From assembly GCA_024280295.1 (NCBI GenBank), contig JAJRQK010000029.1, positions 62,001-126,000 of the forward strand: a stretch of DNA of 64,000 nt, written 5' to 3'. Position numbers and translations under genes: made by a program. Origin of the DNA: Bacteroidota bacterium. GTDB taxonomy: Bacteria; Bacteroidota; Bacteroidia; Flavobacteriales_D; Crocinitomicaceae. Of this stretch, positions 1-64,000 are shown in pieces. The stretch's first letter is position 1. Each line of letters opens with the position of its first letter. A model generated the notes under the pieces. That model did no database searches. It was given only the letters and a program-made list of their open reading frames with translations, and had not been told where the DNA came from.

Positions 1-2159
1 TTTAGATCAAGTTTATTGAAATCATTAGAAGCCTTAACTAAAAGGGTAGAGCCAACGGTTTCAAACAATTGGTCAGTATTTAGAATGTACTCGGCTTGTT
101 TATCCACTTTGACATCAGGAATTCCAATCAGAATTAAATCTGTTTTTGCGGACTGAAGCTCAATAATTCGATAAAATGATTTCTGCTCAACACCATTATT
201 AATAATTTTGATTTCAGCATTTACCCGAAGTTTATCAGCAAGTTTTTGAATTTTTGAAGTAATAATAGTGTTATCAGCATTATTGTGATTCACGAATAAA
301 ATTCGAATCTTAACCTTATCCCATTCACTAGATTGAGAAAGGAAACGAGCAATACTCAGCATCAGTTCAGCATTATTGCTATCCGTTTCTCGCCACCAGA
401 GATCTAGCGTCTTATATTCGCCATAATGCGTTTGTAAATCGTAATCAAGATAAAGTAAATTGTAATCGAGGTGAATTAACTTCTCAGTCATTCGAGTGAA
501 TTTTTCAGGTTCACTTGTGTTATGAGACCAATTCATCATTACTGTATTCGGTTCAATTCCAGTAAATCCGTAAGTAGCTGCAATATTTTCTATTCCTATG
601 TATGTATCATCAACAGAGACGCGTCTGCCATAAATTCCGAGTTTATCAAGAACTTCGTCCTTAAAGGATTGTTTTGTTTTTGATGTATTAGATGAAGCAT
701 CACCAATCGAAAGGTGGAAATCTGTTACTATTCCAGCTTGACCAGATATTGCTTTGCTGAGTTCTAATAATTTTGGGCGTTGATTCGATTCACCACTAAA
801 GACAATCATATTTGGACTCCAAATCGATTTTGAAACCTGTTGAGCACCTAATCGTTTCAATCCTTTACTTACAATTTTCGACCAAACGCTTTCCCAGACA
901 TCATTTGTTCCAATATCAATTTTCCGTCTTGAAAGCCAAAAGTAAAGAAGTCCAACAACTGCAAAGGCTCCAAACATAGCAATCATGTCTAATTTGAACA
1001 TTACTGCAAAACATGCAATAAATCCAATGAGTCCGATCCAACGTTTTACTTTAAAGGTAGGTTGAAAATCAGGATTTGCCCAACTCTCTAAAAAGAAGGA
1101 GATGTTTATGAATCCATAAGCTGTTAAGAAGAACATGGAAACTACGCGGGCAATGACATCTAATTCTCCAATTAATATTCCCGCTTCTGCAAACAGAAAT
1201 ACAAGAATCAATGCGTTTACAGGTTCATTACTTTTCCCTCTTCCTTTTCCAAAAATACGCGGTGTTACACGGTCAATGGACATCGCTTGAAGAATTCTCG
1301 GCCCACCTAGAATTCCTCCTAAGGCTGAAGATAGAGTTGCCCCCCAAACTCCAGCAACAACTAATGGAGCGTATGCTGCGATTTTCATCAATACATTGTA
1401 GTCTTCTTTTAGTAAATCTGAATTGACTGTGTAGGCGATAAAAATGGCAAGTCCAATGTAGACGATTAATCCAGTTCCAATTGCTAATAATGTTCCTCGT
1501 GGGATTGATCTTTTGGGATTCTTCAAATCACCAGACATGGCAATTCCAGCAGTGAAACCTGTAACGGCGGGGAAGAATATTGCAAATACAACCTCCATCG
1601 AAACGGATCCTTTCGTGGAAAACATACTTACATCTTTAGGCGCAAACTCGGAAGTTCCAAAGAAAATAGATACCAGTGAAATGATAATCGCAGCAAGAAT
1701 AAAAAACTGTGTCTTTAGTGCAAACGAAGTTGAAATCAGCGCTAACAAAGTTAATACAGCTAACCCGACACTTCCTGTTAAGCGCAAATCATTGATTGTT
1801 GTACCCCAACCAAGATAACTATTGAAGCTTTCAGCAAAACCAATAAGATAAAGTGCAATCGAGAAAGCAGTACCTATATATAAAGCAATACCGATTGCTC
1901 CTCCAATGGGAATGCCCATACTTCGAGATAGGACATAGTAAATTCCTCCTGCACCAATTTTTTTATCGGTTGCAACAGATGATACACTTAATCCTGTAGT
2001 GACTGCAATAACATGAGCAATTAATATGATTACGATTGTTCCAATTAATCCAGCGTTACCAACAACCCAGCCCATACGCATATACATGATCACCCCAAGG
2101 ATGGTCAAGACAGATGGGGTGTAAACCCCTGCGAATGCACCAAATTTTTTACCGCTCAT
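1..2159 (-). CDS. SLC12-type cation-chloride cotransporter, cut by the window edge
   Basis: A continuous minus-strand frame opens at the ATG at 2159 and runs off the left edge, giving about 719 codons. The N-terminus carries the APC-fold motif TPSVLTILGVIMYMRMGW, followed by roughly twelve hydrophobic segments over the first 430 or so residues. The rest is a soluble tail with the stretches MMNWSHN and DLWWRET, which resemble the C-terminal domain of the Na-K-2Cl and K-Cl cotransporters (SLC12 family). Known members move chloride together with Na+ and/or K+ across the cytoplasmic membrane; the bacterial substrate cannot be told from sequence. The C-terminus lies outside the window. The gene stands alone here, with fhs upstream on the same strand about 290 bases away. 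Confidence 0.88.
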   Translation of the reverse strand, partial: MSGKKFGAFAGVYTPSVLTILGVIMYMRMGWVVGNAGLIGTIVIILIAHVIAVTTGLSVSSVATDKKIGAGGIYYVLSRSMGIPIGGAIGIALYIGTAFSIALYLIGFAESFNSYLGWGTTINDLRLTGSVGLAVLTLLALISTSFALKTQFFILAAIIISLVSIFFGTSEFAPKDVSMFSTKGSVSMEVVFAIFFPAVTGFTAGIAMSGDLKNPKRSIPRGTLLAIGTGLIVYIGLAIFIAYTVNSDLLKEDYNVLMKIAAYAPLVVAGVWGATLSSALGGILGGPRILQAMSIDRVTPRIFGKGRGKSNEPVNALILVFLFAEAGILIGELDVIARVVSMFFLTAYGFINISFFLESWANPDFQPTFKVKRWIGLIGFIACFAVMFKLDMIAMFGAFAVVGLLYFWLSRRKIDIGTNDVWESVWSKIVSKGLKRLGAQQVSKSIWSPNMIVFSGESNQRPKLLELSKAISGQAGIVTDFHLSIGDASSNTSKTKQSFKDEVLDKLGIYGRRVSVDDTYIGIENIAATYGFTGIEPNTVMMNWSHNTSEPEKFTRMTEKLIHLDYNLLYLDYDLQTHYGEYKTLDLWWRETDSNNAELMLSIARFLSQSSEWDKVKIRILFVNHNNADNTIITSKIQKLADKLRVNAEIKIINNGVEQKSFYRIIELQSAKTDLILIGIPDVKVDKQAEYILNTDQLFETVGSTLLVKASNDFNKLDL

Positions 2160-2228
2160 TAATTAAGTCTACTATAAAAATAGTTCTCTCATTTCATTTG
2201 TAATCAATACGAGCTAAAATACATTTTA

Positions 2229-2273
2229 TTCAGCAAATTTTCCGATGATTTTTCTAGATCATTCTTTGCTGAA
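2229..2273. repeat. Nested inverted repeat upstream of the cotransporter gene
   Basis: Two perfect 9-base arms, TTCAGCAAA (2229-2237) and TTTGCTGAA (2265-2273), enclose a second inverted pair, ATGAT (2245-2249) and ATCAT (2258-2262). There is no T-run beside it. It lies 70 bases upstream of the cotransporter start, so it may be an operator or part of a transcript leader; this is inference. Confidence 0.4.
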
Positions 2274-2281
2274 ATTAACCA

Positions 2282-2422
2282 ATGATTAAAGCCTTCAATA
2301 CAATTACCACAACTCTCTTTTTGTTAGTCGGTTGCGATTTATTGAAATACGAGATTCGCTTGATTTGGTTTCAAGAATACACGTGTATTTATTACGCTAC
2401 TTACTTAATGCAAATCGCCTGA
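2282..2422 (+). CDS. Possible 46-residue lipoprotein-like small ORF or remnant
   Basis: An ATG-started frame of 46 codons lies in the otherwise empty 294-base gap between the cotransporter gene and fhs. It begins with a short basic stretch, a hydrophobic run and LLVGC, which reads like a lipobox, but only 28 residues follow the cysteine. No clear ribosome binding site is visible. It may be the stump of a lipoprotein gene or a chance frame. The rest of the gap (2160-2281 and 2423-2453) holds only the inverted repeat at 2229-2273. Confidence 0.2.
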   Translation: MIKAFNTITTTLFLLVGCDLLKYEIRLIWFQEYTCIYYATYLMQIA

Positions 2423-2453
2423 ATGGGTAATTGAGCTATCAAAGTTTGAAAAA

Positions 2454-4136
2454 TTAAGACAAACCAGATATTTTCCCGTCGTCATCGATAAACATCCCTT
2501 CAGAAGCAGGAGTTGCGGGAAGACCAGGCATACGCATCATTTTCCCAAGTATTGGGATAATAAATCCAGCTCCAGCTGCAAATTCGAATTCTCTTACTGA
2601 AACATTGAATCTAGTAGGACGACCAAGTAATTGGTCGTTATCTGAGAATGATTTTTGCGTTTTTGCCATGCAAATTGGCAATACGTTTAAACCTAATTGC
2701 TCAATTTTTTTTAGATCCGTTTCGGCTTTCTTCGTGTAATCAACGCCATCTGCTCCGTAAATTTCACGTGCAATTTTTTCAATTTTATCTCGAACTGGCA
2801 TGTTCCAATCGTAGAGTTGAACGAAGTTATTTTTTCCAGATTCCACCTCTGTAACTACTGCCTTAGCCAATTCTGTCATTCCTTCTCCACCTTGTGCAAA
2901 CCCATTTGCGAGTATAGCTTGAACTCCCATTGTTGCACATTTGTCAACCACTATCTTTACTTCATCTTCTGTGTCTGAAGGAAAAGCATTGATTGCGACA
3001 ACTGGATTCAATCCGAATTTTTTAATGTTTTCGATGTGCTTTTCTAGGTTTGCAAAGCCATTTGTTACTCTTTCGACATTTGCTGTGTTATATTCTTCTT
3101 TCTTCGCTCCACCATGATGGCGCAATGCTCTGATTGTTGCAACTAGAACAACAGCTTCGGGTTTTAATCCACCAGAAACACATTTGATGTTTAAGAATTT
3201 CTCGGCGCCTAAATCAGCTCCAAATCCAGCTTCTGTAATTACATAATCGGAAAGAGAAAGCCCCATTTTAGTTGCTAGAATCGTATTAGTTCCTTGCGCT
3301 ATGTTTGCAAAAGGGCCACCGTGAATAATTGCTGGATTTCCTTCCATTGTTTGCACTAGATTCGGTTTGATTGCATCTTTCAACAAGATAGCCATGGCAT
3401 TTTCAGCCATTAAGTCACGTGCATAAATAGGCTCCTTCTTAAAGGTCATACCGATGTAAATATTACCCAAACGTTCTTTAAGATCTTTAAAGTTTTCTGC
3501 CATACAAAGGATTGCCATGACTTCAGATGCAGGAGTGATATTAAAACCATCTTCCCGTGGAATTCCATTTGCTGTTCCTCCCAGTCCGATAGTTATATCA
3601 CGTAGAGCACGATCATTCATGTCCATTACACGCTTCCAACCGATTGTTCTTGGATCAATTCCTAAATTTTTGGTTTTACTCTGTAGATTATTGTCTAAAA
3701 GAGCTGAAAGTAAGTTATTTGCTTTTTCAATTGCGGAGAAGTCACCTGTAAAATGAAGGTTTATGTCTTCCATCGGGACTACCTGTGAATAACCGCCACC
3801 AGCAGCTCCACCTTTAATTCCAAAAACAGGACCTAACGAAGGTTCGCGTAAAACAACAGTCGTTTTGTGTCCAATTTTATTCATTCCTTCAGTCAAACCG
3901 ATAGACGTAGTAGTTTTCCCTTCTCCAGCTGGAGTTGGTGTCATCGCTGTAACAAGAACGAGATGATTTTTTGAAATAGTATCCTCGTTAATAAGAGTCA
4001 ATGATAATTTTGCCTTATACTTTCCGTATAGTTCCAGATCATCCTCTGAAATATTAATGCTTTCAGCAACGTGATTGATATGGTTCATTTCACACGCTTG
4101 TGCAATCTCAATGTCTGATTTAAAGGCAATACTCAT
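2454..4136 (-). CDS. fhs: Formate--tetrahydrofolate ligase
   Basis: A 560-residue protein of normal length for the FTHFS family. It makes 10-formyl-THF from formate, THF and ATP in the cytoplasm and feeds one-carbon units to purine synthesis and the folate pool. The P-loop TPTPAGEGKTTTSIGL lies near residues 66-81, and family stretches such as FTGDFSAI, GGPFANIAQGTN and TEAGFGADLGAEKF are intact. It appears to be a single-gene unit. The glycine cleavage gene gcvT about 14 kb away belongs to the same C1 metabolism. No frameshift or missing motif was seen. Confidence 0.97.
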   Translation of the reverse strand: MSIAFKSDIEIAQACEMNHINHVAESINISEDDLELYGKYKAKLSLTLINEDTISKNHLVLVTAMTPTPAGEGKTTTSIGLTEGMNKIGHKTTVVLREPSLGPVFGIKGGAAGGGYSQVVPMEDINLHFTGDFSAIEKANNLLSALLDNNLQSKTKNLGIDPRTIGWKRVMDMNDRALRDITIGLGGTANGIPREDGFNITPASEVMAILCMAENFKDLKERLGNIYIGMTFKKEPIYARDLMAENAMAILLKDAIKPNLVQTMEGNPAIIHGGPFANIAQGTNTILATKMGLSLSDYVITEAGFGADLGAEKFLNIKCVSGGLKPEAVVLVATIRALRHHGGAKKEEYNTANVERVTNGFANLEKHIENIKKFGLNPVVAINAFPSDTEDEVKIVVDKCATMGVQAILANGFAQGGEGMTELAKAVVTEVESGKNNFVQLYDWNMPVRDKIEKIAREIYGADGVDYTKKAETDLKKIEQLGLNVLPICMAKTQKSFSDNDQLLGRPTRFNVSVREFEFAAGAGFIIPILGKMMRMPGLPATPASEGMFIDDDGKISGLS

Positions 4137-4213
4137 AGTTCAGTGTTTTATAATAGTTACTTGCCCGAAGGCAGATTAGCATGAATTGATCAAATCTAAT
4201 TAATTTGATTGAT

Positions 4214-5368
4214 CTATTTAAGTTGTTTGCGAAATACAAGTTCACCACGCTCTTCGTTTTTCTTTGAGGTAGCCCAAAATTCAATCCAAGTTGTATTGTT
4301 TTTCATGTAAATAATTTTTGAAAATCCACTTCGTTTAGAGGTGAATCCTGCACCATGCTTTTTTGCAACATGAGTTGTTTCACCTCCTGCCCCACTAACG
4401 ATAAAGTGTTGATGATTTACTTTGAAGTATTGTAGGTTATGTTCATGTCCGGATGCATAGATGAAATTTGGATGATTTTTAAATCCATCTAGGATGGAAT
4501 CCTTCATTTTTTGATAGCGTTTATGTTTAATGTCTTGAATATGTGGAAATGATTTCCTTAAAATCGGATAAAACGAGCCAATGATTGGAATTGGGATATA
4601 TAGAAATCGATTGAAGGCGGTTAATGGGAAAAGATGATCTTTCACTGAGAAATGCCCTCCATGATTTCCATTACTGAATAGTGGATGATGTCCAACCAGC
4701 AAGATCTGCTTATCCCTATTATCAATAGATATTTGACGTAATTCTGAGGTGAATTGTGCATCGGTTGAGGAGCGACATAAGCTTTGAGTGGAATCTGGTT
4801 TTGAAAACTCATGAAGCCACCACTGAGTATCAATAACAACCATTAAAACACTATCTGAAATTGAAATTTCAACGGGTCCTGGACAACCGGCTTGAGGCAA
4901 AAATGCCATCGGGTTATCTAAATACGATTTAATATAGTTTGCTTCGCGTTTGATTGCTTCCCATCCGTCTTCAGCCCAATGATTCCAATCATGGTTGCCA
5001 GGAATGAATATTGTATTTCCGTAATAATTTTTGAGGACATTTAGTTGAGCATTAATGCTTTGTTCTGCCTCATATCGTTTAGGTGAATCTTTTGGTGGAA
5101 GCCCATGAGGATAGATGTTATCTCCTAGAAAAATTACAGAGTTGTTTCCGGATTGTTCATTGAGTTGCTTCGAAAGTAGATTCAGTGTTGTGGGTTGAGG
5201 AATGTCAATCTCTCCCGCATCTCCAATGAGATATATAACATGATCGATTTCTCCAAGAATTGACTGTTCTTGCCAGTTAGCATTAGTATCACTGTAATAA
5301 TTTTTCTGACTATGAAGAATAGTTACGAGTGATAAAAAAAGTAATGTTGTATAAATACTGGTTCTCAT
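4214..5368 (-). CDS. Secreted calcineurin-like metallophosphoesterase
   Basis: About 384 residues from the ATG at 5368; the frame can be extended five codons to a GTG, but the ATG places a clean signal peptide (basic start, TTLLFLSLVTIL, then HSQ) at the N-terminus. Metallophos motifs appear in order: GDAG (a variant of the usual GDxH), GDNIYP, GNHDW, GHHPLFS and GHEH. This is the dinuclear metal site of the purple-acid-phosphatase-like superfamily. It probably hydrolyses phosphoesters outside the cytoplasm; the substrate is unknown. The 261 bases up to the next gene contain no evident feature. Confidence 0.85.
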   Translation of the reverse strand: MRTSIYTTLLFLSLVTILHSQKNYYSDTNANWQEQSILGEIDHVIYLIGDAGEIDIPQPTTLNLLSKQLNEQSGNNSVIFLGDNIYPHGLPPKDSPKRYEAEQSINAQLNVLKNYYGNTIFIPGNHDWNHWAEDGWEAIKREANYIKSYLDNPMAFLPQAGCPGPVEISISDSVLMVVIDTQWWLHEFSKPDSTQSLCRSSTDAQFTSELRQISIDNRDKQILLVGHHPLFSNGNHGGHFSVKDHLFPLTAFNRFLYIPIPIIGSFYPILRKSFPHIQDIKHKRYQKMKDSILDGFKNHPNFIYASGHEHNLQYFKVNHQHFIVSGAGGETTHVAKKHGAGFTSKRSGFSKIIYMKNNTTWIEFWATSKKNEERGELVFRKQLK

Positions 5369-5629
5369 TTGAAATGATCGCACTATTAATTTGAAATTTC
5401 ACAAAAATAGATCAAAATAAATAGAATTCGTTTATACGATACTTAAATTCAAGCAACAAACGCAACTTTTAGATTCAGGAGTTTAAATAATTCGTAGATT
5501 CAACTTGCATTAGCATTCTAATCTAGGTCTTTAAATCTTTAGCTTTCCCTTGATTTTAAAATCGAACTCATGTTATTTGTTTTTTACGAACCATATAGCT
5601 TATATGGAGATTTCGGCTCAAGAACAGGT

Positions 5630-6520
5630 TTATTTCTTAAAATTATCAGCAACAATTAAGTCTTTTGTTCCGTGTCCCCACGAATAAAATCCTTCTTTCG
5701 ATTTCACTCCTAATTTACCAGCCATTACCATGTTAACTAGCAATGGACAAGGTGCGTATTTTGAATTTCCAAGACCTTCGTGCAAGACTTCCATGATTGC
5801 AAGACATACATCAAGTCCAATAAAATCAGCGAGTTGAAGTGGTCCCATTGGATGAGCCATTCCTAGTTTCATAACCGTGTCGATCTCTTCTACTCCTGCT
5901 ACTCCTTCGTTTAAAGTGATAATTGCTTCGTTAATCATCGGCATCAATATTCGATTCGCTACAAATCCAGGATAATCATTAACTTCAACTGGAACTTTAT
6001 TCAACTTACGTGATGTTTCCATGATCAAATCTGTTACTTCATCAGATGTTGAATAACCACGAATGATCTCAATCAATTTCATAATCGGAACTGGATTCAT
6101 AAAATGCATCCCAATAACTTTATCTGGACGAGATGTCTCAGCTGCAATTTTTGTAATTGAAATTGATGAGGTATTGGTAGCAAGTATCGTGTTATCCGAT
6201 GTCATTGAATCCAAATTTCTAAAAATTTCTAGTTTTAAATCCAAGTTCTCAGTTGCAGCCTCAACTACGAGATCAACTCCAGAAACACCGCCTGACATTG
6301 AGGTAAATGTCGTGATATTTGCTAATGTAGCGGTTTTATCATCTTCAGATATTTTCTCTTTTGAAACTTGTCGATCTAAATTTTTTGTGATAGTGGCAAT
6401 TCCTCTATCTAAACTATCTTGTGCGATGTCGATTAGTGCTACTTTATATCCGAATTGAGCAAATGTGTGGGCAATTCCATTACCCATTGTTCCTGCTCCG
6501 ATGACTGCTATGTTTTTCAT
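5630..6520 (-). CDS. 3-hydroxyacyl-CoA (3-hydroxybutyryl-CoA) dehydrogenase
   Basis: A 296-residue single-domain enzyme of the Hbd/PaaH family. It oxidises L-3-hydroxyacyl-CoA to 3-oxoacyl-CoA with NAD(P) in fatty-acid or aromatic degradation, or runs in reverse. The Rossmann motif GAGTMGNGIAHTFAQFGY starts at residue 7. The HFMNPVP segment with the catalytic His and the second-domain signature NDYPGFVANRILMP are present. No thiolase or enoyl-CoA hydratase gene is adjacent, so the pathway cannot be fixed from context. It is divergent from the small DCC gene at 6588, and the two share a 67-base intergenic region. Confidence 0.93.
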   Translation of the reverse strand: MKNIAVIGAGTMGNGIAHTFAQFGYKVALIDIAQDSLDRGIATITKNLDRQVSKEKISEDDKTATLANITTFTSMSGGVSGVDLVVEAATENLDLKLEIFRNLDSMTSDNTILATNTSSISITKIAAETSRPDKVIGMHFMNPVPIMKLIEIIRGYSTSDEVTDLIMETSRKLNKVPVEVNDYPGFVANRILMPMINEAIITLNEGVAGVEEIDTVMKLGMAHPMGPLQLADFIGLDVCLAIMEVLHEGLGNSKYAPCPLLVNMVMAGKLGVKSKEGFYSWGHGTKDLIVADNFKK

Positions 6521-6587
6521 AAATATTTGTATTTATTTGGACAACAAATATAACAAATCAATCAGTTCTTATTGGTATTTTTAGCCG

Positions 6588-6989
6588 ATGGAGGAAATTC
6601 CAAAATACATACTTCTTTACGACGGTGATTGCGGTTTTTGCAACAAATCAGTAGCAATTGTATTAAAAAAAGAGCGTCGTGATGAGATCTATTTCTCAGC
6701 AATTCAATCCAGCTTCACGACTTCACTTTTTAAGCAAAATGGTTGGTCATCACCAGATTTTAACACGTTTTACTTCATCGATACTGGTGTGAAACATGAA
6801 CAATCTCAAGCGGCATTCTTAGTGATGAAAAAATTGAAAGCACCAATGTCTTGGTTGAGAGTTTTTAGATTTCTTCCACTGAAGTTTAATGATTGGTGCT
6901 ACAATTTCGTAGCGAAACGTCGCAAAAGAATTTCCAAAGGGTTTTGTGTACTTCCCTCAACAGAACAGCAATTGAGATTTCTAAAGTAG
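6588..6989 (+). CDS. DCC-type thiol-disulfide oxidoreductase-like protein (DUF393)
   Basis: A 133-residue protein with the family signature near the N-terminus: YDGDCGFCNKS, that is DxxCxxC at about residues 13-18, in a thioredoxin-like setting. The later segment FYFIDTGVKHEQSQAAFLVMKKL and the end typical of DUF393 support the family. Members are presumed redox proteins with no settled substrate. It is transcribed away from the 3-hydroxyacyl-CoA dehydrogenase and converges on the DNA methyltransferase gene, with only four bases between the stop codons. Confidence 0.85.
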   Translation: MEEIPKYILLYDGDCGFCNKSVAIVLKKERRDEIYFSAIQSSFTTSLFKQNGWSSPDFNTFYFIDTGVKHEQSQAAFLVMKKLKAPMSWLRVFRFLPLKFNDWCYNFVAKRRKRISKGFCVLPSTEQQLRFLK

Positions 6990-6993
6990 AATA

Positions 6994-8481
6994 TTAATCA
7001 TTGAATTTGATAAGCTTTTTAATCTTACCTGGTTGAGCCCAGTTCATTGTTCCTTCCATCTTCATGGATAAGAGGTATTCTTCAATCTTTGGATCTTTCA
7101 ATTTTAAAAGAACTGCTTTCGCTTCAGATTTTGTATTGAGAGGAATGTAGCACTGGAGTGCTTGATTAACTTGCCATTTTGAATTCATTAGTAATGGACG
7201 AAAGGTAATTTTACCGTAAGCCTCCCAAATGATTTTGTAGGATGCAAAATTATATGAGCCAACACCCAGTAATGACCACCAGATTCCACGTTTTATCCAA
7301 GAGCCAATCATTGTACCTTTACGAGATTGAAGCTTTGACTTATGTTTATCAAGATACGATTTCAGTAATGGAGTTGTCGCTAAAGTCTCTGCATTTAGGG
7401 GTTTTCCTAAACTAGTATAGGGGAGAAGTACCCATTTTCGTGCAATTGGTTTTTTTTCTTTGAAATTTGATGCCGTAAGCAATGGATGTACAAATTTTAA
7501 TGGAAGAATGTCTTTTCCATTGACAAGACACGTATGCTGATCAATACTTACGAAAGAATTAAAGAAGAAAACTGAGTTAGCTCCACACGTATTTATTCCT
7601 TGCCTTGGAGTCGAATGTTTCGGTAGCTCTATTGGTTCAAAATCATCTAGCGGGGGTGTTTTATTTAATCCATAGATACTCAATGGATCATTAATGTTTA
7701 TTAAAGGTTTTCCTTGATATCGGTTCCATAAATTATCTTCAAACTGACGATAATCAATGGGGTAAGTTGTGCTTTCATCTCTTTTAAATTGAACGAGTCC
7801 ATAACGTGTTGCTACATCTTTGAATATTTTCTTTCGCCCAAAATCATAGACACATTTTAGTGCATAGGACGTAGTACCAATTTTATACTTTCTAAAAGAC
7901 GAATGTGCTCCATCATTTAATAAGAGTGAGAGTGGTATGAAGAAGTAGGCGTTCCCATTTAATGAAAGAAAGTCATTTATTGATCGCTGAATGATAAGTG
8001 CAGCTAAATCAATTCGAGAGCCACCTAGAAGTAATTTCTGAGCATTTTCTACTAGATCGTAAGAGTGGAATTTTTCTTTGATTTCTTCTTTATAGTGAGT
8101 TGGTAAATCTGAAAAATTAATCCATGGTGGGTTACCAAAGATGATGTCATATTTGGCCGACTTAAGTGTAAGGAGATCGTAATTCGTGAAATTAGTTGTT
8201 AAATCAACGCCAAATTCTTCTTTAAATCGTTCAATTGCTTTCTGATAATTGTTATTCTTTAATTCGTTACCAAAGAGGTTTTTTATCGGTAGTTGATCAA
8301 GCGATACACCTTGTTCAATACCATATTCGACTAATGCAAGTAGTAAGTCTCCACTCCCCATTGTTGGATCAAAAATACTCGACCCGTTCATCCAATCGTT
8401 GAATATTGAAAATTCTTCGATTGCAAATTTCGCCCATTCTCTTGGGGTGAAGACTACGCCAATTGAGTGATCATTTTGCAT
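6994..8481 (-). CDS. N6-adenine DNA methyltransferase-like protein without partner nuclease
   Basis: A 495-residue protein with the gamma-class N6-adenine MTase order: motif X (GVVFTPREWAKFA, residues 8-20), SAM-binding motif I (FDPTMGSGDLLLA, 37-49) and catalytic motif IV NPPW (117-120). These are followed by about 370 residues that fit a target-recognition region of the TaqI/Eco57I type. Nothing resembling a nuclease domain is present, and none of the neighbours looks like a restriction enzyme. The start overlaps the end of the metallopeptidase gene by 11 bases, so it is the last gene of a coupled five-gene unit. It may be an orphan methylase or the modifying arm of an undescribed system; the latter is inference. 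Confidence 0.8.
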   Translation of the reverse strand: MQNDHSIGVVFTPREWAKFAIEEFSIFNDWMNGSSIFDPTMGSGDLLLALVEYGIEQGVSLDQLPIKNLFGNELKNNNYQKAIERFKEEFGVDLTTNFTNYDLLTLKSAKYDIIFGNPPWINFSDLPTHYKEEIKEKFHSYDLVENAQKLLLGGSRIDLAALIIQRSINDFLSLNGNAYFFIPLSLLLNDGAHSSFRKYKIGTTSYALKCVYDFGRKKIFKDVATRYGLVQFKRDESTTYPIDYRQFEDNLWNRYQGKPLININDPLSIYGLNKTPPLDDFEPIELPKHSTPRQGINTCGANSVFFFNSFVSIDQHTCLVNGKDILPLKFVHPLLTASNFKEKKPIARKWVLLPYTSLGKPLNAETLATTPLLKSYLDKHKSKLQSRKGTMIGSWIKRGIWWSLLGVGSYNFASYKIIWEAYGKITFRPLLMNSKWQVNQALQCYIPLNTKSEAKAVLLKLKDPKIEEYLLSMKMEGTMNWAQPGKIKKLIKFND

Positions 8482-9157
8482 CTTCCATTGATTTAATTAG
8501 TGCCACTATTTCTACAGGTTCTAAGTAAATTTCTCTCTTAAATTTTTTATACTTAATTGTTCCAATTGATTCTTCAACCACAAATCTTGACCAGTCGTGA
8601 AGTTGCCATCCAAGACCACAGGCTATTGTCATACGATCTATTTCTTTTTCATATTTCTGTTTACTTTTTGAGGAGAAATAAGCAAGCCCTCTCTCCATAA
8701 TTCCAAAGAAACTACGCTGGGAATAATCTACTAAATGATTTAATTCATGCCCAAACACACCAACCTGAGCGTTGAAACTTGCTTGATCCAATGTGACCGT
8801 ACTATCTTCTGTCGGAGGATGAATTCGAACTACGTATTTTCGTTTCCCTTTTCTTCGAAATAAGCCTGATCCAAATTTAGGGCGTGCATTGAGTGAGGTG
8901 TTTATTTTACTCATCTTAAAGATGATTTCGGTACTTTCTAACTCTGGAATAAACGATAGAGCAGTCAAAATAGCTGACTCATATTCATCTGGAATATTTT
9001 TGTGAATCCCGTGATGGTTTCTTAATTCATTAAGAGATTTAGACAAGAGTGAACTATCAAGTTCTCTGGACTGAATGGGAATCTGAGATGAGGCAATTGT
9101 TGAGCTAGTCAATGATACCAATAGAAAAATATGTCTCAGAATAGTACTCATTGTCAT
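8471..9157 (-). CDS. Secreted HExxH zinc metallopeptidase-like protein
   Basis: 228 residues. The N-terminus is a signal peptide ending near ASSQ (about residue 25). The zinc motif HELNH lies at 137-141, and a downstream acidic segment, EKEIDRM (about 170-176), could give the third ligand Glu and support a gluzincin-type fold. No wider family was recognised. It probably acts in the periplasm or on the envelope. The ATG shares a base with the stop of the upstream gene (TAATG), and the 3' end overlaps the methyltransferase start, so translation is probably coupled. The possible second start (Met3) makes no practical difference. Confidence 0.6.
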   Translation of the reverse strand: MTMSTILRHIFLLVSLTSSTIASSQIPIQSRELDSSLLSKSLNELRNHHGIHKNIPDEYESAILTALSFIPELESTEIIFKMSKINTSLNARPKFGSGLFRRKGKRKYVVRIHPPTEDSTVTLDQASFNAQVGVFGHELNHLVDYSQRSFFGIMERGLAYFSSKSKQKYEKEIDRMTIACGLGWQLHDWSRFVVEESIGTIKYKKFKREIYLEPVEIVALIKSMEDAK

Positions 9158-10017
9158 TACTTTGAAACTGGTCTTCTACTTTTTCTGTAAAAAATACGAT
9201 AAGCAAAATAGGGGATGAGTATCATTATTAATGGTAAAAGGAGAGCTTTAGGCATGGAGATGCCCCATGATATCATATAATAGAGAGTTGTTACAAGGCG
9301 AACAGTTCCAATGATAAATAGTGGGATCGCTATAATGAAAAATAGAACTTTTATAATGCCCATAAATATTTTATCAAAAGTCCATTCTTCTATTTTCTCC
9401 TCAATGGATTCATCAATTGAAATTGTTTTTTGAACTTTCGGTTCTTCTGTTGTAATTGGATTATTATCTCCTCCTGAGCCTATACTTCCAGAGCCTGCGT
9501 TCAAATTAGTACTAATTCTTGCTTGTATAATCTTGGCTACTTGGATAATGTCATTTGCCATAGTTTCACCAAATTTTTCAATTAATGTCAGATAAAATGA
9601 GTGGGTAAGATAGGATGGAAGGAGTTCCGATAGTTTTAGAGTACTAGATCTTGAACGGCCATCATCACTATCCTCAGTATCAGTATTGTGACTTATTTTT
9701 TCTTCTGAAATTGAACAGATTTCAGTTAGTTCGTTGTTTTTTTTGAACCAATTAACTTGCTTTTCAGTATAAACAATGTCAGAAATCCCCATCTGTTTTG
9801 CGATCTTGTGAATAACGTTGGCATTTCCAATAACGTTTAATTTTCCATCGTGAGGAACTGTTAGTCTAACTTTCTTTTCACTTTTTTCAAATTCAAAAAC
9901 GAGACTGTCATCGGAGTTTATCATCTCAATTTCCCTTTCTTTCCAGCCTTCCATGTTCATTTGAGCTCGAAAAGTTGGTAGTTTAGTTACTCTGAGTGAA
10001 AAATGAGTGATTGCCAT
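9157..10017 (-). CDS. Unknown protein with two C-terminal membrane helices
   Basis: 286 residues that match no family I recognise. The first 110 or so look like a soluble alpha/beta domain. An acidic serine-rich stretch follows, then a helical segment and a Gly/Ser-rich linker (around GSGSIGSGGDNN). Two strongly hydrophobic segments lie near the C-terminus, roughly residues 217-243 and 253-273, followed by a basic tail (YRKSRRP). This suggests a cytoplasmic sensor or effector domain anchored to the inner membrane. It is the middle gene of the coupled cassette, 17 bases after the TerB-like gene and overlapping the metallopeptidase gene by one base. Confidence 0.6.
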   Translation of the reverse strand: MAITHFSLRVTKLPTFRAQMNMEGWKEREIEMINSDDSLVFEFEKSEKKVRLTVPHDGKLNVIGNANVIHKIAKQMGISDIVYTEKQVNWFKKNNELTEICSISEEKISHNTDTEDSDDGRSRSSTLKLSELLPSYLTHSFYLTLIEKFGETMANDIIQVAKIIQARISTNLNAGSGSIGSGGDNNPITTEEPKVQKTISIDESIEEKIEEWTFDKIFMGIIKVLFFIIAIPLFIIGTVRLVTTLYYMISWGISMPKALLLPLIMILIPYFAYRIFYRKSRRPVSK

Positions 10018-10034
10018 GTAAACTTAGGTCAAAA

Positions 10035-10439
10035 TTAATTATGATATGTCTTAAAGATAGCGATCAATTGATCTGGTGGAATAACCTTGTTTTCGAAGTC
10101 GTGCATTCTTCGTAGAACTTCGTTAGTAGCACTAGGGTGAAGTCCCATTCTAATTCCGAGATTTTTGATGTAAATAATTTCTTTTTCGTCTATTTCTAAA
10201 TCAATATTCATTAGCAAAATCAAGCGTTGAAATTGAATAATTCTTTGAAACTCAAGTTTTGGTGGATTGAACTCAATGTTTTTTTCAAACAATTGCTTGA
10301 AATCACTTTTTGTAACACCAAGTTGCGCTGCGAGTTGCAGGAGAAATCCAAATTCCACTTCTCGAACATTGTTATCTGCCTTAGCGAGCTGAATTAATTG
10401 AGCTAGTAAGCTAAATTTTTCGTCGTTTTGTTCATTCAT
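10035..10439 (-). CDS. TerB-like (tellurite-resistance/DjlA N-terminal fold) protein
   Basis: A 134-residue, all-helical, acidic protein. The opening LAQLIQLAKADNNVREVEFGFLLQLAAQLG and the second half LLMNIDLEIDEKEIIYIKNLGIRMGL show the two-fold TerB pattern: hydrophobic helices with D/E-x-x-E groups that can bind metal. TerB domains occur in the Ter stress system and in many membrane-linked stress or defence assemblies, where they seem to act as scaffolds. Its ATG overlaps the TGA of the alpha/beta hydrolase gene by four bases. No other ter genes lie next to it; the TerC protein at 30963 is 20 kb away. Confidence 0.68.
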   Translation of the reverse strand: MNEQNDEKFSLLAQLIQLAKADNNVREVEFGFLLQLAAQLGVTKSDFKQLFEKNIEFNPPKLEFQRIIQFQRLILLMNIDLEIDEKEIIYIKNLGIRMGLHPSATNEVLRRMHDFENKVIPPDQLIAIFKTYHN

Positions 10440-11266
10440 TTATTCTCGAATTCAAAAAAGGTTAGTATATGATTACAGGCAGTTTCGAGGACTAAAGGTA
10501 GTTCTTTTTCCAACCATGGCTGCGATGATCCAAAGGTATGTGCTACATCTTCCATTTCAAATAATTTGACATTTAGCCACTCAGAAATAGCAACTCCTTC
10601 TCCTATTTTCACCGCTAAATCGGCTGTTCCGTGGACAACGCATGTTGGAATTTTACTCTTTCGACAGTATTTTTCTATGTCAAGTCGGTCCTTGTTCATT
10701 AGATAATCTTCATATTGACTTATATGCGATGGCATTTCCTGCTTCGTTCTTCCATTTTTTCGATAACTAATCTTGTTTTTCTTCCACTCTAGTAAATTAT
10801 TCCCAGTTGGGAATCGATGACCAATGGATGATATAGCTGCAAGGGTAGCAATTTTTTTTACTCGATCATGTTGAGATTGTAGTAGCGCAATTCCTCCACC
10901 TCTTGAATGTCCTATTAAGTAGATTTCGGACTGTGAGAATTCATCTATGATCAACCTACAAATCGACTCAAAGTCATCAATCTCTTTAGAGTAATTGTTC
11001 ATCGAAAATGCATCTAAATCATCAAAATCAATTGGATTGTCAACTGTTCCGCCATTGTGGGAGACGTTGTATTTCACGAAACCGTATCCTTCATTTGTGA
11101 AATAATGCTCAACCAGTGACCAGCATCCCCAATCTTTGTAGCCCATGTATCCATGTAGGAAAATTACGATGCGACTGTTCCACATTTCAGGGATAGTTAA
11201 ATCGTATATACTTTCACGATTACCCGCTCCTGAATAGGATGTATTTCGTCTTTTTATGCCGTACAT
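10436..11266 (-). CDS. Alpha/beta-fold serine hydrolase
   Basis: 276 residues. An oxyanion-loop segment IVIFLHGYMGYKDW, the nucleophile elbow GHSRGGG, and a late Asp/His pair (HGTADLAVKIGEG and DVAHTFG) make a complete Ser-Asp-His triad. The protein has no signal peptide, so it is cytoplasmic. Close relatives are annotated as dienelactone-hydrolase- or esterase-like, and the substrate cannot be read from sequence. It is the first gene of the five-gene minus-strand cassette and is divergent from the lipoprotein gene at 11334, with 67 bases between them. Confidence 0.82.
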   Translation of the reverse strand: MYGIKRRNTSYSGAGNRESIYDLTIPEMWNSRIVIFLHGYMGYKDWGCWSLVEHYFTNEGYGFVKYNVSHNGGTVDNPIDFDDLDAFSMNNYSKEIDDFESICRLIIDEFSQSEIYLIGHSRGGGIALLQSQHDRVKKIATLAAISSIGHRFPTGNNLLEWKKNKISYRKNGRTKQEMPSHISQYEDYLMNKDRLDIEKYCRKSKIPTCVVHGTADLAVKIGEGVAISEWLNVKLFEMEDVAHTFGSSQPWLEKELPLVLETACNHILTFFEFENK

Positions 11267-11333
11267 GACATAAATCTAACAATAGAAGGTCTAGTAGCAA
11301 GATTTAATCACAGATTAATTACCTTCGTGGTGC

Positions 11334-11729
11334 ATGAAACAAATTTACTTCTCACTTTGCGTTTTACTCTTAATGCTCTTAGTTAGCTGTCAAGATGATA
11401 CTGACAATAAGGCGATAGGAGGAGAACTGACTGTTCACTACAAGAACAAGAAGGATCAGAGACTGGCAGAAGCTATTGTGGTGTTTTGGAAAAAAAACGA
11501 TCTCATTACAGGGGGAAAGCAAGATTTGGACCTAAGAAGGACAAATGATTTTCTTAGACTATCAATGATTGCATCTGATACAAGTCAAATAGAGATGATA
11601 CAGTTTCGTGAGAAAAGATTATTCAATGAACTTAAAAAGAAGTTATGGGAAGAAGTTTTTGATGAGAAAAATTTCGAACTTGTGATTTCTGATGATAAAT
11701 TTAAACCTCTTTATACAGTAGGTGAATGA
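11334..11729 (+). CDS. Small lipoprotein of unknown function
   Basis: 131 residues with a lipoprotein signal: a Lys start, a hydrophobic run and the lipobox LLVSC near residue 19, followed by acidic residues. The mature part is about 110 residues and highly charged, with no recognised family. The stop codon overlaps the ATG of the epimerase/CBS gene (ATGA), so it looks like the first gene of the 11.3-17.0 kb operon, although a lipoprotein is an odd leader for a set of cytoplasmic enzymes. Confidence 0.72.
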   Translation: MKQIYFSLCVLLLMLLVSCQDDTDNKAIGGELTVHYKNKKDQRLAEAIVVFWKKNDLITGGKQDLDLRRTNDFLRLSMIASDTSQIEMIQFREKRLFNELKKKLWEEVFDEKNFELVISDDKFKPLYTVGE

Positions 11730-12727
11730 AAATATCGGCATCCATATATAGTGACAAAAAACGCCCATTAGTAGAAGTGATCCAAGATTTGATGGAGCAT
11801 CAGGTCGATTTACTTCACGTAGATTGCAACGATGATTTGTCTGTTTTTGATGATATCAAGGCAATTCGTACAATGTGTGACATTCCTATTGATTTGCACG
11901 TTATCACAGCTAAACCTTCGAAATATTATCAGCTTTTAGAAGAGAACCCTGTGGAATACATTACGTTTCAATATGAAGACCTTGAAGAGCCACTTGAAAT
12001 TCCTGAATCTATTACTGGTAAGAAAGGAATTGCTGTAATTACTCCAACGGACGTATCAATTTTTGATGATTACAAGAATTTTGATTTCATCCTGATCATG
12101 GCAACTATCCCGGGTCAAAGCGGTGGTAAATTTGATACGATCAATTTTGGGAAAATTCGATCATTTCGAAATCAGTACCCTGGAAAATCTATTCACGTTG
12201 ATGGTGGTGTGAATGCTGAAGTTTCCTTCATATTGAGAAATATGGGAGTAACAAGTTCAGTTTCTGGATCATATCTTTTCAATGCATCAAGTATTGGAAA
12301 TGCTTTGATGAATCTTCAATCAAGAGAGGTCGAATCGCACTACATGGTGAAAGATTTTATGATACCATTGAATGAAAGTCCAGTGGTGAATGAATCTGAT
12401 CTGTCATTGAAATCTGTTCTGGAGGCAATTGAGAATGGTAAGCTCGGTTTCACACTGGTGACTGATGGGGCAAAGTTAACTGGACTTATATCAAATGCTG
12501 ATGTGAGAAAAGGATTGCTTAGACATTTGGATAACCTGAATGATCTCTCTGGAAAGGAATTAATTAATCAAAACCCAACTTCAGTCAATGAAGAGGATAC
12601 GGCGCTGACTTTACTCCAAATGATTAAGAAAAGCACCTTCCCGATTATGTATCTACCTGTGGTTAATCATCAAGGAAATGCGAAAGGAATTGTTACTTTT
12701 GTTAACCTTATTAAAGGAGAATTATGA
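11726..12727 (+). CDS. Ribulose-phosphate 3-epimerase-like barrel fused to a CBS pair
   Basis: 333 residues. Residues 1-200 read as an RPE-like TIM barrel: HVD (H31, D33), DLHVI (H58), IPGQSGG and VDGGVN (D159) fall where epimerase metal ligands and phosphate-binding loops are expected. The usual MDGHFVPN stretch is changed to CNDD, so the activity may differ. Residues 205-333 form two CBS motifs (MVKDFMIPLNESPVV and LINQNPTSVNEEDTA), normally an adenine-nucleotide sensor. The fusion suggests a sugar-phosphate enzyme under nucleotide control. Four-base overlaps join it to the genes on both sides. Confidence 0.72.
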   Translation: MKISASIYSDKKRPLVEVIQDLMEHQVDLLHVDCNDDLSVFDDIKAIRTMCDIPIDLHVITAKPSKYYQLLEENPVEYITFQYEDLEEPLEIPESITGKKGIAVITPTDVSIFDDYKNFDFILIMATIPGQSGGKFDTINFGKIRSFRNQYPGKSIHVDGGVNAEVSFILRNMGVTSSVSGSYLFNASSIGNALMNLQSREVESHYMVKDFMIPLNESPVVNESDLSLKSVLEAIENGKLGFTLVTDGAKLTGLISNADVRKGLLRHLDNLNDLSGKELINQNPTSVNEEDTALTLLQMIKKSTFPIMYLPVVNHQGNAKGIVTFVNLIKGEL

Positions 12728-13719
12728 TACTACATCTCAAGAAAACGATAACAGATGAACGCGCTCGTGAAATTGCGGATGCAATCAATGCTTTTCATTT
12801 CAAAAAAGAGCAGCATGTTTTGATTACCGGTGCAGCAATGAAGGTGGTTCCTTCGTCGATTGAACATGAGGTTGAAGAATCTTGGGTGTTTGATAATGAT
12901 ATCCAATTGGCTTCAAAAAAATACCGTTCTGATAAGAGATCAGTGACTATCGGGAATACTGTTATTGGAGGGGATACAAAAAAGACGATTTTGATTGGTG
13001 GCCCTTGTTCTGTAGAATCCGAAACTCAAATTCGAGAATCTGCCGAACTCATAAAAGGAATGGGGTTGACAACTCTACGCGGAGGTTGCTACAAACCTCG
13101 GACAAGTCCTTATTCTTTTCAGGGAATGGGATTGGATGGTCTGAAACTTTTGGCGAAAATGAGTGATGAATTTGGACTGAATATTATCACTGAGGCTAGA
13201 GATGCAACTCATATTGATGAGGTTATCGAATATTCTGATGTCATCCAAGTTGGAGCGAAAGCAATGTACGATCAAGGAATATTGAGAGCATGTGCTAAAT
13301 CGACCAAAACAGTACTTATCAAACGTGGATTTGGCTCAACATTGAAAGAATTTGTTCAAGCGGCTGAATTTGTACTTTCAGGAGGTAATGAAAACGTAAT
13401 TTTGTGTGAGCGCGGCTTGAGAACATTCGAGACCAATACAAGATTTACACTTGACCTTTGCGGTGTGGCTTGGCTTCAAGAACATACCAATTTACCAATA
13501 ATATTAGATCCAAGTCACGCAATGGGGTTGGCTTTTGGTGTTATACCATTGTCGAAAGCATGTGTTGCTATGGGTATCGATGGGTTATTGATTGAAGCAC
13601 ACCCTAATCCAAAGGTGGCGAAATCAGATGCTGCACAACAATTAACTCATCCAGAATTTAAAGATCTTTTAAAACAAGTCATACCAGTTGCTCGAGCAGT
13701 TGGTTATGAAATGATGTAA
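12724..13719 (+). CDS. aroF: 3-deoxy-7-phosphoheptulonate (DAHP) synthase, type I-beta
   Basis: 331 residues. The first 70 or so form a ferredoxin-like regulatory domain like that of the Thermotoga enzyme. The catalytic barrel shows GGPCSVES (92-99), KPRTSPYSFQG (from 124), KRGF, ILCERGLRTFE and DPSH. It condenses PEP and erythrose 4-phosphate at the entry of the shikimate pathway. A related KDO8P-synthase-like specificity is less likely because the N-terminal domain is present. A good ribosome binding site (AAAGGAGAATT) precedes the ATG inside the end of the previous gene. No other shikimate gene is nearby. Confidence 0.92.
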   Translation: MILHLKKTITDERAREIADAINAFHFKKEQHVLITGAAMKVVPSSIEHEVEESWVFDNDIQLASKKYRSDKRSVTIGNTVIGGDTKKTILIGGPCSVESETQIRESAELIKGMGLTTLRGGCYKPRTSPYSFQGMGLDGLKLLAKMSDEFGLNIITEARDATHIDEVIEYSDVIQVGAKAMYDQGILRACAKSTKTVLIKRGFGSTLKEFVQAAEFVLSGGNENVILCERGLRTFETNTRFTLDLCGVAWLQEHTNLPIILDPSHAMGLAFGVIPLSKACVAMGIDGLLIEAHPNPKVAKSDAAQQLTHPEFKDLLKQVIPVARAVGYEMM

Positions 13720-14399
13720 TGAATTATCTTGAGGAAAATATCAAAGGTATTTGCGATAAATTCGGCTTAGACTACATCGATTTTATGGATGATATGGATG
13801 CCGAGAACGTCAGTGAATTGACAATTTTTGATCTTGAGGCAATTGCAGAAGAATATGATTCTGATTTGTACTCACTCTTGTTCAAACGAACTTTTCCGAC
13901 GAATCATTTGGCAGAAAAAATTCAAAAAATAAAATTGTTAATCCTTGATGTTGATGGTGTTATGACCGATGGAGGGATGTACTTCGCGGAAAGTGGAGAA
14001 CAGATGAAGAAATTCAACACCAAGGACGGAATGGCCATTATTCACTTGACGAGAAATGATTTTCAGGTGGCAATTATTTCCTCCGGATTTAAGGGTGAAT
14101 CAGTCAAAAAACGCGCTGAAATGCTAGGAATTCAAAATTGCTACGTTGGAAGAGGTTCTAAAATGAATGTCTTGAATGAAATATGCGAAAAAATAGGAAT
14201 TAGCCTCGATGAAGTAGCGATAATTGGTGACGATATTAATGACCTTGAGGTTATGAGAAACGTTGGTGTTTCATTTAGTCCAAAGGATGCAATAGGTGTT
14301 GTGAAACAGCAGGTCGATGTTGTTTTGACAAAACGAGGAGGAGAAGGATGTGTACGTGAGATGATCGATCAGTTTATTTTGAAAAAACCGTTGAATTAG
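13719..14399 (+). CDS. KdsC-like HAD phosphatase with an N-terminal extension
   Basis: 226 residues. The HAD core from about residue 68 carries the nucleophile motif LDVDGVMTDG (D77, D79), the ISSG loop, a Lys near 148 and GDDINDLEVM (D171, D172). This matches the KDO-8-phosphate phosphatase (KdsC) family, whose members are usually about 170-190 residues. The extra 65 residues at the front are helical and acidic, and LTIFDLEAIAEEYDSDLYSLL resembles the second half of a Cro/C1-type HTH domain. The ATG shares a base with the DAHP synthase stop (TAATG). KdsC activity is plausible, but the context suggests a phosphate ester linked to DAHP synthase; this is inference. Confidence 0.82.
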   Translation: MNYLEENIKGICDKFGLDYIDFMDDMDAENVSELTIFDLEAIAEEYDSDLYSLLFKRTFPTNHLAEKIQKIKLLILDVDGVMTDGGMYFAESGEQMKKFNTKDGMAIIHLTRNDFQVAIISSGFKGESVKKRAEMLGIQNCYVGRGSKMNVLNEICEKIGISLDEVAIIGDDINDLEVMRNVGVSFSPKDAIGVVKQQVDVVLTKRGGEGCVREMIDQFILKKPLN

Positions 14400-14406
14400 T
14401 AGATCT

Positions 14407-15627
14407 ATGAACACAACCAGAATTGGAGTTATTCGAGAAGGTAAGGTGCCGCCAGATATGCGTGTGCCATTAACACCGAAACATTGTAAACAATTGCAGT
14501 CGTTATATCCGCACATCGAAATCATAGTGCAGCCAAGTCCAATTAGAGCGTATAAGGATCAAGAATATTTGGATTTAGGGATCAGCATGAAGGAAGATTT
14601 AACTGATTGTGATATTCTTCTTGGAGTGAAAGAGGTGAACATCAACGATCTCATTCCAAAACGCAAATATTTATTCTTTTCGCATACATTCAAAAAGCAA
14701 TCCTATAATAGAGATTTACTCAAAGCAATTCTTGATAAGAAAATTCAACTTATTGATTATGAAGTGCTCAAGAACGCAAAGGACAAGCGAATTATTGGCT
14801 TTGGACGTTATGCCGGAATTGTTGGGTGCTACAATGGATTCTTAACCTACGGGCTTAAGCATGAACTGTACGATTTAAAACCAGCAAATCAATGTGCAGA
14901 TAGAAAAGAAGTGGAAGAGGAACTTAAGAAGGTGAATTTGCCAAACATCACTAAAATTGTTCTTACTGGCTATGGTCGAGTAGGGCATGGTGCGCGTGAA
15001 ATACTTGATTTATTACCCATAAAAGAGGTTACGCCAGAGGAATTCTTAACAGAATCATTTGATACGCCAGTGTACACTCATCTTGAATTGGAGGATTATT
15101 ACGAGAAACGAGATGGTGGTGATTTTGTAAAGCGTGAATTCTACAATGAACCTAGTCTTTACAAATCATCATTCCCGAAATACTTGCCACAATCAGATAT
15201 GTACATCCCATGTCATTATTGGAGTAATAAAGCAGATTTCATAATGACTCGTGATGACTTGAAGCAGAATAATATTAGACTATCCGTTGTTGCAGATATT
15301 AGCTGTGACATTGACGGTCCGATCCCATGCACGCTTCGTCCGAGTAAGATTTCTGATCCGATTTATGGATATGATCCTATAACGGAAACTGAAGTTGCTT
15401 TCAATCAACAGAATGCAATCGCTGTAATGGCTGTGGATAATTTACCGTGTGAATTGCCATTGGATGCATCAGAAGATTTTGGGAATGAATTGATTAAGGA
15501 GGTTTTTCCAGCATTAGTCCTTGAGGATAGCGAGAATATTATCGCACGAGGTTCACAAACTAACCTTGAGGGTGAGTTGACTGAGTATTTTGATTATCTT
15601 GAGACCTACTTAGCTGGAGAAGAGTAA
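14407..15627 (+). CDS. Saccharopine/alanine dehydrogenase-like NAD(P) oxidoreductase
   Basis: 406 residues. The N-terminus IGVIREGKVPPDMRVPLTP is the AlaDH/PNT N-terminal domain signature, LTGYGRVGHGAREIL is the dinucleotide-binding loop, and DISCDIDGPIPCTLRPS with DPIYGYDP is typical of the NAD-dependent saccharopine-dehydrogenase-like group. The family catalyses reductive amination or its reverse. It could be a lysine-forming saccharopine dehydrogenase or a related opine-type enzyme; sequence alone cannot decide. It begins 7 bases after the KdsC-like gene and ends 3 bases before the transporter gene. Confidence 0.78.
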   Translation: MNTTRIGVIREGKVPPDMRVPLTPKHCKQLQSLYPHIEIIVQPSPIRAYKDQEYLDLGISMKEDLTDCDILLGVKEVNINDLIPKRKYLFFSHTFKKQSYNRDLLKAILDKKIQLIDYEVLKNAKDKRIIGFGRYAGIVGCYNGFLTYGLKHELYDLKPANQCADRKEVEEELKKVNLPNITKIVLTGYGRVGHGAREILDLLPIKEVTPEEFLTESFDTPVYTHLELEDYYEKRDGGDFVKREFYNEPSLYKSSFPKYLPQSDMYIPCHYWSNKADFIMTRDDLKQNNIRLSVVADISCDIDGPIPCTLRPSKISDPIYGYDPITETEVAFNQQNAIAVMAVDNLPCELPLDASEDFGNELIKEVFPALVLEDSENIIARGSQTNLEGELTEYFDYLETYLAGEE

Positions 15628-15630
15628 TTC

Positions 15631-17040
15631 ATGGAAAAGGGAAATAAGAAAATTATTAGAGGATGGGTATTCTACGATTGGGCAAATTCTGTCTATAATC
15701 TAGTTATTGCATCTGCTGTATTTCCAATTTTCTTTGAAGGAATGACCACTTATGCCTATAAAGTTAGATTACACCCTACTTGGAGTGATGAACAAATTAG
15801 CGCACTCTATGTTCGTACGGAAGATGTAACCTCTTTCTTCTTTGGATTTGAAATGACCAGTTCAGTATTGTACTCATATATCTTATCACTCTCGTTTCTT
15901 GTTGTCTCAATTTTATCTCCAATCCTTTCGGGTATTGCAGATTATTCTGGGAAGAAGAAATTTTTTATGAAAATCTTCTGCTACATCGGAGCGATTTCGT
16001 GCGGAGGACTCTTTTTCTTCGATGCGAATAGTATGGAGGTGAGTATGATTCCCTTCTTCTTGGCAAGTATTGGTTTCTGGGGTAGTTTGGTCTTCTATAA
16101 CTCGTTCTTACCTGAAATTGCAGAGCGAAAAGATCACGATAAAGTTTCTGCTCGCGGATTTTCAATGGGGTACTTTGGGAGTATGCTTCTACTAGTTCTT
16201 TGCCTTGTTTGGACGCAGGTTCTTCATCTTGAAGCTAAATATACTTTCCTTTTTGTGGGAATTTGGTGGGTCGCATTCAGTCAAATCACCTATGCAGTTT
16301 TACCAAGTAATGTCTATAATCGTAAGCCAGAAAAAGGAATGATTTGGCGGGGCTTTCACGAATTAAAACAAGTATATAAAGATTTCCGTCAGATAAAACC
16401 ATTGAAGCGATTCATATCTTCATTCTTCTTTTTTAATACTGGTGTGCAGACAGTTATGCTGATGGCAACGCTCTATGCTTCAAGAGAAATTTTTAAAATT
16501 CCAGAGGCACTACGTGAGACGTTAACATTAGAAGAAATTGAGACAAAAAAAGGTCAGGCAACAGCGGGGCTTATTACTGCGATATTGCTAATTCAGATTC
16601 TAGGTGCAGCAGGTGCATTTTTAATATCGCGTCTCTCTGGGAAAATCGGAAATATTCCTACCTTGACAATAGTAGTTATATTTTGGGTGCCACTTTGTGT
16701 GTTTGCCTATTTCATTCCTGTGGGAGGACATACTCAATTTTACTTTCTCGCAGCGGGTGTTGGTTTGGTAATGGGAGGTGCACAATCTTTAAGTCGCTCT
16801 ACTTACGCCAAATTATTACCTGAAACGGAAGATCATGCAAGTTACTTTTCATTCTACGACGTAACAGAAAAGGTCGGTATAGTTCTCGGAACATTCTTTT
16901 TTGGATTCATGGAGTTTTTAATGGATGACATTCGTGCCTCTATTTTATCAATTATTTTCTTTTTTGTAGTTGGCTTGGCATTACTCTTTAGAGTGCCAAG
17001 GAATGCCACTGATCTCAGAATACCTGCCAACCTTGAGTAA
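15631..17040 (+). CDS. MFS transporter, UMF1 family
   Basis: 469 residues with about twelve membrane segments. The N-terminus GWVFYDWANSVYNLVIASAVFP is the mark of the UMF1 (Atg22-like) branch of the major facilitator superfamily, and the loop GIADYSGKKKFFMK corresponds to the MFS inter-helix motif. A second signature, AGVGLVMGGAQSLSRSTYAKLLPE, is conserved in this branch. Substrates of bacterial UMF1 proteins are not established; yeast Atg22 exports amino acids from the vacuole. It is the last gene of the operon and may export or import the product of the enzymes upstream; this is inference. Confidence 0.87.
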   Translation: MEKGNKKIIRGWVFYDWANSVYNLVIASAVFPIFFEGMTTYAYKVRLHPTWSDEQISALYVRTEDVTSFFFGFEMTSSVLYSYILSLSFLVVSILSPILSGIADYSGKKKFFMKIFCYIGAISCGGLFFFDANSMEVSMIPFFLASIGFWGSLVFYNSFLPEIAERKDHDKVSARGFSMGYFGSMLLLVLCLVWTQVLHLEAKYTFLFVGIWWVAFSQITYAVLPSNVYNRKPEKGMIWRGFHELKQVYKDFRQIKPLKRFISSFFFFNTGVQTVMLMATLYASREIFKIPEALRETLTLEEIETKKGQATAGLITAILLIQILGAAGAFLISRLSGKIGNIPTLTIVVIFWVPLCVFAYFIPVGGHTQFYFLAAGVGLVMGGAQSLSRSTYAKLLPETEDHASYFSFYDVTEKVGIVLGTFFFGFMEFLMDDIRASILSIIFFFVVGLALLFRVPRNATDLRIPANLE

Positions 17041-17109
17041 ATAAGTACATAATTTTTATTTATCAATAATTCTACTACTTTTAGACTCACCTTAACAAAT
17101 TTAAAAACT

Positions 17110-17460
17110 ATGACTGACACAATAACCGACGAAGTAGGTAAAAATCGTGCTATCGTTGCACACATTACATTGATTGGATGGATAATTGCTCTTGTGCAAA
17201 ATAATCCGAAGAATGAATTTGCAAGCTTCTATATTCGGCAGATGCTCGGACTAGTGATTCTTGGAGTTGCAATTCAAATACTAAGCATGATATTCATTTT
17301 TATTCCATTTTTAGGAATTTTACTTTCTTGGGTTTTCTTGCTTTGTTCTTTTGGGGTTGTTGCTCTTTGGGTAATGAGTTTAATAGGAGCAGTAAACGGT
17401 AAAAAAGAGCCAACACCATTTATTGGACAATACTTTCAAGATTGGTTTAAATCAATGTAG
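17110..17460 (+). CDS. Tic20/DUF4870-like small membrane protein
   Basis: 116 residues. A short polar N-terminus containing KNRAIVAHITLIGWIIALVQN is followed by hydrophobic segments at about residues 48-68 and 75-97. This layout, and the ASFYIRQMLGL segment with its charged start, is typical of DUF4870/Tic20-like proteins in Bacteroidota. The function is unknown. It has its own upstream gap of 69 bases and a strong terminator just after it. Confidence 0.7.
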   Translation: MTDTITDEVGKNRAIVAHITLIGWIIALVQNNPKNEFASFYIRQMLGLVILGVAIQILSMIFIFIPFLGILLSWVFLLCSFGVVALWVMSLIGAVNGKKEPTPFIGQYFQDWFKSM

Positions 17461-17480
17461 ATTATACTAAACGATTGAAT

Positions 17481-17517
17481 AAAAAATACCCTGAACGATT
17501 AATTCAGGGCATTTTTT
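17481..17517. terminator. Bidirectional rho-independent terminator
   Basis: Stem CCCTGAA (17489-17495) and TTCAGGG (17503-17509) with a 7-base loop, flanked by AAAAAAT on the left and ATTTTTT on the right. It can therefore stop transcription from the small membrane protein gene and from the convergent gcvT gene. Confidence 0.85.
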
Positions 17518-17532
17518 AATAATTCTACATTC

Positions 17533-18627
17533 TTAATTCAAACTCTTCTTGTAAAACGGCAACTTAACAACCCTCGCCTTGATAAGTTTGTTTCTTATTT
17601 CAATCATCAGTTCTGTGTCAATTTTGCTGTTGTCAATTGTAACATAACCCAGCCCAATTCCAATTTTCATTGATGGCGACATCGTTCCTGAGGTAACTTG
17701 ACCAATTTCATTTCCTTCAACATCCTTAATGATATGATCATGTCTAGGAATTCCTCGGTCAATCATCTCGAAGGCAACAAGTTTTCGTGTCACTCCTTCT
17801 TCTTTTTGTTTCGTTAAGAATTCTTTGTCGATAAAATCTTCTTTCGCTAATTTAGTAATCCATCCTAAGCCAGCTTCAAGAGGTGATGTTGTGTCACTTA
17901 TGTCATTACCGTAGAGACAAAATCCCATTTCTAATCGAAGTGTATCTCTTGCTGCTAGTCCAACGGGCTTAATGCCAAAATCAGCACCTGCTGCTAGAAC
18001 CTTATCAAAGATTTGTACAACCTCGCTGTTCTTACAGTAAATTTCAAATCCTCCAGAACCAGTATAACCAGTAGCAGAAATTATAACATTTTCAATTCCA
18101 GCAAAATCAGCCACAGCGAAATGATAGTACTTGATCTCAGATAGGTTCTCCGAAGTCAATGATTGCATCGCTTCAACAGCTTTTGGCCCTTGAATAGCAA
18201 GTAGTGAATAATCTTCAGATAAATCACGCATATCAGCTTCGAAGGAATTATGAGAACTTATCCAATGCCAATCTTTTTGAATATTAGATGCGTTTACAAC
18301 TAATAGATATTTCTCCTGGCTAAAGCGATAAATGATCAAATCATCAATTACACCACCTTTCCCATTTGGCATACAACTGTATTGCGCTCGACCATCGGTT
18401 AGGGTAGATGCATCATTGGAAGTCACTTTTTGAATCAATGCAAGGGCATTTGGACCAGAAATCAAAAATTCTCCCATGTGAGATACATCAAAGACACCAA
18501 CGGAATTCCGTACCGTTTCATGTTCAACTGTAACTCCTTCGTACTGTACAGGCATATTATACCCTGCAAATGGAACCATCTTTGCTCCAAGTGCAATGTG
18601 CTTATCATTGAGTGCAATCTCTTTCAT
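17533..18627 (-). CDS. gcvT: Glycine cleavage system T protein (aminomethyltransferase)
   Basis: 364 residues from the ATG at 18627, the normal length. The frame stays open further to 18756, but that extra segment is unlike the family and overlaps the next gene. Family marks: [13 protein letters not shown] at the start, VFDVSHMGE, the folate-site region [15 protein letters not shown] and [11 protein letters not shown]. It moves the aminomethyl carbon from the H protein to THF, giving 5,10-methylene-THF and ammonia. The other gcv genes are not in the window. It follows the FAD oxidoreductase on the same strand with a 91-base gap. Confidence 0.95.
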
Positions 18628-18718
18628 GTTCTCTAATTTTGAGGCAAAAATAAAACTATTACTAGGGTGACGGTCACGATTTGGGTGATTATTCTCATCC
18701 AACTGTCTATATGAAGCG

Positions 18719-19855
18719 TTACCCCTCAGTAATAAGATCAGATAAATCTTTTCCAATCAATGAACCTATTGCCACTCCCATTCCTCCTAAACGAATTCCA
18801 CAGTAAATGGACGACGAGACTTTCTTTACAATTGGTTTTTTTGATTTTCCAACACCCATAATTCCGCTCCATCGATGATCAATTTCATAGTTCGTATTCG
18901 GTAATATGGTCTCTTTGAGGATTCTCTCAAGCGATTGCATAATTTCCTCAGTTAAGGCAATCTCTGTTGTCGTTTCACCTTCTTTATCCAAATTTCTACC
19001 TCCGCCAAATAGAATGCGGTTGTCAATGTTTCTGAAGTAATAATAACCTTGTTGATAGTGAAATGTTCCTTTTATATTGAGGTTTTCAATGGGCTTTGTG
19101 ATCAAGACTTGAGCTCGTGCAGGTTTAACTTCCTCATCAAGTAATTGATTGGCAAAACCATTTGTACAAACGGCAACTTTCGTTGCTTTGAAATCTCCAT
19201 TTGATGTTTTTGCAGTTGCATAGTCAGAAAATTGTTCGATTTCATTGACTTCTGTGCCAAATAATACGCGAATATCGGCAGCAATTATTGTTTGATAAAA
19301 TGCTTGATTCATCATGCCTGTGTTGATTTGTCCTTCTAAACGATTGTGAAAGCTCGAAATGACATTATTAAATTCGAAAACAGTCGAAACTCGGGAATCA
19401 ATTGAGTAAGCGTTCTTTTCGCCAGTAATCTCTTCTAACTTATCATTGTAAGAGTCAATTTCTGGGCATACTAAATCGAAAAGTTCTCGCTCACTTTCGG
19501 TAATTAAATCCCATGAACCATTAATCTGTAAATCAAGATTCTTATCCCCAATTGTTGACCTCAATTTACGGAGTCCTTTCCATCTTAAAGCAATTGTTTC
19601 CCAAACAACTTCCTCTCCGAATTGCTGAATGTCACCATAAATTTCTGTCGCACTCCCAAAACAAGCGAAACCAGCATTCTTGGTACTTGCTCCAGAGGGT
19701 AAGTAACCTCGTTCCAAAATAACAATTCGAGCTGATGGATTATTGTCTTTTAGAGATAAGGCTGTACTGTAACCAACAATACCTGCACCTATGATCAGAA
19801 AGTCAATGTTTTTGACATAATTTTCTTTTTCCCAGTAACTCCAATTTTCATTCAT
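18719..19855 (-). CDS. FAD-dependent oxidoreductase (DAO family)
   Basis: 378 residues from the ATG at 19855; a strong Shine-Dalgarno (AAGGGAG, minus strand, about 19859-19865) decides this start over an upstream TTG at 19885. The FAD-binding motif [17 protein letters not shown] is followed by [14 protein letters not shown], as in D-amino-acid and glycine oxidases and dehydrogenases. The C-terminal part [17 protein letters not shown] with GGMGVAIGS completes the DAO fold. It probably oxidises an amine or amino acid. Being next to gcvT suggests glycine or N-methylglycine metabolism, which is inference. Confidence 0.85.
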
Positions 19856-19870
19856 TGCTCCCTTCGGATT

Positions 19871-19898
19871 ATGGCTAAAACTCAACTATTTTAGCCAT
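19871..19898. repeat. Perfect 10-base inverted repeat in a divergent promoter region
   Basis: ATGGCTAAAA (19871-19880) and TTTTAGCCAT (19889-19898) are exact inverse complements around an 8-base spacer. It lies between the divergent FAD oxidoreductase gene (start 19855) and the giant secreted protein gene (start 19974). No T-run follows, so an operator or leader hairpin is likelier than a terminator. Confidence 0.5.
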
Positions 19899-19973
19899 AT
19901 TTGTACTAATTATAAGATAAAATTAAACCAAATCTGTAACTGGTTGTACAGAGTTACGTTTAATTGATGTAGT

Positions 19974-22900
19974 ATGAAGTATTTTATCGTTGTTTTTTTG
20001 CTGCTAATGAGTTCCATTGGATGGTCTCAGGAGGTAAAGTTTCTCTTTAGGGGGAAGGTTCAAAACATTGACTTAGGAAAAAAAGAAGGTGGAGTTGATG
20101 TCACAATCGTTCAAAATGGTCGAACGGTATCATCTGTGAAAACAGCTTCCAGTGGTAAGTACACTTTGAGAGGTGGGCTTGATGCTAAAGTTCCGTTCGA
20201 AATTGTTTTTTCAAAGCCAGGATTGGTAAACAAGCGAGTTCGATTTGATTTCTCAAAAATGAATGATGAAGATACTCCTGCATCGGCCGAATTTGAACCG
20301 GTAGAATCACTCGATATTGATCTCTTTAAAGAACGAGAAGGGCTTGATTTTAGCTTCTTAGATACAGAGCCAGTTGCAGCATTTGATTGGAATTCCAAAA
20401 AGTTGGCACCGAAACTCGATGCAGGTGTAGTAGGTCGAATGCGACGTAAAATTGAGGATTTACTGAATAAGGCGGAGAAAGATAAAGCAGCAACTGAAGC
20501 GGCGTATCAAGCTGCAATTCGTGACGGACAATCATTCTACGACCAAGAGAAATATGAAGAAGCACTCGCTAAATATGAGGACGCAGCAGGGTTGAAGCCT
20601 AATGAAAAACTTCCTTCGGATAGAATAATTGAATTAGATGCATTGATTAAAGCGCAAAAGGAAGCAGCATTAAATCAAGCTCAAGCTGATTCAGAATACA
20701 ATAACCTTATTCAGGCAGCAGATAACCTTCGAGATAACGGAGATCTTAAAGCTGCGGTTTCTAAATATAAAGAAGCAATTACTAAGAAACCTGAACAGTA
20801 TCCTAAAGATCAAGTTGAATTGCTTAATGCTCAAATTTCAGCAGCTGAAAAGGAAAAAGCAAATCAAGTAAAATATGATGAGGCCATCACTTCTGCAGAT
20901 CGCTTTATGAAACAAAACAGTTTACGTGCTGCAAAGGACAAGTACACTATAGCAACTGAATTGAAGCCGTCAGAACAATATCCAAAGGATAAGCTGAAGG
21001 AAATAGAGGCTAAAATGGGTGACCTTGAGGCAAAGGAGGCTCTTAAGAAGGAGTATGATGCAGCAATTACAGCTGCTGACAACTTATTTAGTAGTGATGA
21101 TTTCCAAGGAGCGAAAGAAAAATATCAAGAGGCGTTGACTTATGAGAAATCAGCAACATACCCTAAGGAACGGATTAAAATGTGTGATGCTGCATTAGCG
21201 GATGCTGAAGCCGAAGCAGCTTTGGCTCAAAAAATTACCGATCTCATTAAGAAAGGAAACGATGAGATAGTAGTAAATAGCTTGGAGAATGCAAAAGCGA
21301 GCTTTACGGAAGTACTCGCTTTAGATGATCAGAATGCAATTGCACCTCCAAAATTAGCTGAAATTGCACGTTTAATTCAAGAAGCAAACGATACAGCCTT
21401 GCAGGAACAGAAATATTTGGATCTCATTGCTTCTGGTGACGCTGCAGATAATGCAAATAAGTTGGAAGACGCATTGGCAAAATATACTGAGGCAAAAGGA
21501 GTAAAAAGTACTACTGAAGTTCAAACAAAAATTGATGCTGTTCAAACTAAAATAGACGCAGCTAAAGCTCTAGCAGATAATCAAGCTGCCTACGATAAAC
21601 TAATCGCGGATGCTGGTCAGAAAATGACCTCGGATGATCTAGCGGGTGCAAAAACGGATTATCAATCGGCGTTAGTGCTTGATCCATCTCAATCTTTGCC
21701 TAAGGATAAGATCGCCGAAATTGAGGCACTACTTGCTCAACAATCAGCTGATGCTGATAAGAAACAGAACTATGATAACGCAATTGCAGAGGCTCAAGGT
21801 CTACTGACAGCAGGCGAACTGAATAATGCTAAGGCAAAATACCTCGAAGCAGGAACCATTGATTCTAGTCAAAGTGAACCTAAAGATAAAGTTCGAGAAA
21901 TTGATGAATTGATTGCTCATGATAAAGAACGCGCCCAACGTCAACTTGATTACCAAGCTGCTATTGATGATGCAGATAAATTGTTCAATGAAGCCAAATG
22001 GGAAGAAGCACAAAAACGTTACCGCGATGCGATGACGTTTGATGGAACCAACCCTTATCCTCAGAGACAAATTTCAGAGATTGATGGAAAAATAGAGGAG
22101 CGTGATAATGAAATTGCTAAACGAGAAGAAATTAAGACTTTACTTGCCGATGGGACTAAATTATATGATCAGCAAAAGCTAGAAGATGCACGAGGCAAGT
22201 TTCAACAAGTACTCGCATTAGATCCTAACAATACAGAGGCAACAAATCAGATTGCTGTAATTAATACAGTATTGGCAGCACAAGTTGATGAAGAGGAAAA
22301 GGAAGCTGCATTTGCTGCACTGAAAGAAGAAGGCTTTCAATTGGCGAGTAATGAACAATATCCAGAAGCCAAACAAAAGTTGCAAGAAGCTTTGGCGATG
22401 AAACAAGATCAAGAAGTATCTGCTAAAATTGTTGAAATTGATCAGCAAATGCAAGCAAATATGGCTGCGACTGAATTAGACGAGAACTACAATAACCTTA
22501 TAGCCGAAGCTGAAGGCAGGGAGAATTCTGGTGATTTAGCAGGAGCAATTTCTTCGTATCAACAAGCATCAACAATAAAACCAACTGAGATTTTACCAAA
22601 GGATAAAATTAGAGAGCTTCAATCTTTAGTTTCTAATAATGCATCACAGGCTAAATTGGATGAAGATTATAATAATCTAATTCAATCTGCTCAATCAAAA
22701 GAATATTCAGGTGATTTAACTTCTGCTATTTCAGTCTATCAACAAGCATCTAATTTGAAGCCGAATGAGAATCTCCCTAAAGATAAAATTGCTGAAATTC
22801 AATCGCTAATTACTGATAATGCTAATCAAACGCAAATTGATGCAGATTACACTAAGTTGATTAATGAAGCATCTACTAAAGAATCTGCGGGTGATATTGA

Positions 22901-25529
22901 TGAAGCAATTTCAAAATACCAAGCGGCCTCATTGGTAAAACCGAATGAGCAACTTCCTAAAGACAAAATTACTGAATTGAGAAGTCAATTAACAAATCAG
23001 GCAGAGGTTAATCGGCAGTATAAGGATGCTATGAATAGGGGAGATCAGTTTATGGCAGGGGAGAATTATCTTGATGCAATTGGAGCCTACAATGAAGCCT
23101 TAGCGTTAAAACCAAAAGAGCAAGAGCCTGTAGATAAAGCCGCTCTAGCGGAAGAAGCAGAAAGAAATCGAGGTGGAGTGGATGCTCAATACGAAAAAAT
23201 TCTGTCCGTTGCTCAAGCAAAGATAAATGCCGGTGATTTGGTGAAAGCCGAAGAACTAGCAAAGCGCGCAAAAGGACTGAAAAAAGAAGATCCACGCCCT
23301 AATGTACTCTTGACTCAAATAGCGAAAATAAGAGCAACACAAACTGATTTTGACAAGAATATGGTTTTGGCTGAATCAAGTGCGACATCAAAAAACTATC
23401 AAGAAGCAATTGATTATTTCAAAATTGCAAAGAAAGTGAAGCCAAATGAGACTCTGCCTGATGAGCGTATTGCAGAAATGAATCGCCTTATGGGAGATCA
23501 GAATTCAGCAGCGCAAAAAGAGAAGTTGTATCAAGATAATATGGAGAAAGGACGTGCAACTCAAGGAGCATCTCGTTTCCCAGAAGCATTAAGCCATTAT
23601 CAAAATGCGTTAGCAGTAAAGCCTAATGATCAGCCAGCTACTGATAAAATAAATGAGATTCAACAAATCTTAGATGATTTAGCAAATGCGAACATTAATG
23701 AAATCGCGAAAAAGAATCAATTTGATGCCCTTATTAAAGCCGCTGACGGATTCTTTAGCGTTGGAGAGTATGTTGGAGATGGGGCGTCAATAGTAGCAAA
23801 AGAGACGTATGAACAAGCCTTAACCCTCTACCCTACAAATGCGTATGCAGTAACGCAGCGAGATGAGTGTGTGAAACGTGCTAATGCTGAAGTAAATTCT
23901 GAAGTTGAAGCAGCTTATGCCAACATACTAAAAGTTGCTGACAAGAAATTTGGTGAACTTGATTTTGACAAAGCGAAGGAATTGTACACCCGCGCTTTGG
24001 GTTTAAGGAATTCAGATCCATATCCGAAGAAAAAATTGGCTGAAATTGAAGCAATACTAAATCCACCATTAGTAGAATCGGTTGAGTTAGAGAATCTGGG
24101 TATTCCTTTCGATGCTACTCAAATCGATGGGGGGTTTGTTCTTGAACAAGATGATAGAAAACGAAGACTTTTTAAGAAGACGCGCCTCGAAAGAAAGGTA
24201 GATAGAGCTTATGCAAGTGAGCGAGAAATGATAGCGCTAAAGTCAAGCGATCAACTTGAAACTCGGAATGAAATCACCCATGTTCTTAGTCTAATTGTTG
24301 ATGAAGGTGCTGATTCAGATGATGGGCGACTGCAATTAATTGAAGACTTAAGAATTTCAGAGAAAGAAAGAGATGAAGACGCAAGAGGAAATCAACAGTT
24401 TGAAATAGCAGAGAATCTATCTACTCAAGGAGCATTAGATCTGACAGTCGAAGAACTGTCGTTGCAAAAACAAGAGGATGATCGTGGACATATGATCAAT
24501 ACCGATAAGGTATATTCGATTAAATTGGCTCAAAATCGTACAGATGAGTTGTTGAGCTCCCAATATATTGATGTATCATATGAACAGGATGAGCAAATTA
24601 CTGGATATGTCGATGCTGCACTGGCTGAAACGCAGAGCGATTATGATGATCGATTATATATCGAACGGACAGTTGATGGTGCTGTTGGCAGAGCACTTGA
24701 TTTACAAATTGATTTGGCGAACGGAAGATCTGCTACGACATTAGATCAGCAGGATCAAATTGATGGAGTCTATGAAGCGAAACGTGATAAATTCGTTGAG
24801 AGTGTTAGAACGTCTGAAGATAATAATGAACAATTTAAAGATGTAATGGCGGATCAGCACGAACTAGACAGGTTAGCTTACAATGGTGAAATGGTGAAAT
24901 ACCTAGCCAATCAAGAAATAATCACTGCTGAATTGGCTAAGAAAAAGAACATTCAAGAACAAGCTGATGAAGCTATGACAGCGAAGATTAAGAATGCGGG
25001 AATTAACAAAGAACGTGCTCGATTAGCAGCTTCCCAAGGTGAAATGACGGATCTTGTTGCTCGCCAAAACGTGAGTCAATCGATTGATCTTGTTGAGCTA
25101 AGTGTCGAGGAGAAAGGTAAGACAGATGCTCAAAAAACAAAGGAAAACGCAGAAATTCTTGAGGACATAAATAAGACCAAAACACGCCAAGCTGAACTTG
25201 ATGCTAAAGAACAGCAAGAAAAGGCTTACGCGAATCAGCAAGTAATTAGTGATGTTGATGATTCTCCGAAAGTAAAGCCAATCATTAAAAATGCGCTTGG
25301 TGAAGAGTATCCTGAAGGAGTTTCTCAGGAGTCATTCAAGCAAACAGACAATGATGGACTTGTCAAGTCTATTCTCACTCGAAGAATTGTAGTTATTGAG
25401 GGTCGTGCAACTGTCTATGTTCGTACTCAAACATTGAATGGAATTACCTATAGTAAGAACAATAGACCAAGTTTAGAAAATGTGTGGAACTCAGAAACTC
25501 AAGGCCCGGACTTGGTTCGCCATTATTAG
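19974..25529 (+). CDS. Giant secreted TPR-like repeat protein
   Basis: 1851 residues. A signal peptide ends near GWSQ (residue 19). Residues 20-100 form a carboxypeptidase-regulatory-like beta domain (GVDVTIVQNGR...GKYTLRG). After a linker come about 20 imperfect units of roughly 60 residues (177-1364), each with a Y..LI..A helix, a Y..A helix and a KP.E..PKDKI.EI helix. The final 490 residues are very acidic and helix-prone, ending in a short beta-rich tail (RRIVVIEGRATVYV). No T9SS sorting domain or membrane helix is visible. Such solenoids usually serve as periplasmic or outer-membrane scaffolds; the function here is unknown. The last 50 bases overlap apbE. Confidence 0.85.
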   Translation: MKYFIVVFLLLMSSIGWSQEVKFLFRGKVQNIDLGKKEGGVDVTIVQNGRTVSSVKTASSGKYTLRGGLDAKVPFEIVFSKPGLVNKRVRFDFSKMNDEDTPASAEFEPVESLDIDLFKEREGLDFSFLDTEPVAAFDWNSKKLAPKLDAGVVGRMRRKIEDLLNKAEKDKAATEAAYQAAIRDGQSFYDQEKYEEALAKYEDAAGLKPNEKLPSDRIIELDALIKAQKEAALNQAQADSEYNNLIQAADNLRDNGDLKAAVSKYKEAITKKPEQYPKDQVELLNAQISAAEKEKANQVKYDEAITSADRFMKQNSLRAAKDKYTIATELKPSEQYPKDKLKEIEAKMGDLEAKEALKKEYDAAITAADNLFSSDDFQGAKEKYQEALTYEKSATYPKERIKMCDAALADAEAEAALAQKITDLIKKGNDEIVVNSLENAKASFTEVLALDDQNAIAPPKLAEIARLIQEANDTALQEQKYLDLIASGDAADNANKLEDALAKYTEAKGVKSTTEVQTKIDAVQTKIDAAKALADNQAAYDKLIADAGQKMTSDDLAGAKTDYQSALVLDPSQSLPKDKIAEIEALLAQQSADADKKQNYDNAIAEAQGLLTAGELNNAKAKYLEAGTIDSSQSEPKDKVREIDELIAHDKERAQRQLDYQAAIDDADKLFNEAKWEEAQKRYRDAMTFDGTNPYPQRQISEIDGKIEERDNEIAKREEIKTLLADGTKLYDQQKLEDARGKFQQVLALDPNNTEATNQIAVINTVLAAQVDEEEKEAAFAALKEEGFQLASNEQYPEAKQKLQEALAMKQDQEVSAKIVEIDQQMQANMAATELDENYNNLIAEAEGRENSGDLAGAISSYQQASTIKPTEILPKDKIRELQSLVSNNASQAKLDEDYNNLIQSAQSKEYSGDLTSAISVYQQASNLKPNENLPKDKIAEIQSLITDNANQTQIDADYTKLINEASTKESAGDIDEAISKYQAASLVKPNEQLPKDKITELRSQLTNQAEVNRQYKDAMNRGDQFMAGENYLDAIGAYNEALALKPKEQEPVDKAALAEEAERNRGGVDAQYEKILSVAQAKINAGDLVKAEELAKRAKGLKKEDPRPNVLLTQIAKIRATQTDFDKNMVLAESSATSKNYQEAIDYFKIAKKVKPNETLPDERIAEMNRLMGDQNSAAQKEKLYQDNMEKGRATQGASRFPEALSHYQNALAVKPNDQPATDKINEIQQILDDLANANINEIAKKNQFDALIKAADGFFSVGEYVGDGASIVAKETYEQALTLYPTNAYAVTQRDECVKRANAEVNSEVEAAYANILKVADKKFGELDFDKAKELYTRALGLRNSDPYPKKKLAEIEAILNPPLVESVELENLGIPFDATQIDGGFVLEQDDRKRRLFKKTRLERKVDRAYASEREMIALKSSDQLETRNEITHVLSLIVDEGADSDDGRLQLIEDLRISEKERDEDARGNQQFEIAENLSTQGALDLTVEELSLQKQEDDRGHMINTDKVYSIKLAQNRTDELLSSQYIDVSYEQDEQITGYVDAALAETQSDYDDRLYIERTVDGAVGRALDLQIDLANGRSATTLDQQDQIDGVYEAKRDKFVESVRTSEDNNEQFKDVMADQHELDRLAYNGEMVKYLANQEIITAELAKKKNIQEQADEAMTAKIKNAGINKERARLAASQGEMTDLVARQNVSQSIDLVELSVEEKGKTDAQKTKENAEILEDINKTKTRQAELDAKEQQEKAYANQQVISDVDDSPKVKPIIKNALGEEYPEGVSQESFKQTDNDGLVKSILTRRIVVIEGRATVYVRTQTLNGITYSKNNRPSLENVWNSETQGPDLVRHY
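20502..24066 (+). repeat. About 20 tandem coding repeats of roughly 180 bases
   Basis: The repeats encode 54-65-residue units with the pattern Y-x-x-L/A-I-x-x-A, D-L-x-x-A-x-x-x-Y-x-x-A and K-P-x-E-x-x-P-K-D-K-I-x-E-I. Units 12-14 (about 22480-22990) are the most alike, which suggests recent duplication. The DNA copies have drifted, while the protein pattern is kept. Confidence 0.85.
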
Positions 25530-26541
25530 TAGCGCAATTATTCTAACATCTTGTGCGAATGATCCTGCAAGTCTTAATAGTGCTGGTGGTGAGATCGTTG
25601 GGAATACTCAAGGAACAACCTATACTATTATCATTGCGAATGAGGAGGTGAATTTTACTAAAATTGAAATAGATTCAATCCTTCACGATTTTGACTTCGC
25701 GCTTTCAACGTATTTGGATAATTCTGCGATAACTCAATTGAATGATGCCAAAGTTACTGCTAATGTTCAAGATCAATTTGGATATTTTAAATCCTGCTAC
25801 GAACAAAGCTTAAAGGTTTTCACAATGACAGGTGGTGCTTTTGATCCTTCAGTTTATCCTCTTGTTGAAGGTTGGGGATTTATGAATAATGTGAATGAAC
25901 CAATGCTTCCTAAAGAGGTTGATTCAGTGATGGAATATATTGGCTTTGATAAACACCATACAATTTATTTTACTCAAGGTAATATTCAAATTAATAAGGA
26001 GTTTTCTCAGTATAAATTAGATTTTAATGCGATTGCTCAAGGCTATTCTGTTGATGTTCTTGATCAGTTTTTAGCATCTCGTGGACATAAGAATTACTAC
26101 GTTGAAATTGGAGGTGAACTTATCGTACGAGGAAAAAATCGAGAAGGAAATAAGTGGCGAATTGGAATTGATACTCCGAAGGAACATAACAATGATCACG
26201 AATTGAATAACATCATGTATGTCTCTGATGTAAGTATTGCAACTAGCGGAAATTACCGAAAGTTCTATGAGAAAGATGGTGTTAAATATGCACATACACT
26301 AAATCCCAAAACTGGATACCCTGTGACTCATTCATTGTTGAGTGTAACGGTTATCGCTGAAACATGCGCTCAAGCTGATGCCTATGCAACTGCATTTATG
26401 GTAATCGGGGCAAATGAAACGCTCAGGTTTGTAGAGAATCACCCTGAACTAAGCCTAAAAGTATATCTTCTCGAATCGGGTTTTGGTGATAAAATTAGTC
26501 ACAGTAGCAATGACGCATTCTTACCTTACCTGAAGGAATAG
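25480..26541 (+). CDS. apbE: FAD:protein FMN transferase (ApbE), lipoprotein
   Basis: 353 residues. The start ATG lies 50 bases inside the preceding gene, and it is the only start that keeps the whole lipoprotein signal (hydrophobic IISSAIILTSC; Cys at about 25). ApbE marks: VYPLVEGWGF, DFNAIAQGYSVD, YVEIGGELIVRG, YAHTLNPKTGYPV and the metal-site segment QADAYATAFMV. It attaches FMN from FAD to Thr/Ser of extracytoplasmic flavoproteins, such as Na+-NQR or Rnf subunits, none of which are in the window. It acts on the periplasmic side of the membrane. Confidence 0.94.
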   Translation: MCGTQKLKARTWFAIISSAIILTSCANDPASLNSAGGEIVGNTQGTTYTIIIANEEVNFTKIEIDSILHDFDFALSTYLDNSAITQLNDAKVTANVQDQFGYFKSCYEQSLKVFTMTGGAFDPSVYPLVEGWGFMNNVNEPMLPKEVDSVMEYIGFDKHHTIYFTQGNIQINKEFSQYKLDFNAIAQGYSVDVLDQFLASRGHKNYYVEIGGELIVRGKNREGNKWRIGIDTPKEHNNDHELNNIMYVSDVSIATSGNYRKFYEKDGVKYAHTLNPKTGYPVTHSLLSVTVIAETCAQADAYATAFMVIGANETLRFVENHPELSLKVYLLESGFGDKISHSSNDAFLPYLKE

Positions 26542-26626
26542 GTTATCCTCAATGATGTGTGAGTAAATGGATTCTTGTGATGCTAATTCACGGGTTGTAT
26601 TATCTATCTTCACAAAAAGGATGCCC

Positions 26627-26998
26627 ATGAAGAACAAAAAATTAATCAGAGTACTATTACTCATTACTTCATTAATTTTAGCTGGATTTATTATTCAATA
26701 TTATTGGTCAACAAGTGCTTTGGATGATTTGAAATTTGTTCCGCTATACCTTATGTTGATTACGCTTGGATACATTGTAACACAAATCATTAGAAGATTC
26801 CTATTCAAAAATCAGAATTGGTGGGATTGGCTCTATTATTTTAGTTTAAGTGCAATGATGTTGCCAATATTCTTCGCAAGTACTGAAAATTTGAACATAT
26901 TTAATATCATTACCGATTATGGAACTTTCTTCTTTATTATCCCTGTCGCCTTCGATCTTAAAATGATGATGACTAAATCAGAATCGATAAACTTATGA
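26627..26998 (+). CDS. Small four-helix membrane protein, unknown
   Basis: About 123 residues from the ATG at 26627, chosen because AAAAAGG sits six bases before it and the protein then opens with MKNKKLIR and a membrane helix; the frame can be extended 20 codons upstream. About four hydrophobic segments are visible, and a WWDWLYYFSL stretch lies in the middle. No family was recognised. Its stop overlaps the mpl ATG by four bases, so it is probably cotranscribed with mpl. Confidence 0.62.
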   Translation: MKNKKLIRVLLLITSLILAGFIIQYYWSTSALDDLKFVPLYLMLITLGYIVTQIIRRFLFKNQNWWDWLYYFSLSAMMLPIFFASTENLNIFNIITDYGTFFFIIPVAFDLKMMMTKSESINL

Positions 26999-28356
26999 GG
27001 ATACATTTCATTGCTATTGGAGGAAGTGCCATGCATAATTTGGCTATTGCACTTGCTAGAAAGGGTGATCTTGTTACAGGTTCAGATGATGAAATTTTCG
27101 AACCATCAAGAACACGATTAGATCGTCAAGGAATTCTGCCAGCTAAAATAGGATGGGATGAATCGTCTATTTTAACAACTTTAGACGCAGTTATCTTGGG
27201 TATGCATGCTAGAGAGGATAATCCTGAATTACTAAAAGCGAAAGCACTCGGAATTCCAATATTTTCTTATCCAGAATATCTTTACGAACAAAGCAAAACA
27301 AAATTGAGAGTAGTGATCGGAGGATCGCACGGAAAAACGACAATCACATCAATGTTACTGCATGCGATTAATCATTTGGGAATCAATGTTGATTATATGG
27401 TCGGAGCTCAGTTAGATGGCTATGATTGCATGGTGAAACTAACTGATCAAGCTGATATAATGATACTAGAAGGGGATGAGTACTTGAGTTCACCGATTGA
27501 CCGAAGACCTAAATTCCATTTATATAAGCCTGATATTGCATTGATAAGTGGAATTGCATGGGATCATATTAATGTCTTCCCAACATTTGAAAATTATCTT
27601 GACCAATTCGATGGATTTTGTAAAGTTATTTCTAATAATGGCACATTAATTTATAATTCTGAGGATGATGAGGTTCGAAAACTAGGGGAGAAGTACTCTT
27701 CAGTGTTAAACGCAATCCCATACAATACACCAACATATCAAGTTGAGAAGAGTGGAACGATGCTACATTTTGAAGGAGTTGATTATCCACTCTCGATCTT
27801 TGGAAAGCATAATCTACAGAATCTAATGGGGGCAATGAATATTGCTAAAGCGATGGGAATTTCTCCTGATGATTACTTAAAAGCAATGGAATCATTCACA
27901 GGAGCAGGTAAGCGTTTACAGAAAGTGAATGAATCGAATGATTTTGTTCTCTACAAAGATTTTGCTCATTCTCCTTCGAAATTAAAAGCAACAACAAGTG
28001 CTGTGAAAGAGCAATACCCAAACCGAAAGGTGATTGCATGCATGGAGTTGCATACATTCTCATCGTTAAAGAAGGAATTTTTACCTCAATACGAGAATGC
28101 CATGAATGCTGCTGATTTAGCACTTGTTTATTACAGTCCAGAAGTAATTACTCACAAAAAGTTGGAGCCAATTTCGAAAGATCTCGTTTCATCTAGTTTT
28201 GGTCCTAAAGTAAAAGTGGTGACGTCAACCCAAGAAGTACGATCATTCTTAAACGATCAGTCTTGGGCAAACTCAGTCTTACTTATGATGTCTTCTGGCA
28301 ATTTTGATGGGATTGACTACGATCAACTTGGTCAAGAAATTATTGAAAACCTATAA
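26995..28356 (+). CDS. mpl: UDP-N-acetylmuramate:L-alanyl-gamma-D-glutamyl-meso-DAP ligase
   Basis: 453 residues, the usual Mpl length. It opens with MRIHFIAIGGSAMHNLA (Mur-ligase N-terminal domain), then the ATP-binding GGSHGKTTITSML, LEGDEYLSSPIDRRPKF and the C-terminal domain DFAHSPSKLKAT. The SPIDRRPKF segment is typical of Mpl and separates it from MurC. It rejoins recycled murein tripeptide to UDP-MurNAc in the cytoplasm and so saves peptidoglycan fragments. It is transcribed towards the DUF4199 gene, 42 bases away. Confidence 0.93.
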   Translation: MRIHFIAIGGSAMHNLAIALARKGDLVTGSDDEIFEPSRTRLDRQGILPAKIGWDESSILTTLDAVILGMHAREDNPELLKAKALGIPIFSYPEYLYEQSKTKLRVVIGGSHGKTTITSMLLHAINHLGINVDYMVGAQLDGYDCMVKLTDQADIMILEGDEYLSSPIDRRPKFHLYKPDIALISGIAWDHINVFPTFENYLDQFDGFCKVISNNGTLIYNSEDDEVRKLGEKYSSVLNAIPYNTPTYQVEKSGTMLHFEGVDYPLSIFGKHNLQNLMGAMNIAKAMGISPDDYLKAMESFTGAGKRLQKVNESNDFVLYKDFAHSPSKLKATTSAVKEQYPNRKVIACMELHTFSSLKKEFLPQYENAMNAADLALVYYSPEVITHKKLEPISKDLVSSSFGPKVKVVTSTQEVRSFLNDQSWANSVLLMMSSGNFDGIDYDQLGQEIIENL

Positions 28357-28398
28357 AGGAATGTTGATTTTGTTCAACTAAGTAAATCACTCAATTAA

Positions 28399-28998
28399 CT
28401 ACTTATCAAGAACTTCTGAGTTCGAATCTCTAAAGAAATGATTTCGAAATACAAGTTTTCGATAAACAACAGTTAAGAAAATACTATTGATCGTCGAAAG
28501 AATAAGCATCCCCAGCAAGGAAATTGTAAGGGCAGATTTTGCACTAAACATCGCTTGTTGATTACTTTTTAATTGTGATCGTATCTCATCCTTAGTCATA
28601 ATTTCAAATTCAGCATTAGAAGATTTAAGATCCTTTAGTTGATCTGGATTGTCCAAAAGTTTGTCCAGTTGAATCTCGGACTCTGCTAGCTGGTGACGGT
28701 TAAATTCAGGATCTATACTTGTGTAATAAAGGTAGAGGAATACACTAATAATTAAGGTGTATGGAACACCAGCAGTCATCGAGCTTTTAATGTCGTCCAA
28801 AGCTGTAGTATGAGATGTTTGCCTTCTTTTTGAGACGTATAACCCAAAAGCCATACTCAAGAGAAGACACATTACATTGATCAGAATTGGAATTTCCAAA
28901 TTGTATTTAGCTTCACCTGTTAAGGTATAGAATAGGATCATTTTATAAGTGATCCATAATGCAGCGAATCCAAGTCCAAATTTTACAGTAATCTTCAT
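28399..28998 (-). CDS. DUF4199 membrane protein
   Basis: 199 residues with four membrane segments: near the N-terminus, at about 38-53, 76-95 and 155-175. A long soluble helical loop (about 100-150) contains STEFNRHQLAESEIQLD-like charged text. This layout, with YVSKRRQ after the second helix, is that of the Bacteroidota DUF4199 family. The function is unknown. It lies downstream of rho on the same strand, 17 bases after it, and is probably cotranscribed. Confidence 0.78.
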   Translation of the reverse strand: MKITVKFGLGFAALWITYKMILFYTLTGEAKYNLEIPILINVMCLLLSMAFGLYVSKRRQTSHTTALDDIKSSMTAGVPYTLIISVFLYLYYTSIDPEFNRHQLAESEIQLDKLLDNPDQLKDLKSSNAEFEIMTKDEIRSQLKSNQQAMFSAKSALTISLLGMLILSTINSIFLTVVYRKLVFRNHFFRDSNSEVLDK

Positions 28999-29015
28999 AG
29001 TAAAGATTTCAAGGA

Positions 29016-30749
29016 TTAACCATTCATAGTTGCTAAGAACTCTTCATTCGATTTTGTGTTCGAAATACGATCTTTCAAGAACTCCATTGCTTCAACCGGA
29101 TTCATGTCAGCAATAAATTTCCGGAGCAACCAAACTCGTTGTAAAACTTCTTTGTCCATAAGTAAGTCTTCTCGACGTGTCCCTGAAGATGTGATATCGA
29201 TAGCTGGGTATATTCTACGGTTAGAAATTTTACGATCCAATTGTAATTCCATATTACCAGTCCCCTTGAATTCTTCAAAGATAACTTCATCCATTTTAGA
29301 TCCTGTTTCCGTCAATGCTGTTGCTAAAATAGAAAGTGAACCTCCATTTTCGATCTTACGCGCTGCTCCAAAGAATCGTTTTGGTTTGTGAAGTGCATTG
29401 GCATCTACACCTCCAGAAAGCACTTTTCCTGAAGCTGGTGAAACAGTATTGTAGGCACGAGCTAATCGTGTGATAGAATCAAGTAGAATACAAACATCAT
29501 GGCCACATTCAACCATGCGCTTTGCTTTCTCAAGAACTACATTTGCAACCTTAACGTGCCGATCAGCTGGTTCATCAAATGTTGATGCTACAACTTCTGC
29601 ATTCACTGATCGAGCCATATCCGTCACTTCTTCAGGTCGTTCATCAATGAGCAATACAATCAAATATGTTTCTGGATGATTTGCAGCAATTGCATTTGCT
29701 ACATCCTTTAATAACATTGTTTTACCCGTTTTCGGCTGTGCAACGATCATTCCACGCTGTCCTTTTCCGATCGGAGCAAATAAATCCATGATTCTCGTAG
29801 AAAGAGTCTCTTGACGATGTCCAGTGATTGTGAATTTCTCATCAGGGAAAAGTGGCGTTAAATATTGAAAGGGTACACGATCACGAATATATGAAGGCGG
29901 ACGCCCGTTGATTGAGTCAACCTTTACGAGTGGGAAAAATTTCTCTCCCTCACGTGGTGGACGAATCGTTCCATAAACGGTGTCTCCCGTCTTAAGTCCA
30001 AATAATTTTACTTGACTTTGCGATACGTAGACATCATCTGGTGATGGGAGGTAGTTGTAATCCGATGATCTCAAGAATCCATAGCCGTCTTGCATAATCT
30101 CTAATACTCCTTCTGAAGCTACAATTCCTACTAAACTATATTTCTCTTCCTCTTCGCGATTTGGACGATTGTCTTTAGTATGCTGTGCTTTATTATGATT
30201 GTTACTCTGGTTATTGTTTTGATCCCTTCTAGGATTCGGACGGTTAGCTTGTCGCCTATTATTACTTGACTCAGTAGATGGTTGAGTAGTTTCTTTCGGA
30301 TTCAATTTTTTATTGTCTTCTTTCGGTTTTTCACCGTCTTTAGTTTTATCGTCTTTAGCAATACTGCGATCAACCTTTCGTGGTGTGTGAACTTCTTTCT
30401 TCTTATCCACTTTATCGATAATTTTCTCCTCAGGTGTGCTTTCAGCTTTTTGCCTTGATTTCTCTTGAGGTTTGACTTCATTTTTCTTTGCCTCAATAGA
30501 AGCAGATGCAGCGGCAAATAATGATCCTTGATCTTTCTCTTCTTCCTCTGCAATTACTCGCTTTCGCTTTCGTTTTGGCTTAGAGGTTGATTCTTCACTA
30601 GATTTGGCACCTTCCGTCGAAGGTGTATCGCCGCTAATGGCAGCAACTAATTCTGCTTTTTTCATTTTCTCAGAACCTTCTACGCCAATAGCCTTGGCAA
30701 GGTCTTTCAATTCAGGGAGCTTTTTGCTCTGCAATTCTTTTTTATCCAT
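29016..30749 (-). CDS. rho: Transcription termination factor Rho
   Basis: 577 residues, longer than E. coli Rho (419). Residues 1-38 are the Rho N-terminal helical domain ([24 protein letters not shown]). Residues 40-200 are a low-complexity, highly charged insert rich in Lys, Glu, Asn and Arg, as is common in Bacteroidota. The RNA-binding cold-shock-like domain ([16 protein letters not shown]) and the hexameric ATPase core with [31 protein letters not shown] and the Q/R-loop region follow. It ends transcription of untranslated RNA. Confidence 0.97.
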
Positions 30750-30962
30750 TGATAATAATCGTGATGTATATAAAGAGGGGTGTTTTTGTAGAAATCAAGA
30801 ATGCTCGAAAATGCACTCACTGATGCAATAATACAAATATTCTTGTTTAAGACAATGAATCCATTAAAATTATTGTTAACAGCAGCTTGTTTTTAATTTA
30901 ATCTTACACACTTATTTGAGACCTAATCTAATTTTTCAATTATTTTTACACAAAAAATATAA

Positions 30963-31712
30963 ATGGATTTTTCAATCTTGTTTACATGGGATGGGCTGAC
31001 GTATGTTGTTATATTGTGTCTGCTGGAGATCGTTCTGGGTATTGATAATATCATATTTATTTCTATTATTTCTGACAAGCTTCCAAAAGAAAAACAAAGA
31101 ACTGCTCGTAACTTAGGTTTAACTTTGGCACTTGTAGCTCGTCTTGGACTTTTAGCAGCAGTAGCTTGGGTAATGGAGATGACACATCCTCTTTTTACAA
31201 TTTTCGGACATGAGATTTCTGGACAAAGCTTGGTGCTGCTTGGAGGAGGTCTATTCTTGATTTATAAGAGTACTACCGAGATGCATAATGCTGTTGTTGG
31301 AAAGCAGGAGGCTTCTTCCAAAGGTAAAGTCACCCTTTCATCTGTGATTACTCAAATTATTCTGATTGATATTGTTTTCAGTTTTGATTCAATAATTTCA
31401 GCGATAGGAATGACTAATGACCTTGGTGCAGAAACAGGTAAGAACCCAATGATAATTATCTACATTGCAGTGATAATATCTATGATTGTCATGCTTTTAT
31501 TCGCAAAGCAAATATCAGATTTCATTAGTAGTCACCCAACAATAAAAATGTTGGCATTGAGTTTCCTTGTGGCAATTGGGGTTATTCTTGTTGCTGAAGC
31601 TTTTGGTGAGCATGTACCAAAAGGATACCTTTATTTCGCATTTGTATATGCTTTATTGGTTGAAGCACTCAATATTCGAACAAGAAAGAATAAAGTTAAG
31701 AGTTCAGAATGA
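30963..31712 (+). CDS. TerC-family integral membrane protein
   Basis: 249 residues with seven to eight membrane helices. The TerC signature LEIVLGIDNIIFISIISDKLP and its second copy QIILIDIVFSFDSIISAIGM, each with an intramembrane Asp, are intact. TerC proteins are linked to tellurite resistance and to manganese and other metal export. It is divergent from rho, with 213 bases between them and no obvious operator. Its stop overlaps the ATG of the next gene (ATGA). Confidence 0.92.
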   Translation: MDFSILFTWDGLTYVVILCLLEIVLGIDNIIFISIISDKLPKEKQRTARNLGLTLALVARLGLLAAVAWVMEMTHPLFTIFGHEISGQSLVLLGGGLFLIYKSTTEMHNAVVGKQEASSKGKVTLSSVITQIILIDIVFSFDSIISAIGMTNDLGAETGKNPMIIIYIAVIISMIVMLLFAKQISDFISSHPTIKMLALSFLVAIGVILVAEAFGEHVPKGYLYFAFVYALLVEALNIRTRKNKVKSSE

Positions 31713-32284
31713 CGGAACAAGAAGCGTTGATCTATTTTCCCAATGGGAGAAGTGGATTAGATGATGAATTTGCAAAAAAACTTTTCGAGATCAAGCAATT
31801 ATTAATTTCACGTTTTCCAATTTCAAAGATTTATCGTTCTCGAATTCAAAGAATCAAAATTCTCCAAGAAGCTTATGAATCTCTTGGAGGTTTAACGACT
31901 CGAACTCATTTTGATGGTGCCCGAATTGAATTTAAAATTAATTCAATTCGTCTGGTTGTTTCAGAGTATGCAAAAGTCCGCAATAGTTCAAAGTTGAATT
32001 TAATGCAAGCTTTTGATGTTAACGACATTGAGCTTATTTTGATTCAGTTTATTTCCGTAACTATAGAATATGCTGAATTTTGGAATGTAATGAACACTCG
32101 TATAGAAGATGTTCTAATCGGAAAAGAGCCAGACCCTATGGAGATTATTGAGGCAATAAGTGAGTTTGAATCTAATGGTTATCAATCTTTTGAAGATCTT
32201 GTTAAACTTGACTCTAAAAATCCATTGGTCAAAGAGTCTAAACGATTATCTTTGTGGCTTAAACTTGAAGGGAATGGCAATTGA
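31709..32284 (+). CDS. Unknown 191-residue protein downstream of terC
   Basis: No family was recognised. The protein is soluble and mainly helical, with mixed charge and no signal peptide or membrane segment. It contains ALIYFPNGRSGLDDEFAKKL near the start. It is translationally coupled to the TerC gene (four-base overlap) and overlaps the DUF493 gene by 11 bases, so it belongs to the run terC-unknown-DUF493-membrane protein. The function cannot be given. Confidence 0.6.
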   Translation: MTEQEALIYFPNGRSGLDDEFAKKLFEIKQLLISRFPISKIYRSRIQRIKILQEAYESLGGLTTRTHFDGARIEFKINSIRLVVSEYAKVRNSSKLNLMQAFDVNDIELILIQFISVTIEYAEFWNVMNTRIEDVLIGKEPDPMEIIEAISEFESNGYQSFEDLVKLDSKNPLVKESKRLSLWLKLEGNGN

Positions 32285-32543
32285 TCCTTATATGAATCTG
32301 CGTGAACAGCTTGAGTTAAGCTCATGGCCGGAGGTGTATCTGTTTAAATTTATCGTCCCAAATCAATCTAAATTAGTAGCTAAGGTTACAGCTTTGTTTG
32401 ATGATGCAACAGAGTTGAATTACCAACCTTCCAAAAATGAAACGTACATGAGTATTGGCGCAAAGGAGTTAATGCTAGATGTAGAATCAATTATTAATAA
32501 ATATAAACAAGCATCACTTATAGATAGCTTGATAGCATTATAA
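32274..32543 (+). CDS. DUF493 (YbeD-like) protein
   Basis: 89 residues from the ATG at 32274, preceded by GAAGGGA; the same frame is open further upstream, but that part lies inside the previous gene and is not family-like. The core WPEVYLFKFIVPNQSKLVAKVTALF and the end IINKYKQASLIDSLIAL match the DUF493/YbeD family, a small ACT-like fold. E. coli YbeD lies near lipoate genes, but the role is unsettled. Confidence 0.78.
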   Translation: MAIDPYMNLREQLELSSWPEVYLFKFIVPNQSKLVAKVTALFDDATELNYQPSKNETYMSIGAKELMLDVESIINKYKQASLIDSLIAL

Positions 32544-32547
32544 AATT

Positions 32548-32946
32548 ATGGTATTAATAGGCTTTTCATGGATAGATACGCTAACATCTGTATTAACTGT
32601 AACTATTGTCATTTTGGCGATAATTATTCTTTACCGCCGTTTATTAAAGTACTTGAGTAGAAACTCGCTAAATAAGGAAGAGTATTGTGAACTTTACAAC
32701 TTAGAACAAAGTCCTGCTGTTGGCGAATTGCAGTTTTATTTCACATCAAGCAAAATAAAAAAAATTAAACTGTTAATCTTAAACGACGAGATGGAACTTG
32801 TGCATGAGGTTGACGCAAAAGAGTGTCATGTTGGTGGTAATATTATTCGTTTTGATTCGTCTAAGCTTAAAAATGGATCCTATTTTTATTGTCTTGAGAC
32901 TGATAATCAGAAAACGATGAAAAAAATGGAAGTTATGAACGGTTAG
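32548..32946 (+). CDS. Membrane-anchored protein with a T9SS-tail-like beta domain
   Basis: 132 residues. One membrane helix (about residues 10-30) is followed by a basic stretch. The last 75 residues alternate as in a beta sandwich: KIKKIKLLILNDEMELVHEVDA, then NIIRFDSSKLKNGSYFYCLETD and KTMKKMEV. This pattern resembles the T9SS type A sorting domain (short strand, G-x-Y, K..V end), but the protein has no large secreted part. The function is unknown and the likeness is only by eye. Confidence 0.5.
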   Translation: MVLIGFSWIDTLTSVLTVTIVILAIIILYRRLLKYLSRNSLNKEEYCELYNLEQSPAVGELQFYFTSSKIKKIKLLILNDEMELVHEVDAKECHVGGNIIRFDSSKLKNGSYFYCLETDNQKTMKKMEVMNG

Positions 32947-32984
32947 CATGACAATTTGACACGAAAAATAGAATGGCAAAATTA

Positions 32985-33013
32985 TTGACTGAAACTAGTT
33001 AGAATTAACTTTA
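32985..33013 (+). promoter_or_regulatory. Probable trxA promoter (Bacteroidota type)
   Basis: TTG (32985-32987), an 18-base spacer and TAACTTTA (33006-33013), one mismatch from TAnnTTTG. It places a start site roughly 35 bases before the trxA ATG at 33054. Confidence 0.4.
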
Positions 33014-33053
33014 TCACGAAGAAAAAATATAATAAAGTAAAAACAATAGAAGT

Positions 33054-33380
33054 ATGGCTTTAGAAATAACAGATGCAAATTTTGAAGAACTAGTATTAAA
33101 TTCAGAAATTCCTGTAGTAGTAGATTTTTGGGCAGAATGGTGTGGACCTTGTCGTATGCTTGGACCAATCATTGAAAAAATGGCTGGTGATTATGAAGGG
33201 AAAGCTGTAATTGGAAAAGTAAACGTTGATGAAAACCCTGGTGTTTCAGCTAAATTTGGTGTTCGTAATATCCCAACAGTTCTATTCATTAAAGGAGGGG
33301 AAGTTGCGGAAAAATCAGTTGGAGCTGTTCCTGAATCCGCTTTGGTTGGTAAATTGGAGTCACTTTTAAAGTCTTCATAG
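33054..33380 (+). CDS. trxA: Thioredoxin
   Basis: 108 residues, the standard length. The active site WAEWCGPCRMLGP, the cis-proline loop NIPTVLFIKGGE and the C-terminal helix are all present, with no signal peptide. It is a general cytoplasmic protein-disulfide reductant that uses thioredoxin reductase. It has its own likely promoter and a terminator 37 bases downstream, so it forms a single-gene unit. Confidence 0.97.
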   Translation: MALEITDANFEELVLNSEIPVVVDFWAEWCGPCRMLGPIIEKMAGDYEGKAVIGKVNVDENPGVSAKFGVRNIPTVLFIKGGEVAEKSVGAVPESALVGKLESLLKSS

Positions 33381-33416
33381 AATCAGCAGCCTAAACTAAA
33401 ACAGGTATAGGAATTT

Positions 33417-33448
33417 AACCCGGTAAGGATCCCTTTATCGGGTTTTTT
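33417..33448 (+). terminator. Rho-independent terminator after trxA
   Basis: AACCCGGTAAGG pairs with CCTTTATCGGGTT, with one G-T wobble in the upper stem, followed by a run of T to 33448. Confidence 0.8.
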
Positions 33449-33503
33449 AATTCAGTTTCGATTGATAATTTATAGATTTTCGTGGTAATCGAACTCAGGT
33501 TAG

Positions 33504-33511
33504 TATCTTTG
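33504..33511 (+). promoter_or_regulatory. Perfect -7 box TATCTTTG before the 226-residue gene
   Basis: TATCTTTG fits TAnnTTTG exactly and lies about 70 bases before the ATG at 33580. No clear TTG lies at the expected distance upstream, so this is a partial match. Confidence 0.35.
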
Positions 33512-33579
33512 CATGAAATTGAACTATCTGTCATTGCAAGTGCAAAATGGTTTGTAGTTAATTCTAAAAGGGTAACACT

Positions 33580-34260
33580 ATGGAATCGTGGGTTAGAAGA
33601 TTGAAATTTTACGGTGTAGGATTCGGTATTGGATTATTATTTGTTTTTGTTTTTTTCCAAAACCGTGGATGCTCTTGGTTGCCTGGGAATCGAGTGAAGA
33701 ATTCAATTCTTGATCGTTTACTTGTAGTCTCTGACGAAACAGCTGAAATTTTGAAAAAAAAAGGAATTGGTAAAAAAGATCTGATTCAAGTCCTCAATGA
33801 TGGAGATGTTGTTTTTGGTGAAAGTGATAAAAATAGTGATGATAAAGTGTATGTTATTGAGAAGGACGGTAGCAAATACCTATTTACATTACCTTTCGAA
33901 AGTTTTATTTCCGAAGTAAAAGTAGGAGGCAAGGCATCAAAAGCATTAACTTCAACCAATGGGTATGGTCAAATTTGGCGTTTCCCTAATGATTCTACAC
34001 TCGTTTTTCCTGATTCAACTAAACTTGTTACTTGTCAGCAAGATTTTCTTGGACTCGTCAACCCTATGGATATCTTGAAGCAGTTAAAAAAATCTGGCAG
34101 AATTGATTTTTCTAAATCTGATCTTACAATTACTCCAAAGCCAGAGCACTATTTAACATTTCAGCTTGATGGCAAGGAAATCGGAATGAAAATGATTTGG
34201 TATAAAAATAAATTGAACTTACAATCGTTCATTATTCCCGAAGACACCAATTGCGAATAA
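33580..34260 (+). CDS. Membrane-anchored protein of unknown function before lpxD
   Basis: 226 residues. A basic start (ESWVRRLKF), one membrane helix (GVGFGIGLLFVFVFF) and NRGCSWLPGNRVK follow the layout of Bacteroidota proteins placed beside envelope genes. Residues 40-115 include VSDETAEILKKKGIGKKDLIQVL and a beta-rich stretch; residues 130-225 look like a second small domain. No catalytic motif was recognised. It stands alone, 79 bases before lpxD. Confidence 0.62.
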   Translation: MESWVRRLKFYGVGFGIGLLFVFVFFQNRGCSWLPGNRVKNSILDRLLVVSDETAEILKKKGIGKKDLIQVLNDGDVVFGESDKNSDDKVYVIEKDGSKYLFTLPFESFISEVKVGGKASKALTSTNGYGQIWRFPNDSTLVFPDSTKLVTCQQDFLGLVNPMDILKQLKKSGRIDFSKSDLTITPKPEHYLTFQLDGKEIGMKMIWYKNKLNLQSFIIPEDTNCE

Positions 34261-34306
34261 TAAAGGTATCAAATCAACGATGTTGATAAAACGAACGTTG
34301 TACTAG

Positions 34307-34335
34307 TTGTAAAACACTTGTTTTTTATATTTTTG
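34307..34335 (+). promoter_or_regulatory. Bacteroidota-type promoter abutting lpxD
   Basis: TTG (34307-34309), an 18-base spacer and TATTTTTG (34328-34335), an exact TAnnTTTG. The lpxD ATG at 34340 begins only four bases later, so a transcript started here would have almost no leader. Confidence 0.45.
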
Positions 34336-34339
34336 ACAT

Positions 34340-35380
34340 ATGAAATTTTCGGCTGAACAAATTGCTGGTATCATAAATGGAACAGTTGATGGAAACCCAT
34401 CGGCGGAGGTTAGCGGTTTAGCTAAAATCGAAGAGGGTACCCCCGGGTCCCTCTCATTTTTAGCAAACCCAAAGTATGAGGAGCATATCTATAAAACGGA
34501 ATCCAGTATTTGTATTGTTAATAATACGTTTAAGCCGTCTTCTGAACTACCAGATTCTCTTACTTTAATTAAAGTTGATGATGCCTATGCGTGTTTTGCA
34601 AAACTTCTTGAGTTTTATGACACAATGCAAAAGGAAGAGCCGAGAATCGAAGCAAATAGCTTTATCGATGATACTGCTATTGTTGGAACTGAATTGTACC
34701 TCGGTGCTTCATCCTATATCGGGAAAAATACAAAAGTTGGAAACAATGTTTGCATTCACCCCAATGTAACTATTGGACCCAATGTTCAAATTGGAGATGG
34801 TACTGTAATATATCCTGGCGCAGCGGTATATCGTGATTGTGTTATTGGTGAAAATTGCATCATACATTCTGGAGCCGTAATTGGCGCTGATGGGTTTGGT
34901 TTTGCTCCAAATGAAAAGGGTGAATTTCAGAAAATACCGCAAATTGGAAATGTTATCCTTGAGGATTTTGTAGATATTGGTGCGAACTCTACAATTGATC
35001 GCGCTACTCTTGGGAGTACAATTATTCGTCGTGGAGCTAAAATCGATAACCTTGTTCAAATTGGGCATAATGTTGAAGTTGGATCAAATACTGCAATGGC
35101 TGCTCAAACAGGTATCGCAGGATCAACTAAAATTGGTGATAATGTGCTAATTGGTGGACAGGTCGGAATGGCAGGACATATAAAAATTGGAAATGGTGTG
35201 CGAATTGCTGCACAATCTGGACTTGGCAGCGATGTGAAAGATGGAACGAAAGTGATGGGATCACCAGCCTTTAATAGTGACGAATACAAACAATCATATC
35301 TTGGATTTCGCAGATTACCGCGTATCTTAAGTCGCCTCAAAGTTTTGGAGGATAAATTAAAAGAACAATCTAAAGACTAA
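34340..35380 (+). CDS. lpxD: UDP-3-O-(3-hydroxyacyl)glucosamine N-acyltransferase
   Basis: 346 residues, the usual length. The N-terminal uridine-binding domain contains [19 protein letters not shown]. The left-handed parallel beta-helix of hexapeptide repeats then runs from about residue 100 to 310, with the active-site region [24 protein letters not shown] around the catalytic His. It adds the N-linked 3-hydroxyacyl chain in the third step of lipid A synthesis. It heads the lpxD-lpxC/fabZ-lpxA-rlmD-cinA operon, with 6 bases to the next gene. Confidence 0.96.
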
Positions 35381-35386
35381 TTCGGA

Positions 35387-36790
35387 ATGGCTGAAAAGCA
35401 AAGAACTCTAAAAGAATCTGTCAAGTTTTCGGGCGTAGGACTTCATACAGGTGAAATCGTGAATTTGGAAGTCGTTCCGGCTCCAGATAATCATGGCTAT
35501 AAATTCCAGCGCGTAGATATTGAAGGTCAACCGACAATTAAGGCTGATTGTGATTTAGTTGTTGCAACTGATCGAGGAACAACACTCGAACAAAATGGTG
35601 CTCGTGTGTACACTACCGAACATATTTTAGCAGCATTGTATGGTTGTCAAGTAGATAATGCGCTTATAAAACTGAATAATTCTGAAGTCCCAATCATGGA
35701 TGGTAGCTCGCAACTCTTTGTAGAAGGGTTTGAAACTGTGGGATATGAAGATCAAATTACTGATCGAGATTATCTTGTGCTAGAAGAAAATATTGTTTGG
35801 GAGGATGCGGATAAACATATTGAATTCTTAGCAGTTCCAGATGTTAATTATCGGGTTACTGTAATGGTCGACTATAATTCACCTGTTCTTGGTACGCAGC
35901 ATGCAACAATGTACAATGTCGGTGAGTTTATTAATGAAATTGCACCATGTCGAACATTTGTTTTCTTAAGAGAACTTGAATTCTTAGCAAAAAATAATCT
36001 TATTAAAGGCGGTGATTTGGATAATGCAATTGTCCTTGTTGAACGTGAAAATGTTGAGCAACAAGAATTGGATGAACTTGCAAAACTCCTTGGTAAGGAG
36101 GATCTTGATATTAAAATTGAAGGGAAAGGGGTTTTAAATAGCACGAAACTTAAGTTTGAAAATGAACCTGCTCGCCATAAACTTCTTGATATAATAGGTG
36201 ACCTTGCCTTAGTGGGTAAGCCAATAAAAGGACATGTTTTAGCTGCTAGACCTGGTCATTATGGCAATGTTAATTTTGCTAAAGTGCTTAAGGAATACAT
36301 GAAATCAAAAGCGAAAGGACCGCGTAAATTTGATCTTGAGTCTGAGCCTGTTTTCGATATAAATGAAATTTCAAAAATGCTCCCTCATCGATTCCCGTTT
36401 TTAATGGTGGATAAGGTTATTGAGCTAACGGAAGATAAGATTGTAGGGGTGAAAAACATCACTATGAATGAACCTATTTTCACGGGACATTTTCCCGGTA
36501 ACCCTGTTTTTCCAGGTGTGCTTCAAATTGAAGCAATGGCACAAGTTGGAGGTATATTTGCCTTGGATAAGGTTGAAGACCCACACTTGTACACCACTTA
36601 CTTTATGAAGATCGATAAGGTTAAGTTTAAGCAAAAAGTTATTCCTGGAGACACAATTGTATTTGAACTGGGACTTGTCTCCCCAATGCGAAGAGGACTC
36701 GTTCACATGAACGGAGTTGGATATGTTAACGGAAAACCTGTAATTGAAGCAGAAATGTTAGCCTCCGTCGTTAAGGATAAAACAGAATGA
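35387..36790 (+). CDS. lpxC/fabZ: Bifunctional LpxC deacetylase / FabZ dehydratase
   Basis: 467 residues made of two enzymes. Residues 1-310 are LpxC: SVKFSGVGLHTGE, YTTEHILAALYG with a zinc His, and the HKLLDIIGDLAL segment with the other zinc ligands; it deacetylates UDP-3-O-acyl-GlcNAc, the committed step of lipid A. Residues 320-467 are FabZ: KMLPHRFPFLMVDKV and GHFPGNPVFPGVLQIEAMAQ, the 3-hydroxyacyl-ACP dehydratase. This fusion is a known feature of Bacteroidota. The stop overlaps the lpxA ATG. Confidence 0.97.
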   Translation: MAEKQRTLKESVKFSGVGLHTGEIVNLEVVPAPDNHGYKFQRVDIEGQPTIKADCDLVVATDRGTTLEQNGARVYTTEHILAALYGCQVDNALIKLNNSEVPIMDGSSQLFVEGFETVGYEDQITDRDYLVLEENIVWEDADKHIEFLAVPDVNYRVTVMVDYNSPVLGTQHATMYNVGEFINEIAPCRTFVFLRELEFLAKNNLIKGGDLDNAIVLVERENVEQQELDELAKLLGKEDLDIKIEGKGVLNSTKLKFENEPARHKLLDIIGDLALVGKPIKGHVLAARPGHYGNVNFAKVLKEYMKSKAKGPRKFDLESEPVFDINEISKMLPHRFPFLMVDKVIELTEDKIVGVKNITMNEPIFTGHFPGNPVFPGVLQIEAMAQVGGIFALDKVEDPHLYTTYFMKIDKVKFKQKVIPGDTIVFELGLVSPMRRGLVHMNGVGYVNGKPVIEAEMLASVVKDKTE

Positions 36791-37563
36791 TAAGCAACTT
36801 AGCAAATATAGCAACTGGAGCTCAACTGGGAAAAAATGTCAGAATTGACTCTTTCTCTACAATTTTCGATGGTGTAATCATTGGAGCGAATACAATTATT
36901 CATCCAAATGTTGTTATCTATTCAGGAACTACAATAGGCGAAGGATGTGAAATCTTCCCTGGAGCTGTGATTGGAGCAGATCCACAGGATTTGAAATTTG
37001 TGGGTGAGGAGACAACCGTTGATATTGGAAATAATACGGTAATTCGTGAAGGTGTTACTATTCATCGAGGTACAAAAGATAAATGGAAAACAACAATTGG
37101 TGATGATTGTCTATTAATGACCTATGTTCACATTGCTCACGACTGTCAAATTGGAAATAATGTCATTCTTGCTGGATATACAGCTCTAGGTGGACACGTA
37201 ATTGTTGAAGATTTTGCAATATTAGAAGGTAAAGTCGCTACACAACAGTTTGTGCGTATCGGTGCTCATTCATTTATTGCTGGGGCATCATTGGTTCGAA
37301 AGGATGTCCCGCCATTTATTAAAGCTGCTCGTGAACCCGTCGGGTTTGCTGGTGTTAATTCAGTTGGACTTAGACGTCGTGGATTTGATGATGATCTTGT
37401 AAAAGAAATTGAAGATATATACCGCTTACTTTATGTTCAAAATGCCAACGTTTCTAAAGGAGTAGAGGTCATCAAAGATACTATGCCTAAATCGAATGTA
37501 AGAACTCAAATTCTTGAGTTTATAGCTAATGCGGACAAAGGAATTATCAAAGGATTAATTTAA
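36787..37563 (+). CDS. lpxA: UDP-N-acetylglucosamine O-acyltransferase
   Basis: 258 residues, the standard length. Hexapeptide repeats run through the first 180 residues, with IHRGTKDKWKTTIGDDCLLMTYVHIAHDCQIGNN containing the catalytic His, and a helical C-terminal tail follows (NSVGLRRRGF onward). It transfers the first 3-hydroxyacyl chain from ACP to UDP-GlcNAc. It overlaps the lpxC/fabZ stop by four bases and is followed four bases later by rlmD. Confidence 0.97.
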   Translation: MISNLANIATGAQLGKNVRIDSFSTIFDGVIIGANTIIHPNVVIYSGTTIGEGCEIFPGAVIGADPQDLKFVGEETTVDIGNNTVIREGVTIHRGTKDKWKTTIGDDCLLMTYVHIAHDCQIGNNVILAGYTALGGHVIVEDFAILEGKVATQQFVRIGAHSFIAGASLVRKDVPPFIKAAREPVGFAGVNSVGLRRRGFDDDLVKEIEDIYRLLYVQNANVSKGVEVIKDTMPKSNVRTQILEFIANADKGIIKGLI

Positions 37564-37567
37564 TATC

Positions 37568-39001
37568 ATGCAACTCAAACGAGGAGAAGTAATCACTGTG
37601 GATATCACAGATTACGCCTTTGGAGGGAAAGGGATAGCTAAGATCCCAACCGAAAATGGCGATTACATCATTTTTGTCGATAATACATTCCCTGGGCAAA
37701 CTGCAAATGCTAGAATTACAAAAAAAAAGAAACGTTATGCAGAAGCGAAACTTATTGATGTTGTAAAACGTTCTGATGTTGAAGTTGTCTCTGATTTTCA
37801 AGAAATTTCAGGTGGACCTTACATTTACGTTCCAATTGAACTTCAAGAAAAAGCAAAGAAAGATGCTACATTAGAGGTTATTCGAAGAATCGGTGGAGTA
37901 GAGGATCCTTCAACTATTTTTGACAAATTTATTTCTTCACCAGATCATTTTTTCTATCGAAATAAGATGGAGTACAGCTTTTCCTGTATCGAACATGATC
38001 GAACAACTGGAGAGGATATTGATGATGCGTTTGCACTTGGATTTAAGCGTAGAGGAACTTGGTGGAAAGTTGAATCGTTGGATAAGCCAAGTGGAATGTT
38101 CGATGAGCAATTTGAGACTATTCTCATTGGACTTAGGCATGTTTTGGAGGAAACGGGATTAAAAGCGTGGCATCCACCTGGTAAGCATGGTTTTTTCCGT
38201 CATATCGTCGTTCGGAAATCATTTCATCAAGATAAATTATTGATCAACCTAGTTACTTCATCTGAAGGTCTTGAGAATTTTGATGCTGATGTGCTGACTA
38301 ATTTTTTGAAAGAAAATCTAGGTGAACGATTGGCAGGACTTCAACATACAATTAATGATAATGTTGCGGATAGAGCTAAGATTGAAAATGGAACGTGTAC
38401 GCTATTGTGTGGCAAGCCTGTTATTGTTGAGGAATTACTCGGATTGAAATTTGAGATTTCTATGGGAAGTTTCTTTCAGACAAATCCTAAATGTGCGGAG
38501 GAATTATATACTCAAGCACTGGATTATGTCTTAGAATCAAATTTCAAAAAGGACGATGTCGTGATGGATCTCTTCTGCGGAACTGGAACAATTGGGCAAA
38601 TTTTGGCATCAAAGTTAGATGGTGTTCGCATAGTTGGTGTGGATATAGTTGAAGAAGCAATAGAGGATGCAAAAAGAAATGCAGAGCGAAATGGAATAAG
38701 TGGAGTGGAGTTCTTTGCTGCGGATGTTGGTAAATTTTTACGGGAATATCCAGATTTCATAGGGAAAATTAAAACGGTAATTCTCGATCCTCCAAGAGCT
38801 GGAATTGCACCTAAATCATTGCTGAAAGTCATTGATCTTGATGCCGAAAACATTGTTTACATCTCATGTAATCCCTCAACGCAAGCGCGCGATATGGATA
38901 CGCTGATAACTGCTGGCTATAAAGTCGATAAAATTTCACTTGTGGATCAGTTTCCACATACAGGGCATATTGAATCAATCGCGAAATTCACTAAAGCATG
39001 A
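37568..39001 (+). CDS. rlmD: 23S rRNA (uracil-5-)-methyltransferase RlmD/TrmA family
   Basis: 477 residues. An N-terminal TRAM RNA-binding domain (ITDYAFGGKGIAKI...VDNTFPGQTANARI) is followed by the SAM-dependent domain with DLFCGTGTIGQILASK, VILDPPRAG and YISCNPSTQARD, which carries the catalytic cysteine. The family makes 5-methyluridine in 23S rRNA, and the exact position cannot be read from the sequence. It overlaps the cinA start by four bases and rides in the lipid A operon. Confidence 0.9.
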   Translation: MQLKRGEVITVDITDYAFGGKGIAKIPTENGDYIIFVDNTFPGQTANARITKKKKRYAEAKLIDVVKRSDVEVVSDFQEISGGPYIYVPIELQEKAKKDATLEVIRRIGGVEDPSTIFDKFISSPDHFFYRNKMEYSFSCIEHDRTTGEDIDDAFALGFKRRGTWWKVESLDKPSGMFDEQFETILIGLRHVLEETGLKAWHPPGKHGFFRHIVVRKSFHQDKLLINLVTSSEGLENFDADVLTNFLKENLGERLAGLQHTINDNVADRAKIENGTCTLLCGKPVIVEELLGLKFEISMGSFFQTNPKCAEELYTQALDYVLESNFKKDDVVMDLFCGTGTIGQILASKLDGVRIVGVDIVEEAIEDAKRNAERNGISGVEFFAADVGKFLREYPDFIGKIKTVILDPPRAGIAPKSLLKVIDLDAENIVYISCNPSTQARDMDTLITAGYKVDKISLVDQFPHTGHIESIAKFTKA

Positions 39002-40239
39002 GAATAGAGTTGGTTTCCATCGGAGATGAATTATTAATCGGTCAAACGGTCAATACAAATGCATCATGGATGGGGGCTGAATTCTCTCTGCGGGGCGGTA
39101 ATGTTGTTTATACAACAGTTATTCAAGATACAGAAAAAGCAATCATTGATGCGGTAAATTACGCATTTTCAAGAGTAGATGTGATTATTCTAACCGGTGG
39201 ATTAGGCCCAACCAAAGATGATATCACTAAGTACACCTTATGCAAATATTTCAACACTGAGTTAGAAATAAATACTGATGTATTAGAGCATGTCAAATCA
39301 TTTTTCACAGCAAGAGGAAGGGGAATGCTAGAAGTTAACACGCAACAAGCTGCTCTTCCGAAGGCTGCATCGATATTGAAAAATGAGGTTGGAACTGCAT
39401 CTGGTATGTGGTTTGAAAGAGACGGAAAAGTACTGATAAGTCTTCCTGGTGTTCCTTACGAGATGAAGCATCTTATGAATCGTTGGGTGTTTGATCGGTT
39501 AGCTGATCAGTTTTCTATGACGGCCATTTATCATCAAACACTTCAAATCCAGGGATTAGGAGAGTCCTTCTTAGCTGAAAGAATTAAGGATATTGAAGAT
39601 GAAATTAGAGCAAGTGATATCAGCTTGGCATATTTACCTTCTCCGGGCCAACTTAGGTTGCGAATTACTTCCGAAGCGAATCGTGAGAATGAACAGAAAA
39701 TTGAACAATTCATGGCTCAGATTGAAAATAGACTTCCTCGCTATGTTTATGGAAGAGCAAAGGACCGTTTGAATGAAGTGGTTGGAAAATTACTACTTGA
39801 TAAGAAAGCAACTGTTGGAACAATTGAAAGCTGTACAGGTGGAGCATTGGCAAGTGAAATTGTCGCTGTACCTGGATCTTCGGCTTATTTCGAAGGTAGC
39901 TTTGTGACGTACTCTTATGATTTGAAATCGAGTCTTGCAGGTGTGAAAATGGAGGACATTCAAAAATTTGGAGCTGTTAGTGAAGAGGTTGTTATTCAAA
40001 TGGCATTAGGTGGACAAAAGACTTTGGGAGTAGATTATTGCCTTGCAGCATCCGGAATTGCAGGCCCTGGTGGAGGTACACTAGAAAAACCAGTCGGTAC
40101 TGTTTGGATAGCGATTGCAACTCCTAATAAAGTGATAGCACAGAAATTCTTATTTGGAGAACACCGTGAACGCAATATTCGAAAAACTGTATTAACAGCA
40201 TTGAATCTTCTTCGCTGCGAGTTGCTTGAGATTAGGTAA
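38998..40239 (+). CDS. cinA: CinA-family protein (nicotinamide-nucleotide amidase)
   Basis: 413 residues, full length. The N-terminal molybdopterin-binding-like domain contains IGDELLIGQTVNTNASWMG and GGLGPTKDDITK. The C-terminal amidase domain contains TIESCTGGALASEIVAVPGS and CLAASGIAGPGGGT. Known members hydrolyse ADP-ribose and NMN in NAD recycling. It is the last gene of the lpxD operon; about 100 bases separate it from the T9SS protein gene. Confidence 0.94.
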   Translation: MRIELVSIGDELLIGQTVNTNASWMGAEFSLRGGNVVYTTVIQDTEKAIIDAVNYAFSRVDVIILTGGLGPTKDDITKYTLCKYFNTELEINTDVLEHVKSFFTARGRGMLEVNTQQAALPKAASILKNEVGTASGMWFERDGKVLISLPGVPYEMKHLMNRWVFDRLADQFSMTAIYHQTLQIQGLGESFLAERIKDIEDEIRASDISLAYLPSPGQLRLRITSEANRENEQKIEQFMAQIENRLPRYVYGRAKDRLNEVVGKLLLDKKATVGTIESCTGGALASEIVAVPGSSAYFEGSFVTYSYDLKSSLAGVKMEDIQKFGAVSEEVVIQMALGGQKTLGVDYCLAASGIAGPGGGTLEKPVGTVWIAIATPNKVIAQKFLFGEHRERNIRKTVLTALNLLRCELLEIR

Positions 40240-40338
40240 TCCTCTGTTGGTATAGTTCATTTTTTATTTAGGATTCCTTTCTAAGGAAAATTCCCTAACT
40301 TACAGCATCAAAATCAACTACGAACCAAAACTGAAAAC

Positions 40339-42585
40339 ATGAAAAAATTAATTACACTTTTGCTATTTGCATTTGTTACAACTTTAGCTTCAGCGTTATC
40401 AGGCGGACCTGACGCTTATGGATACCTGTGGGCAGATAGTAACGAACCTGGTGGTCCAACTTACAACTGGATCGATATCACAGGGACAGGAACACTCGTC
40501 ACTGGCTTAACTGATGATAATTCAGTGGCATTTGTGCCAATGGGAATGAATTTCCACTATTACTGGGGGGATTACAATCAAATAAAAATTGGCTCTAATG
40601 GCTGGCTTAGTTTTGATAATACATCTAATATTGCGCATTGCTTCCCGCTAATTCCAACTCCTGGAGGAAGTAGCGATAATTACCTAGCTCCATTTATGAC
40701 AGATTTAATTTTTACTGGAGCTGGAAATAACGCTGAAGTTTATTACGAATACGACGCAGGGAATAATCGATTTATTGTCAGCTTCGTTGATGTTCCTTGG
40801 TGGAGCGCAACTGGACCGGGGTATGTAGGATTGAACAGCTTTCAAGTAATTCTAAATAATTCAGATTCCTCTATCGTTTATCAGTATCAAATTACTGATC
40901 CTGCTTCTTTTATAGATCAAGCGGGATGTTCTGCTGATGCAAATATCGGCATTGAAGCTCCAACAGGTGCGTATGGGCTTTCTCCATTAACGGATGCTGT
41001 TCCTCCATCTAGTTATGCAATTCAATTTACTTATCCAACAACTGTACTTTTGGCAGTTCGGGACATCAGTGCTAATTGGCACTTGAATTCAATAAATGGT
41101 GGAGAATTTAACTATATAGGCAATAATGTAGCGATTCCAGTAAACCTCGCAAGTGTTGGAAATACCAATGTTGCCTCCGCTATAACAGCAAATATCGAAA
41201 TTCGTGATGTTGCATTGACCTTGATTACATCCTATGCAATAAATTTAACTGGATTAAACTTCGGAATAGATACAACATCTACTTTTATTTGGGTTCCAAC
41301 AACTTCCGGACAATATTCCATAACAACTACTGTAACAAACATAGATGATATTAACCCAACAAACAATGTACTAGTAACTGAGATTGAGATAATTGATCCC
41401 GCTGCCTTAAGTTCGAGTTATAAATATGTCAACCCATTGGAGATTAATACTGGAATTCTTTCATGGACTAATGGTGCAGGTCAAGGAGGTGGCATCTACA
41501 TTGAACCTAATGATTATCCTTTCGTGCTAGAATCTATCGCGGCCTATTTAACAGGAATTGCTGATGGTTGTGATCTCGAAGTCTTTGCTGATGATGGAAT
41601 TGGTGGATTACCTGGCACTTTACTTCATACTGAAACACTGATTGCTGGAAATGTTACTATTGATGCATGGAATACTTCAATGTTAAGTGCGCCAATCATT
41701 ATTACTTCTGGTGGATTCTATATTTCATGGAAAGATGGTGCGCTTGGAACTATGCAATTAGGCACCGTGGACGGTGATCCGATTTCAAGGCGCAGTTTTG
41801 AATTCTTAGGAGCGTGGGAAGTATATAGAGATAATACGATTACTGATCTAATGTTGGCGGCAAATGGTTATTCTGCTTGTGGGAGCTTCCAGCTTGCGGT
41901 TGATAATTCGATAGATGCTGATTGCTTCGGTGCGGCTACTGGTGCCATCAATGTTACCGTTTCTGGTGGCACAATGGGATACACATATTCTTGGACAGGT
42001 GGAGCTGGTGTTGTAGAAGATCCTACGGGATTAATTGCAGGAGTATATACTCTTACTGTAACAGATTCTCTTGGATGTACACGTACAGATTCAGTAATGA
42101 TTACTGAGCCAACTCAAATTTCATTAAGTGCAACTTCATCGGATGAAGTCATCGCAAATGATGGTTCTATTGATTTGACTCCTACGGGAGGAACCCCGCC
42201 ATATACTTACAGCTGGACAAATGGAGCGGGTGTTGTTGAAGATCCTATAGCACTCACAGCAGGAACATATACAGTTACAGTAACGGATAGCGCCGGATGC
42301 ATTGATTCCTTAACGGTAACAGTTGGAAGTCAAGTTGGGGTATATGAAATAGAACTTCTCTCGCAATGGACTTTATTTCCGAATCCATCTAATGGTACTG
42401 TTTCAATTAATATTGATGGTGCGCTATTAGTTGAATCAATTGAAATTGTAAATGTTCTAGGAAAGAATGTTCAAACTATTAGAATTGATGAACTAAATTC
42501 AATTCAAATTAATAATTCTGGAGTGTACTATGTAATACTCTCTACATCTGCTGGGAAATCAATTAAAAAGTTGATTGTGAAATAG
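40339..42585 (+). CDS. T9SS-exported surface protein with two SprB repeats
   Basis: 748 residues. A signal peptide (KKLITLLLFAFVTTLASA) leads a beta-rich N-terminal region, a CARDB-like section (about 235-350) and a jelly-roll-like part. Two SprB-type repeats follow (about 523-590 and 591-667), sharing YSWT(G/N)GAGVVEDP and AG.YT.TVTDS.GC. The last 75 residues are a type A sorting domain (LFPNPSNGTVSINIDG... then KSIKKLIVK). It should pass the outer membrane by the type IX system and be released or anchored. No enzymatic domain was recognised. Confidence 0.85.
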   Translation: MKKLITLLLFAFVTTLASALSGGPDAYGYLWADSNEPGGPTYNWIDITGTGTLVTGLTDDNSVAFVPMGMNFHYYWGDYNQIKIGSNGWLSFDNTSNIAHCFPLIPTPGGSSDNYLAPFMTDLIFTGAGNNAEVYYEYDAGNNRFIVSFVDVPWWSATGPGYVGLNSFQVILNNSDSSIVYQYQITDPASFIDQAGCSADANIGIEAPTGAYGLSPLTDAVPPSSYAIQFTYPTTVLLAVRDISANWHLNSINGGEFNYIGNNVAIPVNLASVGNTNVASAITANIEIRDVALTLITSYAINLTGLNFGIDTTSTFIWVPTTSGQYSITTTVTNIDDINPTNNVLVTEIEIIDPAALSSSYKYVNPLEINTGILSWTNGAGQGGGIYIEPNDYPFVLESIAAYLTGIADGCDLEVFADDGIGGLPGTLLHTETLIAGNVTIDAWNTSMLSAPIIITSGGFYISWKDGALGTMQLGTVDGDPISRRSFEFLGAWEVYRDNTITDLMLAANGYSACGSFQLAVDNSIDADCFGAATGAINVTVSGGTMGYTYSWTGGAGVVEDPTGLIAGVYTLTVTDSLGCTRTDSVMITEPTQISLSATSSDEVIANDGSIDLTPTGGTPPYTYSWTNGAGVVEDPIALTAGTYTVTVTDSAGCIDSLTVTVGSQVGVYEIELLSQWTLFPNPSNGTVSINIDGALLVESIEIVNVLGKNVQTIRIDELNSIQINNSGVYYVILSTSAGKSIKKLIVK

Positions 42586-42604
42586 TGGGTAGTCATAATT
42601 TTGA

Positions 42605-42637
42605 AAAGTGGGAAGAGTTTTCTTTCCTGCTTTTTTG
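42605..42637 (+). terminator. Probable terminator after the T9SS protein gene
   Basis: AAGTGGGAAGA and TCTTTCCTGCTT form an imperfect stem with G-T wobbles and one bulge, directly followed by a T-run. Confidence 0.55.
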
Positions 42638-42776
42638 TTTACCTTTGAACTGCTAAACAGATCGATAGCTATGATTTTGATTGTTTCTTTGAAGAGTTAA
42701 TTTTACATTGAATTTCCAATCTAGCGACTTAATAACATGTTTGATCTAAAAAAAGGTGAAAAAAGTAATTGAAACC

Positions 42777-42807
42777 TTGTCAAATTCTAAATTTTTTGGT
42801 TTCTTTG
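42777..42807 (+). promoter_or_regulatory. Probable promoter of the rpmB operon
   Basis: TTG (42777-42779), a 20-base spacer and TTTCTTTG (42800-42807), one mismatch from TAnnTTTG, 35 bases before the rpmB ATG. Confidence 0.4.
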
Positions 42808-42842
42808 CACCCGTTTTAGTAATAGGATTAATATAATTAGAG

Positions 42843-43079
42843 ATGTCTAGAGTTTGTCAGTTAACAGGGAAATCGGTAATGGTTGGGAACAACGTGTCCC
42901 ACTCAAAGCGCCGTACGAAGAGAAAGTTTTACCCAAACTTAATCACAAAAAAATTCTTCATTCCTGAAGAAAACGAATACATCACATTGAAGATTTCAAC
43001 TTCAGCGTTGAGAACTATCAATAAGAAAGGAATTGGTGTTTGTGTGAAAGAAGCTCGCGCAAAAGGATTTATCAAGTAA
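42843..43079 (+). CDS. rpmB: 50S ribosomal protein L28
   Basis: 78 residues, the normal length. The opening MSRVCQLTGKSVMVGNNVSHSKRRTKRKF is the L28 signature, and LRTINKKGIGVCVKEARAKG closes the protein. It is part of the large ribosomal subunit. It leads the cluster rpmB-rpmG-DUF4295-ftsY, an order common in Bacteroidota. Confidence 0.97.
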   Translation: MSRVCQLTGKSVMVGNNVSHSKRRTKRKFYPNLITKKFFIPEENEYITLKISTSALRTINKKGIGVCVKEARAKGFIK

Positions 43080-43121
43080 AAAAGACTCTATACCCGAGCG
43101 GTTAGACAATACAGTAGCAAA

Positions 43122-43304
43122 ATGGCAAAAAAAGGAAATAGAGTTCAAGTTATTCTTGAGTGCACTGAGCACAAAGAGTCTGGACAACCAGGAACTTCTC
43201 GTTACATTACAACGAAGAATAGAAAAAATACTCCTGATAGATTAGAAATTAAGAAATTTAATCCAATCTTGAAGCGCATGACGCTTCATAAAGAAATTAA
43301 ATAA
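43122..43304 (+). CDS. rpmG: 50S ribosomal protein L33
   Basis: 60 residues. [41 protein letters not shown] is characteristic of L33. Only one Cys (in LECTEH) is left of the four that would bind zinc, so it looks like the zinc-free type. It lies 42 bases after rpmB and 10 bases before the DUF4295 gene. Confidence 0.96.
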
Positions 43305-43314
43305 AGGATAAGAC

Positions 43315-43470
43315 ATGGCAAAGAAAGTTGTAGCATCATTGCAAAAAGGAGAAGGGAAATCACACACAAAAGTGATTAAAATGAGTAAGTCAGATAAGAC
43401 TGGAACTTATACCTTCAAAGAAGAAATCGTTCATAACGATAATGTTAAAGATTGGTTTACTAAAAACTAA
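43315..43470 (+). CDS. DUF4295 small basic protein
   Basis: 51 residues, read directly from the ATG at 43315. It opens MAKKVVASLQKGEGKSHTK and ends VKDWFTKN. Size, basic start and position after rpmG match the Bacteroidota DUF4295 family. The fixed neighbourhood with L28 and L33 suggests a ribosome-associated role; this is inference. A terminator follows 25 bases after the stop. Confidence 0.85.
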   Translation: MAKKVVASLQKGEGKSHTKVIKMSKSDKTGTYTFKEEIVHNDNVKDWFTKN

Positions 43471-43495
43471 TCAACAACATACTAACGTATTGAAT

Positions 43496-43526
43496 AAAGC
43501 TTCCCTCTTTGAGACGGAAGCTTTTC
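43496..43526 (+). terminator. Terminator after the ribosomal protein cluster
   Basis: AAAGCTTCC (43496-43504) pairs exactly with GGAAGCTTT (43516-43524) around an 11-base loop and merges into a T-rich tail. It separates the ribosomal genes from ftsY, which starts at 43542. Confidence 0.8.
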
Positions 43527-43541
43527 TATTTTTAGAGAATT

Positions 43542-44498
43542 ATGGGAGTTTTTAGTTTCTTTTCGAAAGATAAAAAAGAGCGCCTCGATAAAGGCCTTGA
43601 AAAAACAAAGCAGAGTTTTTTTAGTAAGCTTGCAAGATCTGTTGTTGGTAAATCGAAAGTTGATGCCGAGGTTCTAGATAATCTTGAGGAATTACTTATT
43701 ACCTCAGATGTTGGTGTTGATACAACACTTAAAATCATTGAGAAAATTGAAGAGCGTGTTGCTCGTGATAAGGTCATGGGAATCGATGAGCTCAACACTA
43801 TTCTGAAAGAAGAGGTTACCAATTTACTAGAAGAGAATAATTCTACTGATTCTACTACGTTTGATGTTCCTAATGAAGAGCACGGACCGCACGTCATTAT
43901 GGTTGTGGGTGTAAACGGCGTTGGAAAAACAACGACAATTGGAAAACTGGCTCATCAGTTAAAGTCTGCAGGAAAGAATGTTATGCTTGGTGCATCTGAT
44001 ACTTTTAGAGCTGCAGCAGTTGATCAATTAAAAATTTGGGCGGAAAGAGTAGGTGTTCCTATTGTTGAACAAGGAATGAATGCCGACCCAGCTGCGGTAG
44101 CTTTCGATACGCTTGAATCAGGTAAGGCAAATAATGTTGATGTGGTTATCATTGATACAGCAGGACGACTTCACAATAAAGTGAATTTGATGAATGAACT
44201 CACGAAAATTAAACGTGTGATGAGTAAAGTCATTCCTGGTGCTCCACATGAGGTATTATTAGTTCTTGATGGTTCAACAGGTCAAAATGCATACGAACAG
44301 GCAAAACAATTTTCTGCTGCGACTGATATTACAGCTCTTGCTATTACAAAACTTGATGGTACAGCTAAAGGTGGAGTTGTTATCGGAATCTCTGATCAAA
44401 TGAAAATCCCAGTAAGATACATTGGTGTAGGCGAGGGGGTAGATGACCTTCAACTCTTTAACCGAGCTGAATTCGTAGATTCGTTATTTTCAGAATGA
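43542..44498 (+). CDS. ftsY: Signal recognition particle receptor FtsY
   Basis: 318 residues. The short N-terminal part (KDKKERLDKGLEKTKQSFFSKL) lacks the long acidic A domain of E. coli FtsY, as is common outside Proteobacteria. The NG domain shows the G1 motif GVNGVGKTTTIGKLA, DTFRAAAVDQL, DTAGRLHNK and the TKLDGTAKGG guanine-specificity loop. It docks SRP-ribosome complexes at the inner membrane. Confidence 0.97.
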   Translation: MGVFSFFSKDKKERLDKGLEKTKQSFFSKLARSVVGKSKVDAEVLDNLEELLITSDVGVDTTLKIIEKIEERVARDKVMGIDELNTILKEEVTNLLEENNSTDSTTFDVPNEEHGPHVIMVVGVNGVGKTTTIGKLAHQLKSAGKNVMLGASDTFRAAAVDQLKIWAERVGVPIVEQGMNADPAAVAFDTLESGKANNVDVVIIDTAGRLHNKVNLMNELTKIKRVMSKVIPGAPHEVLLVLDGSTGQNAYEQAKQFSAATDITALAITKLDGTAKGGVVIGISDQMKIPVRYIGVGEGVDDLQLFNRAEFVDSLFSE

Positions 44499-44516
44499 TT
44501 TCAATTACTTTTATTG

Positions 44517-44540
44517 ACTTCTAGTTAGAAGTAGCTTTTC
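44517..44540 (+). terminator. Weak hairpin after ftsY
   Basis: ACTTCTA (44517-44523) and TAGAAGT (44526-44532) form a perfect seven-base stem, but the loop would be only two bases and just four T follow. It may be a terminator or an operator. Confidence 0.3.
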
Positions 44541-44613
44541 AATAATGGTGACTAAATCGTTTAAGCCTAGATTCTATTTTATACTATCTTCATAGTGCTA
44601 AATACTCAAAACT

Positions 44614-47600
44614 ATGAAAAACTCACTTCGCTTTCTCCATGCGATTAAATTTCCTGTTGTCGTAATTGTTAGTCTCTCCACTAGTAATAGTCTCGCGCAG
44701 GAATCAAATTGGTCTGACACAATGCTCTCCAGTCGATCAGACTTTCAATCAGTAAAACAATCATTTTATGACAACTGGAATGGCTATTCCTATGCAAAAG
44801 GACATGGCTGGAAACAGTTTCATCGATGGGAATCTTTTTGGGAAACACGTTTACTTGCTAACGGCAAATTCCCAAACTTTAAACAGGCATTCAAAGAATT
44901 TAAAAAATACGAAGCGGCTAACGGTTATGCAAAAGTTGCAGGTGGTAACTGGACACCAATTGGGCCAACAACATACAATAATACGCAGTCATGGAGTCCA
45001 GGATTAGGACGTGTAAATTTTATCATTGAAGATCCAAATAATTCTAGCATACTCTATATCGGAGCTCCAGCTGGTGGAATCTGGAAGTCAACGGATTCTG
45101 GAACCTCATGGACCGCACTTGGTGATGATCTTGCAGTAATGGGAATTTCATCTATCGGAATCTCGGCGGCAAATAGTAATGTGATTTATCTTGCAACTGG
45201 AGATGCTGATGGTGGGGATACCTATAGTATTGGTGTTCTGAAATCAACTGATGGTGGCTTAACATGGGTTGAAGTTGGAAATGTTGGTGGAAATTTGCGA
45301 GATATTATTGTTGATCCTACCAATGAGAATATTGCTTATGTCTGCTCAAATTCAGGTGTACTCAAAACGATTAATGGAGGAACTACTTGGTCAACTGTTA
45401 TTAATGGATCATTTCGAGATTTAGAATTCAAGCCAGGAACATCATCTACCGTCTACGCAGCAACTTCAAATCAAGTCCATTATTCGACGAATTCAGGTGG
45501 AACTTGGACCCAGGCAACAGGCGTTCCTGCCGGTGGAGATCGAATTGCAATGGCTGTTACTCCTGCAAATAGTGCTTATGTTTATATTCTTGTCGCAAAC
45601 AGTGCTGGCGGCTATGATGGAATTTATCGATCAACAAATAGTGGCGTTTCTTTTACTGCAAGAAATACGACTACAGATGTTTTTGAAGGATCTACGCAAT
45701 CTTGGTATGACATGGCAATTGGGGCTTCTGCAACAAATGAAAATGTGATTTTTACAGGTTGCCTAAATGTTTGGAAATCTTCAGATGGAGGAACAAGTCT
45801 TTCTCAAGTAAATAGTTGGAGTAATCCTAGTGGAGTATCTTATACGCATGCCGATATTCATTTTTTGAAAGGATATGGGGGTAATTTTTACTGCGGATCT
45901 GATGGAGGTGTGTATCGTACTACGGATGATGGCAGTTCATTTACCGATCTAACAGATGGAATACAAATAGGACAGTTTTATAGAATAGCTGGCTCACCAA
46001 ATGATCTTACTACGGTTGCAGGTGGTTTACAAGATAATGGCGGATACCTGTTGAATGGTGGAACTTGGAAAGTATATTATGGTGCCGATGGTATGGAAGC
46101 TGCCGTTGATCCTACAAATTCAAACCGTGTTTTTGGGATGATTCAATATGGAAGCCTTTACCGAACAACAAATGGTGGTAACAATCTTCAAGGTTTAGGG
46201 TCACCTGAATCTGGACGGTGGGTTACTCCAATGCAGCACGATCCTAATGTTACTCAACGAATTGTTGCAGGATACAATGATTTGTACGAATATACTACAA
46301 GCTGGAATCAACTGTCAACGTTCAATTTTCCAGCATTACTGAGAAATATTGAGTTCTATGATGGAAATTCAAATGTTATTTATGTCTCAACAAATAATCA
46401 AATCTATCGAACAACTAATAATGGAACTGCGTTTACCGAAGTCACAAACAATTTAGGAACAATTCTTTCAGGAAATATTATCACCTCGATAGAAGTCGAC
46501 CCAGCAAATCAAAATAGGGTTTGGGTTTCGATAAGTGGATGGTCAGCTGGAAATAAAGTTGCATTTACATCAAATGGAGGCACAACCTGGACGAATGTTT
46601 CGGGTAGTTTACCAAACTTACCGTGTAATGTTGTGAAATTTGAAGCAACTGCTGGAATTCCAAATGCGCTGTATGTCGGTATGGACATTGGTGTCTATTA
46701 CAGAGATGATGCATTAGGCGATTTTATGCCTTTTATGATTAATCTTCCAAATGTCATCGTGAATGATCTTGAAATTAATGAGGTGAATGGTATTGTTAGA
46801 GCGGGAACCTACGGACGTGGTGTTTGGGAGTCTGGGGTTTATGGCTTTTCGGTTTTTCTCGATGATGCAGGAATAGCAGGAATTGATAATCCTACTGGTT
46901 CGTTCTGTGGAGATACATTCATCCCTGAAGTGACATTGAGAAACTATGGGTCGAATACATTAACACAAGTTGATATTAATTATCAAGTGAATGCTGGACC
47001 AATTTCAACTTTCAGTTGGACAGGTAGTCTTACTTCATTTACATCAGAACAAGTTGTATTACCAACTATGGTAGCAAATGGACTCAGCATTTTTAATGTA
47101 TGGACTTCCATGCCGAATGCCGTTGCCGATGCTAATTCATCAAACGATACAATGTCATCGAATTTTGATGCTGTAATTAATGGAGTAAATGTATTCACAC
47201 AAATCATTGAGGATTGCTGGGGATCTGAAGTTACATGGGAAATTCAAGATGGACTTGGAGCAACGATGATTTCAGGCGGTCCATATAGCAATGGAAATCC
47301 TCTTAATGTAAATACGGATTCAATTTGTTTGCAAGTTGCTTGTTATGACTTCATCATCAGTGATAGTTATGGTGATGGGGTGTTTGGTTCTCAATACGGT
47401 TCCTGTAATGACGATGGGGATTACTACGTCATCACAGAGTATGGTGATACACTAGTAGCAATGGGAAATCCTGATTTTGGAACTGATACTACTCATAATT
47501 TCTGTGTACCAGCAATTGATTTTGCTAATTTCTCATGGGGTGGCGGTTCGTTCTGCCCTGGTCAGATGGTTACATTTACAGACAGTTCATCAGGTGCTAC

Positions 47601-49344
47601 AAGTTGGACATGGGATTTTGGCGTGAATGCTTCTCCTGCAAACGCAACAGGTATAGGCCCACATAATGTTACGTATACTTCTGGTGGTCCAATAACTGTT
47701 CTTCTTACTATTAATGGTGGTGCAGAAACATCATCACAATCATTAACAATTCACCCTGCCGCAATAACTCCTTCAATTACTGCAAGTGGTGGAACTATTT
47801 TTTGTGCAGGATCTTCTATCAATCTAACTTCTTCTGAAATAGGAGGGAATGATTGGTCAACTTTAGAAACAACGGATATGATTAGTGTTTCAACATCAGG
47901 CTCCTATACAGTTACACATACAGACGGAAATGGTTGTTCGGCTAGTTCTGTGCCAACAGTTGTAACAGTAAATTCGAACCCAGTGATTGCAGCTGGGATA
48001 ATAACAGATCCTACAGCTTGTTCTACTCCAACAGGAACTATTCAGATTTCAGGTTCAGGTTCAGGTGATTTATCTTGGTCAGGATCAGGTTCCGGTACTT
48101 CAAGTGGAGTTACTCTCCCGAATACGGTGACAGGATTCTTAGCTGGATTTTACAATGTTGTCTTTACAGATGGAAATGGATGTGTATCTAACTCAGTTGC
48201 CGCACCATTCACAGATCCTACGCCTCCACCAACACCAGTTATTACAGCAAGTGGAGCAATTACATTTTGCGATGGAGGTTCGGTAATATTGAACTCTTCA
48301 GCGATAACTGGAAATGTTTGGTCGAGTATGGAAACGACTCAATCGATTAGTGTTATCGCTAGTGGGAATTATGGCGTTACAGTTACAATCTCTGGGTGTA
48401 CGGCTACTTCTATGCCTATTACAATTCTAGTTAACTCAAACCCATCTGATCCATTAATTACAGCGAACGGTCCTCTTACTATTTGTAGTGGAGATACCGT
48501 AGAATTGACTTCATCTTACACTGGTGGAAATGATTGGTCAACTTTGGAGATGACTGACATGGTTCAAGTTTCGACAGCAGGTACTTACGATGTTACTTAT
48601 ACAGATGGAAATGGATGTTCTTCAACTTCTACTGGTGTTACATTGGTTGTAAATGCACTACCATCTGTAAGTGCTGGTGCAGATCAAGATGTTTGTGTAG
48701 GTGAAGTTGTAACACTAAACGGATCGGGAGCAAGCACATACTTGTGGGATAATGGAGTTCTAAATGGTGTTGGTTTTAATCCATCTGTTGGTACCGCAAT
48801 ATATACTGTAACAGGTACTGATGCGAATGGTTGTATTGCAACCGATCAGATGGTCTTAACTGCGTATGAATCACCAATAGTAACGATTTCTGCACCTTAT
48901 GACACATTGTGTGAGAGTGTTGGGACAATTACATTGACAGGTACTCCTTCAGGAGGAACTTTCTCTGGAACTGGTGTTGTAGGAAATCAATTTGATCCTT
49001 CTGTTTCGGGAATAGGAACTTTCAGTGTTTTGTACGATTATACAGATGTAAACAATTGTTTAGGGAATTCATCGATTCAAGTTGTTGTTGAAGATTGTTC
49101 TGTTCTCGGTGAAAACGAACTTAACAATCTTGTGGTATATCCTAATCCAACAAAAGGTTCGTTTACAATAATCTTGGAAGGGAATTTTAATTACGCCTTA
49201 CTTGATGCTCGTGGACGACTGGTACAAAATGGATCAGGGATAAATGAAGTTGAAATAAATGCTGAACTCTATGAAGCGGGTATTTATTTACTCACAATTA
49301 CTACTGAAAATGAAACAAGAACCGTACGATTAGTGAGAAATTAG
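44614..49344 (+). CDS. T9SS-exported giant beta-propeller (sortilin/BNR-like) protein
   Basis: 1576 residues. After a signal region (ending about residue 29, SLAQ), residues 110-760 hold many BNR/sortilin-type blades (G..W.ST.DGG.TW..., YRTTNGG) forming one or two beta-propellers. A CARDB-like segment, a Cys-containing segment (IEDCWGSEVTWEI) and a PKD-like domain (SGATSWTWDFG) follow. Three Ig-like repeats and an SprB-like section cover about 1052-1350. The end is a type A T9SS sorting domain (VVYPNPTKGSFTIILEG...RTVRLVRN). It is probably a surface or released adhesin or glycan- or peptide-binding protein. No catalytic residues were identified. Confidence 0.86.
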   Translation: MKNSLRFLHAIKFPVVVIVSLSTSNSLAQESNWSDTMLSSRSDFQSVKQSFYDNWNGYSYAKGHGWKQFHRWESFWETRLLANGKFPNFKQAFKEFKKYEAANGYAKVAGGNWTPIGPTTYNNTQSWSPGLGRVNFIIEDPNNSSILYIGAPAGGIWKSTDSGTSWTALGDDLAVMGISSIGISAANSNVIYLATGDADGGDTYSIGVLKSTDGGLTWVEVGNVGGNLRDIIVDPTNENIAYVCSNSGVLKTINGGTTWSTVINGSFRDLEFKPGTSSTVYAATSNQVHYSTNSGGTWTQATGVPAGGDRIAMAVTPANSAYVYILVANSAGGYDGIYRSTNSGVSFTARNTTTDVFEGSTQSWYDMAIGASATNENVIFTGCLNVWKSSDGGTSLSQVNSWSNPSGVSYTHADIHFLKGYGGNFYCGSDGGVYRTTDDGSSFTDLTDGIQIGQFYRIAGSPNDLTTVAGGLQDNGGYLLNGGTWKVYYGADGMEAAVDPTNSNRVFGMIQYGSLYRTTNGGNNLQGLGSPESGRWVTPMQHDPNVTQRIVAGYNDLYEYTTSWNQLSTFNFPALLRNIEFYDGNSNVIYVSTNNQIYRTTNNGTAFTEVTNNLGTILSGNIITSIEVDPANQNRVWVSISGWSAGNKVAFTSNGGTTWTNVSGSLPNLPCNVVKFEATAGIPNALYVGMDIGVYYRDDALGDFMPFMINLPNVIVNDLEINEVNGIVRAGTYGRGVWESGVYGFSVFLDDAGIAGIDNPTGSFCGDTFIPEVTLRNYGSNTLTQVDINYQVNAGPISTFSWTGSLTSFTSEQVVLPTMVANGLSIFNVWTSMPNAVADANSSNDTMSSNFDAVINGVNVFTQIIEDCWGSEVTWEIQDGLGATMISGGPYSNGNPLNVNTDSICLQVACYDFIISDSYGDGVFGSQYGSCNDDGDYYVITEYGDTLVAMGNPDFGTDTTHNFCVPAIDFANFSWGGGSFCPGQMVTFTDSSSGATSWTWDFGVNASPANATGIGPHNVTYTSGGPITVLLTINGGAETSSQSLTIHPAAITPSITASGGTIFCAGSSINLTSSEIGGNDWSTLETTDMISVSTSGSYTVTHTDGNGCSASSVPTVVTVNSNPVIAAGIITDPTACSTPTGTIQISGSGSGDLSWSGSGSGTSSGVTLPNTVTGFLAGFYNVVFTDGNGCVSNSVAAPFTDPTPPPTPVITASGAITFCDGGSVILNSSAITGNVWSSMETTQSISVIASGNYGVTVTISGCTATSMPITILVNSNPSDPLITANGPLTICSGDTVELTSSYTGGNDWSTLEMTDMVQVSTAGTYDVTYTDGNGCSSTSTGVTLVVNALPSVSAGADQDVCVGEVVTLNGSGASTYLWDNGVLNGVGFNPSVGTAIYTVTGTDANGCIATDQMVLTAYESPIVTISAPYDTLCESVGTITLTGTPSGGTFSGTGVVGNQFDPSVSGIGTFSVLYDYTDVNNCLGNSSIQVVVEDCSVLGENELNNLVVYPNPTKGSFTIILEGNFNYALLDARGRLVQNGSGINEVEINAELYEAGIYLLTITTENETRTVRLVRN
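47767..48663 (+). repeat. Ig-like coding repeats inside the giant propeller protein
   Basis: Three units of about 70 residues share ITA.G....C.G..V.L.SS...GN.WS..E.T..I.V...G.Y.VT..., starting near 47767, 48233 and 48449. Units 1 and 3 are closest (GGNDWSTLE and TDGNGCS in both). An SprB-like segment of about 75 residues lies between units 1 and 2. Confidence 0.75.
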
Positions 49345-49369
49345 TAGTACTAGACAACGAAAACATTTT

Positions 49370-49404
49370 GTCTCACGTAATTTTATTGCGTGGGACTCTT
49401 TTTT
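49370..49404 (+). terminator. Terminator after the giant propeller gene
   Basis: GTCTCACGTAA (49370-49380) pairs with TTGCGTGGGAC (49386-49396) with two G-T wobbles and a 5-base loop, then a T-rich run to 49404. Confidence 0.8.
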
Positions 49405-49549
49405 AATCTTCATAATCCACTAATTATTGAGCCTTTGTGGTTATTTCTAAATCACTTACTCTAATCGCTGTATTGCAACTAGAATCTTCCTTTTCCACAC
49501 TTCCCCTTTACACTAATTGAGTATCTAATTCCTCCCTTTGGTTTTTTAT

Positions 49550-49557
49550 TATCTTTG
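49550..49557 (+). promoter_or_regulatory. Perfect -7 box TATCTTTG before the amidohydrolase gene
   Basis: Exact TAnnTTTG match 22 bases before the ATG at 49580, a suitable distance for a short leader. A matching -33 TTG at the usual spacing was not found. Confidence 0.4.
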
Positions 49558-49579
49558 ATCAACATCAACACCAACATCC

Positions 49580-50614
49580 ATGAAAATTAACGGACACGGA
49601 CATATTCTTCCAGAGCCTAGTGAGATTCCAAAGTTCATGAAAGATAAAAAACTGTTCTCTATTGATGAGGATCGTTCATTTATGCGTCAAGGAGATTGGG
49701 CTCGTCCAATTACAGATTCTAGCTTTTTCTTCGATGAGAAGTTGATTTGGATGGAGAAGTATAAAATTGATCATGCTGTTATGCTTAACCTCTCGCAGAT
49801 TTATTGCAATGGTTGGGAACGTAAAGACGCTAATGATGCGATTCGTTGGCAGAATGACTTCAATCATAGTGTACATGAACGTCGCCCCGATAAATTTACT
49901 TGCGGGTTTGTGATCCAGCCACTCTATATGGAAGATGCATTAAAGGAACTAGAGCGTTGCGTTACTGAATTGAAAATGAACCTTCTTTGTCTTCCATCTC
50001 ATTATTTGAATGCCGATGAAGAATGGATTACTGTTGCTGATGAAAGCGTGGATCCAATCTTTGAATTAGCTAACCATTACGGATTAGCGATTGAAATTCA
50101 TCCTTATGATGGGCAAAAAATGGTAAAGCTAAAGGATGATTATTGGAGATTTCACCTTGTTTGGATGATGGCTCAAACAGCAGATACACTCCATTTTTAT
50201 ACATTGCGAGACCTTCCAAATCGATTTCCGAATATTAGAACATGTTTTGCACATGGTTGTATGTTGGGACAGGCAAACTATGGCCGAAGAATTCAAGGCT
50301 ATGATGGTCGACCAGATTTATTTGAAGATGCCAATGATCCACGTGGTTCTTTAGGGCATTCAAACCTTTTCTTTGATACATTAGTACACGATTCATACAC
50401 ACTTCAATTGTTGAAGCATCGAGTAGGAGTAAATCAAATAGTAGCAGGATTGGATGATCCTTATCCGTTAGGAGAAATGGAAGGAGTTGGCACTTCATAT
50501 CCAGGTAGAGTAATTGATTTTGCGGTAGAAATTGATATTATTACCCAAGAGGAATCAAATAATATTTGGAACTCTAATGTGTTGAGGTGGTTGGGGAAGG
50601 ATAAAATCGGATAA
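49580..50614 (+). CDS. ACMSD-like metal-dependent amidohydrolase/decarboxylase
   Basis: 344 residues of the amidohydrolase-2 fold. The metal-binding HGHILP (residues 6-11) starts the protein, then EIHPYDG, TCFAHGC and the late GLDDPYPLGE, which parallels the conserved Asp loop in 2-amino-3-carboxymuconate-6-semialdehyde decarboxylase (ACMSD). That enzyme acts in kynurenine/tryptophan degradation. The length agrees, but no other kynurenine gene is next to it, so a related gamma-resorcylate-type decarboxylase stays possible. A DinB-like gene follows after 10 bases. Confidence 0.78.
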   Translation: MKINGHGHILPEPSEIPKFMKDKKLFSIDEDRSFMRQGDWARPITDSSFFFDEKLIWMEKYKIDHAVMLNLSQIYCNGWERKDANDAIRWQNDFNHSVHERRPDKFTCGFVIQPLYMEDALKELERCVTELKMNLLCLPSHYLNADEEWITVADESVDPIFELANHYGLAIEIHPYDGQKMVKLKDDYWRFHLVWMMAQTADTLHFYTLRDLPNRFPNIRTCFAHGCMLGQANYGRRIQGYDGRPDLFEDANDPRGSLGHSNLFFDTLVHDSYTLQLLKHRVGVNQIVAGLDDPYPLGEMEGVGTSYPGRVIDFAVEIDIITQEESNNIWNSNVLRWLGKDKIG

Positions 50615-50624
50615 ATTTAGTGTT

Positions 50625-51068
50625 ATGCTTAAGGAAACCTTAAAGAAATTATTCAATCGTGACTTAGATAAGTTGAAATTTGAACTAGATACTTATTCTG
50701 ATCAGAAGAATATTTGGATCGTTCAAGATGGGGTTACAAACTCTTCCGGAAATTTATGCCTCCATCTTATCGGGAATTTGAATTGGTTCATTGGGGCTCA
50801 ACTAGGAAACACAGGTTACATCAGACAGCGCGAGCTTGAATTCTCATCTATTGATATTCCACGTGAGGAATTACTGCTTTCCATTGTTGAAACTAAAGTT
50901 ATTCTTAATAATGTACTTGATAGTCTCACCAATCAACAGTTGGAAGCGATTTACCCAATCAATGTTTTTGGTAAAGAAATGACGACTTATTATTTCTTAG
51001 TACATCTATCCACGCACTTATCTTATCATTTAGGGCAAGTCAATTATCATCGCAGAATGTTAGATTAA
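50625..51068 (+). CDS. DinB-superfamily protein (DUF1572-like)
   Basis: 147 residues, all helical. LCLHLIGNLNWFIGAQLG near residue 45 and the C-terminal YYFLVHLSTHLSYHLGQVNYHRRML carry His residues placed as in the DinB metal site (one His in the first part, a pair near the end). DinB/YfiT-like proteins act as metal-dependent thiol transferases or hydrolases in some cases, and most are uncharacterised. It sits 10 bases after the ACMSD-like gene and is probably cotranscribed. Confidence 0.75.
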   Translation: MLKETLKKLFNRDLDKLKFELDTYSDQKNIWIVQDGVTNSSGNLCLHLIGNLNWFIGAQLGNTGYIRQRELEFSSIDIPREELLLSIVETKVILNNVLDSLTNQQLEAIYPINVFGKEMTTYYFLVHLSTHLSYHLGQVNYHRRMLD

Positions 51069-51161
51069 CACTTATTTTATTTTCAGAACTAAGAAATTCA
51101 CTTGGATTTTTATGAGAGAATTATAACTTTGAGATATTATTCTATAATTTAAATAAAAACA

Positions 51162-51422
51162 ATGGCATACTACAAAACAATTGATGGAAAGAAGTACGAT
51201 GGAGAATTAATCGAATTGGCTGACAAACTTACATCTGGTGGTGGAGACGGTAGAATCTCTATGGCAGATGCTGAGAAAATTTATGAAGCAGTTAAAGATG
51301 GGAATTCTTATACTGATATTGAAAAAGATACAGTAGCTTACCTTCGTGATAACTACAAATGGACTGATGCTGCAGATGAGTGGTTCAGAGCAGAAGTTAG
51401 AAAATGGGCGTCTACTAAGTAG
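51162..51422 (+). CDS. Small acidic protein with an EF-hand-like stretch
   Basis: 86 residues, soluble and acidic. The stretch SGGGDGRISMADAEKIYEAV looks like half of an EF-hand loop (Asp-Gly-x-Ile and a later acidic residue), but the first two calcium ligands are missing, so binding is doubtful. DNYKWTDAADEWFRAEVRKW ends it. I do not recognise the family. A strong terminator 18 bases downstream and a 93-base upstream gap suggest a separate, perhaps well-expressed unit. Confidence 0.68.
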   Translation: MAYYKTIDGKKYDGELIELADKLTSGGGDGRISMADAEKIYEAVKDGNSYTDIEKDTVAYLRDNYKWTDAADEWFRAEVRKWASTK

Positions 51423-51437
51423 TCTGGAATTTATATG

Positions 51438-51467
51438 AAAGCCACCAACGATTAGTTGGTGGCTTTT
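51438..51467 (+). terminator. Strong terminator after the small acidic protein gene
   Basis: GCCACCAAC (51441-51449) pairs perfectly with GTTGGTGGC (51455-51463) with a 5-base loop, flanked by AAA upstream and TTTT downstream. Confidence 0.88.
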
Positions 51468-51857
51468 GCATTTGCTAGATTCTCAAATGTATTATTGTCG
51501 ATCCTCACTTCTGATAAGATTCGATCATAAATATATTCTTAACAATGGGGAGTATCATAAATGACTTAGCCACACTAAAACATTACTGACAACCAAATTC
51601 GAGAAATAGGGGCAGGAATTTCTTAATAACCTAAGTTGTCACCTACGTCTAATTTGAACCTTTTGCGGGAATCGCAATTAATGAATTTTAGGTTGCGTAT
51701 TTCAATAATCATGAACAACAATCTTACTTTAAATTTGTCATGAACTTTTGAAACTCTGATCGATTGAAATTTAGTAAAGAAGAAATGATGATAGAGTTGT
51801 TATCATTTCGCATAATGATAATCTCCCAATAATTTTGCTAAGTGCGATAAAGATATT
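51468..51857. other. 390-base intergenic region before the RND exporter gene
   Basis: No open frame with a usable ribosome binding site and no RNA gene were seen. The left 300 bases hold no clear structure. The right end contains the palindrome at 51800-51821 and an overlapping partial inverted repeat (GAAATGAT at 51782-51789 with ATCATTTC at 51802-51809), which points to a regulated promoter for the genes to the right. Confidence 0.6.
51800..51821. promoter_or_regulatory. 22-base palindrome, likely operator of the exporter-desaturase locus
   Basis: TTATCATT (51800-51807), TCGCAT, AATGATAA (51814-51821) is a perfect 8+8 inverted repeat with a 6-base spacer, 36 bases before the exporter ATG. 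A third related half-site, AATGAT at 51784-51789, lies just upstream. Size and position fit a dimeric repressor site; the regulator is not known. Confidence 0.5.
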
Positions 51858-54149
51858 ATGAATGAATCTAACCGCCTTCCAATTGAGAATAAATTCAAAA
51901 CATACAGCTGGTTCATATTAGGTGGACTTCTTTTCGTTTCGCTATTTCTGGGATTTCATTTAAAAAACACCAAAATGGATATGGATTTCGAGAAATTGTT
52001 TTCGAAAGGTGATCTAGAAACAGAATACTACAAAGAGTTTAGGGCGAAATTTAAATCCGAAAATGATTACTTGCTATTTATTATTGAAAGAAAGACGGGC
52101 ATTTTTGACAGTAATTTTTTAGCAAATGTCAATGCCTTTTCAAAAGATATTGAATCCATAAAAAATATAAAATCTGTTACGTCAATCACAAATCAAAATG
52201 AATTTCGGATTCTTCATGGTGGGACTCGATTTCATGTAGCATATATTGATTTTAAAGATTTTGACCCGCAACGCGACTCAACAAGAATATACCAAAAAGA
52301 GGAACTGGTTGGATCACTAGTTTCTAAAGACGCTAAGTCTTTGTGCGTGTTTATTAAGCATAGCGATTATTTATCGAAGTCGGATGCGAAAATTCTGATA
52401 AGGGAATTGAAAAGAATATCGCATAAACATTCATTTGAAAGTACAACGATTTTTGGTCGCTCGTATGCTCAAAACTATATCATGGAAAAGATGTCTTTTG
52501 AAATGATCTTATTCTTGATTTTGAGTGCGATTTTAATCATCCTATTCTTGTTCATCGCATTCAAGTCAGTTTGGGGAATACTAATTCCGCAGATTGTTGT
52601 CTTTGGATCGATGATTTGGTTATTGGGTGGAATGGGTTTATTTAATCAGCCAATCAGTATTCTTCTAACGGTAATGCCTTCGATCATGTTTGTAGTATCC
52701 ATGTCTGATGTGATTCATTTGGTTTCTCGTTATCTTGATGCATTGCGAGAAGAAGAGTCTAATTATTTGGCAATAATGACCTCTATAAAAGAGGTTGGAC
52801 TTGCGACGTTGCTGACATCAATCACCACAGCAATTGGCTTTTTCTCATTGTATCTCATTCCTATTGAACCTTTTCAGAAATTTGGAATTATCATGGGATG
52901 TGGAGTACTCATTGCGTTTGTTTTAACATTTAGCCTTCTTCCCATCTTATTCTACTGGTTTCCATGTCCAAAAAGAGTCAAACTGAAATATTCGACATCC
53001 TTGTGGACGAAGAAGCTAACTGTTTGGTTCGAAATTGTTGTGCGAAACCCGAAACAAATATTACTTATCGCTTTTGGAGTGTGCTTATTAAGTGTTCTTG
53101 GCATTGCAATGATGAGCTCTAATAATTATATGATGGACGACCTGCCACCTAATGATCCTTTGAAGAAAGATTTAAAATTCATCAGTGATCAGTATGGAGG
53201 ATCGAGGCCTTTTACAATGACCGTAGATATCTCAGAAACAGCTAAAGAAATTTGGGACTTAGAAGTTTTAAGAGAAATCGACACCATTCAAACTTATTTA
53301 GAAAAAAATCATGGTGTACATGTCCGATCATCCTTGATTACCGCGTTAAAGGTGATGAATAGAGGAGCAAATTCCGGTAATCCTCAATTCTATCAAATTC
53401 CTGCTTCACAAAAAAAAATGAATTCATTTAAGAAAATACTCAAAATTGTAAATCACGGGCTCCTGATCAGTGAATTTATGGATTCAGCCGAAAGAACTTT
53501 ACAAATCAACGGATTTCTTGATGATGTTGGGAATAATGAAATTTCTGCACGAAACATAGCATTGAATAGCTTCATTGAAGATCAGAATACGACAGGAATA
53601 AAATACACACTTACTGGAACCTCTCATCTAGTAGATAAGAATTTACGATCTCTTGTCCACAATATGCTCTTGGGGTTAATTATTTCGATTCTCATTATCG
53701 CATTCATTCTAGGATGTGTATTCATGTCCATTAAAATTGCACTCATTAGCTTAGTCCCAAATCTAATGCCCTTGATTATTTTAGCTGGAATCATGGGGTT
53801 CATGGGCATTGAGATTAAAATGTCCACTGGTATTGTGTTTAGCATCGCTTTTGGTATTGTAGTAGACGACACAATTCATTTTCTTGGGAAATTTAAGCAT
53901 GAGTTAAATAAAGGAAAACTAACCTTAGAGGCATTGCGAAGTGCGTATCTCACAACTGGTAAAGCAATGGTTTTAACAACATTAATTTTGTGTTCGGGGT
54001 TCTGTTTAATGATCTTCTCTTCGTTCATGGGAACTTTCTATTTGGGTTTTTTACTGACAACAGTTCTACTTATGGCTCTGATCTCTGACTTGACAGTTCT
54101 ACCAATCCTGTTATTACTTTTTTACAAATCAGATAAGAGGCGTCCATGA
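51858..54149 (+). CDS. RND-superfamily (MMPL/COG1033-type) exporter
   Basis: 763 residues built as two similar halves: a first helix at about 17-36, a periplasmic domain, five helices (about 210-370), then a helix near 400-420, a second periplasmic domain and the last helices (about 600-755). The segments VVSMSDVIHLVSRYLDAL and GIVVDDTIHFLGKFKHEL are the paired intramembrane Asp regions of single-gene RND exporters, which move lipids or other hydrophobic molecules by proton drive. The GNAT and desaturase genes that follow suggest a lipid substrate, which is inference. Confidence 0.85.
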   Translation: MNESNRLPIENKFKTYSWFILGGLLFVSLFLGFHLKNTKMDMDFEKLFSKGDLETEYYKEFRAKFKSENDYLLFIIERKTGIFDSNFLANVNAFSKDIESIKNIKSVTSITNQNEFRILHGGTRFHVAYIDFKDFDPQRDSTRIYQKEELVGSLVSKDAKSLCVFIKHSDYLSKSDAKILIRELKRISHKHSFESTTIFGRSYAQNYIMEKMSFEMILFLILSAILIILFLFIAFKSVWGILIPQIVVFGSMIWLLGGMGLFNQPISILLTVMPSIMFVVSMSDVIHLVSRYLDALREEESNYLAIMTSIKEVGLATLLTSITTAIGFFSLYLIPIEPFQKFGIIMGCGVLIAFVLTFSLLPILFYWFPCPKRVKLKYSTSLWTKKLTVWFEIVVRNPKQILLIAFGVCLLSVLGIAMMSSNNYMMDDLPPNDPLKKDLKFISDQYGGSRPFTMTVDISETAKEIWDLEVLREIDTIQTYLEKNHGVHVRSSLITALKVMNRGANSGNPQFYQIPASQKKMNSFKKILKIVNHGLLISEFMDSAERTLQINGFLDDVGNNEISARNIALNSFIEDQNTTGIKYTLTGTSHLVDKNLRSLVHNMLLGLIISILIIAFILGCVFMSIKIALISLVPNLMPLIILAGIMGFMGIEIKMSTGIVFSIAFGIVVDDTIHFLGKFKHELNKGKLTLEALRSAYLTTGKAMVLTTLILCSGFCLMIFSSFMGTFYLGFLLTTVLLMALISDLTVLPILLLLFYKSDKRRP

Positions 54150-54337
54150 ATAAGTTTTGCAGAAAAAAGCTAATCAATAAACGAAGCTTAAAACAAAAAA
54201 AATAGAAATACGGTCTATTCTCAATAAGATCACATTTTGTGAAAATCGCAACTGAAAATAAATAAATTGCGCAATCCAATTGTGAAAAACGGCCACATTA
54301 ATTCAAATTTGCTTTGAACATTTAACCTGATCACATA

Positions 54338-54937
54338 GTGAATATAATTCGAACAAAAAATCAAAAAAAGAGAGTGTTTGAAATTTTCGAACATTCTTTC
54401 GCTAATTCGCCAGGAATGAATTGGATGCTTCGGAATAGAAATTCTGAGAGAGGTAAAAGATGGATCATTAATCTAATGTTTCATGAGGGGATTAGTCAAA
54501 ATGGAGCTTTTATAACTTCAGACAACAATGGAGCAGTGTTATTCTTTCAAATCCAAAAGAAAGTATTTTCTCTATCCAATGTGGTCAGAACTCTTTACAT
54601 CTTGAGTTTTATTACTGGAATTAGAAGGGGTATTCGTGCGCTTCGCTATAAAAATATGGTAGCAAGAATTCGACCGAAAACTGGATGGTTAGGATTATTA
54701 GTTGCTACAGATCAAACGGTAAAGGGAAATGCTGCGGCTTTCGAAATAAAACGAGAAATGTTTCGAATTGCCGATGAAACTAACGAATGTATCTATGTGG
54801 AAACAACAGTTCCTCGTGTCCGATTGCTTTACAAAGCTGCTGGTTACATTGAGTATGCAGAAATGAAACACCCATACACGGATCTAATAATCTGGTTTTT
54901 TCGCAGAGATCCGTTCACTTATTCACGTAAAAAATAA
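54338..54937 (+). CDS. GNAT-like N-acyltransferase with a GTG start
   Basis: 199 residues. A stop lies five codons upstream with no ATG between, so the GTG at 54338 is the likely start; the first internal ATG is about 26 codons in and would cut the domain. The late segment ECIYVETTVPRVRLLYKAAGYIEYAEM follows the GNAT pattern (substrate loop, then LY.AAGY), and LGLLVATDQTVKGNAAA may be the acyl-CoA loop. Substrates could be an amine, an amino acid or a lipid headgroup. It precedes two desaturase genes, with 3 bases to the next one. Confidence 0.62.
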   Translation: MNIIRTKNQKKRVFEIFEHSFANSPGMNWMLRNRNSERGKRWIINLMFHEGISQNGAFITSDNNGAVLFFQIQKKVFSLSNVVRTLYILSFITGIRRGIRALRYKNMVARIRPKTGWLGLLVATDQTVKGNAAAFEIKREMFRIADETNECIYVETTVPRVRLLYKAAGYIEYAEMKHPYTDLIIWFFRRDPFTYSRKK

Positions 54938-54940
54938 CTT

Positions 54941-56032
54941 ATGAAAACACTACACTTTGCACCTGAAAAATCAGATTTCTTTAAGGAATTGAAATCTAAA
55001 ATTGATGCTCATTTTGAGCAGAACAATTTATCGGTCTTTGGTAATAGAAAAATGAAGATTAAACTAGTCATCATGTTCTGCATGTACCTAGTTGCTTATG
55101 CTGGGGTTTTCGTTTATGGTGAGAATGTAACTGCACTGTATTTTCTCTATGCTTTTCTTGGCGGTTGGTCTGTATTACTTGGCCTAAATATTGGTAATGA
55201 TGCTGCGCATGGTGCAATTTTTAAAAAGCCAGAGGCAAACAAACGACTCTTATTTATCTTTGAGATTCTTGGAACAAATTCCTATAATTGGGTCAATCGT
55301 CACTTAGGTGCGCATCACGTTTATCCGAATGTTATGAACTACGATTCTGACATTCAACAGACAAGTGTTGTGAAAATTTTCCCAAAGGATAAGCATCAGA
55401 AATATCATGTTTTCCAATTTATTTATATGCCATTGATTTACATGCTTTATACCCTTCGATGGATTGTTTACAGGGATTTCAAAGATGCTAAATCTAAGCG
55501 TATCGGTGTCTTCGATAATTCAAATTATCCTATGAGGGAAGTTCTGAAAATGATTCTTTTCAAGGTACTTTATTTAGCTCAAATGATCGCACTTCCTTCG
55601 CTATTACTTAATTTATCTTTGATGACTACAGTTTGGGCATTTCTTCTTCTTACCATCTTTGGTAGTTTGGTTATCACCCTAGTGCTACTCAGTACGCATG
55701 TTGGCGAGGATGCGAACTTCCCTGAGCCAAATGCTGAGAACACTCTTCCTCATAGCTGGTCTTACCACCAAGTTATTACTGCGGCAGATTTTGGAACAAA
55801 AAGTCATACGATTAATTTGCTGTTCGGAGGATTCAATCACCACGTTATTCATCACTTATTTCCTCATATCTGCCATATTCACTATGCTCAACTTACCCCA
55901 ATTCTAATTGAAACTGCTGAGAAGTATGGTCTTCAATACAGAAGTGAGAAATACTTGTTAGCCGCAGTTTTATCACATTTTAAATTATTGAAACGAAACG
56001 CAAAAAATTCATATCAAACAGCAACGAAATGA
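54941..56032 (+). CDS. Membrane fatty-acid desaturase (front-end/linoleoyl-CoA type)
   Basis: 363 residues with four to five membrane segments and the three histidine boxes of the di-iron desaturases: GNDAAHGA, HLGAHHVYPN (HxxxHH) and HHVIHHLFPHICH (HxxHH with preceding His). The first box shows only one of two His at its usual spacing (N-D-A-A-H), so it deserves a check. This spacing resembles bacterial acyl-CoA delta-6-like desaturases. It is immediately followed by a second desaturase gene overlapping by four bases. Confidence 0.82.
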   Translation: MKTLHFAPEKSDFFKELKSKIDAHFEQNNLSVFGNRKMKIKLVIMFCMYLVAYAGVFVYGENVTALYFLYAFLGGWSVLLGLNIGNDAAHGAIFKKPEANKRLLFIFEILGTNSYNWVNRHLGAHHVYPNVMNYDSDIQQTSVVKIFPKDKHQKYHVFQFIYMPLIYMLYTLRWIVYRDFKDAKSKRIGVFDNSNYPMREVLKMILFKVLYLAQMIALPSLLLNLSLMTTVWAFLLLTIFGSLVITLVLLSTHVGEDANFPEPNAENTLPHSWSYHQVITAADFGTKSHTINLLFGGFNHHVIHHLFPHICHIHYAQLTPILIETAEKYGLQYRSEKYLLAAVLSHFKLLKRNAKNSYQTATK

Positions 56033-57000
56033 AATCAGATATAACATTAATCTCAGAGACAATTAGTTACGCTAGGGAAAAGCGAAGCATAAGTTGGTTT
56101 CACACCTTGTCGACTTTAGCTCTTGTTATAGCAAGTCTAACACTTACACTCCTCAGTATTCACTGGGGTATTAAACTTATCGCAAGTATTTTCAGCGGAT
56201 TAGTTCTAGTACGAATGTTTGTGATCTATCACGATTATCTACACGAGTCTATCCTACAACGATCGAAAGTTGCGAATGTGCTCTTTACTCTGTTTGGCTA
56301 TTATATGCTTACTCCAAAGACCATTTGGCGTCGTTCTCATAACTACCACCACGCGAATAATTCTAAATTATTCAAGTCTGGAATTGGATCATACCCTGTT
56401 TATACCAAGAGCAGATTCGAGAAACTATCTCTCAAAAAACAATCACAATATATGTTTGTACGTCACCCATTGGTGATTCTCTTTGGATACTTTTTTACAT
56501 TCTTGTATGGAATGTGCATTCAGTCCTTGGTAAAAAGCTTCGCTAAACATTTGGATTCACTTGTAGCATTGCTTTTTCATTTCACGCTACACGCCTTAAT
56601 TTTTATTCTATATGGATGGGAAGTTTCAGTTTGGTTTAGTTTCATACCTCACTTTATTTCTGGTGCTCTCGGAGCGTATTTATTCTACGTGCAACATAAT
56701 TTTCCTGGTGTTCGTTATGAAGTAGATCAAAATTGGACGTATGAAGGTGCTGCTTTAGAAGCATCAAGTTTCTTAAAAACAAGCCAATTTATGAATTGGG
56801 TATCAGCAAATATTGGACATCATCATATTCATCATCTGAATGCGAGAATTCCATTTTACCGTTTACCTGAGATTATGAAAAACATTGAATCCCTAAAGAA
56901 TCCGAAAGTTACTACGCTTAAAATTAAGGATATAAAAGCTTGTTTACGACTGAAGGTTTGGGACACTGACCTAAATATGATGGTCAACGTATCAAAATAA
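56029..57000 (+). CDS. Second membrane fatty-acid desaturase (delta-12/omega-6-like)
   Basis: 323 residues with several membrane segments. Its histidine boxes are YHDYLHESI (HxxxH), HNYHHANN (HxxHH) and GHHHIHHLNARIP (HxxHH), typical of the DesA/omega-6 group, which differs from its neighbour. It is joined to the first desaturase gene by ATGA. Both would act at the inner membrane with an electron donor such as ferredoxin or cytochrome b5, and no donor gene is seen nearby. The stop lies nine bases from the end of a convergent gene. Confidence 0.85.
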   Translation: MKSDITLISETISYAREKRSISWFHTLSTLALVIASLTLTLLSIHWGIKLIASIFSGLVLVRMFVIYHDYLHESILQRSKVANVLFTLFGYYMLTPKTIWRRSHNYHHANNSKLFKSGIGSYPVYTKSRFEKLSLKKQSQYMFVRHPLVILFGYFFTFLYGMCIQSLVKSFAKHLDSLVALLFHFTLHALIFILYGWEVSVWFSFIPHFISGALGAYLFYVQHNFPGVRYEVDQNWTYEGAALEASSFLKTSQFMNWVSANIGHHHIHHLNARIPFYRLPEIMKNIESLKNPKVTTLKIKDIKACLRLKVWDTDLNMMVNVSK

Positions 57001-57009
57001 TAAATGAAT

Positions 57010-57912
57010 CTAATTAGAATGTGGACGTGAAGATTTAGGAACTCGAAAGCGTATCTTAGTTATTAAATGATTTATCATGGCTGTTTGATCAACCGCGTTC
57101 ATGTCATAATAATCCACTCGACGTTCTCTTAATTGCCAATCAATATCAAGCTCACAATAGATACGAACTGGAATGGATGCTAAATATTTAGCGTTTCCAC
57201 CATCTTTCTCACCCTTAGAGTACATGGAATAATGAACATAGACTTTATCGAAATCTTCTGGAGGTCCACCAAATTGATAATTCAATTTCTGAATATAATC
57301 CTGAGCTTCATTCATTGCAGGTTGTGAGAAGTTCTTGTTAATTGTTCTTTCAAAAGAGTGGTAAAGCCTTGCGAAATCTAAGGGAGGATCAACACCATAA
57401 ACGGCAATTGGTTTAACAGTTGTAATTGAGTCACTTTCATATGCCATTTCAGTATATCGAATGGCATTCATTCCTCCTAGAGAGAATCCCCCGAAAACAA
57501 TTTTATCCAATGGAGGAGTGTATTTATCTACCACACTTCTAAATGTTTCATTTAAAAATGACAGTGAAACATCATCCAAACAGAGGTTGTAGTTTATTGA
57601 TGGAATGATAATTAGCAAGTTTTGAGAATAGGCAAGTTTTATAAGTTCAATAGTGTGATTGATTACATTCTCCGCTGTTTGCCATGTTGGAGGGAATAGA
57701 ACGAGTGTACCTTGAATACTATCTTTTGGAGATAGGGCATAATAGAACAGATCAGTGGATCCTTCATCATTTACATAAATGTATGTGGTATCAATTATAT
57801 TTATCGAAATTTTGTCCAGATTATTCAAGTACAACTCCTCTAAGTTGATAGTATTTTGCGTGTTTCCAGTAAAAGGAAAAGCAATAAGAAGAAAAATTAA
57901 TAAGTTTTTCAT
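57010..57912 (-). CDS. Secreted alpha/beta hydrolase-like protein
   Basis: 300 residues from the ATG at 57912, which gives a signal peptide (KNLLIFLLIAFPFTGNTQ); the frame is open for seven more codons. VFGGFSLGGMNAIRY is a nucleophile elbow (GxSxG). The later acid and base are less sure: Asp in CELDIDWQLRER and His in MINHLITKIRF. It is probably an exported esterase or peptidase-like hydrolase. It converges on the desaturase genes and is divergent from hisS. Confidence 0.65.
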   Translation of the reverse strand: MKNLLIFLLIAFPFTGNTQNTINLEELYLNNLDKISINIIDTTYIYVNDEGSTDLFYYALSPKDSIQGTLVLFPPTWQTAENVINHTIELIKLAYSQNLLIIIPSINYNLCLDDVSLSFLNETFRSVVDKYTPPLDKIVFGGFSLGGMNAIRYTEMAYESDSITTVKPIAVYGVDPPLDFARLYHSFERTINKNFSQPAMNEAQDYIQKLNYQFGGPPEDFDKVYVHYSMYSKGEKDGGNAKYLASIPVRIYCELDIDWQLRERRVDYYDMNAVDQTAMINHLITKIRFRVPKSSRPHSN

Positions 57913-58137
57913 AAAATCAATCAATTGAATCAATTTACTATTTCAAATGTATTACTCAGAAATGACCCATTGGTTCATTTGAGTATAAAATAATGTAAAA
58001 TAGATGTGATTTGGCTTTTAGTGTGATTTTCAGGAATTGTCAATTCTAATACACGGCTTGATAAATAGTTAAATGTCAACCGTTTGTAATGTAATTATTT
58101 TGCTATTCCCAATGTTTAGTTACCTTGGGTGATAAGT

Positions 58138-58159
58138 TCATTTATCGGCGGATAAATGA
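58138..58159. promoter_or_regulatory. 22-base palindrome upstream of hisS
   Basis: TCATTTATC (58138-58146), GGCG, GATAAATGA (58151-58159): a perfect 9+9 inverted repeat around four bases, about 33 bases above the likely hisS promoter. A dimeric regulator or transcript hairpin could act here. Confidence 0.45.
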
Positions 58160-58191
58160 CGAATTGTACTAATATATAAACATAGAATTTG

Positions 58192-58220
58192 TTTGAAGTC
58201 ACTCCCATTTATTAACTTTA
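58192..58220 (+). promoter_or_regulatory. Probable hisS promoter (Bacteroidota type)
   Basis: TTTG (58192-58195), a 17-base spacer and TAACTTTA (58213-58220), one mismatch from TAnnTTTG, 16 bases before the hisS ATG. The same -7 sequence occurs before trxA. Confidence 0.4.
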
Positions 58221-58236
58221 CGGCAAAAAACAAAGC

Positions 58237-59661
58237 ATGGCCCAAAAACCGTCTACACCAAAAGGAACAAGAGATTTCTTGCCAGCAGAAGTAGCGAAAC
58301 GAAATTATATATTCAATACGATTAAAGCATCGTTTGAAACTTACGGGTTTTCACCTATTGAGACTCCATCCTTTGAACTTTCATCTACTTTGATGGGGAA
58401 ATATGGTGAAGAAGGGGATAAGTTGATCTTCAAAATATTGAAATCTGGGAATTACTTATACGAGAAGAAGAATATTGAAATTCCATCTTCAATGAATGAA
58501 CTTGTTAAAACATCATTCGATAGACTTAGTTCTGATGAGAAGAAGGAACTAAATAAATTCACTTCTGATATTTCATCTAAAGCACTTCGCTATGATCTTA
58601 CGGTTCCCTTTGCACGATTTGTTGTACAACACCAAAATGAACTTGCTTTTCCATTCAAACGCTATCAAATTCAACCAGTATGGAGAGCAGATCGACCACA
58701 AAAAGGTCGTTATCAAGAATTTTATCAGTGTGATGCAGATGTTGTGGGAAGTGATTCACTTATCTATGAAGTGGATTTTGTTTTGCTATTTGATGAGGTG
58801 CTATCAAACCTAAACATTCCGAATTTTACTGTGAAAATCAATAACCGAAAAGTACTTTCAGGAATTGCTGAAGTATGTGGTGAAGAGGATAAACTGATTT
58901 CGATAACTGTAGCAATTGATAAACTTGACAAAATAGGAGTTGATGGTGTAACTAAAGAGTTGCTTGAAAAAGGGATTTCTCAAGCTGCAATGAGTAAAAT
59001 TGCTCCACTTTTTGAAATTACAGGAGATACTAGAAGTCGATTGGCTCAGATGAGAGAATATCTTACCGGAAGTGAAATTGGTATTAATGGTATTGATGAG
59101 CTTGAATATATTTTAGATCAAGTTGATGAATTGGGAGTGAAAAAGGCAAATGTTGAGTTTGATGTTACACTCGCGCGAGGATTAAATTACTACACAGGAG
59201 CAATCTTCGAAGTTGTGGCAGATGATGTAAGTATTGGCAGTATTTGTGGGGGTGGACGTTATGATGATCTTACCGGCATCTTTGGAATGAAAGACGTCTC
59301 AGGTGTTGGGATTTCATTTGGAGCTGATCGTATTTATGATGTCCTCGAAGAATTGAAATTATTTCCAACCTCTGTTGATAATCGCCTCGAAGTATTGTTT
59401 GTTAACTTTGGTGAGCAAGAGCAAAAACAGTGTGTTAAACATGTGAAAGCGTTGCGAGAAGCTGGAATATCATCAGAAGTTTATCCGAAATCAGCTAAAA
59501 TGCAAAAGCAAATGAAATATGCTAATGCAAGAGGGGTGAAGTATGTTGCTATGTTAGGAGCAAACGAAATTGAATCAGGCAAAATTAAGCTTAAAAACAT
59601 GGATTCTGGTGAGCAGCAATCGTTATCTATTCAAGAAATTATTGATGCAATTAAACATTGA
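58237..59661 (+). CDS. hisS: Histidine--tRNA ligase
   Basis: 474 residues. Class II motifs: PKGTRDFLPAEV at the start, RYDLTVPFARFV, the FKRYQIQPVWRADRPQKGRYQEFYQCD stretch of motif 2, and the histidine-specific LARGLNYYTGAIFEV with GGRYDDL. The C-terminal anticodon-binding domain (EVLFVNFGEQEQ onward) is present. An insert after KILKSGNYLYEKK lengthens it relative to E. coli, as in other Bacteroidota. Its stop lies five bases before the hutH ATG. Confidence 0.97.
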   Translation: MAQKPSTPKGTRDFLPAEVAKRNYIFNTIKASFETYGFSPIETPSFELSSTLMGKYGEEGDKLIFKILKSGNYLYEKKNIEIPSSMNELVKTSFDRLSSDEKKELNKFTSDISSKALRYDLTVPFARFVVQHQNELAFPFKRYQIQPVWRADRPQKGRYQEFYQCDADVVGSDSLIYEVDFVLLFDEVLSNLNIPNFTVKINNRKVLSGIAEVCGEEDKLISITVAIDKLDKIGVDGVTKELLEKGISQAAMSKIAPLFEITGDTRSRLAQMREYLTGSEIGINGIDELEYILDQVDELGVKKANVEFDVTLARGLNYYTGAIFEVVADDVSIGSICGGGRYDDLTGIFGMKDVSGVGISFGADRIYDVLEELKLFPTSVDNRLEVLFVNFGEQEQKQCVKHVKALREAGISSEVYPKSAKMQKQMKYANARGVKYVAMLGANEIESGKIKLKNMDSGEQQSLSIQEIIDAIKH

Positions 59662-59666
59662 TCGAG

Positions 59667-61142
59667 ATGTACACAATTGACACTAAAAATATAACTCCGA
59701 GTGAACTTGAAGAACTTATATCTTCTGGAAAAAAATTACAATTAAGTGCTGAAACGGAGGCAAAGATTAATAAGTGCAGGGAATACTTAGATGATAAAGT
59801 CAGTCAAGCAGGCAAATTAATTTATGGTGTGAATACTGGCTTTGGATCTTTATGTAATACAGCTATTTCTTCCAAAGACTTAGGGAAGTTACAACGAAAT
59901 CTTGTTGTTTCTCATGCATGTGGAGCAGGTGAGGAAGTTCCGGAAGAGATTGTTAAGCGAATGTTGATATTGAAAGTTATTGGACTATCACATGGTCATT
60001 CAGGATCACAATTAGCGACAATTGAACGACTTATTTTCTTCTACAATAATGATATCACACCAGTTATCTATCAGCAAGGGAGTTTAGGTGCTTCGGGTGA
60101 TTTAGCTCCTTTAGCACACATGTCTTTACCACTCATTGGTGAAGGTGAAGTCGATTTGGGTAACGAACGAATTTCAGGTAAAGAACTTCTTTCACGTTAC
60201 AACCTTGAACCAATTGAACTTCGATCAAAAGAAGGATTAGCATTACTGAATGGAACTCAATTTATGAGTGCGTATGCTACTTATTGTTTGGCACATGGCT
60301 TTAAATTATGGAATCAATTTAATAAAATCGCTGCATTATCACTAGATGCTTATGATGGTAGAATTAACCCATTTCAAGCAAATGTGAACGAAATTAGAAA
60401 TCAATCGGGGCAAATATTAACTGCGGAAATTATGCGATCCTTACTTGAAGGAAGTGAAATGATTTCGCGTGACAAAGAACATGTTCAAGACCCATACTCG
60501 TTTAGGTGCATTCCTCAGGTGCATGGCGCATCATTTGATTCGCTTATTCATTGTGAAATGGTAATTGATAGAGAAATTAACGCCGTTACGGATAATCCTA
60601 CTGTGTTTCCTGACGATGATGATGTAGTTTCTGCGGGAAATTTCCATGGACAACCTTTGGCATTGATTCTAGATTTTATGGCAATCGCAATTGCTGAATT
60701 GGGGAGTATTTCTGAACGCCGTGTCTATAAATTAATTGGAGGGACTCGTGGATTACCTGCATTTCTTGTAGCTGAACCAGGACTAAATTCAGGATTTATG
60801 ATTCCTCAGTACACAGCTGCTTCAATTGTAAGTCAAAGTAAACAACTTTGCATGCCAGCTTCAGTGGATACGATTGATTCGAGTAATGGACAGGAAGATC
60901 ATGTAAGTATGGGGGCAAATGCAGCAACTAAATTGTATCGTATAATCCAGAACACCTATTCAATTCAAGGGATAGAATTAATGAATGGAGCACAGGCAAT
61001 GGATTTTCGTAAAGAAAAAAGTTCAGTAAGTATTGAGCAATTAAGAACATCATATCGAGAGCATGTCCCTTACTTAAAAGAAGATAGGTATTTACATCCT
61101 TTAATCGCTGACAGCGTGAAGTTTGTAAAATCAATAATGTAA
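59667..61142 (+). CDS. hutH: Histidine ammonia-lyase
   Basis: 491 residues from the ATG at 59667; an in-frame TTG lies nine bases earlier but overlaps the hisS stop and is less likely. The MIO cofactor site GSLGASGDLAPLAH is intact, with YGVNTGFG near the start and the SSNGQEDHVSMG region late. It converts histidine to urocanate and ammonia. No hutU, hutI or hutG gene is in the window. Other aromatic ammonia-lyase or aminomutase activities share the fold but are less likely given HutH-like length and the hisS neighbour. Confidence 0.9.
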   Translation: MYTIDTKNITPSELEELISSGKKLQLSAETEAKINKCREYLDDKVSQAGKLIYGVNTGFGSLCNTAISSKDLGKLQRNLVVSHACGAGEEVPEEIVKRMLILKVIGLSHGHSGSQLATIERLIFFYNNDITPVIYQQGSLGASGDLAPLAHMSLPLIGEGEVDLGNERISGKELLSRYNLEPIELRSKEGLALLNGTQFMSAYATYCLAHGFKLWNQFNKIAALSLDAYDGRINPFQANVNEIRNQSGQILTAEIMRSLLEGSEMISRDKEHVQDPYSFRCIPQVHGASFDSLIHCEMVIDREINAVTDNPTVFPDDDDVVSAGNFHGQPLALILDFMAIAIAELGSISERRVYKLIGGTRGLPAFLVAEPGLNSGFMIPQYTAASIVSQSKQLCMPASVDTIDSSNGQEDHVSMGANAATKLYRIIQNTYSIQGIELMNGAQAMDFRKEKSSVSIEQLRTSYREHVPYLKEDRYLHPLIADSVKFVKSIM

Positions 61143-61162
61143 CTAGATTGAAATTAAACGAA

Positions 61163-61675
61163 ATGAGCGAAGAATTAGATTTCCAAGAAGTGCCGAAAAA
61201 GCGACCAGGTTTTTTAACAACACTTGTTGTCTTAAGTTTTGTGAGCATAGGTATATCATTAATTACTGGAATATTAGGATTAATGGTCGGGAAGCAGTCC
61301 GATGAGGCAATGCTTGAACAAAGCGTACAAATGGCAGAAGCAAAATCTGAATTGAGAAAAGTAGGAATGGATTCTTGGACGCATATCTATGATCAATTGG
61401 AGGCAATGTCGCAACAAGCAAATGATAGTTTTTACCTCGCTGGATTTTTAGGGATTTTTGTTTCATTGATTGGGTTCGCAGGTGTATTCTTAATGATGAA
61501 AGGCAGGAAAATCGGTTTTCATGTATATATTATTTACAGTCTTGTTGCTTTAGGTAGCGTGTACCTTTACATCTCACCTGCTAATATTCCAACAATTGTA
61601 ACCGTAGTTTCAGCATTGTTTTCTGGATTATTCATTTTCTTGTACTCAAGGAATTTACACTGGGTAAAGAATTAA
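61163..61675 (+). CDS. Four-helix membrane protein of unknown function
   Basis: 170 residues from the ATG at 61163; a TTG at 61148 is a poorer start. A short polar head (SEELDFQEVPKKRPG) is followed by a helix (about 17-40), a charged helical loop, then three helices (about 90-165). The layout resembles DUF4064-like or general Bacteroidota membrane proteins, without a clear family. It follows hutH by 20 bases and may be cotranscribed. Confidence 0.65.
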   Translation: MSEELDFQEVPKKRPGFLTTLVVLSFVSIGISLITGILGLMVGKQSDEAMLEQSVQMAEAKSELRKVGMDSWTHIYDQLEAMSQQANDSFYLAGFLGIFVSLIGFAGVFLMMKGRKIGFHVYIIYSLVALGSVYLYISPANIPTIVTVVSALFSGLFIFLYSRNLHWVKN

Positions 61676-61839
61676 ATTCTAGCATTTTAACTCGGCTATA
61701 AAAGTCTGCCAAATCAAAATGAGCGTAAACTATTTACGGTCTACTATTTTTCGATATCTAACTACGCAACCCTAAAATGTTTATCTCTAAGGCTGTGATA
61801 TACTCATCACTGGTGTATTGTGTACAGTGCTCAGAAATA

Positions 61840-62991
61840 TTATTCATTTATCAAATTAAACACCCCTTTAGTTAAAAAGGTTGGTGACTTTTCAATTAAA
61901 TTCCCATTTAAAATTTCCATCATTCCATTTTGTTGATTTCCAATAGTTAGCTTTGTTTTTTTAAAGATATATTCGTTGCTTTGTTGCTTGACAAGAACTA
62001 AAGCATAATACGAATCTTCTAGATTAACAACAGCGTCTTCTTGTAGTGCATTTCCATTTTCACTTTTAGTTAAAACTTCAGCCTCTATGTACATTCCCGG
62101 GGTAAATAAACTAGTCTCATTTTTGTCTTCAAGGTGACAATGAATATTTGTTAGTCTAGTTTCTTTATCAATTACTTTATTAATTAAATGAACTTTGGCT
62201 GCATAAACCGTGTTATTGTTTTGCAATTTGAAATTAACCGTTTGTCCTATACTTATTTTGGGTAAATCTTGTTCGTAGATATTCAATTCTATATGGATAT
62301 GCTCCAGATTAATTATTTTTACAGCGATATTAGAGGGGGTTAAAAACATCCCTCTTGAAATATTTACTTCTGTTATGTATCCATTAATTGGCGAGGTTAC
62401 ATTGATAATAGATTTTAAATTAGAATACGACAGATTATTAGAGTTAATGTTCATTAATTTCAATTTCTTTTTAAGCGATTCATAATTTACTAAGGCAATT
62501 TTATAGTCTGTTCTAGCTTTCAAAAAAGTCTTTTGAGAAACAACATTATCTTTTGCTAATTCCTTTTGTCTTTCAAAATCTGATTTTAGGTATTCTAACT
62601 TATTTTTATACTCTAAAAAGTTTTTTTGAATTTCAATGTATTCAGGATTTTCTAGTGAGAAAATCAATTGACCTTTTCTTACTTTTTGGCCTTCAATTAA
62701 AGATAATGCTTTTACATAGCCTCCAAAATAAGCACTTATAGAAGCCTGGTTTTCTGGTGGTATTCCGATTTCGCCATTGGTTTTTATTACCTCTGAAAAT
62801 TGTTGTTGATTAATTTCCCCTAGTTGCATATTACTAGATTCAAATTGAGATTTAGTTACAGTTATATAATCAAGATTACTATTTGATTTTGTTTCATCTT
62901 TATTTATAGCTGATACATCTGTTTCTTCGCCATTGCAAGAGATTATAGTGCTAACTAGTACGAATGATATAAATTTTAGTATGTTTTTCAT
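61840..62991 (-). CDS. RND efflux periplasmic adaptor (CusB/HlyD type), lipoprotein
   Basis: 383 residues. A lipoprotein signal with STIISC (Cys near 19) is followed by the barrel-sandwich part (YFGGYVKALSLIEGQKVRKGQLIFSLENPEYIEIQKNFLEY), a helical hairpin, and the second lipoyl half (LKSIINVTSPINGYITEVNISRGMFL). A beta-barrel domain (GQTVNFKLQNN) comes next. This matches CusB-like adaptors of heavy-metal RND pumps. It follows the TolC-like gene with a four-base overlap. The DNA is visibly more A+T-rich than genes to the left. Confidence 0.85.
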   Translation of the reverse strand: MKNILKFISFVLVSTIISCNGEETDVSAINKDETKSNSNLDYITVTKSQFESSNMQLGEINQQQFSEVIKTNGEIGIPPENQASISAYFGGYVKALSLIEGQKVRKGQLIFSLENPEYIEIQKNFLEYKNKLEYLKSDFERQKELAKDNVVSQKTFLKARTDYKIALVNYESLKKKLKLMNINSNNLSYSNLKSIINVTSPINGYITEVNISRGMFLTPSNIAVKIINLEHIHIELNIYEQDLPKISIGQTVNFKLQNNNTVYAAKVHLINKVIDKETRLTNIHCHLEDKNETSLFTPGMYIEAEVLTKSENGNALQEDAVVNLEDSYYALVLVKQQSNEYIFKKTKLTIGNQQNGMMEILNGNLIEKSPTFLTKGVFNLINE

Positions 62992-64000
62992 TTTATTATG
63001 TAGTTTATTTCTAATGATGTTAAATTATATGAGTAGATGCTTTTTAAATAACTTGTTTTTAAAGCCATTGCATTGTCGAGTAAATAAGCGTAATGTAAAA
63101 AATCTATATTGCCGGCTTTATATGACTGATTTGCATTAATAATTGTTTCATTAGCTAATTCTTTTCCAAATAAATCATAGGTGTTAATTTCATTTTTATA
63201 CATTTTCAATTCAGATAAGAATATTTCATATTTACTTGTAAGCTGAATCGTATAGTCATTGTATTGATTCTCCTTCATTAGCATTTCTGTTTTGGATGCT
63301 ATAATTTTTGATTTATCTGACTTATAAAATAATGGTATGGCTATTCCTGCTTGAATTCCCCAATATTTGTTAGGAGAAGCCCCATTATTAACACCTTGAA
63401 ATGCACCTAGAGTTAGATCTGGAAATAATTGTTGTTTGTTTAGTTTTAGAATTTGTTCTGACTTTTCAATTTCAAGCAACTTGTATTTTATTACAGGATT
63501 TGAAACAGAGTCTAAAGGAATTATATTGATTAGACTCAATTCATTGAATAAAACAGTATAAAATGTGTCTGCTTGAATTAAAGTATTAAACCGAATTAAT
63601 GCTTGATTTAACTTAGCTTCACTATGCTCTAATAATAGCTTAACTTCTTTTTGTTTGGTTATTGCTGTAAGTTTCTCCAAGTTATTACTTTCCCCTAACT
63701 TATATTTCTTAATTGCGCCCAAGGCAAATTTTTGATATACACTATCTAAATAAGTGTAATTTTCAATTAAGGAATTCCAATAGACTATAGAATAATAATA
63801 TTTAGAAACTTCTTTTTTTAATAGTATTTCATTAATCAAATAGGATTGCTCCGAGAGGTTAGTATTAGTCTTCAATATATTTTTTTTTGCGCCATAAATT
63901 GTGGGAAATTTTAATGATTGATTTACGCCCCAAATATTTAAAGGGATATTATTGGGAGCAAGATTGTTTTGATCAAAATTATAATACACCTCTGTTTTAT
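62988..64000 (-). CDS. TolC/CusC-like outer-membrane efflux protein, partial
   Basis: The frame is open to the right edge; the GTG at 63989 is not a true start, because codons upstream continue the family text (KTEVYYNFDQNN). VNQSLKFPTIYGAKK and the long heptad-like helices with YLINEILLKKEVSKYYYSIVYW fit the TolC fold. In Bacteroidota this domain often follows, or is fused to the C-terminus of, a CusA/CzcA-type RND pump, so the part beyond the edge may be that pump. The visible part is about 337 residues. The likely role is export of copper, silver, zinc or a similar ion. Confidence 0.83.
   Translation of the reverse strand, partial: KTEVYYNFDQNNLAPNNIPLNIWGVNQSLKFPTIYGAKKNILKTNTNLSEQSYLINEILLKKEVSKYYYSIVYWNSLIENYTYLDSVYQKFALGAIKKYKLGESNNLEKLTAITKQKEVKLLLEHSEAKLNQALIRFNTLIQADTFYTVLFNELSLINIIPLDSVSNPVIKYKLLEIEKSEQILKLNKQQLFPDLTLGAFQGVNNGASPNKYWGIQAGIAIPLFYKSDKSKIIASKTEMLMKENQYNDYTIQLTSKYEIFLSELKMYKNEINTYDLFGKELANETIINANQSYKAGNIDFLHYAYLLDNAMALKTSYLKSIYSYNLTSLEINYIIK

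Follow-up and report, generated by a model that had tools for sequence, protein, structure and literature searches.

In the aminolipid pathways (OlsB/OlsA, OlsF, GlsB and the hydroxylase OlsE), a GNAT N-acyltransferase acts and oxidation follows, an idea that the locus studied here may share. OlsB and GlsB presumably belong to the acetyltransferase domain family PF13444; unlike them, the GNAT-fold protein of the studied locus has no Pfam match at E<=1, and a glsB/glsA-like pair sits elsewhere in its genome. The OlsE model, whose cut-off is 475 bits, gives 70.7 bits for a PF04116 protein that partners a related GNAT (L147). The terms desatur- and unsaturat- are absent from an aminolipid review (PMC11631085). 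By whole fold, the closest described protein is puromycin N-acetyltransferase (PAC; PDB 7k09/7k0a). The AlphaFold model of the GNAT protein (pLDDT 88.6) finds 7k09 as its best solved match (Foldseek E 1.6e-9) and superposes on it over 190 residues (Z 21.8, 2.5 A), while the GNAT profile finds PAC weakly by sequence (E 0.086). The modelled fold thus bears out the GNAT assignment of the initial annotation despite the absence of a Pfam match. However, identity to PAC is 15%, the PAC loop HQGKGLG aligns with QTVKGNA, and the studied gene adjoins genes for lipid enzymes, with no sign of a resistance role.

Of the two desaturases of the locus, DesA has PF00487 and the overall arrangement of the boxes in common with front-end and linoleoyl-CoA-type desaturases. 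We take a QxxHH third histidine box to be the mark of front-end enzymes, and a fused N-terminal cytochrome b5 is another of their features, though not a universal one. DesA, in contrast, has HxxHH in box 3, and PF00487 is its sole Pfam match at E<=1, with no cytochrome b5 domain found. DesB aligns over nearly its full length with the Bacillus acyl-lipid desaturase DesA/Des (NF052548, Delta5), whose desaturation of membrane phospholipids in the cold is described in an excerpt of PMC4525379. DesB scores 174.7 bits against that family's cut-off of 500, so Delta5 regiochemistry is not transferable to it; its genomic partners also differ. Overall, literature searches that covered few subscription journals, and that dealt with gene sets for PUFA, sphingolipids, lipid A, aminolipids and desaturases, listed no described match, in line with the initial annotation, which had not recognised the set as a described pathway.

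Gene layout and histidine boxes

The four genes described by the initial annotation, for an RND exporter, a GNAT protein and two desaturases, were recovered as open reading frames on one strand (Table 1). The GNAT, DesA and DesB genes are closely packed. The GTG start of the GNAT gene agrees with the N-termini of homologs. Across six triads of GNAT, DesA and DesB, the GNAT-DesA junction ranges from an 11-bp overlap to a 5-bp gap, if the ATG of L031 is taken 13 codons inside its longest frame.

Table 1. Features of the studied locus; positions count from the first letter of the window, the whole 64-kb stretch of DNA analysed
Feature	Position	Strand	Basis or remark
RND transporter, MMPL-type, 763 aa	51858..54149	+	Open reading frame and Pfam; judged outside the module
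GNAT-fold protein, puromycin-acetyltransferase-like, 199 aa, GTG start	54338..54937	+	Constant module member
DesA, membrane di-iron fatty-acid desaturase, 363 aa	54941..56032	+	HxxHH box 3; Asn86 in box 1
DesA codon AAT (Asn86), box-1 His position	55196..55198	+	Alignment and codon check
DesB, membrane di-iron desaturase, 323 aa	56029..57000	+	Closest curated family NF052548, below cut-off

Both desaturases match PF00487 (FA_desaturase; cut-off 29.7 bits), DesA at 96.1 bits and DesB at 82. Their box sequences confirm that they are unlike in histidine-box type. DesB reads H68-D-Y-L-H72, H104-N-Y-H107-H108 and H265-H266-I-H268-H269, and its ten tested box columns hold histidine in all 38 aligned rows. 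In DesA, box 2 is H121-L-G-A-H125-H126 and box 3 is H301-V-I-H304-H305, with His301 rather than Q. Histidine occupies this first position of box 3 in all ten GNAT-linked rows, and Q occupies it in 22 of 42 rows overall. Among solved-structure sequences, neither DesA alone nor the DesB profile found a match at E<=1, and the AlphaFold model of DesA is poor (pLDDT 46.1). The genome holds two generic DesA relatives, 30 and 32% identical.

Conservation of GNAT genes beside membrane di-iron enzymes

The GNAT-DesA-DesB triad recurs on five other Flavobacteriales contigs, where its flanks are mostly different. The GNAT gene and the two unlike desaturases are thus a conserved unit, which supports this part of the initial annotation, and the association is wider than described there. 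In a GNAT clade of 13 rows (support 100/100), 11 adjoin a membrane di-iron enzyme: DesA and DesB in six, DesA in two (L274, L275), DesB in one (L278), a PF04116 hydroxylase alone in one (L147) and together with DesA in one (L148). The clade members L034 and L149 have no di-iron neighbour. L274, L275 and L278 were retrieved by desaturase searches, so they lend no unbiased support to the GNAT-side count. Among clade members retrieved by GNAT similarity, 8 of 10 (7 of 9 without the studied locus) lie no more than 5 kb from a di-iron enzyme gene. This exceeds the chance expectation of about 2% per locus, a figure that derives from one genome's gene density and ignores kinship between rows. Similar arrangements occur outside this clade: two of the four rows of another GNAT clade (L038, L151) face PF04116-DesA, and L165 has a DesA-GNAT arrangement. 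The first GNAT tree leaves out only the incomplete L155, and the second also the long-branched L050, L051 and L166. For the GNAT matches of G527 and G258 the DNA inspected was limited to 1.5-kb flanks (L144, L145), and the profiles for neighbourhood scans were partly built from loci afterwards scanned.

A DesA search of the class (345 genomes) gave just two matches above 290.0 bits outside the studied genome (449.0 and 337.4), and both adjoin a GNAT gene, as do both new cassette-type DesA genes in the genus. As controls, we inspected 27 generic DesA loci (1.5-kb flanks) and 32 non-cassette DesB loci, and none had a GNAT gene alongside; a lipid-A-type acyltransferase gene adjoins 26 of the latter 32. 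Cassette DesA sequences form one clade (support 100/99) whose nine rows all adjoin GNAT genes, a partnership that sets them apart from front-end desaturases. Cassette DesB sequences form one clade of seven rows with moderate support (86/91). Rows of 330 aa or less were left out of the earlier DesA tree; the later trees comprise 22 DesA and 20 DesB rows, picked from earlier-tree rows plus L274, L275 and L278, and the later DesA tree omits the DesA of L165, which is GNAT-linked and distant.

DesA and DesB need not occur together. In the congener G545 they lie on two different contigs and a GNAT gene accompanies each of them, an arrangement that argues against an obligatory pair. Five genomes (G540, G298, G460, G139 and G331) have a GNAT and a DesA-type gene and no DesB ortholog at E<=1e-60; DesB is therefore optional. 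Joint work of the GNAT protein and the desaturases on a lipid is likely. An ordinary adaptation of membrane fluidity to cold would instead have DesA and DesB act as acyl-lipid desaturases on phospholipids, with a co-transcribed GNAT gene of unrelated function. The nearest curated family of DesB, a Delta5 desaturase, agrees with this, as do the action of its Bacillus namesake on phospholipids in the cold (excerpt of PMC4525379) and the envelope-lipid contexts of those 26 non-cassette DesB loci. The GNAT gene, however, accompanies DesA, DesB and PF04116 enzymes independently of one another and in new surroundings, which is unexpected of an unrelated passenger, and we consider this explanation unlikely, if still a serious one.

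Carriage by plasmids or phages was rejected as well: no plasmid matched the triad DNA and no phage matched the GNAT. One distant GNAT (25%) lies on a Chryseobacterium plasmid.

Asn86, the GNAT loop and the RND gene

Box 1 of DesA reads N86-D-A-A-H90, not HDAAH, and the three-box histidine set is incomplete. The first position is histidine in the other 41 of 42 aligned rows, and also in the congeners L274 and L275. Judged from the alignment, the DesA of this genome may be impaired, weakened or inactive through Asn86, or Asn86 may be a sequence error. A broader explanation, compatible with any other reading, is that the locus is decaying, with an iron ligand gone from DesA and a cassette that is inactive or half-active here. 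Set against the deviation at this near-invariant position, DesA has no stop or frameshift, it sits on a tip branch of no great length (0.24 and 0.23 in two trees), and one miscalled base in a draft assembly would give the same picture; decay thus seems rather improbable.

The GNAT protein also departs from expectation. For the loop that binds the acyl-CoA pyrophosphate we take the motif to be Q/R-x-x-G-x-G/A. It matches none of the 13 clade rows; the studied protein reads QTVKGNAAA, and the L059 and L060 loops lack any glycine. The pattern also fails in 23 of 34 unlinked GNAT relatives, and the loss is therefore not specific to the module. The canonical loop occurs in 0 of 16 clade or linked GNATs versus 11 of 34 remaining GNATs, a contrast that we do not take as proof because relatedness confounds the comparison. 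The missing motif, together with the pairing of one GNAT clade with three different enzyme kinds, would suit a protein that assists membrane di-iron enzymes in a non-catalytic or regulatory way, for example as an adaptor that binds the acyl donor or as a stabiliser. However, Tyr165, presumably the general acid, is tyrosine in all 13 clade rows, and H178, P179, Y180 and D182 are invariant across seven aligned rows, a conservation that one would expect if the active site functions; a non-catalytic role is accordingly improbable in our view. In the fold comparison the N-acyl amino acid synthase FeeM reaches Z 12.7, on a par with many other GNATs, so the structure does not favour it.

The RND protein matches MMPL (PF03176) at 115.9 bits against a cut-off of 20.5, and falls below the cut-offs of HAE3 (TIGR00921; 191.3 vs 351.9 bits) and HpnN (TIGR03480; 122.4 vs 751.85). 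Of 150 genomes of the order, 90 carry RND homologs. The contig DNA of the five other triads, which in three cases extends only 0.6-2.2 kb upstream, holds no RND homolog, and the RND neighbourhoods inspected besides the studied locus (29 narrow, 11 wide) contain zero GNAT, desaturase or hydroxylase matches. The exporter was therefore rejected as a module member, since the inspected neighbourhoods of neither triads nor RND homologs link them, and the RND gene most likely has no tie to GNAT-DesA-DesB beyond its position. Between the RND and GNAT genes, no match was found to the promoter pattern scanned for, which we assume to be of Flavobacterium type (5 in the window vs 5.54 expected). Sigma-70 matches in 51400-57300 are near chance (25 vs 23.9 expected); terminator-like sites there number 6 vs 2.9 expected, none inside the gap. 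The initial annotation had proposed production of an unsaturated lipid and its export through the RND protein, and had named an exporter apart from the desaturases in relatives as evidence to the contrary; exactly this was found, and although the RND gene lies 188 bp upstream of the GNAT gene on the same strand and a further copy in this genome (51% identical, contig C65) could have freed the studied one for recruitment, we regard that model as very improbable.

Proposed role of the cassette

Our leading, still tentative reading is that GNAT-DesA-DesB constitutes a modular lipid-tailoring cassette that pairs an N-acyltransferase-like protein with chain-modifying di-iron enzymes. The GNAT-fold protein, if an active N-acyltransferase, would most likely N-acylate an amine-bearing molecule, perhaps with acyl-ACP rather than acyl-CoA as the donor. 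Its product would serve as the substrate of the partner membrane enzymes, which would modify the acyl chain with O2 and reducing power. DesA and DesB would add double bonds, presumably at different positions, and in some relatives the PF04116 hydroxylase would add a hydroxyl. The predicted end product is an unsaturated N-acyl-type membrane lipid.

Several observations count against the cassette reading. A shared neighbourhood is no proof of a shared substrate, and the lost loop motif could mean a non-catalytic GNAT. The genome has its glsB/glsA-like pair for aminolipids at another site, and Asn86 may leave this organism with one non-functional enzyme.

A bolder and distinctly speculative extension is that the PAC-fold GNAT clade without the classical CoA loop is a dedicated partner of three kinds of membrane di-iron enzyme, namely two desaturase types and a hydroxylase. 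The clade might make N-acyl lipids, with acyl-ACP as a possible donor as for FeeM or LuxI, and its partners would then desaturate or hydroxylate them; Bacteroidota would thus possess a family of chain-tailored amine lipids that is so far undescribed. If the proposal is true, the cassette would be a small and portable set of genes for a novel unsaturated amine lipid, and such lipids could be predicted from genomes wherever a GNAT gene that lacks the CoA-loop motif adjoins a di-iron enzyme gene. It would also mean that a GNAT clade has switched its acyl donor or its role while serving several membrane oxidases.

The triad and the upstream transporter

The initial annotation had described an RND transporter, a GNAT-fold protein (GNAT) and two unlike membrane di-iron desaturases (DesA and DesB) as what looked like a locus producing and exporting an unusual unsaturated lipid, or adapting the membrane to cold. 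All four genes are present at matching coordinates on the forward strand of the draft genome containing the window (G000, 3.46 Mb). A gap of 188 bp separates RND from GNAT, GNAT and DesA lie 3 bp apart, and DesA overlaps DesB by 4 bp. The nearest named carriers of these genes are Flavobacteriales and Cryomorphaceae MAGs. Nearby, a short ORF (51162-51422, 86 aa) between a DinB-like gene and RND was not found among the triad and GNAT loci compared, and a histidine/aromatic ammonia-lyase-like gene (59658-61142; ASG motif read by eye) directly follows hisS.

Genes of the window locus and gene content of further loci with a GNAT of the window's clade
Gene or locus	Genome	Position	Strand	Content
RND	G000	51858-54149	+	ORF
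GNAT	G000	54338-54937	+	ORF
DesA	G000	54941-56032	+	ORF
DesB	G000	56029-57000	+	ORF
L274	G540			GNAT-DesA
L275	G545			GNAT-DesA
L278	G545, contig other than that of L275			second GNAT directly before DesB
L147				clade GNAT and PF04116 hydroxylase
L148				clade GNAT-DesA-PF04116

The order and strand of GNAT, DesA and DesB (the triad) are kept at five other loci: L031 (=L061, genome G047), L032 (=L062, G087), L033 (=L063, G135; DesB truncated by the end of the contig), L059 and L060. Identity to the window proteins is 45-51% for GNAT, 57-64% for DesA and, in three of these triads, 47-52% for DesB. The flanks are unlike one another, save those of L059 and L060, which have common neighbours. A pattern scan of genome contigs gave 50 matches and six confirmed loci, five with the triad and one (L064) with GNAT alone.

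The RND protein contains an MMPL domain and scores under the HAE3 and HpnN cut-offs. Its homologs (E<=1e-60) occur in 90 of the 150 genomes of the order, own genome included, where a second copy, 51% identical, lies on contig C65. Across 29 narrow (L076-L104, ~1.5-kb flanks) and 11 wide (L108-L118) RND neighbourhoods, sets whose genomes overlap, profiles detected no GNAT, desaturase or PF04116 hydroxylase, the window's own excepted. RND was absent from the sequence covered at the five other triads, namely ~8 kb or more per side at L031/L061 and L059, and upstream 0.6 kb at L060 and 1.7 and 2.2 kb on the short contigs of L032/L062 and L033/L063. With no RND on the sequence covered at these triads and no desaturase in the RND neighbourhoods inspected outside the window, the exporter stands apart from the desaturases in relatives, the outcome that the initial annotation had named as speaking against its reading, and it is most likely not a member of the lipid locus. 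A TetR/OMP/MFP/AcrB-type efflux operon, recognised by eye (L274:1177-7685), lies ~0.9 kb upstream of GNAT-DesA in G540; its RND class is unlike that of the window.

A constant GNAT with varying partners

GNAT matches were found in 24 of 150 genomes by a single-protein search of the order (E<=0.001) and in 24 of 395 by a profile search of the class (E<=1e-12), own genome included in both. We examined the surroundings of 46 of the 48 distinct matches and those of L059 and L060; for G527 and G258 the view was confined to 1.5-kb flanks. One clade surrounds the window protein, with 10 rows (support 100/99) and, in a later tree, 13 (100/100), the three further rows (L274, L275, L278) having come via desaturase searches. 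A di-iron enzyme lies within 5 kb of eight of the ten clade members found by GNAT similarity (seven of nine without the window), and none was found within that distance at L034 and L149; the rough chance of such a neighbour is 2.1% per locus, from seven PF00487 (fatty-acid desaturase) or PF04116 matches in 3.46 Mb.

The module, GNAT with its membrane di-iron enzyme or enzymes, is broader than the triad. Because partner sets differ among clade loci, GNAT is the constant and the membrane enzyme the variable within the clade. DesB is an optional member; an ortholog (E<=1e-60) is absent from G540, G298, G460, G139 and G331, and that of G469 lies apart from its GNAT. In two of the four rows of another GNAT clade (L038, L151), a radical SAM gene and GNAT face PF04116-DesA, and L165, also outside the window's clade, carries DesA-GNAT; many other distant GNATs had no such di-iron neighbour.

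A radical SAM protein adjoins a related GNAT at L038:7711-11253, L151:6393-9933 and L042:3614-5307; in two of the three, genes for a PF04116-type hydroxylase and a DesA-like protein lie opposite GNAT, and the third contig stops. PF04055 was found in both radical SAM loci scanned (L038, L151), where none of the best 25 NCBIfam rows each reached its cut-off. A gene reading by eye as panB lies near a clade GNAT in two distantly related genomes (L148:4817-7940, L278:1-1481).

Cassette-type DesA and DesB

A DesA profile search of the class (E<=1e-70) matched 93 of 345 genomes, scoring 690.7 in the own genome, 449.0 in G298, 337.4 in G460 and at most 290.0 in the rest; the DesA genes of G298 and G460 are both GNAT-linked. 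No GNAT was found beside generic DesA at 27 loci scanned with 1.5-kb flanks. Cassette-type DesA occurs in three of 34 genomes of the genus (own, G540 and G545; the rest score at most 282.1), and the module is therefore patchy. The main cassette DesA clade has support of 100/99, with the DesA of L038, L151 and L165 outside it. One box 3 position is His in all ten GNAT-linked DesA rows and Gln in 22 of all 42 aligned rows. The congener G149 carries a DesA-like gene interrupted by three in-frame stops (C31:210610-211626), probably a generic-type pseudogene.

The di-iron centre is coordinated by histidine boxes (PMC9825965). Box 1 of the window DesA reads N86-D-A-A-H90; the remaining 41 of the 42 sequences in the alignment have His at the first position, as do the congeners at L274 and L275. 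Apart from this the gene is intact, and it does not sit on a long branch. Asn86 could reflect a point change, a ligand swap that the enzyme tolerates, or an error in the assembly; that it marks decay is unlikely, a reading that concerns the own genome only and is compatible with each of the readings of the module given below.

Support for the cassette DesB clade is moderate (94/94 for six rows, 86/91 for seven), and DesB relatives occur in 70 of the 395 class genomes, counting the own genome. For the window DesB the nearest curated family is Delta5 DesA, with a score far under its cut-off; this enzyme is known from Bacillus phospholipids (PMC4525379). At 26 of 32 non-cassette DesB loci (L105-L107 and L167-L195; three from the order and the 29 best of the class search), the same strand carries a lipid-A-type (LpxL/HtrB-type) acyltransferase gene no more than 400 bp away, Pfam PF03279 being confirmed for two, and GNAT was found at none of the 32. 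This suggests a tie between non-cassette DesB desaturation and lipid A, or an envelope lipid related to it.

A possible lipid-tailoring module

The predicted GNAT structure is confident and matches puromycin N-acetyltransferase over its length. The CoA-loop pattern of GNATs occurs in none of 13 clade rows versus 11 of 34 unlinked relatives, and the tyrosine column is Tyr in all 13. Such residues would fit either an acyltransferase with another donor or a non-catalytic binding partner. FeeM and LuxI-type enzymes use acyl-ACP. A review of aminolipids (PMC11631085) counts the FeeM-type N-acyl amino acid synthases among the GNATs and notes that they somewhat resemble aminolipid enzymes.

Our favoured reading, held tentatively, is a lipid-tailoring module in which GNAT would N-acylate and its partner membrane di-iron enzymes would modify the chain. 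Plain phospholipid desaturation with GNAT as a passenger ranks next and is rather unlikely; GNAT as a non-catalytic partner, which the residue pattern would also fit, ranks third and is quite improbable.

An adjacent acyltransferase pair reading as glsB-glsA (L253:572-2316, contig C30 of the own genome) lies distant from the module, and a PF19576 gene was found in seven of eight carriers searched, own included, its neighbouring acyltransferase being recognised by eye. Given this pair, common aminolipids are probably made by genes outside the module.

The portion of the open-access literature consulted held no description of a GNAT-desaturase pairing. The component families of the proposed lipid-tailoring module are all known; their combination and modular spread look new.
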